The notes below the pieces were generated by a model that was not told the DNA's origin, made no database searches, and saw nothing but the letters and a program-made list of their open reading frames with translations. Of a stretch of DNA of 44,693 nt, positions 1 to 44,693 are shown in pieces. This stretch comes from Cyclobacteriaceae bacterium. GTDB taxonomy: Bacteria; Bacteroidota; Bacteroidia; Cytophagales; Cyclobacteriaceae. The stretch's first letter is position 1. Every line of letters starts with the position of its first letter. Location: assembly GCA_012033595.1 (NCBI GenBank), contig JAAUQL010000042.1, positions 1-44,693 on the forward strand. The letters are read 5' to 3'. The translations under genes were made by a program, and so were the position numbers.

Positions 1-306
1 GGAGGTTCTATGATAGTATTTACACAGAAAGATACCTGAAAAGCCTGGCGACAATCCATCGGGGTATGATGATTTTTCGCCTATAAATCATGCAGAAAAC
101 TAAAGGGAGATTATCTGCTGGTACACGGCACCGGCGATGACAATGTCCACTTTCAGAACGCTATCGAACTACAAAATGCTCTAATTAAAGCAAATAAACA
201 GTTTGATTCGTTTTTCTATCCAAACAGAGACCATGGTATAAGTGGTGGCAATACCAGCTATCATTTATACACACTCATGTCAAAGTTTATTTTGGAAAAC
301 TTATAA
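1..306 (+). CDS. S9 family prolyl peptidase (DPP IV-like), C-terminal fragment with two frame changes
   Basis: This is the 3' end of a serine peptidase of family S9 (dipeptidyl-peptidase IV type); the 5' part lies outside the window. The catalytic Asp region reads VHGTGDDNVHFQN and the catalytic His lies in PNRDHGI, followed by a typical last helix and a TAA at 304-306. The catalytic Ser region is missing. The peptide reads across all three frames: frame 3 to about base 50, frame 2 to about base 99, then frame 1. Each switch is repaired by adding one base, the first near 48-52 (one G) and the second in the A run 96-99. This matches the error pattern elsewhere in the window, so the gene may be intact. 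It is a paralogue of the complete DPP IV gene at 30764-33016, with which it shares the GTGDDNVH motif. Confidence 0.8.
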
Positions 307-339
307 TTGAAGAATTTTTCCGGGCTTTGATTACTTTTG
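307..339 (+). promoter_or_regulatory. Possible Bacteroidota-type promoter
   Basis: TACTTTTG at 332-339 fits the Bacteroidota -7 consensus TAnnTTTG, with a TTG at 307-309 placed 22 nt upstream as a poor -33 element. It would drive the membrane protein gene starting at 495 with a long 5' leader. This rests on a short degenerate match only. Confidence 0.3.
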
Positions 340-494
340 TAAGTATTAGTGCATAAACAATGGAATTATTGTGGGCAAGTAAAAAAAATATGTCTTACCT
401 TGGCATTATTTTTAAAAGGAAAACAGGTTGCTTAATTAATTATACATCAGATCGTTAAAGATTATATCCTAGAATTTACTTAAAACATTATAAT

Positions 495-1235
495 ATGAAC
501 GCATACCTATACTTAGAAACGTGGAATAAATGGGGGAAACTGGTTTCCTATGGTTTGGCTGGAATAGCAGTGCTTATTTTGCTTTTTCATTTTTTGAGCC
601 TGTTGTCCAACAGGGATTACAAAAAAAGATACGACTTCATCAACAGGCATGAGATCAATAATCTCTGGTATGCTTCGGTGGTTTTGTTGTTTGCCATAGG
701 CATTTATATCAATACCCTACGCCCCGAGGGAGAACTTGTCTGGGTATTGGTGCAAATCTTTGTAACCATTATGATGGGTCTGATTGTAGGGGTGATCATT
801 TCTAACATACTTAAATTTTACTATCCTTTTTATGTTGAAAAAAGATTGAAGAAATTGCGTTTCACGCCTCGTGTGTCTCCTAAGACCGGCAAGGCTATGA
901 AGTTGCTCAGCGAAGACGAAGAAGACGTATATCTGGATGAAGGCATGCAGGCAGAAGAAAATGTATTTTCTGTAGATTACGATGTTTGGATTGATGAAGA
1001 AACCGGCTACACCAAAATCGAAAAGTATGCTGGCCACCTCATCGCGCTGCAATGTCCGGAATGTAATTATCAAACTTTGAAAGTGGTAAAAGAAGAAATA
1101 CTGGAGTCACCGACCGAAATGGAAGAAGGGGAATTGATGAAATTTTACAAATGCGACTATTGCGGATACAAAGAGCGCAAAGCATTTAGAATTGCCAAAC
1201 TCAAAAGCAAAGGAACAGAGACCACAGTGCAATAG
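495..1235 (+). CDS. Membrane protein with C-terminal zinc ribbon, function unknown
   Basis: The 246-residue protein has three predicted membrane segments (about residues 16-37, 56-72 and 82-106), a charged cytoplasmic linker rich in Glu and Asp (about 138-160), and a C-terminal domain with two Cys pairs, CPEC at 187-190 and CDYC at 220-223. The spacing of about 30 residues is typical of a treble-clef or ribbon zinc site. I do not recognise a named family. It stands alone: the S9 fragment lies upstream and a bidirectional terminator follows within 25 bp. A membrane-tethered zinc ribbon could be a protein-protein or nucleic-acid contact module, but nothing here identifies a partner. The ATG at 495 is the first in frame and lies just before the first membrane segment. 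Confidence 0.8.
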   Translation: MNAYLYLETWNKWGKLVSYGLAGIAVLILLFHFLSLLSNRDYKKRYDFINRHEINNLWYASVVLLFAIGIYINTLRPEGELVWVLVQIFVTIMMGLIVGVIISNILKFYYPFYVEKRLKKLRFTPRVSPKTGKAMKLLSEDEEDVYLDEGMQAEENVFSVDYDVWIDEETGYTKIEKYAGHLIALQCPECNYQTLKVVKEEILESPTEMEEGELMKFYKCDYCGYKERKAFRIAKLKSKGTETTVQ

Positions 1236-1256
1236 AAGCAAAAGACAAAAAAACAG

Positions 1257-1289
1257 AAAAGCCGGTATCATTACCGGCTTTTTGTTTTT
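1257..1289. terminator. Bidirectional intrinsic terminator
   Basis: GCCGGTA (1261-1267), loop TCAT, TACCGGC (1272-1278). It is flanked by an A run on the left and T5-G-T5 on the right, so it can end transcription from both sides. It sits between two convergent genes, the zinc-ribbon protein and yicC. Confidence 0.9.
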
Positions 1290-1306
1290 CGGGATATCCG
1301 TAAGTA

Positions 1307-2185
1307 TTACAGCAAATTCAATATCTGTTCTTTTACCTTTTCGAGCTCCTCTTTCATATTCACCACCAGCTTTTGCATTTCAGCATCGTTAGATTTGGAT
1401 CCGATGGTATTGATCTCCCGGCCTATTTCCTGCGTCATAAAGTTCATTTTCTTGCCCATGGAATCATTGCTCGACAATATTTCCATAAAATAATTCAGGT
1501 GGCTGGTAAGACGTACCTTTTCTTCACTGATGTCGAGCTTTTCGATATAATAAATCAGCTCTTGTTCCAACCTGTTTTCATCTATATCTTCCTTATGAAT
1601 AAATTCATTCAGGTTGCCTTGTAGCCTGTTGCGGATTCGCTCTATCCGTTTTGGATCCAGCTCAATAATTTTCACAAGGTTTTCTTTAATAGAGGTAATA
1701 TAGTGCTTCAAGTTTTCGGAAAGCACGGCACCTTCCTGAGCTCTGAAGGCATTGCAATTGTCAAGGGCATTTTTTAACACCGGCCAAATCAATTCCCATT
1801 CTCTTTCGCGGTTCGAATTGTCATCTATCGTTTCTATCACTTCCGGAAACTGTACGGCCATTCTAAATACATCTTCGCTGTTGGCATTTACACTATCCGA
1901 CAAGGCCTTCAGTTTGTCGTAGTATGCTTTGAATAGTTTTTCGTTGATGTTTATTTTGGCGGTATCGTCGATCTTGTTGGTATATTCCAGCATGAGGCTT
2001 ACTTTGCCACGTTCCAGTTGCTCGCTGATCAGATTGCGCACCACTATTTCTTTGTCTGCAAATGCTTTTGGAATCCGCAAGCCAACATCTAAAAATTTGG
2101 AATTGAGTGTTTTTATCTCAACACTAATGCAATACTGGTCATCTTCATAACGGGCCTGCCCGTATCCGGTCATAGATTTATTCAT
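1307..2185 (-). CDS. yicC: YicC/YloC family endoribonuclease
   Basis: The 292-residue protein matches the YicC family over its full length. It has the N-terminal signature MTGYGQA, the internal IKTLNSKFLDV segment, and a C-terminal domain with the conserved stretch MNFMTQEIGREINTIGSK near residues 240-257. Members of this family (E. coli YicC, B. subtilis YloC) have been described as RNases. The length is normal. It lies 10 bp downstream of pdxJ on the same strand, so the two are probably co-transcribed. The start ATG gives MNKSMTGYG; the second Met, four residues in, is a possible alternative. Confidence 0.9.
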   Translation of the reverse strand: MNKSMTGYGQARYEDDQYCISVEIKTLNSKFLDVGLRIPKAFADKEIVVRNLISEQLERGKVSLMLEYTNKIDDTAKININEKLFKAYYDKLKALSDSVNANSEDVFRMAVQFPEVIETIDDNSNREREWELIWPVLKNALDNCNAFRAQEGAVLSENLKHYITSIKENLVKIIELDPKRIERIRNRLQGNLNEFIHKEDIDENRLEQELIYYIEKLDISEEKVRLTSHLNYFMEILSSNDSMGKKMNFMTQEIGREINTIGSKSNDAEMQKLVVNMKEELEKVKEQILNLL

Positions 2186-2195
2186 AAAAAGTTCA

Positions 2196-2912
2196 TTACA
2201 AGATTAGTTTTCTTTTATACATCTGAATGGTGTTTTGCATGCCAAAATACAATGCATCGCTCACCAGCGCATGTCCGATGGATACCTCGTCTAGAAATGG
2301 TATGCATGTCTTTAAGTAGTGCAGGTTGTCCAGGTTGAGATCGTGCCCGGCATTGATGCCAATGCCCAGTTGTTTTGCCCTGTTGGCAGCAGCTACAAAG
2401 TCGCGGATGGCTGCCTCTCTGTCCCGGGCATATCGGGCTGCATAAGGTTCGGTATAGAGCTCGATCCGGTCGGTACCGATTGCTTTAGCGCCGTCAATCA
2501 CTTCGGGTATGGGCTCCACAAAAATAGATGTGCGAATGCCTAATCGCTTAAGTTCTGCGACTATATCTGTCAACATCGCCTGGTGCTTTTGGGTATCCCA
2601 GCCGGCATTGGAGGTAATGGCTTCCGGCGGATCCGGAACAAGGGTAGCTTGTTGAGGCTTCACTTTGGTCACCAATTCCATGTACCTCTGGTCGGGATAG
2701 CCTTCAATGTTAAACTCAGTAGTCACCACTTCTTTCAGGTCGAGTACATCGGCATAGGTAATGTGTCTTTCGTCGGGTCTTGGGTGTACAGTAATACCCT
2801 GGGCACCATAGCTTTCGCAATCTTTAGCCATCTGTACCACATTGGGCGTATTGCCCCCGCGGGCATTACGCAAGGTGGCAATCTTGTTTATATTTACACT
2901 TAACTTAGTCAT
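2196..2912 (-). CDS. pdxJ: Pyridoxine 5'-phosphate synthase
   Basis: PdxJ condenses 1-deoxy-D-xylulose 5-phosphate with 3-amino-2-oxopropyl phosphate to make pyridoxine 5'-phosphate in the DXP-dependent vitamin B6 route. The 238-residue length is normal. Family landmarks seen are the N-terminal LSVNINKIATLRNARGG, the HPRPDERHI segment (about residues 42-50), GIRTSIFVEP, and the C-terminal GINAGHDLN with SIGHALVSDAL. The last of these binds phosphate in a TIM barrel. It is the first gene of a probable pdxJ-yicC pair and is divergent from the YqeY gene, with 49 bp between them that must hold both promoters. Confidence 0.96.
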   Translation of the reverse strand: MTKLSVNINKIATLRNARGGNTPNVVQMAKDCESYGAQGITVHPRPDERHITYADVLDLKEVVTTEFNIEGYPDQRYMELVTKVKPQQATLVPDPPEAITSNAGWDTQKHQAMLTDIVAELKRLGIRTSIFVEPIPEVIDGAKAIGTDRIELYTEPYAARYARDREAAIRDFVAAANRAKQLGIGINAGHDLNLDNLHYLKTCIPFLDEVSIGHALVSDALYFGMQNTIQMYKRKLIL

Positions 2913-2961
2913 TCCTTTCGGGGAAATTAGATAACTTTACGGCAAGATAAGGATATTAATC

Positions 2962-3411
2962 ATGAGTTTAAAAGAACAAATAGAGGCCGATATAAAAAAG
3001 GCAATGCTCGAAAAGAACAAAGATGACTTGCGAGCACTCAGGGCAATAAAGTCCATGATCTTATTGGCGCAGACAGAAAAAGGCGCAAGTGAAGGTCTCA
3101 ACAGTGAAGGGGAGATCAAAATATTGCAAAAAGCTGCCAAGCAGCGCACCGATAGTATCGCCATATATCAGCAACAAAAAAGAGACGACCTGGCCGCAAT
3201 AGAACAGGCCGAACTAGAGGTGATCAAACGTTATTTGCCGGAACAAATGTCGGAAGAGGAATTGGAGAAAATAATTGGTCAGATAATAGAAAAGACCGGT
3301 GCCAAGGGACCTCAGGACATGGGCAAAGTCATGGGTGCCGCATCCAAAGATCTGGCAGGAAAAGCCGACGGCAAAACTATTTCTATCATTGTGAAAAAAC
3401 TTCTCTCCTAA
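2962..3411 (+). CDS. GatB/YqeY domain-containing protein
   Basis: The 149-residue protein is a stand-alone YqeY-like protein. It is helical, with MSLKEQIEADIKKAMLEKNK at the start, the VIKRYLPEQMSEEEL motif in the middle, and the C-terminal helical bundle GAKGPQDMGKVMGAA that resembles the tRNA-binding tail of GatB. Free-standing members are thought to relate to tRNA-dependent amidotransferase function, but their exact role is not established. It starts a tight plus-strand run, with cvpA beginning 4 bp after its stop. Confidence 0.9.
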   Translation: MSLKEQIEADIKKAMLEKNKDDLRALRAIKSMILLAQTEKGASEGLNSEGEIKILQKAAKQRTDSIAIYQQQKRDDLAAIEQAELEVIKRYLPEQMSEEELEKIIGQIIEKTGAKGPQDMGKVMGAASKDLAGKADGKTISIIVKKLLS

Positions 3412-3415
3412 GCCA

Positions 3416-3946
3416 TTGAGTGCTGCTGATATCATCATTGTCATCTTGTTGCTCTACGGGGCATACAGTGGGTTCAAAACGGGGCTCATCCTGGAGATCA
3501 TCTCTATTCTGGCTTTTGTATTGGCCATTTTTGGAGGCTTCAAATTGCTGCATTTGGGTATGGAATACGTATCGAAAGCCTACGACTTTGGTAGTTTTTT
3601 GCCCTTTGTGGCTTTTTTGGTCATTTTCGTGCTCATTCTCATACTGGTCAATCTATTGGGTAAGTTGCTCAAGAAGGTGATCGATTGGACACCGCTTGGA
3701 GTTTTAGACAACTTTTCCGGCGCCTTGATCGGTATGGCCAAGTGGGCACTGGCCATTAGCATTTTGCTTTGGGTTATGTCTGGTTTGCATATCAGATTGC
3801 CCGATTATGTGGTCAGCAATTCCAGGATTTTGCCTTATATCACTGATTTTGCATCGCAGGTAGGGTCTTTTATCTCCTCCATTTTCCCGTCGTTTGATAG
3901 TTTTGTCGATACGCTGGAGGAACTTTTCGATAGCTTCAAACCTTGA
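3416..3946 (+). CDS. CvpA family membrane protein
   Basis: The 176-residue protein has four hydrophobic segments and the CvpA family layout: an N-terminal helix with the motif YGAYSGFKTGLILEI, then helices separated by short loops and a central KVIDWTPLGVLDNFSGALIG segment. CvpA relatives are linked to colicin V production or envelope integrity; the biochemical role is unclear. The start is TTG at 3416, 4 bp after the YqeY stop. The stop codon overlaps the start of the next gene (TTGA at 3943-3946), which points to translational coupling. Confidence 0.88.
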   Translation: MSAADIIIVILLLYGAYSGFKTGLILEIISILAFVLAIFGGFKLLHLGMEYVSKAYDFGSFLPFVAFLVIFVLILILVNLLGKLLKKVIDWTPLGVLDNFSGALIGMAKWALAISILLWVMSGLHIRLPDYVVSNSRILPYITDFASQVGSFISSIFPSFDSFVDTLEELFDSFKP

Positions 3947-4512
3947 TCTTGCTTATCGACAACTTTGACTCTTTCACCTACAATCTGGTCGATTATTTTA
4001 CGCAACTCGGCTTGAAGGTGATTGTAAAAAGAAACAATATTGCCATATCGGAACTACTGCATGAAAGGTACCAGGGCATTGTGCTGTCGCCCGGACCCGG
4101 CAAACCAGAAGATGCCGGCAACCTGATGGAGGTAGTGCACCACTATCACACACAACTGCCCATATTGGGGATATGTCTTGGCCACCAGGCCATCGGCCAA
4201 TATTTTGGGGCTAAACTGAGTAAAGCCCGGCTGCCCATGCATGGCAAAATTTCTACTGTCACACACCAAAACGATCAGTTGTTTCAAGACCTGCCACGGT
4301 CATTTGACGTGGTCAGGTACCATTCTTTGCTTTGCGAAACCCTGGGCAATAGTCTGGAAACAATAGCAGAAACAAATACGGGAGAAGTGATGGCGTTGAA
4401 GCATAAACAGTGGCCCATATACGGATTGCAATTTCATCCGGAGGCCGTGCTTACACAGTTTGGACTCGAAATCTTACGAAATTGGAAAAATATTAATTCT
4501 ATTTGCAATTGA
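3943..4512 (+). CDS. pabA: Aminodeoxychorismate/anthranilate synthase component II (glutamine amidotransferase)
   Basis: This class I glutamine amidotransferase subunit supplies ammonia for 4-amino-4-deoxychorismate (folate) or anthranilate (tryptophan) synthesis. The 189 residues show the expected order: LLIDNFDSFTYNLV at the N-terminus, the oxyanion motif LSPGPGKPEDAG, the nucleophile Cys in GICLGHQAIG, and His-Glu in LQFHPEAVLT. The start is TTG, overlapping the cvpA stop by 4 bp. No component I gene (pabB or trpE) is in the window, so folate and tryptophan roles cannot be told apart here; such subunits can serve both enzymes. Confidence 0.92.
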   Translation: MILLIDNFDSFTYNLVDYFTQLGLKVIVKRNNIAISELLHERYQGIVLSPGPGKPEDAGNLMEVVHHYHTQLPILGICLGHQAIGQYFGAKLSKARLPMHGKISTVTHQNDQLFQDLPRSFDVVRYHSLLCETLGNSLETIAETNTGEVMALKHKQWPIYGLQFHPEAVLTQFGLEILRNWKNINSICN

Positions 4513-4567
4513 ATTATTTATAATTTAAAACTATTTTTCAATCGAAACCTTTGAATTTATCGAAAAT

Positions 4568-5338
4568 ATGCCGTTTGAAATTAAGGAAGTGGGGAAATAT
4601 AAGTACATCGAAGAAGGTTCCGGGCCAAACCTCGTCTTACTTCATGGACTTTTTGGAGCATTGAGCAATTGGGATTTGGTGATCAGCGAATTCAAAGACA
4701 AATTCAAAATTATTATTCCGATGCTGCCAATTTACGATTTGCCTTTCAGAAAGGTAGGTCTTGATGCGCTGGTAGATCACCTTGAAGGATTTATTGACCT
4801 CAAAAAAATTGACGATATCAATCTGATGGGCAACTCCCTGGGCGGTCATGTGGCATTGATCTATACCCTCAAACGCCAGGAAACTGTAAAAAAATTGATC
4901 CTTACGGGAAGTTCAGGCCTTTTCGAAAATGCAATGGGAGGGTCATTTCCCAAGCGTGGCAGCTATCAATATGTAAAAGAACGGGCAGAATATACGTTTT
5001 ACGACCCCAAAAGTATTTCTGAAGCATATATCCAGGAAATATTTGAGACAACAAAGAGCATCCCAAAGTGTTTGAATATAGTGGCCATTGCCAAATCGGC
5101 TCAAAGACACAACATGGCAAATGAAATTCCGAACATAAAAATCCCCACCTTATTGATCTGGGGGCTCAATGATACCATTACCCCACCCATGGTAGCCCAC
5201 GATTTCAATCGGCTAATCCCTAATTCAACCCTCAAATTCATCGACAAATGTTGCCATGCACCCATGATGGAACAACCCGAGAAGTTCAATACCATTTTAA
5301 GCAAATTCTTGTTGGAGGATAAATTGATGGAAAGATGA
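4568..5338 (+). CDS. Alpha/beta hydrolase
   Basis: The 256-residue alpha/beta-hydrolase carries an oxyanion segment LLHGLFGALSNW (about residues 24-35), the nucleophile elbow GNSLGGHVA (Ser near residue 92), an acid Asp in LNDTITPP, and the catalytic His in KCCHAPMMEQP. There is no signal peptide, so it is probably cytoplasmic. The substrate cannot be told from the sequence. Its stop overlaps the start of the next gene by ATGA (5335-5338), so hydrolase and CBS protein are probably coupled. Confidence 0.9.
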   Translation: MPFEIKEVGKYKYIEEGSGPNLVLLHGLFGALSNWDLVISEFKDKFKIIIPMLPIYDLPFRKVGLDALVDHLEGFIDLKKIDDINLMGNSLGGHVALIYTLKRQETVKKLILTGSSGLFENAMGGSFPKRGSYQYVKERAEYTFYDPKSISEAYIQEIFETTKSIPKCLNIVAIAKSAQRHNMANEIPNIKIPTLLIWGLNDTITPPMVAHDFNRLIPNSTLKFIDKCCHAPMMEQPEKFNTILSKFLLEDKLMER

Positions 5339-6000
5339 TAGCTGAAGAACTCATAAACCTGATGATTCCGGCCCTGAAGCCAGGCGACAAAGCTGAGAAA
5401 GCCATAGTCTGGATGGAAGAGTTAAAAACCAACCAATTGCCGGTAATCGAACATAAATTTTTCAAGGGGCTGATTTCGGAAGATATCATTTTGGAAGGCA
5501 ATGATCTGGATCGCGAAATTGGCAATTTCAAACTGATAGCCGAACATTGCTTTGTCAACGAAGACCAGCATCTTTTCGATGTGATCAGAGTAGCCCAGGA
5601 GTGTGCCTCTGAGCTTGTGGCCATACTCAACAGCAAAGGAGAATTTTTGGGCGTTTCGAGACACGAAGATACCATGAAGGCCTTTGCCAATACACTCACC
5701 GTACAAGGAGCCGGGGGGATTATAGTATTGGAGATGCGCTATATGGACTATTCAATGGCCGAGCTTAGCCGCCTGATAGAGTCGGACGATGCCAAAATAT
5801 TAGGCTCATTTCTTGGAGCCGACCATCAAAATGCCAATATGGTCTTTCTGACACTCAAACTCAACAAACAGGATTTAACAAGCGTGATTGCCACCTTAGA
5901 AAGATTTGGTTATAAAATAGTAGCCAAATTCCATGAAAAAAATAATTTTGATCGAGAGCGTGAACGGCTCGATAACCTGCTTAATTACCTCAAGATTTGA
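5335..6000 (+). CDS. CBS domain-containing protein with ACT-like C-terminal region
   Basis: The 221-residue cytoplasmic protein has two CBS motifs in the first ~125 residues (AIVWMEELKTNQLPVIE and LFDVIRVAQECASELVAIL). A C-terminal region of beta-alpha-beta character follows (about 145-205, KILGSFLGADHQNANMVFLT), resembling an ACT-like ligand fold. CBS pairs usually sense adenine nucleotides. Its position directly upstream of nadK, a gene order common in Bacteroidota, would suit a nucleotide-sensing role, but that is inference. Confidence 0.82.
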   Translation: MIAEELINLMIPALKPGDKAEKAIVWMEELKTNQLPVIEHKFFKGLISEDIILEGNDLDREIGNFKLIAEHCFVNEDQHLFDVIRVAQECASELVAILNSKGEFLGVSRHEDTMKAFANTLTVQGAGGIIVLEMRYMDYSMAELSRLIESDDAKILGSFLGADHQNANMVFLTLKLNKQDLTSVIATLERFGYKIVAKFHEKNNFDRERERLDNLLNYLKI

Positions 6001-6048
6001 TTCCCTAAAGAATCAAATGCTTACATTACCATTATTTCCACACGATAG

Positions 6049-6923
6049 ATGAAAGTAGCAATCCATGGGAAGGTTTTTCCGGAAAATACAATACCCGTTA
6101 TAGAGCATATTACCACCCTGCTATGCTCAAAAACTGTAGGTATTTCCTTTCCAATGCGTTTCACGATCAGGTACTGGCCAACGGGGTTCAGCTGGCGAAT
6201 AGCGGCACATATCAACCGGGCACCAGCTTTGACGATTTCGATTTTGTGATCAGCATTGGCGGCGATGGCACCTTATTGGAAACCATCACGCATGTGGGCA
6301 GGTCAGAGACCCCTATCCTTGGTGTGAATACCGGCAGGCTCGGATTTTTGGCTACTACCAACAAAGAAATGGTCTCCGAAGCTTTTGACCAAATCGAAAA
6401 GAATAACTTTGAACTAGATGCGCGTATGCTGCTGAAGGTAGAAGCAGAAGAAACCATCTTCGACGGGCTTAATTTTGGATTGAATGAAGTATCGGTGATC
6501 AAACAAGATACCTCTTCGATGATTACCGTGCATACCTATATCGATGATGAATTCCTCAATTCGTATTGGGCAGATGGGCTCATCATTGCCACACCCACCG
6601 GCTCCACCGGTTATTCGCTAAGCTGTGGCGGCCCGGTGGTCATGCCGCAGTCAAACAACCTGATCCTGACACCTGTGAGTCCGCATAACCTGAATGTGAG
6701 GCCTCTGGTGGTTTCAGACAATTGTACCATTACCTTGCAGGTAGAAAGCCGGAGCAACTTTTTTATGGCTTCCATAGATTCCCGGTCGGTGATCATCAAA
6801 TCCGGGCTCAAGCTCAAAATCAAAAGGCAGGATTTTAAGGCCAGACTCATCAAATTTGATGGATATAGCTTTGTCAATACGCTGAGAAAAAAGCTTAATT
6901 GGGGTCTTGATGCCAGAAATTGA
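6049..6923 (+). CDS. nadK: NAD kinase (reading frame interrupted by one missing base)
   Basis: NAD kinase phosphorylates NAD to NADP and is normally essential. The N-terminus MKVAIHGKVFPENTIPVIEH is read from 6049 in one frame. The rest, from about 6130, is in another frame and includes the diphosphate-binding motif SIGGDGTLLET, the NEVSVIK segment and PTGSTGYSLSCGGP. Adding one A to the run at 6129-6133 joins both parts into about 291 residues, the usual length, with the join falling without gaps in the expected N-terminal helix-strand region. I therefore treat it as an intact gene with a sequence error. A caller that ignores this would start falsely at the internal ATG at 6123. It follows the CBS protein by 48 bp and precedes the PorG-like array. 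Confidence 0.9.
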
Positions 6924-6933
6924 CTGTTTCTGG
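6913..6933 (+). terminator. Hairpin over the nadK stop codon, possible weak terminator
   Basis: CCAGAAA (6913-6919) pairs with TTTCTGG (6927-6933) around a 7-nt loop that contains the nadK TGA. No strong T run follows, only TCAATTGTTT, so it may attenuate rather than terminate, or protect the 3' end of the mRNA. Confidence 0.35.
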
Positions 6934-7160
6934 TCAATTGTTTAAAAAGGTAAATGCAAAAAAGGCAAACCGCTTGCGGTGGCGCGGAATGACAGCAATT
7001 AGCCAGGAAAGAGATAAAATACCTGCATATGTTTATAAAAATGAAATTACCTTTATTGCAATAAAAATGTGATTTGTAATTTGAGATTCGTTATTTCATT
7101 TTATGATTTGTGACTGGGCCATATTGCCTTGACAACCACGAAAATATTGATGACACTGCA

Positions 7161-8204
7161 ATGACCTCGTCTGCTAAATATATCCTTATGTTTTTGCTTT
7201 GTGTGCCAATGCTGGTGAACGCCCAGAACGAAACTCCCAAACCAAAATCAGGGTATGTAGATAAAATGTCGCATTTCAGGGTCAAAAAAAAGGACTTCAA
7301 AAAATACAGGTATCTGTCTTTTGGTGGCGGCTTGCATTTTCTCACCTATTTTGGCGACCTGGCTCCGGCCGATAAATTTTTGAGCACGGATGTAAGCCAG
7401 ATCAAGCCGGGCATCAGTGCCTTTGCCGAATACAGATATGCGCCCAGAGCCAGCCTGAAAGCGGAATTGCTCTATGGCCGCTTAACCGGCGATGACAATA
7501 CCTCCGCTGACCCGTCGCAGTCTGCTTCTCAAAGCCGGTATGTGAGGAACTTGAGCTTTAGAAACGACATCATCGACCTATCCATTACTTCTCATATCTA
7601 TTTGTTCAAAAACTACCTCGACTATGGGCAGCGCAGTCTATTTAATGCCTACCTCATTGCCGGGCTAAGCGTATTTTATCACAATCCAAAAGGCAAGGTG
7701 CCTGATTTCAAATACACCGGAGAGCGATATCCGAATTCTGGAGAGTGGGTGGCTTTGCAGCCCCTCGGCACCGAAGGCCAGCATAGCAGCCACTACGACC
7801 TCAGTCCTTATAGCAGGGTGCAGCTATCGGTGCCTGTTGGAGGAGGATTGAAATTCAGGCTTTCTGATCAACTGGACTTTGCTTTTGAAATAAATTACAG
7901 GATATTACTGACCGATTATATCGATGATGTGAGTGGAAAATATGTTGATTTGGGAGCACTTGAAAGTGACATGGCAAAATCTATGTCTGACAGATCGCGT
8001 GAAGAATATGCCGCGATATCGGGAGAAAAAAGAAGTCTTGACAATGTAGAAACTGTCAAGTACATCTCGAAATACGACGGAAACCAATATATCGTATATC
8101 GAGGTTATGGCCAGGAGGGTGATGGTGCCAGAAGGGGTGGAGCAGGCAAAGACACTTTTTTGGTATCGAGTTTTAAAATTTCATATGTTCTAAATAAACC
8201 TTAG
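7161..8204 (+). CDS. PorG-like outer-membrane beta-barrel protein (DUF6089 family), copy 1
   Basis: The start chosen is the ATG at 7161, which gives a good signal peptide ending in VNAQ; an earlier in-frame start at 7110 would bury it. The mature part is a predicted outer-membrane beta-barrel with alternating hydrophobic strands, the N-terminal GGGLHFLTYFGDL motif, a middle LPVGGGLKFRL-type strand and the conserved YIDDVSGKYVDLG plus MSDRS motifs. PorG of Porphyromonas gingivalis belongs to this general family and contacts the T9SS ring. About 347 residues, longer than the minimal family because of C-terminal insertions. It is clearly paralogous to copy 2, which starts 4 bp after its stop, and more distantly to copy 3. 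Confidence 0.8.
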   Translation: MTSSAKYILMFLLCVPMLVNAQNETPKPKSGYVDKMSHFRVKKKDFKKYRYLSFGGGLHFLTYFGDLAPADKFLSTDVSQIKPGISAFAEYRYAPRASLKAELLYGRLTGDDNTSADPSQSASQSRYVRNLSFRNDIIDLSITSHIYLFKNYLDYGQRSLFNAYLIAGLSVFYHNPKGKVPDFKYTGERYPNSGEWVALQPLGTEGQHSSHYDLSPYSRVQLSVPVGGGLKFRLSDQLDFAFEINYRILLTDYIDDVSGKYVDLGALESDMAKSMSDRSREEYAAISGEKRSLDNVETVKYISKYDGNQYIVYRGYGQEGDGARRGGAGKDTFLVSSFKISYVLNKP

Positions 8205-8208
8205 GCTG

Positions 8209-9243
8209 GTGAATGTTAAATACATATTATTGATGGTGCTCATCGGAATGTTGTCTCAACATAGTCACGGGCAGTATTCTGATTTTAAATACAAAAAGAA
8301 AAACCATTCTAGCGAGGCTGGTTTTGCTCATACTACCCGTCAGGCCAGATATTTGTCAGGTGGGGCAGGCTTGCATCTGCTCAACTACTTCGGCGATCTC
8401 ACACCCAATGAAAACAGGATAGGTAACACCCTCAAGGTTACACGCCCTGGCATTTCGATTTATGGCAATTATAATTTTTCTCCACATATCGTTTTTGGGG
8501 CACAACTACTATATGGCAGAATTACGGGCGACGATTACAATGCCGACCCGTATAAATCGAGTAGCAGAAAATATGTCCGAAACCTGAATTTTAGAAATGA
8601 TCTGATCGGTCTCAACCTCACCGGCAGCTACTATCTTTTCAAAGATCCCTTTGAATTTTACAAAAGGAAAGATTTCAACCTTTATGTCACGGCAGGTGTG
8701 TCCATCTTCTACAGCAATCCGAAGGGCAAGGTGCTGGGACAGGCAGAAGACGGGTCTTCATCTGGCAAATCATTTAGATGGGTAGCGCTAAGGCCATTGG
8801 GTACAGAAGGTCAAAACAATCCGGAATCAGGGCGCAAGAAATACAGCGCTATACAGTTGGGGATACCATTTGGAGGAGGAGTACGAATACGGCTGGGCTA
8901 CAGGACAGATTTATATCTGGAAGCGACATTGCATTATTTACTCAGCGACTATATCGACGATGTCGGCAGTAGTTATGTCGATTTGGGGGTTTTTGGCGAT
9001 GATGAACTGGCCAGAAAACTCTCTGACCGATCGAAAGAAACCGTGGCAGCGGTAAAAGAAGAACAGCGTGATTTGGCTAAGATCAACGATGCCACCACTC
9101 CATATAGCTATGTTTCGGTGTACGATGGAAAAACCTATCAGGTGTACAAAGGGTTCGGTGAGGAGGGTGGAATCCGGGGTGGTAGTAGAAATGATCTATT
9201 CACCCTCACCTCGTTCAAATTTTCTTATATATTTACAAAATAA
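8209..9243 (+). CDS. PorG-like outer-membrane beta-barrel protein (DUF6089 family), copy 2
   Basis: The 344-residue protein starts at GTG 8209, 4 bp after copy 1, with a signal peptide ending HSHGQ. It aligns with copy 1 over its whole length: the blocks YFGDL, PGIS, LLYGR.TGDD, RKYVRNLNFRND, NPKGKV, LGTEGQ, YIDDVGSSYVDLG and LSDRS recur in the same order. Both copies keep the long C-terminal insertion before the last strand, including Y.GFGEEG and SFKFSYIF. Copies 1 and 2 therefore arose by a tandem duplication that postdates the split from copy 3. The role is probably in the T9SS or outer membrane, by family resemblance only. Confidence 0.8.
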   Translation: MNVKYILLMVLIGMLSQHSHGQYSDFKYKKKNHSSEAGFAHTTRQARYLSGGAGLHLLNYFGDLTPNENRIGNTLKVTRPGISIYGNYNFSPHIVFGAQLLYGRITGDDYNADPYKSSSRKYVRNLNFRNDLIGLNLTGSYYLFKDPFEFYKRKDFNLYVTAGVSIFYSNPKGKVLGQAEDGSSSGKSFRWVALRPLGTEGQNNPESGRKKYSAIQLGIPFGGGVRIRLGYRTDLYLEATLHYLLSDYIDDVGSSYVDLGVFGDDELARKLSDRSKETVAAVKEEQRDLAKINDATTPYSYVSVYDGKTYQVYKGFGEEGGIRGGSRNDLFTLTSFKFSYIFTK

Positions 9244-9293
9244 ATGCTAAGCGTTTCGTTAGAGCTGTAATCTTCCACGCAAATATCTAAATC

Positions 9294-9964
9294 TTGAGTA
9301 AGCTTGTCCTGTTGCTTTTTTTCATCTCTCCAAGTCTTGCTATAGCACAATTTTCTGAAATAGGGCTTGGCGTCGGAGGCATCAATTACGCTGGCGATCT
9401 CATGCGGGGCTACCATATCGAAAATATGAAGCCAGGCATTGTGGGGTATTATAAGATGAACCTGGACAATATTTTCAGCCTTCGTGCCAGCCTCACAGGC
9501 GGCCTGGTCAGTGGCAGCGACAACCAACCCATCGATCCATTTGCCAACAATAGAAAGGGGTCGTTTCAATCTACATTGATAGAAGCTGCCGGGCTGCTGG
9601 AGTACAACTTTCTCAACTTCAAGGCAGATAAGGTGCATATCCGTTGGACGCCCTATATGTTTGCGGGTATAGGTGTATTTGCTTTTATGGGCGGTAACCA
9701 GGACCTCCAGGGCACCAGCAAAGTGCAACCGGCCCTTCCTTTTGGCGGGGGCTTCAAATACGCCATCAACCCCAACCTGACCTTGAATGTAGAAATCGGT
9801 CTCAGGAAACTATTTACCGACCACCTCGATGGATATTCCGATGGTGATATCACCAACAAAACTATCAATACGGCAACAAGTATGACAAAGACTGGTACAA
9901 TTTTGTCGGTATTTCACTCAGTTATATCATTTGGGAAATACCTTGTCCCTACGACTTTTATTAA
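9294..9964 (+). CDS. PorG-like outer-membrane beta-barrel protein (DUF6089 family), copy 3 (one missing base near the 3' end)
   Basis: This is the shorter, canonical form (about 223 residues once corrected). It starts at TTG 9294 with signal peptide LLLFFISPSLAIAQ, followed by GVGGINYAGDL, a central FNNRKGSFQ-like strand region, LPFGGGFKYAI and LRKLFTDHLDGYS. The raw frame then ends in unrelated residues, but adding one A to the run 9858-9861 restores the family ending NKYDKDWYNFVGISLSYIIW and PCPYDFY, with TAA at 9962-9964. This copy sits where Bacteroidota usually keep a single PorG-like gene, just before uppS and bamA, so it is the likely ancestral one. Confidence 0.85.
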
Positions 9965-10043
9965 AGTGTTGTACCTAAAAGCTTTACTATAAGGAAAAAA
10001 ACAACCAAATTTGCACTCCGTTTTTATGTCCTGATCTTTTTCA

Positions 10044-10772
10044 ATGAAAAGTCTTATAGATTCAAACATGTTGCCACAACATATTGCCGTGATTATGGAC
10101 GGCAATGGCCGGTGGGCAAAAAAGCAGGGTGCAAAAAGGATATTTGGTCATCGAAATGCCATAGAGGCGGTGAGGCAAACGACCGAAAGCTGTGCAGAAC
10201 TTGGCATAAAGCACCTTACGCTATACGCATTTTCGACCGAAAACTGGCATAGACCCAAAGCAGAAGTAATGGGATTGATGGAACTGTTGGTATCGACCAT
10301 AAAAAGTGAAACCTCGACCCTGACAAAAAATAATGTCAGACTTAGTTCCATTGGCGATATTACCGCCCTGCCCAAAAATTGCCAACGGGAATTACAGGAA
10401 AGCATCACCTTAACCAGGGATAATACCGGGCTCAATCTGATATTGGCGCTTAGCTATAGTGGCAGGTGGGAAATAATAGAGGCCGTCCGAAAAATGTTAA
10501 AAGATGTTAAAATGGATACGCTTGATCCGGACGATATCAACATAGAGCTATTTTCCGACTATCTTTGTACCAAAGGCATCCCTGATCCGGAGCTTTTGAT
10601 ACGTACCAGTGGCGAAATGCGGATCAGTAATTTTTTGCTTTGGCAAATAGCATACACAGAGTTGTTTATCACCGATGTATTGTGGCCCGACTTTAGGAAA
10701 GAGCATTTGTACGAGGCTATAGTGGCGTATCAAAAAAGAGAAAGAAGGTTTGGAAAAGTTATTGAAAAGTAA
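10044..10772 (+). CDS. uppS: Isoprenyl transferase (undecaprenyl diphosphate synthase)
   Basis: This cis-prenyltransferase makes the C55 lipid carrier for peptidoglycan and other envelope glycans. The 242 residues contain the catalytic IMDGNGRWAKK (about 18-28) with its Asp, the GHRNAIEAVRQ helix, LYAFSTENWHRP, and the C-terminal RTSGEMRISNFLLWQIAYTE followed by DVLWPDF. All family landmarks and the length are normal. It overlaps the start of bamA, so the lipid-carrier and outer-membrane assembly genes are translated together. Confidence 0.96.
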   Translation: MKSLIDSNMLPQHIAVIMDGNGRWAKKQGAKRIFGHRNAIEAVRQTTESCAELGIKHLTLYAFSTENWHRPKAEVMGLMELLVSTIKSETSTLTKNNVRLSSIGDITALPKNCQRELQESITLTRDNTGLNLILALSYSGRWEIIEAVRKMLKDVKMDTLDPDDINIELFSDYLCTKGIPDPELLIRTSGEMRISNFLLWQIAYTELFITDVLWPDFRKEHLYEAIVAYQKRERRFGKVIEK

Positions 10773-13475
10773 GCATAATTTTATTAAAGGGTTCTTGACC
10801 TTCGCTATGGTGCTGCCATTGCTTTGCCAACCTGTTTTTGGTCAGATCAAACTCGGTATGGGCAACAATAAGCCAAGCCAGGCTCAGGAAGATAAAATAG
10901 CGTTGAGCTACGCCAATCCCCGGGAATTTGAAATAGCGGCGATAGAAGTAACCGGCCTGGAAACCTATGATAAAAACGCCTTCATATCATTGTCGGGCCT
11001 CCGGGTAGGCGACAAGATCAGAATACCCAGCCAAACCACCAGCAATGCCATCAAAAAACTATGGGACAAAGGAATCATTGGCAATGTGGCCTTGTACATC
11101 AGCAAGGTAGAAGGAGATAAAGCTTACCTTGTATTAGAACTTACCGAACGACCCCGTCTGTCAAGAATATACCTGCACGGCATCAACAAAACCCAGGAGA
11201 CGGACATCAAAGAAAACCTGGATTTGATTAAGGGCAAGATTGTGACCGATGCCATTCTGAAAAATGCGGAGTTGGTGGTCAAGAACTATTTTGTCGATAA
11301 AGGATTTTTAAATACCCAGGTAAAGATAGAACAGAAGAAAGACACCATTATTACCAGTGGAGTTTCTCTGGATATTTATGTAGATAAGAAATCAAAAGTT
11401 CGTATCAATAGGATTCACATCGATGGCAATACCGATATTTCAGACGACAAACTTCGGTCGAAATTTAAGAAAACAAACGAAAGACTGCGGTTCGATGTAT
11501 TCCGTGACGGGTTTGCGCTGGCCAAAAATACCACTCCTGCCAGTGCATGGAATTTTATGACCAACACGCAGGAAACAAGCTGGGAAGATGTGAAGGCTTA
11601 TTTTGGTGAAAGTGTTAATGTCAATTTTTCAAAACCTCCAAATTTAAAAAAGACGAGTTCAAAGAAGATAAGAAGAAACTAATCACCTACTACAATAGCA
11701 AGGGATACCGCGATGCCAGAATCATATCAGATTCGATCTACAGCGCCAGGGCCAACGAAATCAATATCGATATCAAAATTGAAGAGGGACGCAAGTACTA
11801 TTTTGGCGACATCAGATGGAGCGGCAACTTTGTGTGGTCTGATGAAATACTTGACAAGGTACTGGGAATTAAGAAGGGCGATGTATATGATATGGAGTTG
11901 ATCCAGAAAAAACTCACCTTCAATCCTAACGGCGAAGACGTCAGCTCACTTTATATGGACAATGGCTACCTCTTTTTCAGAGTAGATCCGGTCGAAGTAC
12001 GCATCAACAATGATAGCATAGATGTGGAAATGCGCATCTTTGAGGGTGACCAGGCTAAGATCAATAAAGTGATCATCACGGGCAATGACCGCACCAACGA
12101 CCATGTGATCAGACGTGAAATCCGAACCTTACCCGGGCAGTATTTCAATCGCAGATTGCTGATACGTACCCAGCGCGAGCTCTCGCAGCTTGGCTATTTC
12201 GACCCCGAGCAAATTGGTATCAATCCTATCCCAAATCCTGCCGATGGCACAGTGGACATTGAATATGCGCTGGTGGAGAAGCCCTCTGACCAGGTGGAAC
12301 TCTCTGGCGGTTGGGGAGGCTTCTATGGTTTTGTGGGTACAGTAGGTTTAGTGTTCAACAACTTTTCGTTGAAGAATATCACTAATTTTAAAACGTGGAA
12401 GCCATTACCTGTAGGCGATGGCCAGCGCTTATCGCTGCGTGTACAGGCCAATGGCAGAATATACCAGAACTATTCCGTCACCTTTATGGAGCCCTGGCTC
12501 GGAGGCAAGAAGCCAAACTCTCTTACCATTGGCGCCAACAGGTCGGTGATCCGAAATCAGTATTATCAGGTTGACTATGGCTCTATGGTAATGAATACCG
12601 TGAGTGTGGGACTTGGAAAACGTCTGAAATGGCCCGATGATTATTTCACTATGCAAAACACCATTTCCTATACCCACTATACTTTTGACAATTTCTCGTC
12701 GAGTGGCAATAGCCAGATTGGATTCAATACCGGTACGGCACGTAATATGAAGTACAATTTTACGATCGCTCGCAATAGCGTGGATAGTCCGATGTTCCCA
12801 CGTTCGGGATCTGAAATATCTCTGAGTGTCGATCTTACGCCGCCTTATTCCTTGTTCAGAAAAGAAAGCTATTACGACGATCCGTCACCGGAAAGTTTGT
12901 ATGGATGGGTAGAATACCACAAATGGATGTTTGACGCAAAGTATTACCAGAAATTATTCGGCAACCTGGTGTTTAGTGCCAGAGCACATCTGGGCTTTAT
13001 CGGTACCTATACCGAATATTCACCCACCGGTCCATTTGACCGGTTCCAGATGGGCGGTAGTGGGCTTTCAGGAGCAAACAACTGGATTGTTGGCTACGAC
13101 CTTATCGCTTTGCGCGGATATGATGACAACAGCATAACCCCTCCCGGCTATGGCAGAAACCTGCCTTCTTCTTTTGGTCTTACAGGAGGTGTGGCTTATG
13201 ACAAATTTGTATTCGAACTGAGATATCCCCTAACTATGGCTGCGTCCTCTACCATCTTCGTATTGGCATTTGCCGAAGCCGGCAACAACTTCCATACTTT
13301 GACAGATTTCGATCCGTTTGATAATTATCGATCGGTAGGGGTGGGCGCAAGGATATTTATGCCTGCATTTGGCCTATTAGGTATCGATTGGGGCTATGGA
13401 TTTGATACTGTACCTGGCACCAACTCACCGAGTGCCGGACAGTTCCACTTCTCCATTGGCCAACAATTCAGGTAA
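10750..13475 (+). CDS. bamA: Outer-membrane protein assembly factor BamA (one missing base)
   Basis: BamA is the essential Omp85 insertase of outer-membrane proteins. The start is TTG 10750 (or TTG 10762), overlapping uppS, followed by a signal peptide ending in PVFGQ. POTRA repeats fill roughly residues 40-480, and a C-terminal Omp85 barrel follows with the conserved LRGYDDNSITPP loop and a final strand ending in FHFSIGQQFR. The frame changes near 11630: adding one T to the run at 11625-11629 (five to six) makes the text read on as FFKTSKFKKDEFKEDK, the usual POTRA continuation. The corrected length is about 908 residues. It is flanked by uppS and by two OmpH chaperones, its functional partners. 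Confidence 0.93.
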
Positions 13476-13484
13476 TATTTAAAA

Positions 13485-14018
13485 ATGAAGAAAATATTTT
13501 TACTTTTGCCATTGTTCTTATTTTTTGGGCAGTTTACTCATGCTCAGAAGTTTGGCTATATCGATACCGACTACATATTATCGCAAATGCCAGAATATAA
13601 AGAGGCACAAGGAGAGATAGATCAATTGTCTAAAACCTGGCAAAGCGAAATAAAGCAGATGTATAAGGAAATAGAAAGCATGTACAATGATCTGCAAGCT
13701 GAAGAAGTATTGCTCACTCCGGAAATGAAAACCGAGCGACTTGCTGAAATAAAAACAAAAGAAGAAGAGGTAAAAGAATATAATAGCAAGGTTTTTGGTT
13801 ACGAAGGTTTGTTCTTCCTGAAAAAGAAGGAACTCATGAAGCCGGTAATGGAAAAAGTCTTTGAAGCAGCAGAAAAAGTAAGCAAAAACAACAGACTGGA
13901 TTTTATGTTCGACAAGGCTGCCGATTTGGTTATGATCTATACCAATCCGGTACATGACTATACAGACTATGTGCTGGAAGAATTGGGCTATGGAGACGAA
14001 AACGATACTATTAAATAA
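13485..14018 (+). CDS. OmpH/Skp family periplasmic chaperone, copy 1
   Basis: The 177-residue protein has a signal peptide (MKKIFLLLPLFLFF...THAQ). The Skp/OmpH layout follows: a short beta motif KFGYIDTDYILSQMPEY, a long charged coiled-coil arm (about residues 40-130), and a return to a beta/alpha body ending in VLEELGY. Skp holds unfolded outer-membrane proteins in the periplasm before BamA inserts them. It begins 9 bp after bamA and is followed at once by a second copy. Confidence 0.9.
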   Translation: MKKIFLLLPLFLFFGQFTHAQKFGYIDTDYILSQMPEYKEAQGEIDQLSKTWQSEIKQMYKEIESMYNDLQAEEVLLTPEMKTERLAEIKTKEEEVKEYNSKVFGYEGLFFLKKKELMKPVMEKVFEAAEKVSKNNRLDFMFDKAADLVMIYTNPVHDYTDYVLEELGYGDENDTIK

Positions 14019-14045
14019 ATGTGCAATCAATTAATTTTTAAACAT

Positions 14046-14603
14046 ATGAAAACGAGGTGGATTTTTATCATTGGATTTATGCTGGCGGCCATGTCGGCTC
14101 AAGCGCAGGGCACCGGCATTAAAATAGGATATACCAATGCAGATTTTATATTGGGCAATATGCCTGAAGCAAAGCAAATTGAGTCGGAACTCAAAGTGCA
14201 TGAACAGCAATTGAGCACCCAGCTGGAAGCCAAATCAAAGGACTTTCAGACCAAGGTGGCAGAATACGAGAAAAATGCACCGAACATGATTCCGGAGGTT
14301 CGTGCAGACAAGGAAAATGAATTGAGAAATATGCAACAATCCATTCAGAAATTTAGTCAGGATGCCCAGAGCTCTTTGCAGCGCAAATCTGGCGAATTGC
14401 TACAACCGGTATATGACAAAATACAAAAAGCGATAGATGCGGTAGCCAAAGCCAATGGCTATACGCATGTGTTCAACTCAGGTCAGCCTGATGTCGGTCT
14501 GAATATTTTGCTCTATGCACGTGACGAAGACAATATTTCTGACCTGGTGCTAAAGGAACTGGGCATTACGCCTCCTCCTGCAGAAGCAGCTGAAGGACAA
14601 TAA
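14046..14603 (+). CDS. OmpH/Skp family periplasmic chaperone, copy 2
   Basis: The ATG at 14046 is chosen over the upstream ATG at 14019 because it gives a clean signal peptide ending in MSAQAQ. The mature part repeats the pattern of copy 1: GIKIGYTNADFILGNMPEAK, a Gln/Lys/Glu-rich coiled-coil arm, then AKANGYTHVFNSG and VLKELGI. The C-terminus is Pro/Ala-rich. Tandem OmpH genes after bamA are common in Bacteroidota. A terminator follows 24 bp after the stop and closes the operon. Confidence 0.9.
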   Translation: MKTRWIFIIGFMLAAMSAQAQGTGIKIGYTNADFILGNMPEAKQIESELKVHEQQLSTQLEAKSKDFQTKVAEYEKNAPNMIPEVRADKENELRNMQQSIQKFSQDAQSSLQRKSGELLQPVYDKIQKAIDAVAKANGYTHVFNSGQPDVGLNILLYARDEDNISDLVLKELGITPPPAEAAEGQ

Positions 14604-14626
14604 TATAAAGCAACATTAAATATTGA

Positions 14627-14654
14627 AACCTCATCTTATCGGGTGGGGTTTTTT
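14627..14654 (+). terminator. Intrinsic terminator of the envelope operon
   Basis: AACCTCATC (14627-14635) pairs with GGTGGGGTT (14642-14650) with two G-T pairs, and a T run extends to 14654. It closes the run that includes nadK to ompH. Confidence 0.8.
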
Positions 14655-14824
14655 CATGCCATTTCGGTAAGCTTTCGAGACTTGTATCGGGGAGCCACAC
14701 ATCGGACATTGACCATGGCACCATGCTACCCACGTTCTACATGAATGTAATGATTGATTGCAACTAAAAGGTTGGGGGAGTGAATAATGTGGGAAATCAC
14801 CTGAAATTATTTCACAGGGTTGTA

Positions 14825-15175
14825 TTATTGGATTTCTTGTTCGAAATAGTCGATCACATGCATTTTCAAAAGTTTCTCTTGTTCCAGTATATCGAAATGG
14901 GGTAATTTCTTTTTTACTTTCCAGTGGGGCCAGCCAGCTTCATCGAGTCCTTCCAATTCGTAAAATCCCGAGAGGCTAAGTACCTTGCAAATGGCAATGT
15001 GCATGAGATCTCTTTTTTCTTCTTTGGTAAATTCCCTTACCCCTTTGCCCAGTTCCTGCACTCCTATCAAAAACAAAACACTATTTAAGTCCGTGGGTTT
15101 TTTCCCGATCACTTTTTCGAGCTTAGTCATTAATTCCTGCCACTTTATTTCATGTTCAAAATCTTTTTTGATCAT
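14825..15175 (-). CDS. Conserved hypothetical protein
   Basis: The ATG at 15175 (MIKKDFEHEIKWQ, 116 residues) is preferred. An upstream in-frame start at 15268 would add a low-complexity leader and overlap the promoter region of comF. The soluble protein is mainly helical, with ELGKGVREFTKEEKRDLMHIAICK in two adjacent blocks and a C-terminal LEQEKLLKMHVIDYFEQE. I recognise it as a type of small conserved Bacteroidota protein but know no function. It is divergent from comF. Confidence 0.75.
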   Translation of the reverse strand: MIKKDFEHEIKWQELMTKLEKVIGKKPTDLNSVLFLIGVQELGKGVREFTKEEKRDLMHIAICKVLSLSGFYELEGLDEAGWPHWKVKKKLPHFDILEQEKLLKMHVIDYFEQEIQ

Positions 15176-15279
15176 CGGTACTTGACTTTGGTTATTAAAT
15201 GGATTAAATACTCCCGGCTTAGAGTTTGAAAATACAAATATAGGACTTGAAGGGGTATTGAATATCAATTCTACAATAA

Positions 15280-15966
15280 ATGGGTTTTTTCGGTGACATC
15301 CTTAGTATGCTGTTTCCCGTCGTTTGCTGCACGTGTCAGAATGAGCTTGCAAAAGAAGAGGAGTTGCTTTGCTTTCGTTGTCGAAGTGTACTGCCAAAAA
15401 TCCATATCAATAATTTGCGGGAGAATGTTGTGACTAACCGGATTTACGGAAAACTGGAAATAGAATTCGCCGCTGCCTATTTGTATTTTCAAAAGTCCGG
15501 TATTACCCAAAGAATACTGCATCAGCTTAAATATGGAAAAAATCCAGATTTGGGTCATTTGCTGGGCGCATGGTTTGGTTACGCGTTGGTGGAGCATGGC
15601 ATACGAAATGAAATAGACTACATAGTTCCTGTTCCAATTCATCCCAAAAAAGAGAGGAGTAGAGGATACAATCAGAGTTTGATGATTGCACAAGGTATTT
15701 CTGAGGCAACATCTATTCCGGTGCAATGCAATGTGCTAAGACGTAAACGATATGAACAAAGCCAAACACAGCGGAGTAAGGAAAAACGACTTCACAGTGT
15801 GACCGAGGCATTTGATCTAAAGAATAACCATCTGATTGAAGGCAGGCATATCTTATTGATAGATGATGTAATCACCACTGGCGCTACCCTCGAAGCATGC
15901 GGAAGCATATTATGGAGTTGTGGCATATCAAAACTGAGTGTGGCAGCACTGGCATTGGCCAAATAA
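15280..15966 (+). CDS. ComF family protein (phosphoribosyltransferase fold)
   Basis: The 228-residue protein begins with a short zinc-finger-like region holding two Cys pairs (VCCTC and LCFRC, about residues 16-35). A type I phosphoribosyltransferase domain follows, with IVPVPIHPKKERSRGYNQS and the PRPP-binding loop ILLIDDVITTGAT near residues 190-202. ComF relatives take part in DNA uptake in naturally competent bacteria, but many Bacteroidota homologues have no tested role. A bidirectional terminator overlaps its stop. Confidence 0.92.
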   Translation: MGFFGDILSMLFPVVCCTCQNELAKEEELLCFRCRSVLPKIHINNLRENVVTNRIYGKLEIEFAAAYLYFQKSGITQRILHQLKYGKNPDLGHLLGAWFGYALVEHGIRNEIDYIVPVPIHPKKERSRGYNQSLMIAQGISEATSIPVQCNVLRRKRYEQSQTQRSKEKRLHSVTEAFDLKNNHLIEGRHILLIDDVITTGATLEACGSILWSCGISKLSVAALALAK

Positions 15967-15996
15967 AAAAGACCTTGAACGCTCAAGGTCTTTTTT
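15965..15996. terminator. Bidirectional intrinsic terminator
   Basis: A run of six A, GACCTTGA (15971-15978), loop ACGC, TCAAGGTC (15983-15990), then six T. It is symmetric and separates the convergent genes comF and gldJ. Confidence 0.93.
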
Positions 15997-16091
15997 ATTA
16001 TTTATGTTAATTGTCGCTGCGAAGGAATAATAGCCCCAAGAGCGTAGATTCTGTATTTCGGTTGCCTGCTTATCTGTAAGGACAGCAGGAT

Positions 16092-17330
16092 TTAGTAGTT
16101 TGATCCGGCGCGTATCATGGCACATCTGAAGCCGATGGTGGCAGTTGCCGAATCCTGATCGAGGAACCTTCTTGTTCCGGGCGATAGCCAGTATGCGATG
16201 TCTTTCCACGACCCTCCTTTATAAACGCGGGTTTTGTCTGATATAAGGGAATTGAAAAACTGGTAGTCGTAGCCCGAAGCCGGATCGTCCAGATTAGGAT
16301 CAACAATCGATCTTCCAACCAGGTCATCTGCACTGCGGCGTACAGGATTCAAATCTTCCATGTCCTGGAATGATAGAGGACGATACACGTCAAATACCCA
16401 TTCGTTTACATTTCCTGCCATATTGTACAAGCCAAAATCATTTGGTGGATATTCGTAGATGTATTGTGTGATCATGGCTCCATCGTTTAGCTTGCCTGCG
16501 ATACCGGCATAGTCACCACGACCTCTTTTGAAGTTGGCAAGGAAATAACCCATTTTCTTGCCATATGGATTGCGAAGTGCATGTCCATCCCAGGGATACA
16601 ATCTCTTATGTGTTTGATTTTCATCCAACCACTGCGTTCCGATAAGTGCCTGAGCAGCATATTCCCATTCTGCTTCTGATGGCAGGCGATAGTTTGGCAA
16701 AACCACGCCTGATTCTAGCGGGATGCGGTAGCCTGCACTTTCTGCCGGAATTTCGTCCATGCCTGATTCTTCAGCCAGTTTCATGTTGACAACAGCAGTT
16801 CTCCAGGCACAGTAATCAACTGCTTGTTTCCAGGTAACACCCACCACCGGGAAATACCTGAAGCCTGGATATCGCAGGTAATGATCTACATACGGATCGT
16901 TGTAGGCCAAATCCCTCGCCCATACCACCGTGTCGGGCAGCGCAGACTCATGAAATTCGCGCGAAGAGTCAAGTTTTACGTAATACAAATACTCCAGCCA
17001 ATGGATGTTGGCCACTTCTGTTTCGTCCATGTAGAACGAGGCAACTGTCACGGCTCTTTCGAGGTTGTCATGGGTATTGAACACATCTTCCTCATATGAT
17101 CCGAGTACTGTTCTGCCACCTTCAACAAAGACGAGGTTGGGGCCTTCCGGTTGACCTCTGAAATCCAAAACCTGAAATCCTTCATCAGCATTGTACTCCA
17201 AACCGGTAGCGGTACTTATGTTACCGGGATTGGTGGCTGTGGGATTGCTTCCAGACTTGCATGAGTTGAGAAGGAAAACAGTTGCCATAAGCAACGGGCT
17301 TGTGTAAAGAATCTTCACAAAATTTTTCAT
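16092..17330 (-). CDS. gldJ: Gliding motility / T9SS lipoprotein GldJ
   Basis: The 412-residue lipoprotein has a signal peptide with lipobox LLNSC (Cys24 lipidated), so it is anchored in the outer membrane facing the periplasm. The rest is a formylglycine-generating-enzyme-type (SUMF1) fold used for structure: LVFVEGGRTVLGS, SFYMDETEVANIHWLEYLYY, YRLPSEAEWEYAA, NMAGNVNEWVFDVYRP and KGGSWKD near the C-terminus. The ATGLEYN segment and the FVEGG/DETEV pattern fit GldJ rather than GldK. In Flavobacterium GldJ is needed for gliding and stabilises other Gld proteins of the T9SS. No gldKLMN genes are nearby. Transcription ends at the bidirectional terminator shared with comF. Confidence 0.85.
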   Translation of the reverse strand: MKNFVKILYTSPLLMATVFLLNSCKSGSNPTATNPGNISTATGLEYNADEGFQVLDFRGQPEGPNLVFVEGGRTVLGSYEEDVFNTHDNLERAVTVASFYMDETEVANIHWLEYLYYVKLDSSREFHESALPDTVVWARDLAYNDPYVDHYLRYPGFRYFPVVGVTWKQAVDYCAWRTAVVNMKLAEESGMDEIPAESAGYRIPLESGVVLPNYRLPSEAEWEYAAQALIGTQWLDENQTHKRLYPWDGHALRNPYGKKMGYFLANFKRGRGDYAGIAGKLNDGAMITQYIYEYPPNDFGLYNMAGNVNEWVFDVYRPLSFQDMEDLNPVRRSADDLVGRSIVDPNLDDPASGYDYQFFNSLISDKTRVYKGGSWKDIAYWLSPGTRRFLDQDSATATIGFRCAMIRAGSNY

Positions 17331-17550
17331 AACCTGTTTTAATTAACTTCTTATCCTAAGATAAAGTACACTCAATATTAGCTGTAAAAACACAAATTTA
17401 TGCTAATCATACGTAAATAGGCCTTCATATTCTTGATTACATCCTATTGAATGGTGGATTATTTATATAAAATCCTCATCTCAATGATCTATTTACCGAG
17501 GTATAATGTTAAGGCCTGACAAATTTAAAATAAATTAAAAAACGTAGAAT

Positions 17551-20500
17551 TTATTGCATCTGTAATGATTTTATTTTCAGTATCTCTTTCAAAAGTACAG
17601 ACACCTTTTGAACCGAGTCGATATTGTTCACAATGAATATAACGCGATTTTGGCCATCTTTTATTTTACAAATTCGGGGGTTTTGTTGTACAAATTTTAA
17701 TATGCTGCCAAATATAGGTGAATTATAATATTTTGCATTTTCCGATGAGAGAAGAAAGGCTTTAAACACATGGTTTTTTATATTTAATTTTTCAAAACCT
17801 AATTTTTCAGCGTCCCATCTTATCCTGACTATTTTGATAAGGTCTTCTACAGGTGGGGGCAGCGGACCGAATCGGTCGATCACCGAATCAATAAATGATG
17901 CCAGCTCACTTTCATGTTTTAGGTTGTCCAGTTCATTATATACCCTGAGCCGCTCGGAGATATTGCTAATATAATCATCTGGGATAAGCAATTCGAAGTC
18001 GGTATCGATGAGACAGTCAGTAGTGAAAAGCGCTTCAAAATTTACCAGCTCATTTTTAAACAAGTCTTTGAACTCGGTTTCCTTTAACTCTTGCACCGCC
18101 TCGTCCAGTATTTTATGGTAGGTGTCGAAGCCCAGGTCGTTGATGAAGCCGCTCTGCTCTGCGCCCAGGAGGTTGCCCGCGCCACGTATATCGAGATCAC
18201 GCATGGCCACTTTGAATCCATCGCCCAAATGCGAAAATTCTTCCAGTGTTTTCAGGCGCTTCCGGGCTTCTGCAGTCAGACCAATGGCAGGAGGGGAGAG
18301 GAGGTAGCAAAAAGCTTTTTTGTTTGATCTGCCCACCCGACCCCGCATCTGGTGCAGGTCAGAAAGGCCGAACATATGCGCGTGGTTGATGATGATGGTG
18401 TTGGCATTGGGGATGTCGAGTCCCGACTCAATGATATTGGTAGAGATGAGGATATCGGCATAGCCTTCGATAAACTGTATCATGGCATTTTCGAGCTTTT
18501 TACCCTCCATTTGCCCATGAGCCACTACTATTTTGCATCCGGCACCAATTTCAAGATTATATTAGCCACCTGTTCGATATCTTTTACACGATTGTGTACA
18601 AAAAAGACCTGCCCCCCTCTTCGGAGTTCAAAACTAATGGCATCCCGAATGATGGTCTCACTAAAGGTATGAATTTCGGTGGTGACCGGTTGGCGGTTGG
18701 GTGGCGGAGTGGCGATAACGCTGAGGTCACGTGCTCCCATTAGTGAGAAATGCAATGTTCTGGGAATGGGGGTGGCAGTGAGCGTAAGTACATCTACATT
18801 AAAACGCATGGTTTTTAGCTTTTCTTTGACGCTGACACCGAATTTCTGTTCTTCATCGATGACCAGGAGACCCAGGTCTTTAAAAATCACATCCTTATTC
18901 ACTATCCGGTGGGTACCGATAAGTATATCCACCTTACCTTCCGCAACCTTTTTAAGAATGTCTTTTATTTCTTTGGATGTTTTGAAGCGATTGATGTACG
19001 CCAGGTTGACGGCAAAGTTTTGCAGCCTTTCTTCAAAAGTCCGGAAATGCTGCATGGCCAATATGGTAGTGGGCACCAGTACGGCCACTTGCTTGCCATC
19101 GAGTACCGCTTTGAAGGCCGCCCTTATGGCTATTTCAGTTTTACCAAAACCCACATCGCCACATATCAAACGATCCATCGGATGGGGCATTTGCATGTCG
19201 GCCTTTACGTCGCTGGTAGAAGATGCCTGGTCGGGAGTATCCTCAAAGAGGAAGGAACTTTCTAATTCGGCCTGCATGAAATTATCTTTGGAAAAGGCAA
19301 AACCCGGAGCGGCTTTTCTTTTGGCATAGAGCGAAATCAGGTCTTTGGCGATGTCCTTTACCTTCTTGCGCACCCTGCTTTTTTTGTTTTCCCAATCTGG
19401 CGATCCCAATTTGCTCAGCGTTGGTGGCAATCCTTCCTTTCCGGAAAATTTGGATATCTTGTGCAGGGAATAGATGCTTACATAAAGGATGTCGTCGTCT
19501 TTGAAGATGAGACGGATAGTTTCTTGCTGATTGCCGTTCACTTCGATTTTGTCCAGACCCACAAATCTACCTACACCATAGTCGATGTGAGTAACATAAT
19601 CACCAGTCTGCAAAGACTTGAGTTCATTCAGTGTGAGTGCCTTCGATTTGGAATATTTTTGGCTGGCCTTGAATTTATGGTAGCGCTCAAATAGCTGATG
19701 ATCGGTATAACACAAAATCCTGTTTTCGTGGTCTATAAAGCCATTCCGTAAACTGATTTGTAGTTGTTTAAACGTAAGCTGAGCATTTATTTCTTCAAAA
19801 ATAGAAGTCAATCTGTTGATTTGCGCATAAGAGTCGGCAGCAATAATGATTTGATAATCTTTTTGCTGATGGCTGATGAGGTCTTCGGAGATGAGGTCGA
19901 AATTTTTATGAAAAGATGGCTGGGCTTCGCAATTGAACGTAAACCCTGTATCTGCATCGAAAAAATAACGGTTACCAAATTCGATCAGATCGTGGGTTTT
20001 CAAATCGTCTAGCAGCGATTGCCGGGTTTCAAATAGAGCCTCCGGGTTTTGGATCACTTTGGTTTGGTTGGTCTTGCCCATGATCTTATCGAAACTCACC
20101 TGGGCATTTGAGTGGTATTTGTCAATAGTATCTAGCGTAAGCTGTACATCCTTGAACCATACCTTGGTGTTTTTAGGCAAGAAACCCAGGAAGGATTGTT
20201 TGACTTCGTGAACAAATTTTGTTTGCAGGTTGGGAATGATGCTTATATTTTTTTTGTGATCCAGAGATAGCTGGGTTTCCGGGTCAAATGTGCGGATGCT
20301 TTCAATTTCGTTGCCGAAGAGCTCAATACGATAGGGGAGTTCGTGTGCAAATGAAAATACATCTATAATGCCGCCTCGCATGGCAAACTGGCCGGCTTCG
20401 TACACAAAATCTTCTTTTTCAAAATCATAGTCAATAAGTGTGGCAAAGAGTTCGTCTATGTTGATTTGCGCGCCTTCTTCAAGATGGATGGTATGGCTTT

Positions 20501-20924
20501 TTAATGCTTTTTTATTCACCACCTTTTCGCACAAAGCCTCCGGATAGCTCACGATCAACAAACCCTCCGTGCCTTTGCTATTGAGATGACTGATCAGTTC
20601 GGTTCGCAGTAAAATATTGGCGTTTTCTGTTTCTTCATATTCATACGGCCTTTTGTATGAAGTCGGAAAGAAGGCCACGTCCTTTTTGCCTGTGAGGTTT
20701 TGCAGGTCATTTTGAAAATATGCAGCTTCTTCCCTGTCATGGAGCACAAAAAGTTGGGTTTGCTTGCTGTTGTTGTCGGCCAATGCAGCAGCAAGCACCG
20801 CATCGAGGCTGCCGGACAGGCCTTTGAGATGTACCCTGATACCCGAATTGGGTTTTAATATTTCAGACAATGATCTGGTGATGATATCATCACGGTATTG
20901 CCCAATTAAGTCATTTACTTTCAA
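17551..20924 (-). CDS. mfd: Transcription-repair coupling factor Mfd (one missing base)
   Basis: Mfd removes RNA polymerase stalled at DNA damage and recruits UvrA. The corrected length of about 1124 residues is normal. Order seen: an N-terminal UvrB-like region (FFPTSYKRPYEYEE), a CarD-like RNA-polymerase-interaction domain (LQTGDYVTHIDYGVGRFVGL), a helicase with Walker A GDVGFGKTEIAIR, the DEEQ box, TATPIPRTL, and the C-terminal motor with SGLDIPNANT and QMRGRVGRS. The raw frame stops at TAG at 18530-18528. Adding one A (T run 18531-18534 on the plus strand) gives DAKIVVAHGQMEGKK and continues into the second part. It is a stand-alone gene, divergent from the COX3-like gene. Confidence 0.94.
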
Positions 20925-21052
20925 TAAAAAGGCATTTTGTTGGTTTCAAAAATACGATTCAATTGGTGGCTGTACTATCATTTAATAAAAAAATAGTGGT
21001 AAATTTATAAACCCTTTATATGGATAATGGTTAGTCATGTATCGCTAATTTT

Positions 21053-21691
21053 ATGAAACCAAATAAGCAGAGAACAGGTGTAATTGTGAGAAAGCCCGCG
21101 TTGGATCGCATAGAGCGTATCCATCCGCAAAAGATGCTTATTTACATGATTATTTCCATTTCTTGTTTGATTTATGCGGTCATTTCCTACTTTTTCATAA
21201 AACACCTCGCCGCCAATTTTGAAAACGCTGGGCTGCCTTTTCAATTGCCTCGGTTCTTTACCATAAGCACGCTGATTCTCACGGTTTCTGGCCTTTTCAC
21301 CTCCAGATTGATACGCGCCTACCAACATGATGAAATCACCAATTTGCGAAAGCAATTGGGCTATCTGCTCATATCTGGATTATTGTTTTTTATATCCCAG
21401 TCTGTGGCTTGGATTGAAATGCTCAATAATGAATTTATTGTGGAGACCGAATCGATAGCAGGCTATTTACTTATTTTCACAGGCACTCACTTTGCTTTTA
21501 TGTTTGCCGCGATCATTATGACGGCCATACTTTTTTACAAGTATATGTTTATAGAAAATGATCCGGTAAAAACGCTCATAGTCGTCACCAACCCACATGA
21601 AAAAATCAGGCTGGAGATTTTTACAAGCTATTGGAATTTCACGCTCTTGTCATGGGACATGGTATTTCTCATGTTGCTGTTTGTCTTTTAG
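21053..21691 (+). CDS. Heme-copper oxidase subunit III-like membrane protein
   Basis: The 212-residue protein has five predicted membrane helices. The motifs IERIHPQKMLIYM at the start, LPRFFTISTLILTVSGL, LRKQLGYLLISGLLF, the TGTHFAFMFAAI helix, and the C-terminal NPHEKIRLEIFTSYWNFTLLSWDMVFL match the short, five-helix subunit III family of cytochrome oxidases in Bacteroidota. No subunit I or II gene is nearby, so it is an orphan here. It may be a stand-alone assembly or accessory relative rather than a structural subunit. It is divergent from mfd. Confidence 0.68.
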   Translation: MKPNKQRTGVIVRKPALDRIERIHPQKMLIYMIISISCLIYAVISYFFIKHLAANFENAGLPFQLPRFFTISTLILTVSGLFTSRLIRAYQHDEITNLRKQLGYLLISGLLFFISQSVAWIEMLNNEFIVETESIAGYLLIFTGTHFAFMFAAIIMTAILFYKYMFIENDPVKTLIVVTNPHEKIRLEIFTSYWNFTLLSWDMVFLMLLFVF

Positions 21692-21887
21692 TCTGCGTGA
21701 TTGTTGTGGTGAGAGGATCGTTTGTCTTTCAAATCCCGCCTCAAAGCAACCAACAGGTGATTGCGTAGCGTAGTAAAATTTCCACACTCCCGTTTTTTTA
21801 TATGCGATTTTCATTTAAGCATCAGTGAGAGATGCATAAAAACATTTTTTCTGCGGAAGGCGACAACGTATCGCTAATAGACAAGGG

Positions 21888-22298
21888 CTAATTGGAATAC
21901 TTCCTGAAAATCTTTTCCATTTCGTCGAGATGCATAATGTAGGCCGGGTTTCGTAGTGTCTTTCGAAGTACTTCGGAAATGGCGTTGTAGTTGAGCCCCA
22001 TCCTTACCCCTAGTTCCACACAAAAGGAAACCTCTTCCTTGAATATGAGCTTATCGATGCCGATAAGGATAATGAGCCGGTGAAATTGTTCAATTACCTT
22101 GGCTTCAGTTTTAGGAGTGGAAAAAGTAATAGCGATTTCGCCGTTTTTAATACGCTGGACGTCTGTTTTCTCAATGCCAAGCCGGGCGGCGACGGAATTA
22201 ATGAAATTGGCTTCCATATGCGACTGTTCCCCATCTATCTGTGAAAGTTTGATCAGGTCGTTGATATGACTTAATTTTTCCTGGTAAAAAGTGTCCAT
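21888..22298 (-). CDS. TerB-like small helical protein
   Basis: The 136-residue all-helical protein has no signal peptide. The pattern INDLIKLSQIDGEQSHMEANFIN followed by IGIDKLIFKEEVSFCVELGVRMGL resembles TerB/tellurite-resistance-type helical domains, in which an IDG or DG acidic turn opens each helical half. Such proteins are common single genes in Bacteroidota and their role is not known. The gene is divergent from the DUF985 cupin, with 83 bp between them. Confidence 0.6.
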   Translation of the reverse strand: MDTFYQEKLSHINDLIKLSQIDGEQSHMEANFINSVAARLGIEKTDVQRIKNGEIAITFSTPKTEAKVIEQFHRLIILIGIDKLIFKEEVSFCVELGVRMGLNYNAISEVLRKTLRNPAYIMHLDEMEKIFRKYSN

Positions 22299-22381
22299 CG
22301 AATGAGGTTTAATCGCATAAAAGTAAAGAATATTTATGGTATGATCGATATTTATGTTTGTGGAATAGTTAAAATTGCCTT

Positions 22382-22888
22382 ATGTCGAAAACTGCTGAAT
22401 ATTGGATCAACTCATTAGCGCTGAAGCCACATCCTGAAGGGGGCTACTACAGGGAAGTATATCGCTCTGAAGAAGAGCTAAAACAGCATTCGCTGCCACT
22501 GAGATATGCGGGCGATCGAGCATTTGCAACTTCGATTTTTTTCTTATTGAAAAACAACCAAATATCAGCTTTTCATCGCATACAGTCAGACGAGACCTGG
22601 CACTGCTATGCCGGTGTCACCTTAGAATTGTTTGTTTTACAAACTGATGGCAGCCTTGCTCACCTCTTGCTGGGAAGCCAGGTGGAACGGGGGGAATATC
22701 TGCAGGTCACTATTCCCCGCCAGCATTGGTTTGCTGCCCGCTTGGTAGAGCAACAAGGCTATGCGTTGCTGGGCTGTACGGTAGCTCCCGGGTTCCATTT
22801 CGATGACTTCGAACTTGCCAACAGAAAAGAACTAATCGATAGGTATCCGAAACATGCTGAAATCATCAGCGCGTTAACTTATGACTGA
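22382..22888 (+). CDS. DUF985 family cupin protein
   Basis: The 168-residue protein has the DUF985 opening PHPEGGYYREVYRS and a cupin barrel with FHRIQSDETWHCYAG (about residues 65-79), a metal-binding His-Glu-His type motif, and PRQHWFAARL. The family ending GCTVAPGFHFDDFELANR is present. It probably binds a small molecule or metal; no substrate is known to me. It precedes the alkB-type gene, which is on the opposite strand. Confidence 0.88.
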   Translation: MSKTAEYWINSLALKPHPEGGYYREVYRSEEELKQHSLPLRYAGDRAFATSIFFLLKNNQISAFHRIQSDETWHCYAGVTLELFVLQTDGSLAHLLLGSQVERGEYLQVTIPRQHWFAARLVEQQGYALLGCTVAPGFHFDDFELANRKELIDRYPKHAEIISALTYD

Positions 22889-22979
22889 TGGGGGAGCATA
22901 CAGTTGGCATCTCCTGAAGTCGAGGTGCTTTCGCTGCCATTTTTCCATATCACCTGTTGCGATGGCCAGCCAGTACATT

Positions 22980-24044
22980 TCAAATAGATAATTGCTTATC
23001 TTCCTGAGACATTCCCTGTTGAAAATCAGCCAGATGTTTGTGCACTATTTTAAACCAAAGCGGGGGTATGAAGGAGAGCAGCATCATTCCCGGATAGCCA
23101 GTTGGAAGTTGGGGGCTATGCTGGTGGTGTCGCAGGATCTGGTATTTGCGCGAGGCCAGGTAGTGGTGGTCGGAATGTCGAGATAATTCAAAAAGCATCA
23201 ATCTGCCCAATATGTGGCTCGAATTCCATGAATGCCAGGGCATCACCCTTTCGAATTGCAACTCGTTGATTTGCTTTCGGCGCAAGCCATAGTGTTCGAT
23301 ATAATTGACCGTTTCCAGCAGCAATATGCCTATAGTTGCCGCTGCCAAAAAAGAAAGCATTGCCACCAGGCCAAACAGGTAAAATATGACCGCCAGGAAC
23401 AAAAATTCTATGACCACATACCACATCACCTGATTGAGCCATTTGGCCTTCTCTTTTTTACTGAGTCGTATATTTTCTAATTTCCAGGCCGAAACAAACG
23501 AACCTGTGACAGAGCGTAGCCAAAACCGGTAGAGCGTCATTTGCCGTGGCGCACTGGCAGGGTCTCTGTTCGTCGCCACATACCGATGGTGCCCCCGGTT
23601 GTGCTCGATAGTGAAGTGCATATAGAGCGAAGTGAGTAAAAGCAGTTTTGCAAGCAACTGTTCAAATCGGTTTTTTCTATGCCCCAGTTCGTGGGCTATG
23701 TTTATACCAAAAATGCCGCACATCAGTCCGAGTGCCACCGTGTTGCCTACCAAAGCAATGTGGTCTCCCGGTTGGGGAATATGCGCTATAAAATAATAGG
23801 CAAAGAAGATAAAGTGGACAATGGCCGCTGCATACAAAAGCAAATCAAAAGCAGGGTTTTGCACAAACCGCGATTCCTCCTCTTGAGAAAGGTTGGAATT
23901 TTGAGGGTTGAATAACAGTTCTACCAAGGGGATGAAACCAAAAGCATAAAAGAGGGGTAAGAAAGTGAGCCAGCCCGATAGATGCACCGAGAAAAAAGCC
24001 AGTATCGGTAAAGTGAAAACGGTGAAATATTTTACTGGAGTCAT
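22980..24044 (-). CDS. alkB: AlkB-type alkane 1-monooxygenase
   Basis: The 354-residue integral membrane non-haem di-iron monooxygenase shows the histidine boxes in family order: NIAHELGHRKN (about residues 114-124), IEHNRGHHRYVAT, and the hallmark LSRHSDHHYLASRKYQIL. It also has NYIEHYGLRRK and the C-terminal SPQLPTGYPGMML, both diagnostic of AlkB rather than plain fatty-acid desaturases. Several hydrophobic helices lie before and between the boxes. AlkB hydroxylates terminal carbons of alkanes or related chains and needs rubredoxin and a reductase. No rubredoxin gene is adjacent, so electron donors must be elsewhere. The role could be alkane or fatty-acid oxidation. Confidence 0.93.
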   Translation of the reverse strand: MTPVKYFTVFTLPILAFFSVHLSGWLTFLPLFYAFGFIPLVELLFNPQNSNLSQEEESRFVQNPAFDLLLYAAAIVHFIFFAYYFIAHIPQPGDHIALVGNTVALGLMCGIFGINIAHELGHRKNRFEQLLAKLLLLTSLYMHFTIEHNRGHHRYVATNRDPASAPRQMTLYRFWLRSVTGSFVSAWKLENIRLSKKEKAKWLNQVMWYVVIEFLFLAVIFYLFGLVAMLSFLAAATIGILLLETVNYIEHYGLRRKQINELQFERVMPWHSWNSSHILGRLMLFELSRHSDHHYLASRKYQILRHHQHSPQLPTGYPGMMLLSFIPPLWFKIVHKHLADFQQGMSQEDKQLSI

Positions 24045-24183
24045 ATTTAGGTATTTTAAATTCCACCTAAAATATAATCACTGCTGAGGTATTAGCAATA
24101 CACAAAAAGTGATAAATGTTTGCAAAAACCGGAGCTTGGGTGTTGAAATTGGATAAACCCAAGCCCTGGCAGTTCAGTCCGGA

Positions 24184-24657
24184 TCAGTGTTTATGAAAAT
24201 ATGCTTTTTCAAATTCATCTACCGTTGACCGCAGTTTTTCGATGTTGGCCAGGTCGGTACCTTGTTTACTAAGCATGGCATAGACGGATATTTTGTGTAG
24301 CAGCTCTAAATGTTTTTGATACTTGGCATACGCCTCTTTTTGGTCGGGCGCTACGATTTTGATTCGCTGGTGCAGAAAATACTGACTGACAGTTTCCTGT
24401 ATTTTATTGGCATGCTCTTCTTTGTTGGTGATCCAGCGCACCAGTTGGTTGTAGTTAGGCTTTTCGCTACCCGACAATTCTTCGATCTGTTTCATCGCCT
24501 TTTCTATGGTGGTAATGTCTTCCCTGATCAGCGATATTCTGATGGAGTCGGCATAAATGCCGCAAGGAATTTCGCAATGCGCAGAGGCAAATTGAACATT
24601 GAGGCTGGTGAAAAGCAACACTAAAGTAAGGGCTGAAATTGTTTTTTTAAGATTCAT
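24184..24657 (-). CDS. sodN: Nickel superoxide dismutase with predicted Sec signal peptide
   Basis: Ni-SOD converts superoxide to hydrogen peroxide and oxygen. The 157-residue precursor has a Lys-Lys, hydrophobic, FASA signal peptide (residues 1-26). The mature chain then begins exactly with the nickel hook HCEIPCGIY (residues 27-35), which matches HCxxPCGxY with His1, Cys2 and Cys6. The remaining helices (QLVRWITNKEEHANKIQETVSQYF) fit the four-helix bundle of the enzyme. The mature length of about 131 residues is slightly above the 117 of the Streptomyces enzyme. No sodX-like protease gene is adjacent. Signal peptidase I cleavage after AxA could itself expose the N-terminal His amine. The gene is divergent from chrA. 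Confidence 0.93.
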   Translation of the reverse strand: MNLKKTISALTLVLLFTSLNVQFASAHCEIPCGIYADSIRISLIREDITTIEKAMKQIEELSGSEKPNYNQLVRWITNKEEHANKIQETVSQYFLHQRIKIVAPDQKEAYAKYQKHLELLHKISVYAMLSKQGTDLANIEKLRSTVDEFEKAYFHKH

Positions 24658-24872
24658 TTTATTTGTGATTAATTAAAAGGTATAAATATGATTGCTTATT
24701 GAATATGGAATTTACTGGTATCTTCGAAGTTTGTGCTTATACAATGAAAAATAGTTGATGGCATTTTACTTCATTTGCAGTTCAAATTACACTGTCAGAT
24801 CAACATTTTGAGGTAATATGGATTTATTTGACATTTTATTAACTAATTTTTCGGAATCAAGTTTGAAAATCA

Positions 24873-26057
24873 TTGGTAAAAAGAATTAGATATTTCATCT
24901 TCTTACGGGATGTATTCATTATAGCCATCGGGGCATTTGGCGGCCCCACTTCCCATTTGGCCATGATCATCAAAAGGATGGTTGTACAGCGGGCATACCT
25001 TAGTGAAGCAGAGCTCATGGAGCTAAATGCCTTGTGTCAAATATTGCCAGGACCTACATCTACCCAAACCATTACCGCTATAGGTTTTAAAATTGGCGGA
25101 CCCCTACTGGCCTATCTCACCCTGATGGTTTGGCTGCTTCCCGCTTTTTGTGTTATGACCACCGTAGGTGTGCTCATGTCGCACTTCGACCAGGTGGGCA
25201 AGTCTGTGGAATTTACCAAGTTTATTCAGCCGATGGCCGTTGGATTTGTCGCCTATGCCGCCTATGTGATCAGCACCAAAGTGGTGAAATCGTACGAAGC
25301 CGGAGCCATTATGATGATTTCTGCTATTTTGTCCTTCATGCTCAAATCACCCTATGTTTTCCCCGTGCTTTTGCTGGGCAGTGGGGCGCTTACGGCCATA
25401 AAATTTACCGAGCAACCCATTGAGCCGCATTCCCGGCTAAAAATTGAATGGTCAAATTTTGTATTGTGGGCTGTGGTGTTTGTAGCCATCGCCGTGGTGG
25501 GGCATTTTACGAAGGCTTTGCCCATCAGGTTACTCGAAAATTTCTATCGCAATGGTAGTTTAATTTTTGGAGGTGGGCAGGTACTTATTCCTCTTTTATA
25601 TACAGAGTTTGTGGAGTTTAAGCACTATTTGACTTCTGAAGAATTTCTCACCGGATACGCCGCCGTACAGGCCGTGCCTGGTCCTGTATTTTCATTTGCC
25701 TCCTACATCGGTGCCCTTTCTATGCGTGAATACGGATTGTGGGGTGAAATTTTGGGAGCCCTCCTGGCTACTATTGGGGTATTTTTGCCTGGCACATTTT
25801 TTATTTTCTTTGTCATCCGTTTTTGGGAGCAACTCAAAAAATACCGCATTGTTCGGGCCTCAATCGAAGGAATAAATGCTGCCAGTTCGGGGATGGTGAT
25901 TGCTGCGGCTTTTTTACTATTTCAGCCCCTGGAGCCAGATTTTATAAATATGGCCATGATCATTGCCACCTTCCTGGCGCTCACGTTTACTAAAATCCCC
26001 CCTCCCTTCATTATTCTTTCAGGCCTGCTGGCCGGCTTTGCTTTGACATATTTTTAA
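24873..26057 (+). CDS. chrA: Chromate transporter ChrA (CHR family)
   Basis: The 394-residue membrane protein of the two-domain CHR type has about ten or more helices in two related halves. The first carries GAFGGPTSHLAM (about residues 20-31) and LCQILPGPTSTQT; the second repeats FGGGQVLIPLL and the AVQAVPGPVFSFASY motif. The family exports chromate by exchange or proton drive, though some members act on other anions. The start is TTG at 24873, since an in-frame stop lies 9 bp upstream; a shorter leader is possible. It overlaps the convergent ldcA gene by 39 bp. Confidence 0.88.
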   Translation: MVKRIRYFIFLRDVFIIAIGAFGGPTSHLAMIIKRMVVQRAYLSEAELMELNALCQILPGPTSTQTITAIGFKIGGPLLAYLTLMVWLLPAFCVMTTVGVLMSHFDQVGKSVEFTKFIQPMAVGFVAYAAYVISTKVVKSYEAGAIMMISAILSFMLKSPYVFPVLLLGSGALTAIKFTEQPIEPHSRLKIEWSNFVLWAVVFVAIAVVGHFTKALPIRLLENFYRNGSLIFGGGQVLIPLLYTEFVEFKHYLTSEEFLTGYAAVQAVPGPVFSFASYIGALSMREYGLWGEILGALLATIGVFLPGTFFIFFVIRFWEQLKKYRIVRASIEGINAASSGMVIAAAFLLFQPLEPDFINMAMIIATFLALTFTKIPPPFIILSGLLAGFALTYF

Positions 26058-26938
26058 AAAAGCTTGTGCGTCTTCCACCGCCAGTTCTGTTTCCAGGCCA
26101 ACCTGCAGGGCAAAATTACTGCTGGTATGACCGATCGGAAAGTTGAATGCTACCGGATAAGCAAACTCAGCAACATGAGACAGAATGATAGCGTTGGCAT
26201 CGACACCAAAGCTGTCTTTGTTGTCTTTCATATCCGAAAACTGTCCCACGATCAGTCCTGACAATGACGGCAGGATGCCGGCTCTTTTCAGTTGCACCAT
26301 CATTCGGTCAATATGATACAGGTTTTCACCCACATCTTCTAAAAACAATATGTTGCCCTGAGCCACAATCTGCGATGGGGTGCCGATGGTATGGCAAATA
26401 AGTGACAGGTTGCCTCCGGTAAGCCGGCCACGGCATTTGCCTGGCAGATTGAGTGGGTGCCCTGCCACCTGCAGTACATTATTTTTCCAAATAGCAGATG
26501 GTGGTACCAATGGAGCGAGGCATCGTCGATAGCGTAAAAAAACGAAGGCATAGGGGCATGAATGCTACATATACCTATCCTGTACAAATGCAAATGAAAA
26601 GCAGTGATGTCGCTAAATCCACAAATCCACTTCGGATGTAGCAGCAGGGGTCGATAGTCGATCTGATCTATAATCCGCGTGGAACCATAGCCCCCCCGAA
26701 CCATAAAAATTGCTTTGATGGCCGTGTCGTTTATTGCTTGCTGCAAGTCTTCGGCACGCTGCGCATCGGTTCCGGCAAACTGAAAGTGCTTTTCGAAGAG
26801 GTGTTTGCCCAGTTTGACATCAAGTCCCCATTGCTTTAGTTTGCTGATGCCCGAGAGCGTATGGTTTTTGTCCACAACTTTGGCAGTAGCTACCACCGCT
26901 ACCCGGTCGCCGCTATTCAGATATGGTGGAATGATCAT
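26019..26938 (-). CDS. ldcA: LD-carboxypeptidase (peptidase S66, LdcA/MccF-like; one missing base)
   Basis: S66 peptidases cleave the bond between the meso-diaminopimelate and D-Ala of recycled murein tetrapeptides. The N-terminal half reads MIIPPYLNSGDRVAVVATAK, FMVRGGYGSTRIID and the nucleophile motif CGFSDITAF. The second half, in another frame, carries GGNLSLICHTIGT, the acid LFLEDVGEN (Glu) and the base IGHTSSNFALQVG (His). Adding one A (T run 26482-26486 on the plus strand) joins them at LLFGKNNVLQVAGH and gives about 306 residues with a full Ser-Glu-His triad. Without it the frame fails in the middle. The 3' end overlaps chrA convergently. Confidence 0.88.
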
Positions 26939-27048
26939 GGCGCAAAAATAATTGATTATCCTCAGATATAAACCCGGCAGTCAATTGAAGTCCACAAAAG
27001 TAATTTCCTGCCAGGGGGTCACCTGATACTTACCGAGGCAACATGTAG

Positions 27049-28320
27049 CTAGATCAAATACTGAAAGAGTTCTGGTTGCTCATTGAGATATTCGGCCACA
27101 AAGCCATGTTGGTGCATACGTATGGTTAGTTGCTCAAAATCTTCGGGCCGTTGCAATTCTATGCCCACCAATGCAGGACCTTTTTCACGGCTGGTTTTTT
27201 TCCGGTATTCAAAATGGGTAATATCGTCATCGGGTCCCAATACTTTATCGACAAAGTCGCGCAATGCCCCGGAGCGTTGGGGAAACCGGATAATGAAGTA
27301 GTGTTTAAGCCCTTCAAACAAAAGTGACCGCTCTTTGATTTCTTCTGTTCGGGTTATATCGTTGTTGCCGCCGCTAACGATGCAAATCACATTTTTGCCT
27401 TTGATCTCCTCCGCATAGTAATCGAGTGCGGCAATGCTCAAGGCTCCGGCAGGTTCCACCACGATGGCATCAAAATTATAAAGCTCCAAAATTTTTGTGC
27501 AGATTTTGCCCTCTGCCACCAGCACCAGATCGTCAATTACTTTCCGGGCGATTTCAAAACAATAATCTCCAACCCGGCGCACGGCGGCGCCATCTACAAA
27601 CTTGTCTATTTCCTGCAACTCAATGACCGAGCCCTGATGCAATGAATCTTTCATGGCCGGTGCACCGGCAGGCTCCACCCCGATTATCCTGGTTTTGGGG
27701 CTTAGCTGCCTGATATAGCTGCCCACTCCTGAAATGAGGCCGCCTCCACCAATAGGTACAAAAATATAATCAATCGGGTCATTGATCTGCTCCAATATTT
27801 CCAAACCAACAGTTCCCTGACCTTCTATAATCTTTGGGTCGTCGAAAGGATGGATAAAAGTGTGCATATTTTGCCGGCATGCAAGCATGGCAGCAACAAA
27901 GGCATCGTCGTAGGTGTCGCCGACCAGAACCACCTCCACTTTGTCACCACCAAACATTTTCACCTGCTTAATTTTCTGTCGTGGTGTTGTGCTCGGCATA
28001 TAAATGATGCCGTTGATATCCAACATTTGGCAAGAATAAGCCACTCCCTGGGCGTGGTTGCCTGCACTGGCACAAATGATCCCCCTGGCCATCTGCTCCT
28101 GAGAAAGGCTTTTTATTTTGTTGTAGGCACCCCTGATTTTATATGACCTTACCGTTTGCAGGTCTTCGCGCTTTAAATGGATGTTACTCCTAAACTTGTC
28201 GGATAAACTCCTGTTTCGCTGAAGCGGTGTGGCTTTCAGAATGGCATTTAACGTTAGCCTGGCGGCCAATATATCTTCTACTTTTGGGTAATACGATTTT
28301 TTATCTTCTGACATACTCAT
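27049..28320 (-). CDS. ilvA: Threonine ammonia-lyase (threonine deaminase)
   Basis: This PLP enzyme converts L-threonine to 2-oxobutanoate and ammonia, the first step to isoleucine. The 423 residues show the PLP lysine in RSYKIRGAYNK, the SAGNHAQGVAYS motif, the glycine-rich phosphate loop PIGGGGLISGVG, and SGGNND near the end of the catalytic domain. A C-terminal domain (about residues 335-423, HYFIIRFPQRSGALRDFVDKVLG) resembles one ACT-type regulatory unit. The 423-residue length agrees with the single-ACT form rather than the double form of about 510. No other branched-chain biosynthesis gene is nearby. The gene stands alone on the minus strand. Confidence 0.95.
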   Translation of the reverse strand: MSMSEDKKSYYPKVEDILAARLTLNAILKATPLQRNRSLSDKFRSNIHLKREDLQTVRSYKIRGAYNKIKSLSQEQMARGIICASAGNHAQGVAYSCQMLDINGIIYMPSTTPRQKIKQVKMFGGDKVEVVLVGDTYDDAFVAAMLACRQNMHTFIHPFDDPKIIEGQGTVGLEILEQINDPIDYIFVPIGGGGLISGVGSYIRQLSPKTRIIGVEPAGAPAMKDSLHQGSVIELQEIDKFVDGAAVRRVGDYCFEIARKVIDDLVLVAEGKICTKILELYNFDAIVVEPAGALSIAALDYYAEEIKGKNVICIVSGGNNDITRTEEIKERSLLFEGLKHYFIIRFPQRSGALRDFVDKVLGPDDDITHFEYRKKTSREKGPALVGIELQRPEDFEQLTIRMHQHGFVAEYLNEQPELFQYLI

Positions 28321-28674
28321 TTTAAACCTTCATTGCTAGGTGTGCGACAAGCCAAAAATCGGCTTTATTACAGACTTGACGAAGGTTTTGCAAATCATTT
28401 TTTAAATGTCGAATGAAATGGCTGATGGCGGAAGTGGATATCAGCATCATTAGCCAAGTAGCTCCAAACACTACTGGGGAACTAAGCCAGGGCCAATGTG
28501 GTGAGCACTGGAAGGTCAATGGCCTTGAATTCTCTTTTCCTTTCAGGTGCCCCTATCGATAACTGAAGAATCACTGAGGCAGCAAGACATAAAAAAAAGA
28601 AGCAGGCAGGTGGATCAGGTGCAATTGATATTCAACAGTTAAATTTTTATACTTGCTAAGAATCTACCTTTCCC
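28321..28674. other. Gene-poor stretch between ilvA and the cupin
   Basis: 354 bases with no supported gene. The only notable open frame is a 65-codon one on the minus strand (28322-28519) with a hydrophobic middle and no recognisable domain, which may be chance or a degraded gene. I see no clear terminator or promoter. Confidence 0.5.
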
Positions 28675-29037
28675 ATGAAAAACTATATCAAAGAAGATGA
28701 TCCCTTTATCGTGCCCACCAGCGATATGAAATTGATAGAGGAACATTTTGGCAACGCCAGCAACAAGTACGACAAGTGCAGCATAGCTCGTATGGAAGTG
28801 CCACCACGTTGGAAAGAACCGGTGCAGGTGCCCGAGTTTGATGAGTTTACGCTAATGGTAAAAGGCAAAAAGGTAGTGACCATAGATGGTGAAAAAGTGG
28901 AATTGTCGGCAGGTCAAAGCCTGTTGGTGAAAAAGGGCGCACATGTGCAATATTCCAATCCTTACGATTCTCCTGCGGTGTATTGGTCGGTGTGCTTACC
29001 TCCATTTTCGCTCGATATTGTACACCGGCTTGGCTGA
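28675..29037 (+). CDS. Small cupin-fold protein
   Basis: The 120-residue protein consists mostly of one beta-barrel of cupin type: EVPPRWKEPVQVPEFDEFTLMVKGK, then KVELSAGQSLLVKKGAHVQYSNP. The pattern matches the two cupin motifs, with Glu in the first and His in the second. It has no signal peptide or other domain. Single-domain cupins bind small ligands or metals; the substrate cannot be told. It sits alone between ilvA and the YcxB-like gene. Confidence 0.82.
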   Translation: MKNYIKEDDPFIVPTSDMKLIEEHFGNASNKYDKCSIARMEVPPRWKEPVQVPEFDEFTLMVKGKKVVTIDGEKVELSAGQSLLVKKGAHVQYSNPYDSPAVYWSVCLPPFSLDIVHRLG

Positions 29038-29115
29038 GCGATCGTAGTGCGCAGCACTGAAAAATACTAATGCATACTGGTGTAGTTCCTTTCCGGAATA
29101 CGCCAATGGCCGCTT

Positions 29116-29589
29116 TCACTTTATATAATCTTTTCTTTTTAATATGGTCTCAGTGAATTTGCGTTCATTTTCTGAGTTAAAGATTTTGAAGGGAAGATAA
29201 ATTAGCTGCACTTTCGACATCCACAGCACAAAGCCGTCTTTCTTTTTGTCTGCACGTTTTATTTGTTCCCATTTAATGGGCATACCCTGCTTGGTGTTGA
29301 GCTTGATGAGGATTTGCTGACTGGTGATTTCGTAGCTTAATCGCTCAAACAGCACCTTGCCCTGCTCCAATTGGGTGATACCGGCAAACTGGATGAGCCA
29401 AAACAATACATATAAGGTATAGGCAATAAGTGCACCGGTGATCCACCAATGAGACCATATGATGAGGGAGCCCGCCATGATGGCAACAGCGATAAGGGCC
29501 ACCCACCATTGCTGCCTGAGCACCGCAGGAAGGGCAATTTTGATATATTTTCCTGTTTCCAGTTTATATTTTTTTGTCTTTACAAGCAT
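29116..29589 (-). CDS. YcxB-like membrane protein
   Basis: The 157-residue protein has a short N-terminal strand region (TKKYKLETGKYIKIA), two close membrane helices (about residues 27-67), and a C-terminal soluble domain (FERLSYEITSQQILIKLNTKQG, MPIKWEQIKRADKKKDGFVLWM). This layout is typical of YcxB-family proteins, where the C-terminal part is a small PH-like fold. The function is unknown. A TAAATTTG box (29611-29618, read on the minus strand) precedes the start by 21 bp. Confidence 0.75.
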   Translation of the reverse strand: MLVKTKKYKLETGKYIKIALPAVLRQQWWVALIAVAIMAGSLIIWSHWWITGALIAYTLYVLFWLIQFAGITQLEQGKVLFERLSYEITSQQILIKLNTKQGMPIKWEQIKRADKKKDGFVLWMSKVQLIYLPFKIFNSENERKFTETILKRKDYIK

Positions 29590-29610
29590 CTTATTGTCCG
29601 ATTAGGGGCG

Positions 29611-29618
29611 CAAATTTA
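29611..29618 (-). promoter_or_regulatory. Possible -7 promoter box upstream of the YcxB-like gene
   Basis: Read on the minus strand this is TAAATTTG, an exact match to TAnnTTTG, 21 bp before the start codon. No clear TTTG lies at the -33 position. Confidence 0.35.
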
Positions 29619-29623
29619 GAAAA

Positions 29624-30490
29624 TTATTTATCAATCTCAGCTTTTAAACTCATATCGAGGCTTTTCACCGAATGGGTTAGCGCGCCAACTGAGATAAAAT
29701 CAACTCCGGTGTGTGCCATGGCCAGGAGGTTGCTTTCGGTAATGCCGCCAGAAGCTTCGGTTTGCATCTTGCCACCGATCAGGCGCACAGCCTCTTTCAT
29801 GGTTTCCGTATCCATATTGTCCAGCATCACAATTTCCGCTCCACCGCAGGAGAGCACCTGCCGCACCTCGTCAAGCGATCGGGTTTCAATCTCTATTTTC
29901 AGTTTTTTACCGGTTCTTTTCAGATATTCATTGGCCGATTTCAGTGCTGCCGCAATACCTCCGGCGTAGTCCACATGGTTGTCTTTGAGCATGATCATGT
30001 CATAGAGCGCGAATCGATGGTTGGTACCACCGCCTATCACCACGGCCCATTTTTCGAGCGGCCTCAGGTTGGGGGTGGTTTTGCGAGTGTCCAGTATTTT
30101 GGTTTGGGTGCCTTCGAGCAGACTACCCAGGTAGTGGGTATAGGTGGCAATCCCGCTCATACGCTGCATGCAGTTGAGCACCAGGCGCTCGGCAGAAAGT
30201 ATGGAGCGTACCGGACCGCGGACTTCGAAGGCGACATCTCCGGAGGCAACAGCCCGGCCATCGACGGCATGCAGATCCACCTTCAGCGTGGGGTCGATAT
30301 GTTCAAATATATCCAAGGCCAGCTCAATGCCGGCAATGATGCCATTTTGCTTGATTTTTAGCCTTGCTTTGCCCGTCAAATGCTCGGGGATGGTGGAAAG
30401 GGTAGAGTGGTCGCCTTCGCCGATATCCTCGGCAATGGCCTGGCCGATAAAGGCCTTCAGGTATTCTTTATTTACGTATGCTGGTCTCAC
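29624..30490 (-). CDS. nadC: Nicotinate-nucleotide pyrophosphorylase (carboxylating)
   Basis: NadC (quinolinate phosphoribosyltransferase) makes nicotinate mononucleotide from quinolinate and PRPP in de novo NAD synthesis. The 288-residue length is normal. Landmarks are AEDIGEGDHST near the start, the AERLVLNCMQRMSGIAT helix, ILDTRKTTPNLRPLEKWAV, GGGTNHRFALYDMIMLKDNH, and EIETRSLDEVRQVL with the last phosphate-binding strand EASGGI. The start codon is GTG at 30490. No nadA or nadB genes lie in the window. The next gene downstream on this strand, YcxB-like, is 34 bp away. Confidence 0.96.
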   Translation of the reverse strand: MRPAYVNKEYLKAFIGQAIAEDIGEGDHSTLSTIPEHLTGKARLKIKQNGIIAGIELALDIFEHIDPTLKVDLHAVDGRAVASGDVAFEVRGPVRSILSAERLVLNCMQRMSGIATYTHYLGSLLEGTQTKILDTRKTTPNLRPLEKWAVVIGGGTNHRFALYDMIMLKDNHVDYAGGIAAALKSANEYLKRTGKKLKIEIETRSLDEVRQVLSCGGAEIVMLDNMDTETMKEAVRLIGGKMQTEASGGITESNLLAMAHTGVDFISVGALTHSVKSLDMSLKAEIDK

Positions 30491-30763
30491 GCTGCAAAAA
30501 TATAAATTTTGCTTGTAGCCAGGTAAAAATAGCCGGGCAATCTTTTGACATTAATTTAGGTAGTGAGTGAATGAGAGCGGATGAATTTTCAAGGCTTAGC
30601 AAGTGATTTTTCCGGGTTAAATGGCTCCGGATGCTACGATTGCACAATATGATAACTCATACTCTATCATAAATAAAGCGTGCGCCAGTCCTGCCAGTCA
30701 TGCAAATATCCCATCGACGATTTCCCGCCAAAGCAACCATAATCATCCAGAACTACAGCCTAA

Positions 30764-33016
30764 TTACTTTCCGCCTGGCGGGGTATGCTCGGTAAGGTAG
30801 CGGTACAGCAGGTGGTACAAATGCAGTGTGGTACTGCTGCCTTCGTTGATGCTGTGAGAGCGGTTGGGATAAATCATGAGGTCAAACTGCTTACCTCGAG
30901 CAACCAACTCATTGATCAGTGCTTCGGCATTCTGATAGTGTACATTATCATCTCCCGTGCCGTGGATGTAGAGCAGGTTTCCCTCCAGGTTTTTGGCGTA
31001 GCTTATGGGCGATCCTTCCACATAGTCCGCCTCGGTTTCCCATGGTACACCCATGTAGCGTTCCTGATAGATATTGTCATAATACAACTGATTGGCTACC
31101 GCCGCCACTGCCATACCGGTCTGGTAGATTTCCGGATATCGGAATAGCAGGTTGAGTGTCATGCTGCCGCCACCACTCCATCCCCATACGGCAGTGCGAC
31201 CTGAGTCTATAAATTTCCATTTGAGGATTTCTTTGGTAGCCATGGCCTGGTCGCGGGAGTTGATCACCCCTATTTTGCGATAGATACTCTTACGCCATTC
31301 GCGTCCTTTAAGGGTAGGTGTGCCGCGGTTGTCCATGGTGATGACGATATATCCTTGCTGTGCCACATAAAATTCCCACAGACCTTCCCAAGAATTTACC
31401 GCCGTTTGCCCCCAGGGCTCACCATACACATGAAAAAGCACCGGATATTTTTTACTTGCGTCAAAGTTTGCCGGTTTTATCATCCTGCCGTCCATCTCTA
31501 TACCATCGGCAGTGGTCACCTTAAAGAACTCGCCCTTGGGCAAATTATAATCCTTCAGTTTGGTCTTTAATGCTTCATTGTCCACAAATTCATTTATTGC
31601 CACATGAGATGGCAAGGCTACCAGCGTGTAGGAATCAGGGGTGTTGATGCTGGAAAAATTATGGATGGCGTATTTGCCGTCAGGCGAAAAATCGTACAAG
31701 TTGATGCCGGCAAACTGTGATGGGGTGAGCCTTTCCACTTTGCTGTCTTTTTTCATCGATAGCCTGTACAGGAAGCGCCGTGTGGCATTGTCGGGAGAAG
31801 CATTGAAATACAAATAGCCATTTTTATCATCTACATGGTAAATAGTAGCAATGTCGTAGTCACCGGGAGTGAGCAGTTGGGCCTTGCCACCATCAAGGCT
31901 TACCTTATAGGCATGTCTCCAGCCATCTTTTTCGCTGAGCAGCATAAAGGCCTTGCCATTGTCCAGCATGTGCAGGTCGTCCACACCACGTTGCATGCTC
32001 AGATCTACGCCAAATATTTCTATCCAGGCCTTTTCTTTTTCTTCATAAACCACGTTTGACTCGCCGGTGGAGACATCGCATTTGAATATCTTCCACTCAT
32101 TTTGCTTCCGATTCAGTTGCTGCACCAGCAGCTTGCTACGGCCATCGACCCATTGCATTCGAGGCAGATAATGCTGCTTGCTATCTCCCGGAATTTTCAT
32201 CCATATTGTTTCCTTCGTAGCTACCTCCACCACACCGATTTTGGCCGACGATGGATCTTGCCCCACTTTCGGATACTGCACCGGAATGGTAAATGAATAG
32301 AGCGAATCGGTATTGTTGATCATCAGAAAGTCCCTGATGCCCGTGGCGTCGATTTGCCAAAAGGCTATTTTACTGCCGTCATGACTCCATCTAAACCCAT
32401 CGCGACAGCTAAAATCTTCTTCATAAGCCCAGTCGAAAGTGCCGTTGATCACATCCTGGGTGCCATCAAATGTCAATTGGGTAATCTCACCCGTCACGAA
32501 ATCTTCGACATACAAGTTGTTTTGGCACACATAGGCCACATGACGGTTGTCGGGAGAGAATTTGGCAAACATTAGGCTTGATGCGGGTAAACTTTTGCCA
32601 ATTTGCCTGAGCGACTTATCAGTCACATCATATACCCAATAGTCACCGCGGGTATTTTGACGCCAAACACGCCGGCTATTGGTAAAGATCATAAGCCTGG
32701 TTTCGTCTGGCGACCAGGAGTAGCTTTCTATATTTATAGGAGAGTGATGGCCTTTTGGCAAAAGGGCTTCCCCGCCTGCCATAGTTTGCCACGCGCCCGA
32801 AAGGATGGGATAGAACAAAAGTTCATTTCCTTCATCCCCTATAAAAACCGCCGTAAAACCAGTCTTTTTGCTCAGCCATTGGATTTCGCCCAAGGATTCG
32901 GCAGATAATTCACCTGAAAAAATCTGATCTATAGTCAGCCTTTGAGGTGTTTGCGTCCGAGCCGCATAACCAACAAACAGCAAAAATGCCACACAACAAA
33001 ACAATCTTTTCATCAT
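30764..33016 (-). CDS. S9 family dipeptidyl-peptidase IV
   Basis: DPP IV enzymes release X-Pro dipeptides from peptide N-termini, usually in the periplasm of Bacteroidota. The ATG at 33016 is chosen because it begins a normal signal peptide (MMKRLFCCVAFLLFVGYA); an earlier in-frame start at 33040 adds eight residues. The beta-propeller fills residues ~40-480 and the hydrolase domain carries the nucleophile in VWGWSGGGSM, Asp in IHGTGDDNVHYQN and His in PNRSHSIN. The propeller also holds the WAYEEDFSCRDGFRWS segment, with the EE pair that grips the substrate N-terminus. It is complete at about 750 residues and is a paralogue of the fragment at 1-306. Confidence 0.92.
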   Translation of the reverse strand: MMKRLFCCVAFLLFVGYAARTQTPQRLTIDQIFSGELSAESLGEIQWLSKKTGFTAVFIGDEGNELLFYPILSGAWQTMAGGEALLPKGHHSPINIESYSWSPDETRLMIFTNSRRVWRQNTRGDYWVYDVTDKSLRQIGKSLPASSLMFAKFSPDNRHVAYVCQNNLYVEDFVTGEITQLTFDGTQDVINGTFDWAYEEDFSCRDGFRWSHDGSKIAFWQIDATGIRDFLMINNTDSLYSFTIPVQYPKVGQDPSSAKIGVVEVATKETIWMKIPGDSKQHYLPRMQWVDGRSKLLVQQLNRKQNEWKIFKCDVSTGESNVVYEEKEKAWIEIFGVDLSMQRGVDDLHMLDNGKAFMLLSEKDGWRHAYKVSLDGGKAQLLTPGDYDIATIYHVDDKNGYLYFNASPDNATRRFLYRLSMKKDSKVERLTPSQFAGINLYDFSPDGKYAIHNFSSINTPDSYTLVALPSHVAINEFVDNEALKTKLKDYNLPKGEFFKVTTADGIEMDGRMIKPANFDASKKYPVLFHVYGEPWGQTAVNSWEGLWEFYVAQQGYIVITMDNRGTPTLKGREWRKSIYRKIGVINSRDQAMATKEILKWKFIDSGRTAVWGWSGGGSMTLNLLFRYPEIYQTGMAVAAVANQLYYDNIYQERYMGVPWETEADYVEGSPISYAKNLEGNLLYIHGTGDDNVHYQNAEALINELVARGKQFDLMIYPNRSHSINEGSSTTLHLYHLLYRYLTEHTPPGGK

Positions 33017-33130
33017 CGAATATCTTATATCAACAGGCAAAAATAAGCTGGTTTTGAAAAAATACTATGGCAAATCCATACACTATTTTTTGGCTGTAGC
33101 CAAAGCTGTCGGCTTATTTCCCGAAAGGGC

Positions 33131-33175
33131 AAAAAAAATGCCTTCCTGCAATAGAAGACATTTTGTCTTTAGGCA
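33131..33175 (-). terminator. Likely terminator of the nrdB-nrdA operon
   Basis: Read on the minus strand, a hairpin with outer stem TGCCT/AGGCA and inner stem AAGACA/TGTCTT is followed by eight T (33131-33138 on the plus strand are A). It lies 13-57 bp after the nrdA stop. Confidence 0.7.
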
Positions 33176-33187
33176 GGCCGACTCAGA

Positions 33188-35553
33188 TTAGCTGCCACAA
33201 ACCAGGCAATCGTCCGGATTGTCCAGCGAACAGGCCATGTCAGCCTGGTGTTGCGTTTTCAAATCCTCCGCTGCGGGTTGTTCCTGCCGGCTTTTTTGCA
33301 CCGTAAATTTGATGGCATCTGCCGCAGCCTTGGTGCGGAGGTAGTACATGCCTGTTTTCAGTCCCTTTTTCCAGGCGTAAAAATGCATCGAGGTCAGCTT
33401 GCCAAAGTTGGGGTCTTGCAGGTGTATATTCATGCTTTGGCTTTGGCAGATATAGGCTCCGCGATCGGCTGCCATATCGATCACCGACCTTTGCGAAATC
33501 TCCCACACAGTTTTGTACAGTTCTTTCAGTTCTCTGGGGATTTCGGCAATTTGCTGTATCGACCCATTGGCTTCTATCAGCTTGTTTTTCATGCCATCGT
33601 TCCAAATGCCCAGGCTGATCAGGTCGTTGAGGAGGTATTTGTTCACGACAATAAATTCCCCGCTCAGTGTCCTGCGGGTATAGATATTGGAGGTGAAAGG
33701 CTCGAAACATTCATTGTTGCCGAGTATTTGTGAAGTAGAAGCGGTGGGCATGGGAGCCAGCAGCAGAGAGTTGCGCACACCATGTTTCTTCACTTCCTTT
33801 TTCAATTCTGTCCAATTCCATCGACCAGAATCTGGCGTAACACCCCACATGTCGAATTGAAAAATGCCCTTGGAAACCGGCGAACCGGCAAAACTCTCGT
33901 ATGGTCCATCTACCATTGCCAGGTCTTTGGACGCCGTGATGGCGGCAAAGTAAATGGTCTCAAAAATTTCAGTGTTCAGGCGACGGCTCTGCGGCGAGTC
34001 AAAAGGTAATCGGAGCATGCAAAAAGCATCGGCAAGGCCTTGCACGCCAATGCCAATAGGCCGGTGGCGCATGTTGGAGTTTTTCGCTTCTATTACCGGA
34101 TAGTAATTGACGTCGATGACTCTGTTTAGGTTTTTGGTGACCGTGTAGGCAATCTCATACAATTTCTGATGGTCAAATTGGCCATCGATCACAAATTTGC
34201 TCAGCGCAATTGAGGCGAGGTTGCACACGGCCACCTCGTCTTTGGAGGTGTACTCCATTATCTCTGTACAGAGGTTACTCGACTTTATGGTTCCGAGATT
34301 TTTCTGGTTAGATTTTTTGTTTGCGGCGTCTTTATACAAGATGTAGGGCACCCCGGTTTCTATCTGTGCCTCCAGTATTTCAAACCACAAGTCCTGGGCT
34401 TTCACCACCTTTCGAGCCCTGCCTTCACTCTCGTATTTGGTATAGAGCTTTTCGAATTCATCTCCGTAGCAGTCGTGCAGGCCGGGGGCTTCATTGGGGC
34501 AAAATAGCGACCAGTTGTCATTATTTTCTACCCTTTTCATAAACAAGTCCGAAATCCACATGGCGTAGAACAAGTCTCGGGCGCGCATTTCTTCTTTGCC
34601 GTGGTTCTTTTTCAATTCCAGAAAGTCAAACACATCGGCATGCCAGGGCTCCAGATAAATGGCAAAGCTGCCTTTGCGCTTGCCCCCGCCCTGATCTACA
34701 TAGCGGGCTGTCATATCAAAATTGCGCAACATCGGCACTATGCCATTGGACGTGCCGTTGGTGCCTTTGATATAGGAGCCCTTGGCACGAACCTGATGGA
34801 TGCTGAGCCCTATGCCTCCGGCAGATTGCGATATTTTGGCACATTGCTTCAGTGTGTCATAGATGCCGTCGATGCTGTCTTCTTTCATGGTGAGCAAAAA
34901 GCACGATGAAAGTTGTGGCTTGGGCGTGCCAGCGTTGAACAAGGTGGGGGTAGCATGGGTAAACCACTTCTCCGACATGAGATTGTAGGTATGAATGGCC
35001 GCTTCGATATCATCCATGTGAATGCCAATAGCCACACGCATGAGCATATGCTGCGGTCTTTCCACCACTTTCCCATCCAATTTCATCAGGTAAGAGCGCT
35101 CCAGGGTCTTAAAACCAAAATAGTCGTAATTGAAATCGCGGTCGTAGATGATCGATGAGTCGAGTGTGGCTGCGTGTGCTTTGATGGTGCCGTAGGCCTC
35201 TTTGGAAATCAGCGCTGCATTTTCCCCGGTTTTAGGATCTGTGTAGGTATAGAGCCGCTTCATGGTGTTGGAAAAAGACTTCGATGTGGTCTTGTGCAGA
35301 TTGGAAACCGCAATACGGGCTGCCAGTTTCGCATAGTCCGGATGGGCAGTGGTGAGGCTGGCGGACGTCTCGGCGGCCAGGTTGTCGAGCTCTTGCGTGG
35401 TCACACCATCGTACAAACCATTGATTACCTTTTGGCAACTTCGATCGGCTCGATATATTTGAGGTCGAGGCCGTAGCACAGTTTTTCTATTCTGGCCGTG
35501 ATTTTATCAAATTTGACCGATTCTCTTCTGCCGTCTCTTTTTAATACTAGCAT
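33188..35553 (-). CDS. nrdA: Ribonucleoside-diphosphate reductase, alpha subunit (class I; one missing base)
   Basis: NrdA reduces ribonucleotides to deoxyribonucleotides together with NrdB. The true start is ATG at 35553 ([18 protein letters not shown]), opening an ATP-cone domain. After about 41 residues the raw frame fails at AKR; adding one A (T run 35430-35433 on the plus strand) gives [18 protein letters not shown] and about 788 residues in all. Other landmarks are [60 protein letters not shown] and the C-terminal redox tail ending CLVCGS. A false start at 35479 would lose most of the ATP cone. It lies 35 bp after nrdB. Confidence 0.94.
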
Positions 35554-35588
35554 TTCTGGTTTTGTTAATTGCTTGTGAATTTAAATTT

Positions 35589-36593
35589 TTAAAAATCTTC
35601 GTCGAGCGAAAATCGGGGTGAATCAGATTCTTCATTTTGCATCACCCCTGCTTTTTGATATTCCGCCACCCGCTTTTCAAAGAAATTGGTCTTGCCTTGC
35701 AGCGAAATCATCTCCATAAAGTCGAATGGATTGAGGGCGCCATACACCCGGTCACAGCCCAGCTCTTGCAGCAACCTGTCTGCAACAAACTCAATGTACT
35801 GGCACATGAGGTCGGCGTTCATTCCGATCAGCCTTACCGGTAACGCTTCGGTTACAAATTCCTTTTCCAATTTTACCGCTTCTTTTATAATCTCCTGTAC
35901 CACCGTCTTGGGCAACTGATGGTTCAGATGCTTGTTGTACAGCAGGCAGGCAAAGTCACAGTGAAGCCCTTCATCGCGCGAGATCAGTTCGTTAGAGAAG
36001 GTAAGGCCGGGCATTAGTCCCCTTTTTTTCAACCAAAAAATCGAACAAAAGCTTCCACTGAAAAATATGCCCTCCACGGCGGCAAAAGCAATGAGCCGTT
36101 CCTGAAAACTGCCATTGTCTATCCAACGAAGCGCCCATTCGGCTTTTTTCTTCACCAGATCCATGGTGTCGATGGCATGGAGCAATTTGTTTTTTTCTGC
36201 CGGGTCTTTGATGTAGGTGTCTATCAGCAGCGAATAGGTTTCGGAGTGTACATTTTCCATGGCTATCTGAAAACCATAGAAAAACTTGGCCTCGGTGTAC
36301 TGCACTTCCGCCACAAAGTTTTCGGCCAGATTCTCGTTTACGATGCCATCGCTTGCAGCAAAAAAGGCCAGCACATGCGAGATAAAATGCCGCTCCCCGT
36401 CGTTCAGGTTTTCCCAATCTTTCAGGTCCTGCCCCAGGTCTATCTCTTCGGCAGTCCAGAAACTCGCCTCTGCTTTTTTATAAAATTCCCAAATATCATT
36501 GTGTTGAATGGGAAACAGCACAAATCGGTCTTTATTCTCTTTTAATATTGGTTCGGTTTCTTCAATCACTTTATTTCTTTTTTCTTTTATCAA
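35589..36593 (-). CDS. nrdB: Ribonucleoside-diphosphate reductase, beta subunit (class I)
   Basis: The small subunit holds the di-iron centre and the tyrosyl radical used by NrdA. The 334 residues contain ligand-rich helices: [16 protein letters not shown], the [18 protein letters not shown] helix, the [12 protein letters not shown] segment with the radical Tyr, and [15 protein letters not shown] with Glu and His ligands. The C-terminus RFSLDEDF matches the conserved peptide that docks to NrdA. The sequence is of the eukaryote-like R2 branch common in Bacteroidota. The start is TTG at 36593. It is the first gene of the nrdB-nrdA operon. Confidence 0.96.
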
Positions 36594-37246
36594 TAAAATT
36601 ACACCATCACAGGGGCGGGGTCATTTCAATAAATGTCCTGCCCAAGGATGTTGTTTAGCTAAGCCTTTAAAATATTGAAAAGTAAGAGACTGAAAAGTCT
36701 GGTAGGATTAAAAAATGGTTAAGGCGCGATTCCCCAAATATGATCAAAACCACAAGTAAAATCAAGGAGAGCAGAGCAAGGCAAATGAGCACGCAGACCA
36801 GGTAAAGATCATAAGATTTTGAGGGGCAAGCATTTAATAATGATTTTGCCAAGCAAAGCTTAAAAAGAAAAAGACAGAAATATTTATCCACAGCTTAGCG
36901 GCACCAAAATCCCGATAGGGTAATTTTGACCGGGGTGGTTTTTATCAGCGCTTAATTGTCTTAGCGGCTGGAGTGCCGGGCTCTATTTTTGGCGCTAAAC
37001 AAATTCACCGAATGGCCGAAAAAAACTGGGATATAATTCAAAGCTAATGCTCCATTTGGCTCTTGTGCAGTCATCCCTCCATTCTGGCAGATTGACATTC
37101 CATTCGTACACAGGATAAGGAAAATGAATCTTGATGGTCTTTGGCGGGTCGGGAAAGCAAAGCATGCAGTCGAGGCCAATATATGTGTAAGAGATGGGCG
37201 ATGGGCGCATCCATTATTCTTTAAAGTGCTTCAAAAACCAAAATAT

Positions 37247-37266
37247 ATAGTATGCATGCATACTAT
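37247..37266. repeat. 20-bp perfect palindrome
   Basis: The left half ATAGTATGCA (37247-37256) is exactly mirrored by TGCATACTAT (37257-37266), with no loop. A perfect two-fold symmetric site of this size could be an operator for a dimeric regulator. It is not a transcription terminator because there is no loop and no T run. Confidence 0.75.
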
Positions 37267-37334
37267 TATGTAAAAAAATTGCGTACTTAGTTTTGTTATG
37301 TGTGCAAAAACGGCTCGATAAAAAGGGAAGGACA

Positions 37335-37367
37335 CAAAAAAAGGACTTCCCGGTAGGAAAGTCCTTA
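37335..37367 (-). terminator. Terminator of tRNA-Phe
   Basis: Read on the minus strand: AAGGACTTTCC, short loop, GGGAAGTCCTT, then a T run. It starts about 12 bp after the tRNA 3' end and is a clear intrinsic terminator. Confidence 0.88.
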
Positions 37368-37378
37368 CTCCGAAGGTG

Positions 37379-37451
37379 TGGTGACGAGTGGATTCGAACC
37401 ACCGACTCACGGATTTTCAGTCCGATGCTCTACCAACTGAGCTACATCACC
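37379..37451 (-). tRNA. tRNA-Phe (anticodon GAA)
   Basis: Read on the minus strand, a full cloverleaf of 73 nt: acceptor GGTGATG with CGTCACC (one G-T pair), D arm GCTC...GAGC, anticodon loop CTGAAAA with GAA at positions 34-36, T arm with loop TTCGAAT. The discriminator base is A, and the CCA end is not encoded. A Bacteroidota promoter lies just upstream and a strong terminator just downstream, so it is transcribed alone. Confidence 0.96.
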
Positions 37452-37465
37452 TTCAAAAGTGGATG

Positions 37466-37496
37466 CAAAAGTAGATAATTTATCTTTTGACACAAA
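37466..37496 (-). promoter_or_regulatory. tRNA-Phe promoter, Bacteroidota type
   Basis: Read on the minus strand: TTTG at 37493-37496, 19 nt spacer, then TACTTTTG at 37466-37473, matching the primary-sigma consensus TTTG-N19-TAnnTTTG. The -7 box ends 14 bp before the tRNA 5' end, which is the right distance for a start near the mature end. Confidence 0.85.
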
Positions 37497-37531
37497 TTTT
37501 TGACCGAAAAAATGAACAAAATAAATTCGAT

Positions 37532-38878
37532 ATGATCTCATTTCAACAAGTCCTATTTCTGGTCATAGTCGGTATTGCGGCTTATTTATTCATCCGGCGG
37601 ATAGTACAAATCAGGCGAAATATATTGATGGGGCGAGACGAAAAACTCCGCGATCAGCCTTCGAAGCGGTGGCAAAACATGCTGCTGATAGCATTTGGCC
37701 AGAAAAAAATGTTCAAAAAACCTATCCCTGCCCTGTTGCATCTAATGGTGTATGTGGGGTTTTTGGTCATCAATATTGAAGGGATTGAGTTCTTGCTGGA
37801 TGGCATCACCGGCAAGCACAGAACCATAGCCCGCTTGCTTCAATCTGCTGGATTTACCGTTTTTTATACCGTTACGCTAAATATTTTTGAATTTTTGGCT
37901 GTGGCCGTTATAGTTTCTTGTGTGTTTTTTCTGATTCGAAGAAATATTTTTAAAGTTAAGCGGTTTGAGGGACCGGAAATGACACGTTGGCCCAAGCTCG
38001 ATGCCAACCTGATATTGATCTTCGAAATTTTGCTCATGTTTGCCATCATGACCATGAATGCTACAGATCAGATTCTTCAGGAGCGCAATGTGGCCGGATT
38101 TCCAAAAACGGGTTTGATGGTGTTTAGCGATATATTTGCATCCCCGTTTTATCGCCATCTTGATACCAGCACCCTATTGATCATAGAGCGGCTGGCATGG
38201 TGGGCACACATCGTGGGCATATTTGCTTTCGCCATCTATGTCACCTATTCCAAGCATTTGCACACCTTCATGGCTTTTCCCAATACCTACTTTGCCCGTC
38301 TGGAGCCCGCGGGAAAAATGAAAAACATGGAGGAAGTTACCTTTGAGGTAAAATCGATGCTGGGTATGGTCACTGCGGAAGGTGCCCAGGCAGCCCCGGA
38401 AGCAGGAACCCTTGGTGCAAAAGATGTGACAGACCTAAGCTGGAAAAACCTGATGGATGCCTACACCTGCACCGAATGTGGCAGATGCACAGCCGAATGC
38501 CCGGCCAATCAAACCGGTAAATTATTGTCGCCACGAAAAATAATGATGGATACCCGTGACCGAATGGAGGAACTGGGAAGACACAAGTCTGAAAAAAATC
38601 AAGAGAACACCGAAGCCAAAACCCTGCTGGGGGCCTACATCAGCAAAGAAGAAATCTTTGCCTGCACCACCTGCAATGCCTGTGTAGAGGCGTGCCCGGT
38701 ACTCATCGATCCGCTCTCCATCATTTTGCAATTGCGCAGGTACATGTCGATGGAAGAATCGGGAGCACCTCCGGAGTGGAATGCAATGTTTTCTAATATC
38801 GAGACAAGTTTCTCCCCATGGAAGTTCCCACCTTCAGACCGCTTTAAGTGGGCTGATGAACTCAACAATGAAAAATAA
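37532..38878 (+). CDS. Membrane-bound (Fe-S)-binding oxidoreductase, heterodisulfide reductase-like
   Basis: The ATG at 37532 is chosen (about 448 residues); an upstream TTG would add 15 residues over the tRNA promoter region. The N-terminal half has about five membrane helices, including histidines that might carry haem, of the nitrate-reductase-gamma or HdrE-like kind. The C-terminal half is a ferredoxin-type domain with two 4Fe-4S motifs, CTECGRCTAECP and CTTCNACVEACP. The fusion resembles HdrDE-type or archaeal-like electron-transfer proteins common in Bacteroidota. The electron donor and acceptor are unknown. It is 5 bp upstream of the CCG-domain protein, its likely partner. Confidence 0.87.
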   Translation: MISFQQVLFLVIVGIAAYLFIRRIVQIRRNILMGRDEKLRDQPSKRWQNMLLIAFGQKKMFKKPIPALLHLMVYVGFLVINIEGIEFLLDGITGKHRTIARLLQSAGFTVFYTVTLNIFEFLAVAVIVSCVFFLIRRNIFKVKRFEGPEMTRWPKLDANLILIFEILLMFAIMTMNATDQILQERNVAGFPKTGLMVFSDIFASPFYRHLDTSTLLIIERLAWWAHIVGIFAFAIYVTYSKHLHTFMAFPNTYFARLEPAGKMKNMEEVTFEVKSMLGMVTAEGAQAAPEAGTLGAKDVTDLSWKNLMDAYTCTECGRCTAECPANQTGKLLSPRKIMMDTRDRMEELGRHKSEKNQENTEAKTLLGAYISKEEIFACTTCNACVEACPVLIDPLSIILQLRRYMSMEESGAPPEWNAMFSNIETSFSPWKFPPSDRFKWADELNNEK

Positions 38879-38883
38879 TATAT

Positions 38884-39681
38884 ATGAATAAGGATATGAA
38901 AAAGGTGCCCACCATGGCCGAATTGGCACAAATGGGCATAGAACCGGAAATATTGCTGTGGGTAGGTTGCGCCGGATCGTATGACGAGCGCTACAAAAAA
39001 GTGACCCGATCTTTTGTGAAAATCCTCAATCTGGCCGGCGTCAGCTTTGGGGTACTTGGTGAGGAGGAAAGCTGCACCGGAGATCCGGCCAGAAGGGCGG
39101 GCAATGAATTTTTGTTTCAGATGCAGGCCATGTCCAACATACAGGTGCTCAACGGCTATCAGATCAAAAAAATAGTGACCGCCTGCCCGCATTGTTTCAA
39201 CACCATCAAAAATGAATACCCTGCACTTGGGGGCACCTATGAAGTATGGCACCATAGCGAATTTCTGAATCATTTGATTGAGAGCGGCAGGTTGCAAATA
39301 GAGGAGGGCGAAAACCTGGCAGATACCCCAATCACCTATCACGACAGTTGCTACCTGGGCCGGGCAAACAGCATATACGATGCCCCACGCAGGCTGGTAC
39401 GTGCCCTCAAAGCCGATCTGATAGAAATGGAGCGCAATAAAGAAAAAGGTTTTTGCTGTGGAGCCGGAGGCGCACAGATGTTTAAAGAACCGGAGAAAGG
39501 GGATAGAGAAGTAAATATAGAACGGACTGAAGAAGCACTTAAAACCCGAGCAACTGTGATCGCCTCGGCATGCCCTTTTTGTATGACCATGCTCAGTGAT
39601 GGCATCAAAAACAAGGAGCAGGAAGCTGATGTGCAAGTTTTGGATGTGGTAGAGTTGATCGCTAAGGCTAAAAAATTATAG
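38884..39681 (+). CDS. (Fe-S)-binding protein with two CCG domains (HdrB/D-like)
   Basis: The 265-residue soluble protein has the twin cysteine-rich CCG pattern. The first unit includes WVGCAGSYDERYKK, SCTGDPARR and TACPHCFNTIKNEYP. The second includes HDSCYLGRANSIYDAPR, GFCCGAGGAQMF and SACPFCMTML. Such units bind unusual [4Fe-4S] clusters at the catalytic site of heterodisulfide reductase and of LutA-type or glycolate oxidase proteins. Together with the preceding membrane protein it would form a two-gene HdrDE-like complex. The substrate is unknown. Confidence 0.88.
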   Translation: MNKDMKKVPTMAELAQMGIEPEILLWVGCAGSYDERYKKVTRSFVKILNLAGVSFGVLGEEESCTGDPARRAGNEFLFQMQAMSNIQVLNGYQIKKIVTACPHCFNTIKNEYPALGGTYEVWHHSEFLNHLIESGRLQIEEGENLADTPITYHDSCYLGRANSIYDAPRRLVRALKADLIEMERNKEKGFCCGAGGAQMFKEPEKGDREVNIERTEEALKTRATVIASACPFCMTMLSDGIKNKEQEADVQVLDVVELIAKAKKL

Positions 39682-39772
39682 GCCACGCAGCATTTTTATT
39701 TACTTTTGCAGATTGGCGCGTACTATATTTCGGTATGCTGCGTTTGCAACAGGCAATAAATCATAAAGCTAT

Positions 39773-40264
39773 ATGCTAGTACCATTTGAAGAACTGGAGC
39801 CAGGGAGTAAAATCTGGATATATACTTCTGAAAAAGCGCTCAATGAAAAGGAAATTAATTATATAATAGAAATTACAGAAGCTTTTCTGAAAGAATGGAC
39901 TGCCCACGGCAATTCCTTGCAGGCTGCGGTTAAGATTCTCCACCACAGGTTTATTATTCTTGGAGTCAACGAAGCATTTAACGAGGCGAGCGGTTGCTCC
40001 ATAGACAAATCTGTGGCTCATTTCCGTGAGGTAGGTCGTCAGCTCAATATAGACCTCCTTCAGCGTTCGTTGGTGGCCTTCAGAGAAGACAACACCATAA
40101 ATCTTGTTCCATTTTCGGAGATCAAACAAAAAATAAGCGCCGGCGAGATCACTGGCGATACAGAAGTTTTTAATCATGCCGTAGTGTCGAAAGCCGAATT
40201 GGAGACATCATGGGTTTTACCAGCTCGTAGCTCCTGGGTAAGCAAATATTTTCAATCGCTTTGA
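39773..40264 (+). CDS. Conserved Bacteroidota protein (often mislabelled ABC transporter ATPase)
   Basis: The 163-residue soluble protein starts MLVPFEELEPGSKIWIYTSEKAL, followed by FLKEWTAHGNSLQAAVKILHHRFIIL, GCSIDKSVAHFREVGRQLN and a C-terminal VLPARSSWVSKYFQSL. There are no Walker A, Walker B or signature motifs, so the common database label of ABC transporter ATPase is not supported by the sequence. It sits next to the Fe-S pair in the same direction, a neighbourhood I recall in other Bacteroidota. The function is unknown. Confidence 0.75.
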   Translation: MLVPFEELEPGSKIWIYTSEKALNEKEINYIIEITEAFLKEWTAHGNSLQAAVKILHHRFIILGVNEAFNEASGCSIDKSVAHFREVGRQLNIDLLQRSLVAFREDNTINLVPFSEIKQKISAGEITGDTEVFNHAVVSKAELETSWVLPARSSWVSKYFQSL

Positions 40265-40657
40265 AGTCAGCTTAGCGCGTTTTGGATGAGGGGTAGTGCG
40301 GGGCACCACGAATATGACACCAAACCCATCACTTGAATGGGTGGTATTTGAAAAGTAAGCATAGGTCGGTTAAATGTGGATAGTGGTTTTTTGCCGGATT
40401 TATGCAGTTTTTAATTTATGGCCACCATTACCAGATGTTAGGGAAAATATTTGACTGCCTGGCTCAGGTTCGAGCCAGGCAAAAAGCCCGATTTTAAATA
40501 TGGAGAAAGACCGCTTTTCGGGTATATTCGACCTCCGAATATTTTAAATATGCCAGCGATACTACAAAAACGATAAAATTGTTTTAATTCAAAAAGCAAT
40601 TCAATTTGAATCCTTAAATTTGGTTTCGTTGACTTGCTTTGTTCAAAGACGATTAAA
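40265..40657. other. Intergenic region with two hairpins before the PorE-like gene
   Basis: 393 bases with no gene that I can support. It holds a perfect 9-bp hairpin, GCCTGGCTC (40457-40465) with GAGCCAGGC (40472-40480), without a T run on either side, and an AT-rich 7-bp hairpin, ATATTCG (40524-40530) with CGAATAT (40536-40542). A TAAATTTG box at 40615-40622 could be the -7 box of the following gene, but the -33 element is not seen. Confidence 0.6.
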
Positions 40658-42730
40658 ATGAAAAAACACACAATATATATTGTTCTGTCCATTTTTTTTC
40701 TTGCTTCATGCTCGGTGGGCAAACTGGCCATGAAAAAAGGCAATAAGAAATTTAAGTATGGTGAATACGATTATTCGATAGCATACTTCGATAAAGCCGT
40801 CAAGCACAATTTCAAAGCCGGCGAGGCGTATTTCAAAATTGGTGAGGCCTACAGACTTTCCAACAGATTGATGGAGGCAGAGCCTTTTTACCAACAGGCT
40901 ATTGACGAAAACTATCTGGAAGAAGAAGTAAAGTTTCAATATGCCCTTGCGCTCAAATCGAACGAAAAGTATAAAGAAGCACGCCAGGTTTTGGAAGACT
41001 ATCTGGAAACTGCCGAAGAAGAGGAAACAAAGGAATTGGCGCAGGTAGAATTGGACAACCTCATTAAGTTGGGCGAAATCATGGATAAGGAAAGCTATTT
41101 CAGGGTTAAAAACCTGGAGCTGATCAATACCCCGGCGGCAGAATATTCGCCGGTATATCTGGATGGTGAACTATATTTTACCTCGTCGAGATTTGGGGGC
41201 AAAATATACAAAACCACAGGTACCCCTTTCACCAATATTTATAAAGTAAAAACCAGGGGGGCTATAGTCGATGAAAATACCATTACCTCGCTTGGTGAAG
41301 AGATCAACGATTCCAACACAAATGACGGATGTGTGGCCTTTTCGCCCGATGGTCAAACGATGGTTTTTGCCAAAGGCAATAGCGGGCGCAAAAAGGGGAC
41401 GGAAGACGTAGATCTGTACATATCGAGATTTAGGCGTGGAGCCTGGTCCACACCGGAACTGCTGCGTATCAATGATGGAAAAGCATGGGATTCTTCCCCT
41501 GCCTTCAGCCGCGACGGACGCACCTTATTTTTCGCTTCCAATCGCAGAGGCTCTATTGGAGGCACCGATTTGTTTGCCGCTACCGTAAACAGGCGTGGGC
41601 AATGGAGCAATGTGCGCAACCTTGGCCCCAAGATCAACACGGTTGGCAATGAGATGTTTCCCTTTCAGGCCAGCGATGGCTCCCTGTATTTTTCTTCTGA
41701 TGGCCACCCTGGATTTGGCGGGCTGGATATTCTGGTGTCGAAGAGAGAAGAAGGTGAGATGGTGGTCGAAAATCTGGGCTCACCCATCAACAGTGCCAGC
41801 GATGATTTTGGCTTTTTTCTTTATACACCCGACAAAGGATTTTTCACTTCCAATCGCGACGGCGGGTTGGGCGATGATGATATTTATACTTTTATCAATA
41901 ACGACCCCAACCTGAAAATCATCAACTACTACCTCACCGGTACCACACATACCATCGATGAGCAGGGCAATGAGATCTTATTGCCCAATACCACGGTGCT
42001 ACTATACGGTGAAAATGACGAGTTGCTCAACGAAGCCCTCACCGGAAGAGATGGCAAATTCCTCTTTAGGGTATATCCGGAAGAGGACTATAAACTGATG
42101 GGTGAAAAACCTGATTATTTCACCTCCAGAGCATTGTTTTCGACCAAGGGCAAAACCATACCCAAGGAATTGCTCACCCAACTGGAAACCAACAAGGTAT
42201 TCGAAACCAAATTGGTGTTGGATCAAATCATACTCGACAAATCGATTGTACTGGAAAATATCTACTATGACCTGGACAAAGACGACATCAGACCGGACGC
42301 AGCGCTGGAACTCGACAAGCTCGTCACCATTCTGCAAGACAATCCGGCCATCAAGATAGAATTGAGCTCTCATACCGATAGCCGACAAACGGCAGCCTAC
42401 AACGATGACCTCTCCAAGAGGCGGGCACAGTCGGCGGTGGCTTATATCGTTTCCGAAGGCATCGATCCCGCCAGGCTCAAAGCGAAGGGCTATGGCGAAT
42501 CGCAATTGCTGATAAGCGATGATGAAATAAATAAATTGCCGACCGAAGAAGCCAAAGAAGCCGCACACCAACGTAACCGAAGGACGGAATTTAAAGTGAC
42601 GGAATACAACAAAAGCCTGCTGGCAGAAGATGAACAAGAGGAAGAGTTGCCATTGGAAGAAATACAGGTGGAAGAGCGAACCGAACCTGCCGGCAAAAGC
42701 CTGGAAGATAAGATAGACTGGGACAACTAA
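40658..42730 (+). CDS. PorE-like OmpA-family lipoprotein (TPR, beta-propeller, CRD, OmpA)
   Basis: The ATG at 40658 is chosen, giving lipobox FLASC (Cys18) and a 690-residue lipoprotein. Four parts follow: TPR-like helices (about residues 25-135, KFKYGEYDYSIAYFDKAV), a PD40-type beta-propeller (about 140-410) with repeats such as GCVAFSPDGQTMVFAKG and PAFSRDGRTLFFASN, a carboxypeptidase-regulatory-like domain (about 425-520, ALTGRDGKFLFRV), and a C-terminal OmpA domain with IELSSHTDSR and LSKRRAQSAVAYI that binds peptidoglycan. This is the layout of P. gingivalis PorE, which links the T9SS to the cell wall. Paralogues with other jobs exist, so the T9SS assignment is inferred. The C-terminus is acidic. 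Confidence 0.85.
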   Translation: MKKHTIYIVLSIFFLASCSVGKLAMKKGNKKFKYGEYDYSIAYFDKAVKHNFKAGEAYFKIGEAYRLSNRLMEAEPFYQQAIDENYLEEEVKFQYALALKSNEKYKEARQVLEDYLETAEEEETKELAQVELDNLIKLGEIMDKESYFRVKNLELINTPAAEYSPVYLDGELYFTSSRFGGKIYKTTGTPFTNIYKVKTRGAIVDENTITSLGEEINDSNTNDGCVAFSPDGQTMVFAKGNSGRKKGTEDVDLYISRFRRGAWSTPELLRINDGKAWDSSPAFSRDGRTLFFASNRRGSIGGTDLFAATVNRRGQWSNVRNLGPKINTVGNEMFPFQASDGSLYFSSDGHPGFGGLDILVSKREEGEMVVENLGSPINSASDDFGFFLYTPDKGFFTSNRDGGLGDDDIYTFINNDPNLKIINYYLTGTTHTIDEQGNEILLPNTTVLLYGENDELLNEALTGRDGKFLFRVYPEEDYKLMGEKPDYFTSRALFSTKGKTIPKELLTQLETNKVFETKLVLDQIILDKSIVLENIYYDLDKDDIRPDAALELDKLVTILQDNPAIKIELSSHTDSRQTAAYNDDLSKRRAQSAVAYIVSEGIDPARLKAKGYGESQLLISDDEINKLPTEEAKEAAHQRNRRTEFKVTEYNKSLLAEDEQEEELPLEEIQVEERTEPAGKSLEDKIDWDN

Positions 42731-42782
42731 GACCAAAAAATCATATTTAGCCCAATACCTTAATCCATAATTATATAATTTT

Positions 42783-42810
42783 GGCCTCTCAAGTCGAGGC
42801 CTTTTTTTTT
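42783..42810 (+). terminator. Intrinsic terminator of the PorE-like gene
   Basis: GGCCTC (42783-42788), loop TCAAGTC, GAGGCC (42796-42801), then nine T. It is only 14 bp before purM, so purM must have its own promoter nearby or depend on readthrough. Confidence 0.88.
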
Positions 42811-42824
42811 AATCAATTGCAGCT

Positions 42825-43994
42825 ATGGACGAAAGATATATGCAACGGGGCGTTTCTGCCAGCAAAGACGATGTGCACAATGCCATCAAACACATAGACA
42901 AAGGACTGTTTCCAAAGGCATTTTGCAAGATTGTTCCCGATGTGCTTGGCGCTGATCCGGCGTACTGCAATATTATGCATGCCGATGGCGCCGGTACCAA
43001 ATCGGCCTTGGCATATATCTATTGGAAAGAAACCGGCGATATTTCTGTCTGGCGGGGTATTGCCCAAGATGCCATTATCATGAACATCGACGACCTGGCT
43101 TGCGTTGGGGCGCTCGAAAATATCCTGTATTCCTCCACCATTGGCCGCAATCAAAAGGTAATTCCAGGTGAAGTAATCGCCGAGATCATCAATGGCGCCG
43201 AGGAAGTTTTGCAAATGCTGCGTGACCAGGGCATTTCTATCGTGAGTACCGGAGGAGAAACCGCCGATGTGGGCGATCTGGTACGAACGGTGATCGTGGA
43301 CAGCACAGTAACTGCGCGGATGAAACGCAGCAAGGTAATCGACAACAGCAACATACGTGCTGGCGATGTGATCGTCGGTCTGGCTTCTTTTGGTCAGGCA
43401 AACTACGAAAACGAGTATAACGGCGGCATGGGCAGCAATGGCCTCACCTCAGCTCGCCACGACGTATTCGACAAATTATATGCTGAAAAATATCCCGAAA
43501 GCTATGAACCTTCCATTCCGGAAGGATTGATCTATTCCGGAAAATTCAAACTTACTGATGCAGTAGAAGATGCCCCGTTAAATGCAGGCAGACTGGTGCT
43601 CTCGCCCACACGAACCTATGCCCCGGTGATCAGAACATTGATAGAAGAAATAGGTACAACCATTCATGGCATGGTACATTGCAGCGGTGGCGCACAGACA
43701 AAGGTGCTCCATTTTGTCGAAAATCTTCATATCATTAAGGATTCGCTGTTTAAGCTACCTCCACTGTTTAAAATTATTAAGCAGGAGAGTGGTACCGAGT
43801 GGAAGGAGATGTACAAGGTCTTTAACATGGGTCATCGAATGGAAGTATATTTGCCCGAGCAGTACGCCGATCAGGTCATAGCGATTTCAGCATCTTATGG
43901 CATAGACGCCCGGGTGGTAGGACGAGTTGAGGCATCAGAGAGTGGGAAAAAGCTCACCATTGCCGGTTGTTACGGTACCTTTGTTTACGAATAG
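42825..43994 (+). CDS. purM: Phosphoribosylformylglycinamidine cyclo-ligase (AIR synthase), Bacteroidota type
   Basis: PurM closes the imidazole ring in purine synthesis, using ATP to convert FGAM to AIR. The 389-residue form is longer than the ~345 of E. coli, as is usual in Bacteroidota. Landmarks are YMQRGVSASKDDVHNAI at the start, HADGAGTKSALAY, the metal-binding NIDDLACVGA, STGGETADVGDLV, and the C-terminal MGHRMEVYLPEQYAD. A terminator lies just upstream. The gene is complete and in frame. Confidence 0.94.
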   Translation: MDERYMQRGVSASKDDVHNAIKHIDKGLFPKAFCKIVPDVLGADPAYCNIMHADGAGTKSALAYIYWKETGDISVWRGIAQDAIIMNIDDLACVGALENILYSSTIGRNQKVIPGEVIAEIINGAEEVLQMLRDQGISIVSTGGETADVGDLVRTVIVDSTVTARMKRSKVIDNSNIRAGDVIVGLASFGQANYENEYNGGMGSNGLTSARHDVFDKLYAEKYPESYEPSIPEGLIYSGKFKLTDAVEDAPLNAGRLVLSPTRTYAPVIRTLIEEIGTTIHGMVHCSGGAQTKVLHFVENLHIIKDSLFKLPPLFKIIKQESGTEWKEMYKVFNMGHRMEVYLPEQYADQVIAISASYGIDARVVGRVEASESGKKLTIAGCYGTFVYE

Positions 43995-44137
43995 CGCATT
44001 CCTGGCCAGCGCCGACCCGGCAACACAGCGAAGGTGGGATTACCAGCGTCTAAACCAACGCAGAAATCAGATGATCCGGGATTTAACGTAGTCAAAACAA
44101 CTTCCCTACGGCACATCAGAGCCTTCAGAAATAGCGT

Positions 44138-44693
44138 GTGTTTCTCCTGAAAAAAATTACTAGTCCTGTTATACTAGCTTCATTACGGCATGGCAATTGC
44201 CGAAAAAGTGAAAAAGAAATAGCCAAGGCGCTGCAGACCAATGGCAGAAAAGACTACCTCTTCGCCCTTCAGTTAGAACTGGACACCTATGATCACTTAC
44301 AGAAAAAGATTGAGGAGTGCGATAAGGAAATTGAAAAGATGCTCAATGAGATCATAAATTCAGATGACAATAAACGGCAACACCACATTGAGCCCAAACC
44401 CCACAAAAGAATAAATAAGAATACGCCTAAAGACATTGACCTGAATCTGAAGTCCTATCAGATGTTTGAAGGGACAGATCTGCTGGCCATCGAAGGAATG
44501 AGTTATTCCACGGTACTGGCCCTAATGAGCGAAGTGGGGATTGTGGGCATTAAAAAATTCAAAACTGCCAAACACTTTTCAAGTTGGCTCAGGCTTGCGC
44601 CTAATAATAAAGTAAGCGGAGGAAAGGTACTCTCAAGCAAAGTCCCAAAGGGAAGCAACCGGTTAAAAATAGCACTACGGAATGCTGCTAATG
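44138..44693 (+). CDS. IS110-family transposase, 5'-truncated and running off the window
   Basis: Only the later part of the transposase is present. Recognisable IS110 text starts at about LRHGNCRKSEKEIAKAL (near 44190), passes through a coiled region (QKKIEECDKEIEKML), and carries the C-terminal transposase_20 domain: LLAIEGMSYSTVLALMSEVG, KFKTAKHFSSWLRLAP and SGGKVLSSKVPKGSNR, which holds the conserved serine region. The N-terminal RuvC-like DEDD domain is absent upstream: an in-frame stop lies at 44132 and the upstream text is unrelated. The copy is therefore probably dead. It is open at the right end of the window. Confidence 0.87.
   Translation, partial: MFLLKKITSPVILASLRHGNCRKSEKEIAKALQTNGRKDYLFALQLELDTYDHLQKKIEECDKEIEKMLNEIINSDDNKRQHHIEPKPHKRINKNTPKDIDLNLKSYQMFEGTDLLAIEGMSYSTVLALMSEVGIVGIKKFKTAKHFSSWLRLAPNNKVSGGKVLSSKVPKGSNRLKIALRNAAN
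44138..44693 (+). mobile_element. IS110-family insertion sequence remnant
   Basis: The remnant is defined by the truncated transposase. I find no clear terminal sequences, and IS110 elements usually lack inverted repeats. The left break lies between purM (stop at 43994) and about 44190. The window ending inside the element is consistent with a contig broken at a repeated IS. Confidence 0.75.

Follow-up and report, generated by a model that had tools for sequence, protein, structure and literature searches.

A predicted exported nickel superoxide dismutase in Bacteroidota whose signal-peptide cleavage would bare the nickel-binding histidine

The window, a stretch of 44,693 nucleotides from a Cyclobacteriaceae contig, carries a gene for a nickel superoxide dismutase (Ni-SOD) that probably matures by way of the general secretion pathway. 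We infer that the protein is made as a Sec preprotein and exported unfolded, that signal peptidase I (LepB) cleaves it after Ala26, and that this single cut would make His27 the first residue and free its alpha-amine. Once outside the cytoplasm, the mature enzyme could bind Ni(II) through His1, Cys2 and Cys6, and it would clear superoxide in the periplasm. Ni-SOD is usually regarded as SodX-dependent. The features concerned are the following.

24184 to 24657, minus strand: sodN-like gene for a predicted exported ('type B') nickel superoxide dismutase of 157 amino acids, with an ATG start (open reading frame and translation, Pfam, structure model, Foldseek).
24580 to 24657, minus strand: Sec-type signal sequence, residues 1-26, with MNLKK n-region, hydrophobic core and FASA end ((-3,-1) rule).
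24553 to 24579, minus strand: nickel hook, HCEIPCGIY, spanning residues 27-35 and corresponding to His1-Tyr9 in the putative mature enzyme (sequence, conservation in the clade).
24187 to 24579, minus strand: putative mature chain of 131 residues, a four-helix bundle in the model (structure model).
24658 to 24872, no strand: divergent intergenic region between sodN and a chromate transporter gene, with no match to the Bacteroidota promoter consensus.
24873 to 26057, plus strand: chromate transporter (ChrA family), a divergent neighbour and not a maturation gene, also found at L006 and L007 (Pfam/NCBIfam, neighbourhoods).

The window protein matches the Pfam family Sod_Ni (PF09055) with 109.4 bits (cut-off 25), and a profile search found its gene to be the sole Sod_Ni match in its own genome. 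Against the NCBIfam sodN equivalog TIGR02753 it scores 46.8 bits, under the cut-off of 90, indicating that it is a divergent member of the family. The AlphaFold2 model (50 alignment rows, mean pLDDT 90.7) consists of a signal helix and a predicted four-helix bundle as in the solved Ni-SODs, with hook residues 28-31 at pLDDT below 50. In a Foldseek search of the PDB, Ni-SOD chains filled the first 16 ranks, with target-normalised TM-scores of 0.71-0.77; their E-values were modest, from 5e-3 to 4e-2, and none was below 0.001. A single-sequence search of the PDB with the window protein gave no match at E 0.001, and a 50-member profile found a solved Ni-SOD at E 0.006 in an alignment confined to the first 34 residues.

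The preprotein N-terminus reads MNLKKTISALTLVLLFTSLNVQFASA followed by HCEIPCGIYADS, the first part directly abutting the hook HCEIPCGIY. The first-pass annotation had placed the hook straight after the FASA end of a Sec-type signal, and we indeed find a 26-residue signal sequence followed by the intact hook. The protein has the features of a Sec and signal peptidase I substrate, namely a charged n-region (MNLKK), a hydrophobic core and small residues at -3 and -1. Signal sequences were called by rule throughout, from the best 12-residue Kyte-Doolittle mean and the (-3,-1) rule, with start codons assigned by a simple scripted rule that is a weak point for rows without a clear ATG. On this test, a form of the signal-peptide prediction that the same annotation had proposed as a check, the only compatible site within residues 15-35 lies between Ala26 and His27; two more formal sites follow residues 36 and 38, just past the hook. 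A lipoprotein is not expected, since Cys28 is preceded by His and there is thus no lipobox. The genome encodes one LepB, in a single frame of 370 amino acids.

The hook of the window protein contains the full set of His1, Cys2, Pro5, Cys6, Gly7 and Tyr9, the residues of the catalytic Ni-SOD. Among 113 type B rows (L079 and L140 represent one gene, counted twice) the first five are invariant (113/113) and Tyr9 is kept in 104, with the canonical Asp3 replaced by Glu or Gln. This replacement and the remoteness of the chain from solved Ni-SODs in the profile search would also suit an exported protein that chiefly binds or carries nickel or copper and is not a SOD, comparable to the other exported proteins with an N-terminal His that appear from PMC12537917 to carry metal. 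We regard this as quite unlikely, as Ni-SODs top the fold search and the hook is so strictly conserved.

Sod_Ni is rare near the genome of the window: it was found in 3 of the 395 genomes of a GTDB phylum sample and in 2 of the 390 of an order sample, the own genome included in both. The distinct loci from these samples, retrieved with the Pfam profile, all have window-like anatomy and obey the (-3,-1) rule before His1 (4/4). A pattern search of named genomes gave 218 relatives, the best 80 of which were used; 50 of these are labelled Bacteroidota, six are unassigned and the others belong to Ignavibacteriota, Calditrichota, Planctomycetota and further phyla. Together with the window, these best 80 of 218 all show a hydrophobic core (best 12-residue Kyte-Doolittle mean 1.98-3.71 in 81/81), and 76 of the 81 have a fitting site before His1, a share that is biased because one of the two search patterns included AHCE. 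For the Bacteroidota-labelled rows, window included, the site fits directly before the His in 48 of 51. Over all type B rows, a fitting site is present in 103/113 and a hydrophobic core in 113/113; L002, L003 and L004 were dropped as the same genes as L008, L017 and L027, judged by coordinates and N-termini. Type B, as read from these sequences, is a large and putatively 'exported' clade across many phyla, and the arrangement of signal followed by hook characterises the clade as a whole, some exceptions apart, and is not a peculiarity of the window protein.

The simple site is missing in ten of the 113 rows. In six (L057, L078, L143, L144, L147, L148) additional residues separate the likely end of the signal peptide from the His; L036, L063 and L076 have Pro directly before the His and L128 has Thr. 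These ten would need another cut, or their sequences have been misread, and the members with extra residues may undergo a second protease cut or trimming. Extended to the clade, such exceptions, and the grouping of L143, L147 and L148 on a single branch (SH-aLRT 99), would fit a scheme in which the protein is exported but signal peptidase I alone does not bare His1: it would cut earlier, or an aminopeptidase or second protease outside the cytoplasm would trim the enzyme. For the window this is unlikely: its sole site within residues 15-35 abuts the His, the great majority of rows fit likewise, and the commonest neighbour cluster, present in only 18 of 81 neighbourhoods, is a response regulator.

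A set selected independently of the cleavage site was obtained from Planctomycetota with the Pfam Sod_Ni profile, which matched 46 of 294 genomes with 50 matches in total. Of these matches, 46 loci could be typed (14 type A, 32 type B), one was L076, already among the relatives, and three were left untyped (L151 of G824, in which no hook was found, a truncated one in G853 and the fragment G890:C317). Type A proteins have an HCD hook behind a short, non-hydrophobic propeptide (best-12 Kyte-Doolittle mean -1.03 to 1.26 in 14/14), and small fitting residues precede the His in all 14 (A-x-A in 13, V-x-A in one). Type B proteins, in contrast, have an HC[EQ][IV] hook behind a hydrophobic signal sequence (mean 2.07-3.17 in 32/32), and in 27 of the 32 His1 is immediately preceded by a site compatible with signal peptidase. 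Both types occur together in G918, G987 and G1009 (pairs L109/L139, L110/L136 and L113/L135); in all three pairs the copies fit the pattern of their own type, and a SodX-like gene adjoins the type A copy. These three planctomycete genomes, with a SodX-linked and a signal-peptide Ni-SOD each, form a natural test system.

In a tree of 129 rows, type A (15 rows) and type B (114 rows) part on a single branch with SH-aLRT 100. The tree was built by a quick method from few columns (138) and contains one very long type A row (L116); being unrooted, it does not give the order in which A and B arose.

The two types differ as clearly in their association with SodX. In the genome of the window (97% complete, 234 contigs) no match to the SodX model TIGR02754 was found at E<=0.001, so that, unlike in SodN-SodX systems, where SodX is present and normally adjacent, the enzyme is without a SodX anywhere in the genome, a near-certain absence given the completeness. 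The earlier remark that no sodX lies adjacent thus holds for the genome as a whole. We also searched the 46 planctomycete Sod_Ni genomes, G345, G385 and G422. A SodX-like match of 34-84 bits lies 63-422 bp downstream of the gene on the same strand in 13 of the 14 type A loci, and at the fourteenth the Sod_Ni match stops 87 bp short of the contig end. Near the gene no SodX-like match was found at any of 33 type B loci (the 32 and L076), where proximity was scored by script for the 23 best matches and by eye for the remaining table rows; one SodX-model match shares a contig with a type B gene, at a distance of about 90 kb. Scores over the TIGR02754 cut-off occur in 9 of these 50 genomes, all of them with type A (9 of the 14 type A genomes), and in none of the 49 genomes of named relatives (from 50 of the 80 loci).

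The cut-off itself is somewhat strict, as shown by Nonomuraea (L103). Its type A SodN (163.2 bits to TIGR02753) has a soluble propeptide, and the divergent SodX-like ORF 30 bp away, a clear SodX, reaches only 54 bits to TIGR02754 (cut-off 63.25). Since none of 14 named control genomes had a TIGR02754 match over the cut-off, they do not form a positive control and Nonomuraea serves instead. The L103 record, NZ_LT559118.1, is labelled a plasmid but with 11.85 million bases is probably the chromosome. The SodX argument rests on adjacency, since the cut-off is imperfect: type B-only planctomycetes have SodX-model matches of up to 34.0 bits away from the gene, next to 34.3 bits for the weakest adjacent type A match, and 24 of the 49 genomes of relatives show weak matches that do not exceed 29 bits.

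Such weak matches (20-34 bits in many of these genomes) could be taken to mean that the Ni-SOD stays in the cytoplasm and that its N-terminus is a membrane anchor or an odd propeptide cut by an unrecognised SodX-like protease. They are, however, mostly part-length pieces of longer frames, they do not lie near the gene at the 33 type B loci and they are absent from the genome of the window, while the hydrophobic core is present in every type B row, which makes a cytoplasmic form very improbable.

The proposal that signal peptidase I acts in place of SodX is therefore supported by comparison, a hydrophobic signal being paired with the lack of SodX and a soluble propeptide with its presence. On this route no dedicated protease would be required, which would explain why the clade lacks SodX. 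It is plausible that SodX and LepB recognise sites of one kind, judging from the A-x-A of type A and from the Nonomuraea SodX-like protein, which matches the signal peptidase I model with 39.7 bits (cut-off 47). In the simplest account one kind of cut would serve both types, type A being processed by cytoplasmic SodX and type B by membrane-located LepB. More broadly, it seems reasonably likely that bacteria have two parallel Ni-SOD systems, one cytoplasmic and dependent on SodX, the other large, extracytoplasmic and dependent on signal peptidase I, with nickel loaded outside; the latter would let cells use nickel against superoxide with no maturation genes reserved for the purpose. SodX would in this view substitute for signal peptidase in the cytoplasm and read the same A-x-A before His, and some planctomycetes would run both systems.

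The periplasm is an oxidising compartment, and Cys2 and Cys6 might for this reason pair before nickel arrives. Among the signal peptidase I substrates of Bacteroidetes, about 71% have Gln at +1, which then becomes pyroglutamate (PMC10653852). A crude count over the neighbourhoods of the 51 Bacteroidota loci gave 45 Gln and one His among 134 ORFs with a signal peptide-like start. His is presumably kept at +1 in type B because a metal-ligating free amine demands it.

No conserved maturation or nickel-delivery partner was found among the neighbour clusters examined at 81 loci (the window and the best 80 of 218 relatives), many of which are cut by contig ends; at L082 the ORFs that were picked do not include that of the Ni-SOD. 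The largest clusters, a response regulator (18 loci) and a histidine kinase (14 loci), occur at varied positions, and the next-largest are confined to Marinifilaceae. Of ten neighbours compared with Pfam, two matched no family. A cluster of Crp-type regulators (family assigned from the L041 member) adjoins type B sodN at 9 of the 81 loci, for instance L041, L047 and L050, and on an Ilyobacter plasmid (L104) a gene for a cyclic-nucleotide-binding protein lies upstream of sodN; such neighbours perhaps place sodN under redox or oxygen control. The Bacteroidota promoter consensus has no match between sodN and chrA and three in the whole window, against 2.44 expected.

The chrA gene is divergent to sodN at 3 of the 81 loci (window, L006 and L007), with a gene for an S66 LD-carboxypeptidase behind it. 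At L006 and L007 the latter is a single ORF of 299 amino acids at the same place, and in the window (26019-26938, minus strand) it is divided between two frames, which separates the N-terminal from the C-terminal Pfam half. Reactive oxygen species arise under chromate stress, and a link to an exported Ni-SOD is possible at these loci. As a general explanation we rejected it, for chrA is a neighbour in just these three and the SOD-like genes of the chr determinant named in PMC4779226 are chrC (Fe-SOD-like) and chrF. Elsewhere in the window, mfd (transcription-repair coupling factor; 17551-20924, minus strand) reads as a pair of neighbouring ORFs (798 and 324 amino acids), apparently split by an in-frame stop near 18528, which reflects an assembly error or a broken gene.

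The genome of the window also encodes two Fe/Mn-SODs that show no evident signal sequence, as well as a single CuZn-SOD whose start resembles that of a lipoprotein, so that the exported Ni-SOD would add to other SODs. We rejected replacement of Fe/Mn-SOD, one being kept in 38 of 50 genomes. CuZn-SOD scored over the cut-off in 2 of the 49 genomes of relatives (G816, a third, has only a piece of 27.5 bits) versus 100 of the 395 phylum-sample genomes, own included; replacement of the periplasmic CuZn-SOD by exported Ni-SOD is at this point only suggestive, the relatives being of other lineages and the genome of the window having both.

The canonical SodN-SodX systems of Streptomyces and cyanobacteria, like those of Nonomuraea and the planctomycete type A, share with the window protein the Sod_Ni family, the hook pattern His1-Cys2-x-x-Pro5-Cys6-Gly7, the A-x-A before His1 and the requirement for a bared His1. 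They differ in having a short soluble propeptide, an adjacent SodX and HCD, where the window protein has a signal sequence, no SodX, HCE and its low score to TIGR02753. Exported Ni-SODs as such are not wholly new. In PMC12537917, a paper of 2025 that is prior art, the signal peptide of a planctomycete Ni-SOD (Roseiconus lacunae WP_230780104.1), ending in ASA directly before the His as in the window, served as a search seed that returned many Ni-SODs; the terms 'sodX' and 'signal peptidase' are absent from its main text. The same source describes LPMO, CopC, DUF4198 and DUF6702 proteins, in which removal of the signal peptide likewise makes a metal-chelating His1, but these have other folds and are copper or nickel carriers or oxygenases. 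The ubiquitin-NiSOD fusions of algae (PMC6332867) also have an alternative partner before the Ni-SOD, but are eukaryotic. We presume that removal of the ubiquitin would there bare His1.

Dupont et al. (2008) reportedly treat sodN diversity and may discuss export. Outside that work, we found no source in the open-access PMC literature, as far as its text was available, that lets signal peptidase I take over the maturation of Ni-SOD from SodX (sources including PMC12537917, PMC8346466, PMC2667541, PMC6332867, PMC11636452, PMC3919588, PMC4779226, PMC10653852 and PMC3116461). PMC8346466 calls the cyanobacterial Ni-SOD cytoplasmic and considers strains with sodN but without sodX perhaps unable to use it. 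If the route holds for the whole type B clade, this reading of a missing sodX would not carry over to it, and the clade would escape surveys that take sodX as the mark of function. A bacterial enzyme would then receive its nickel outside the cytoplasm with no known chaperone, active Ni-SOD might be easy to express by this route, and the genomes that contain both forms would offer a clean test of the choice of compartment.
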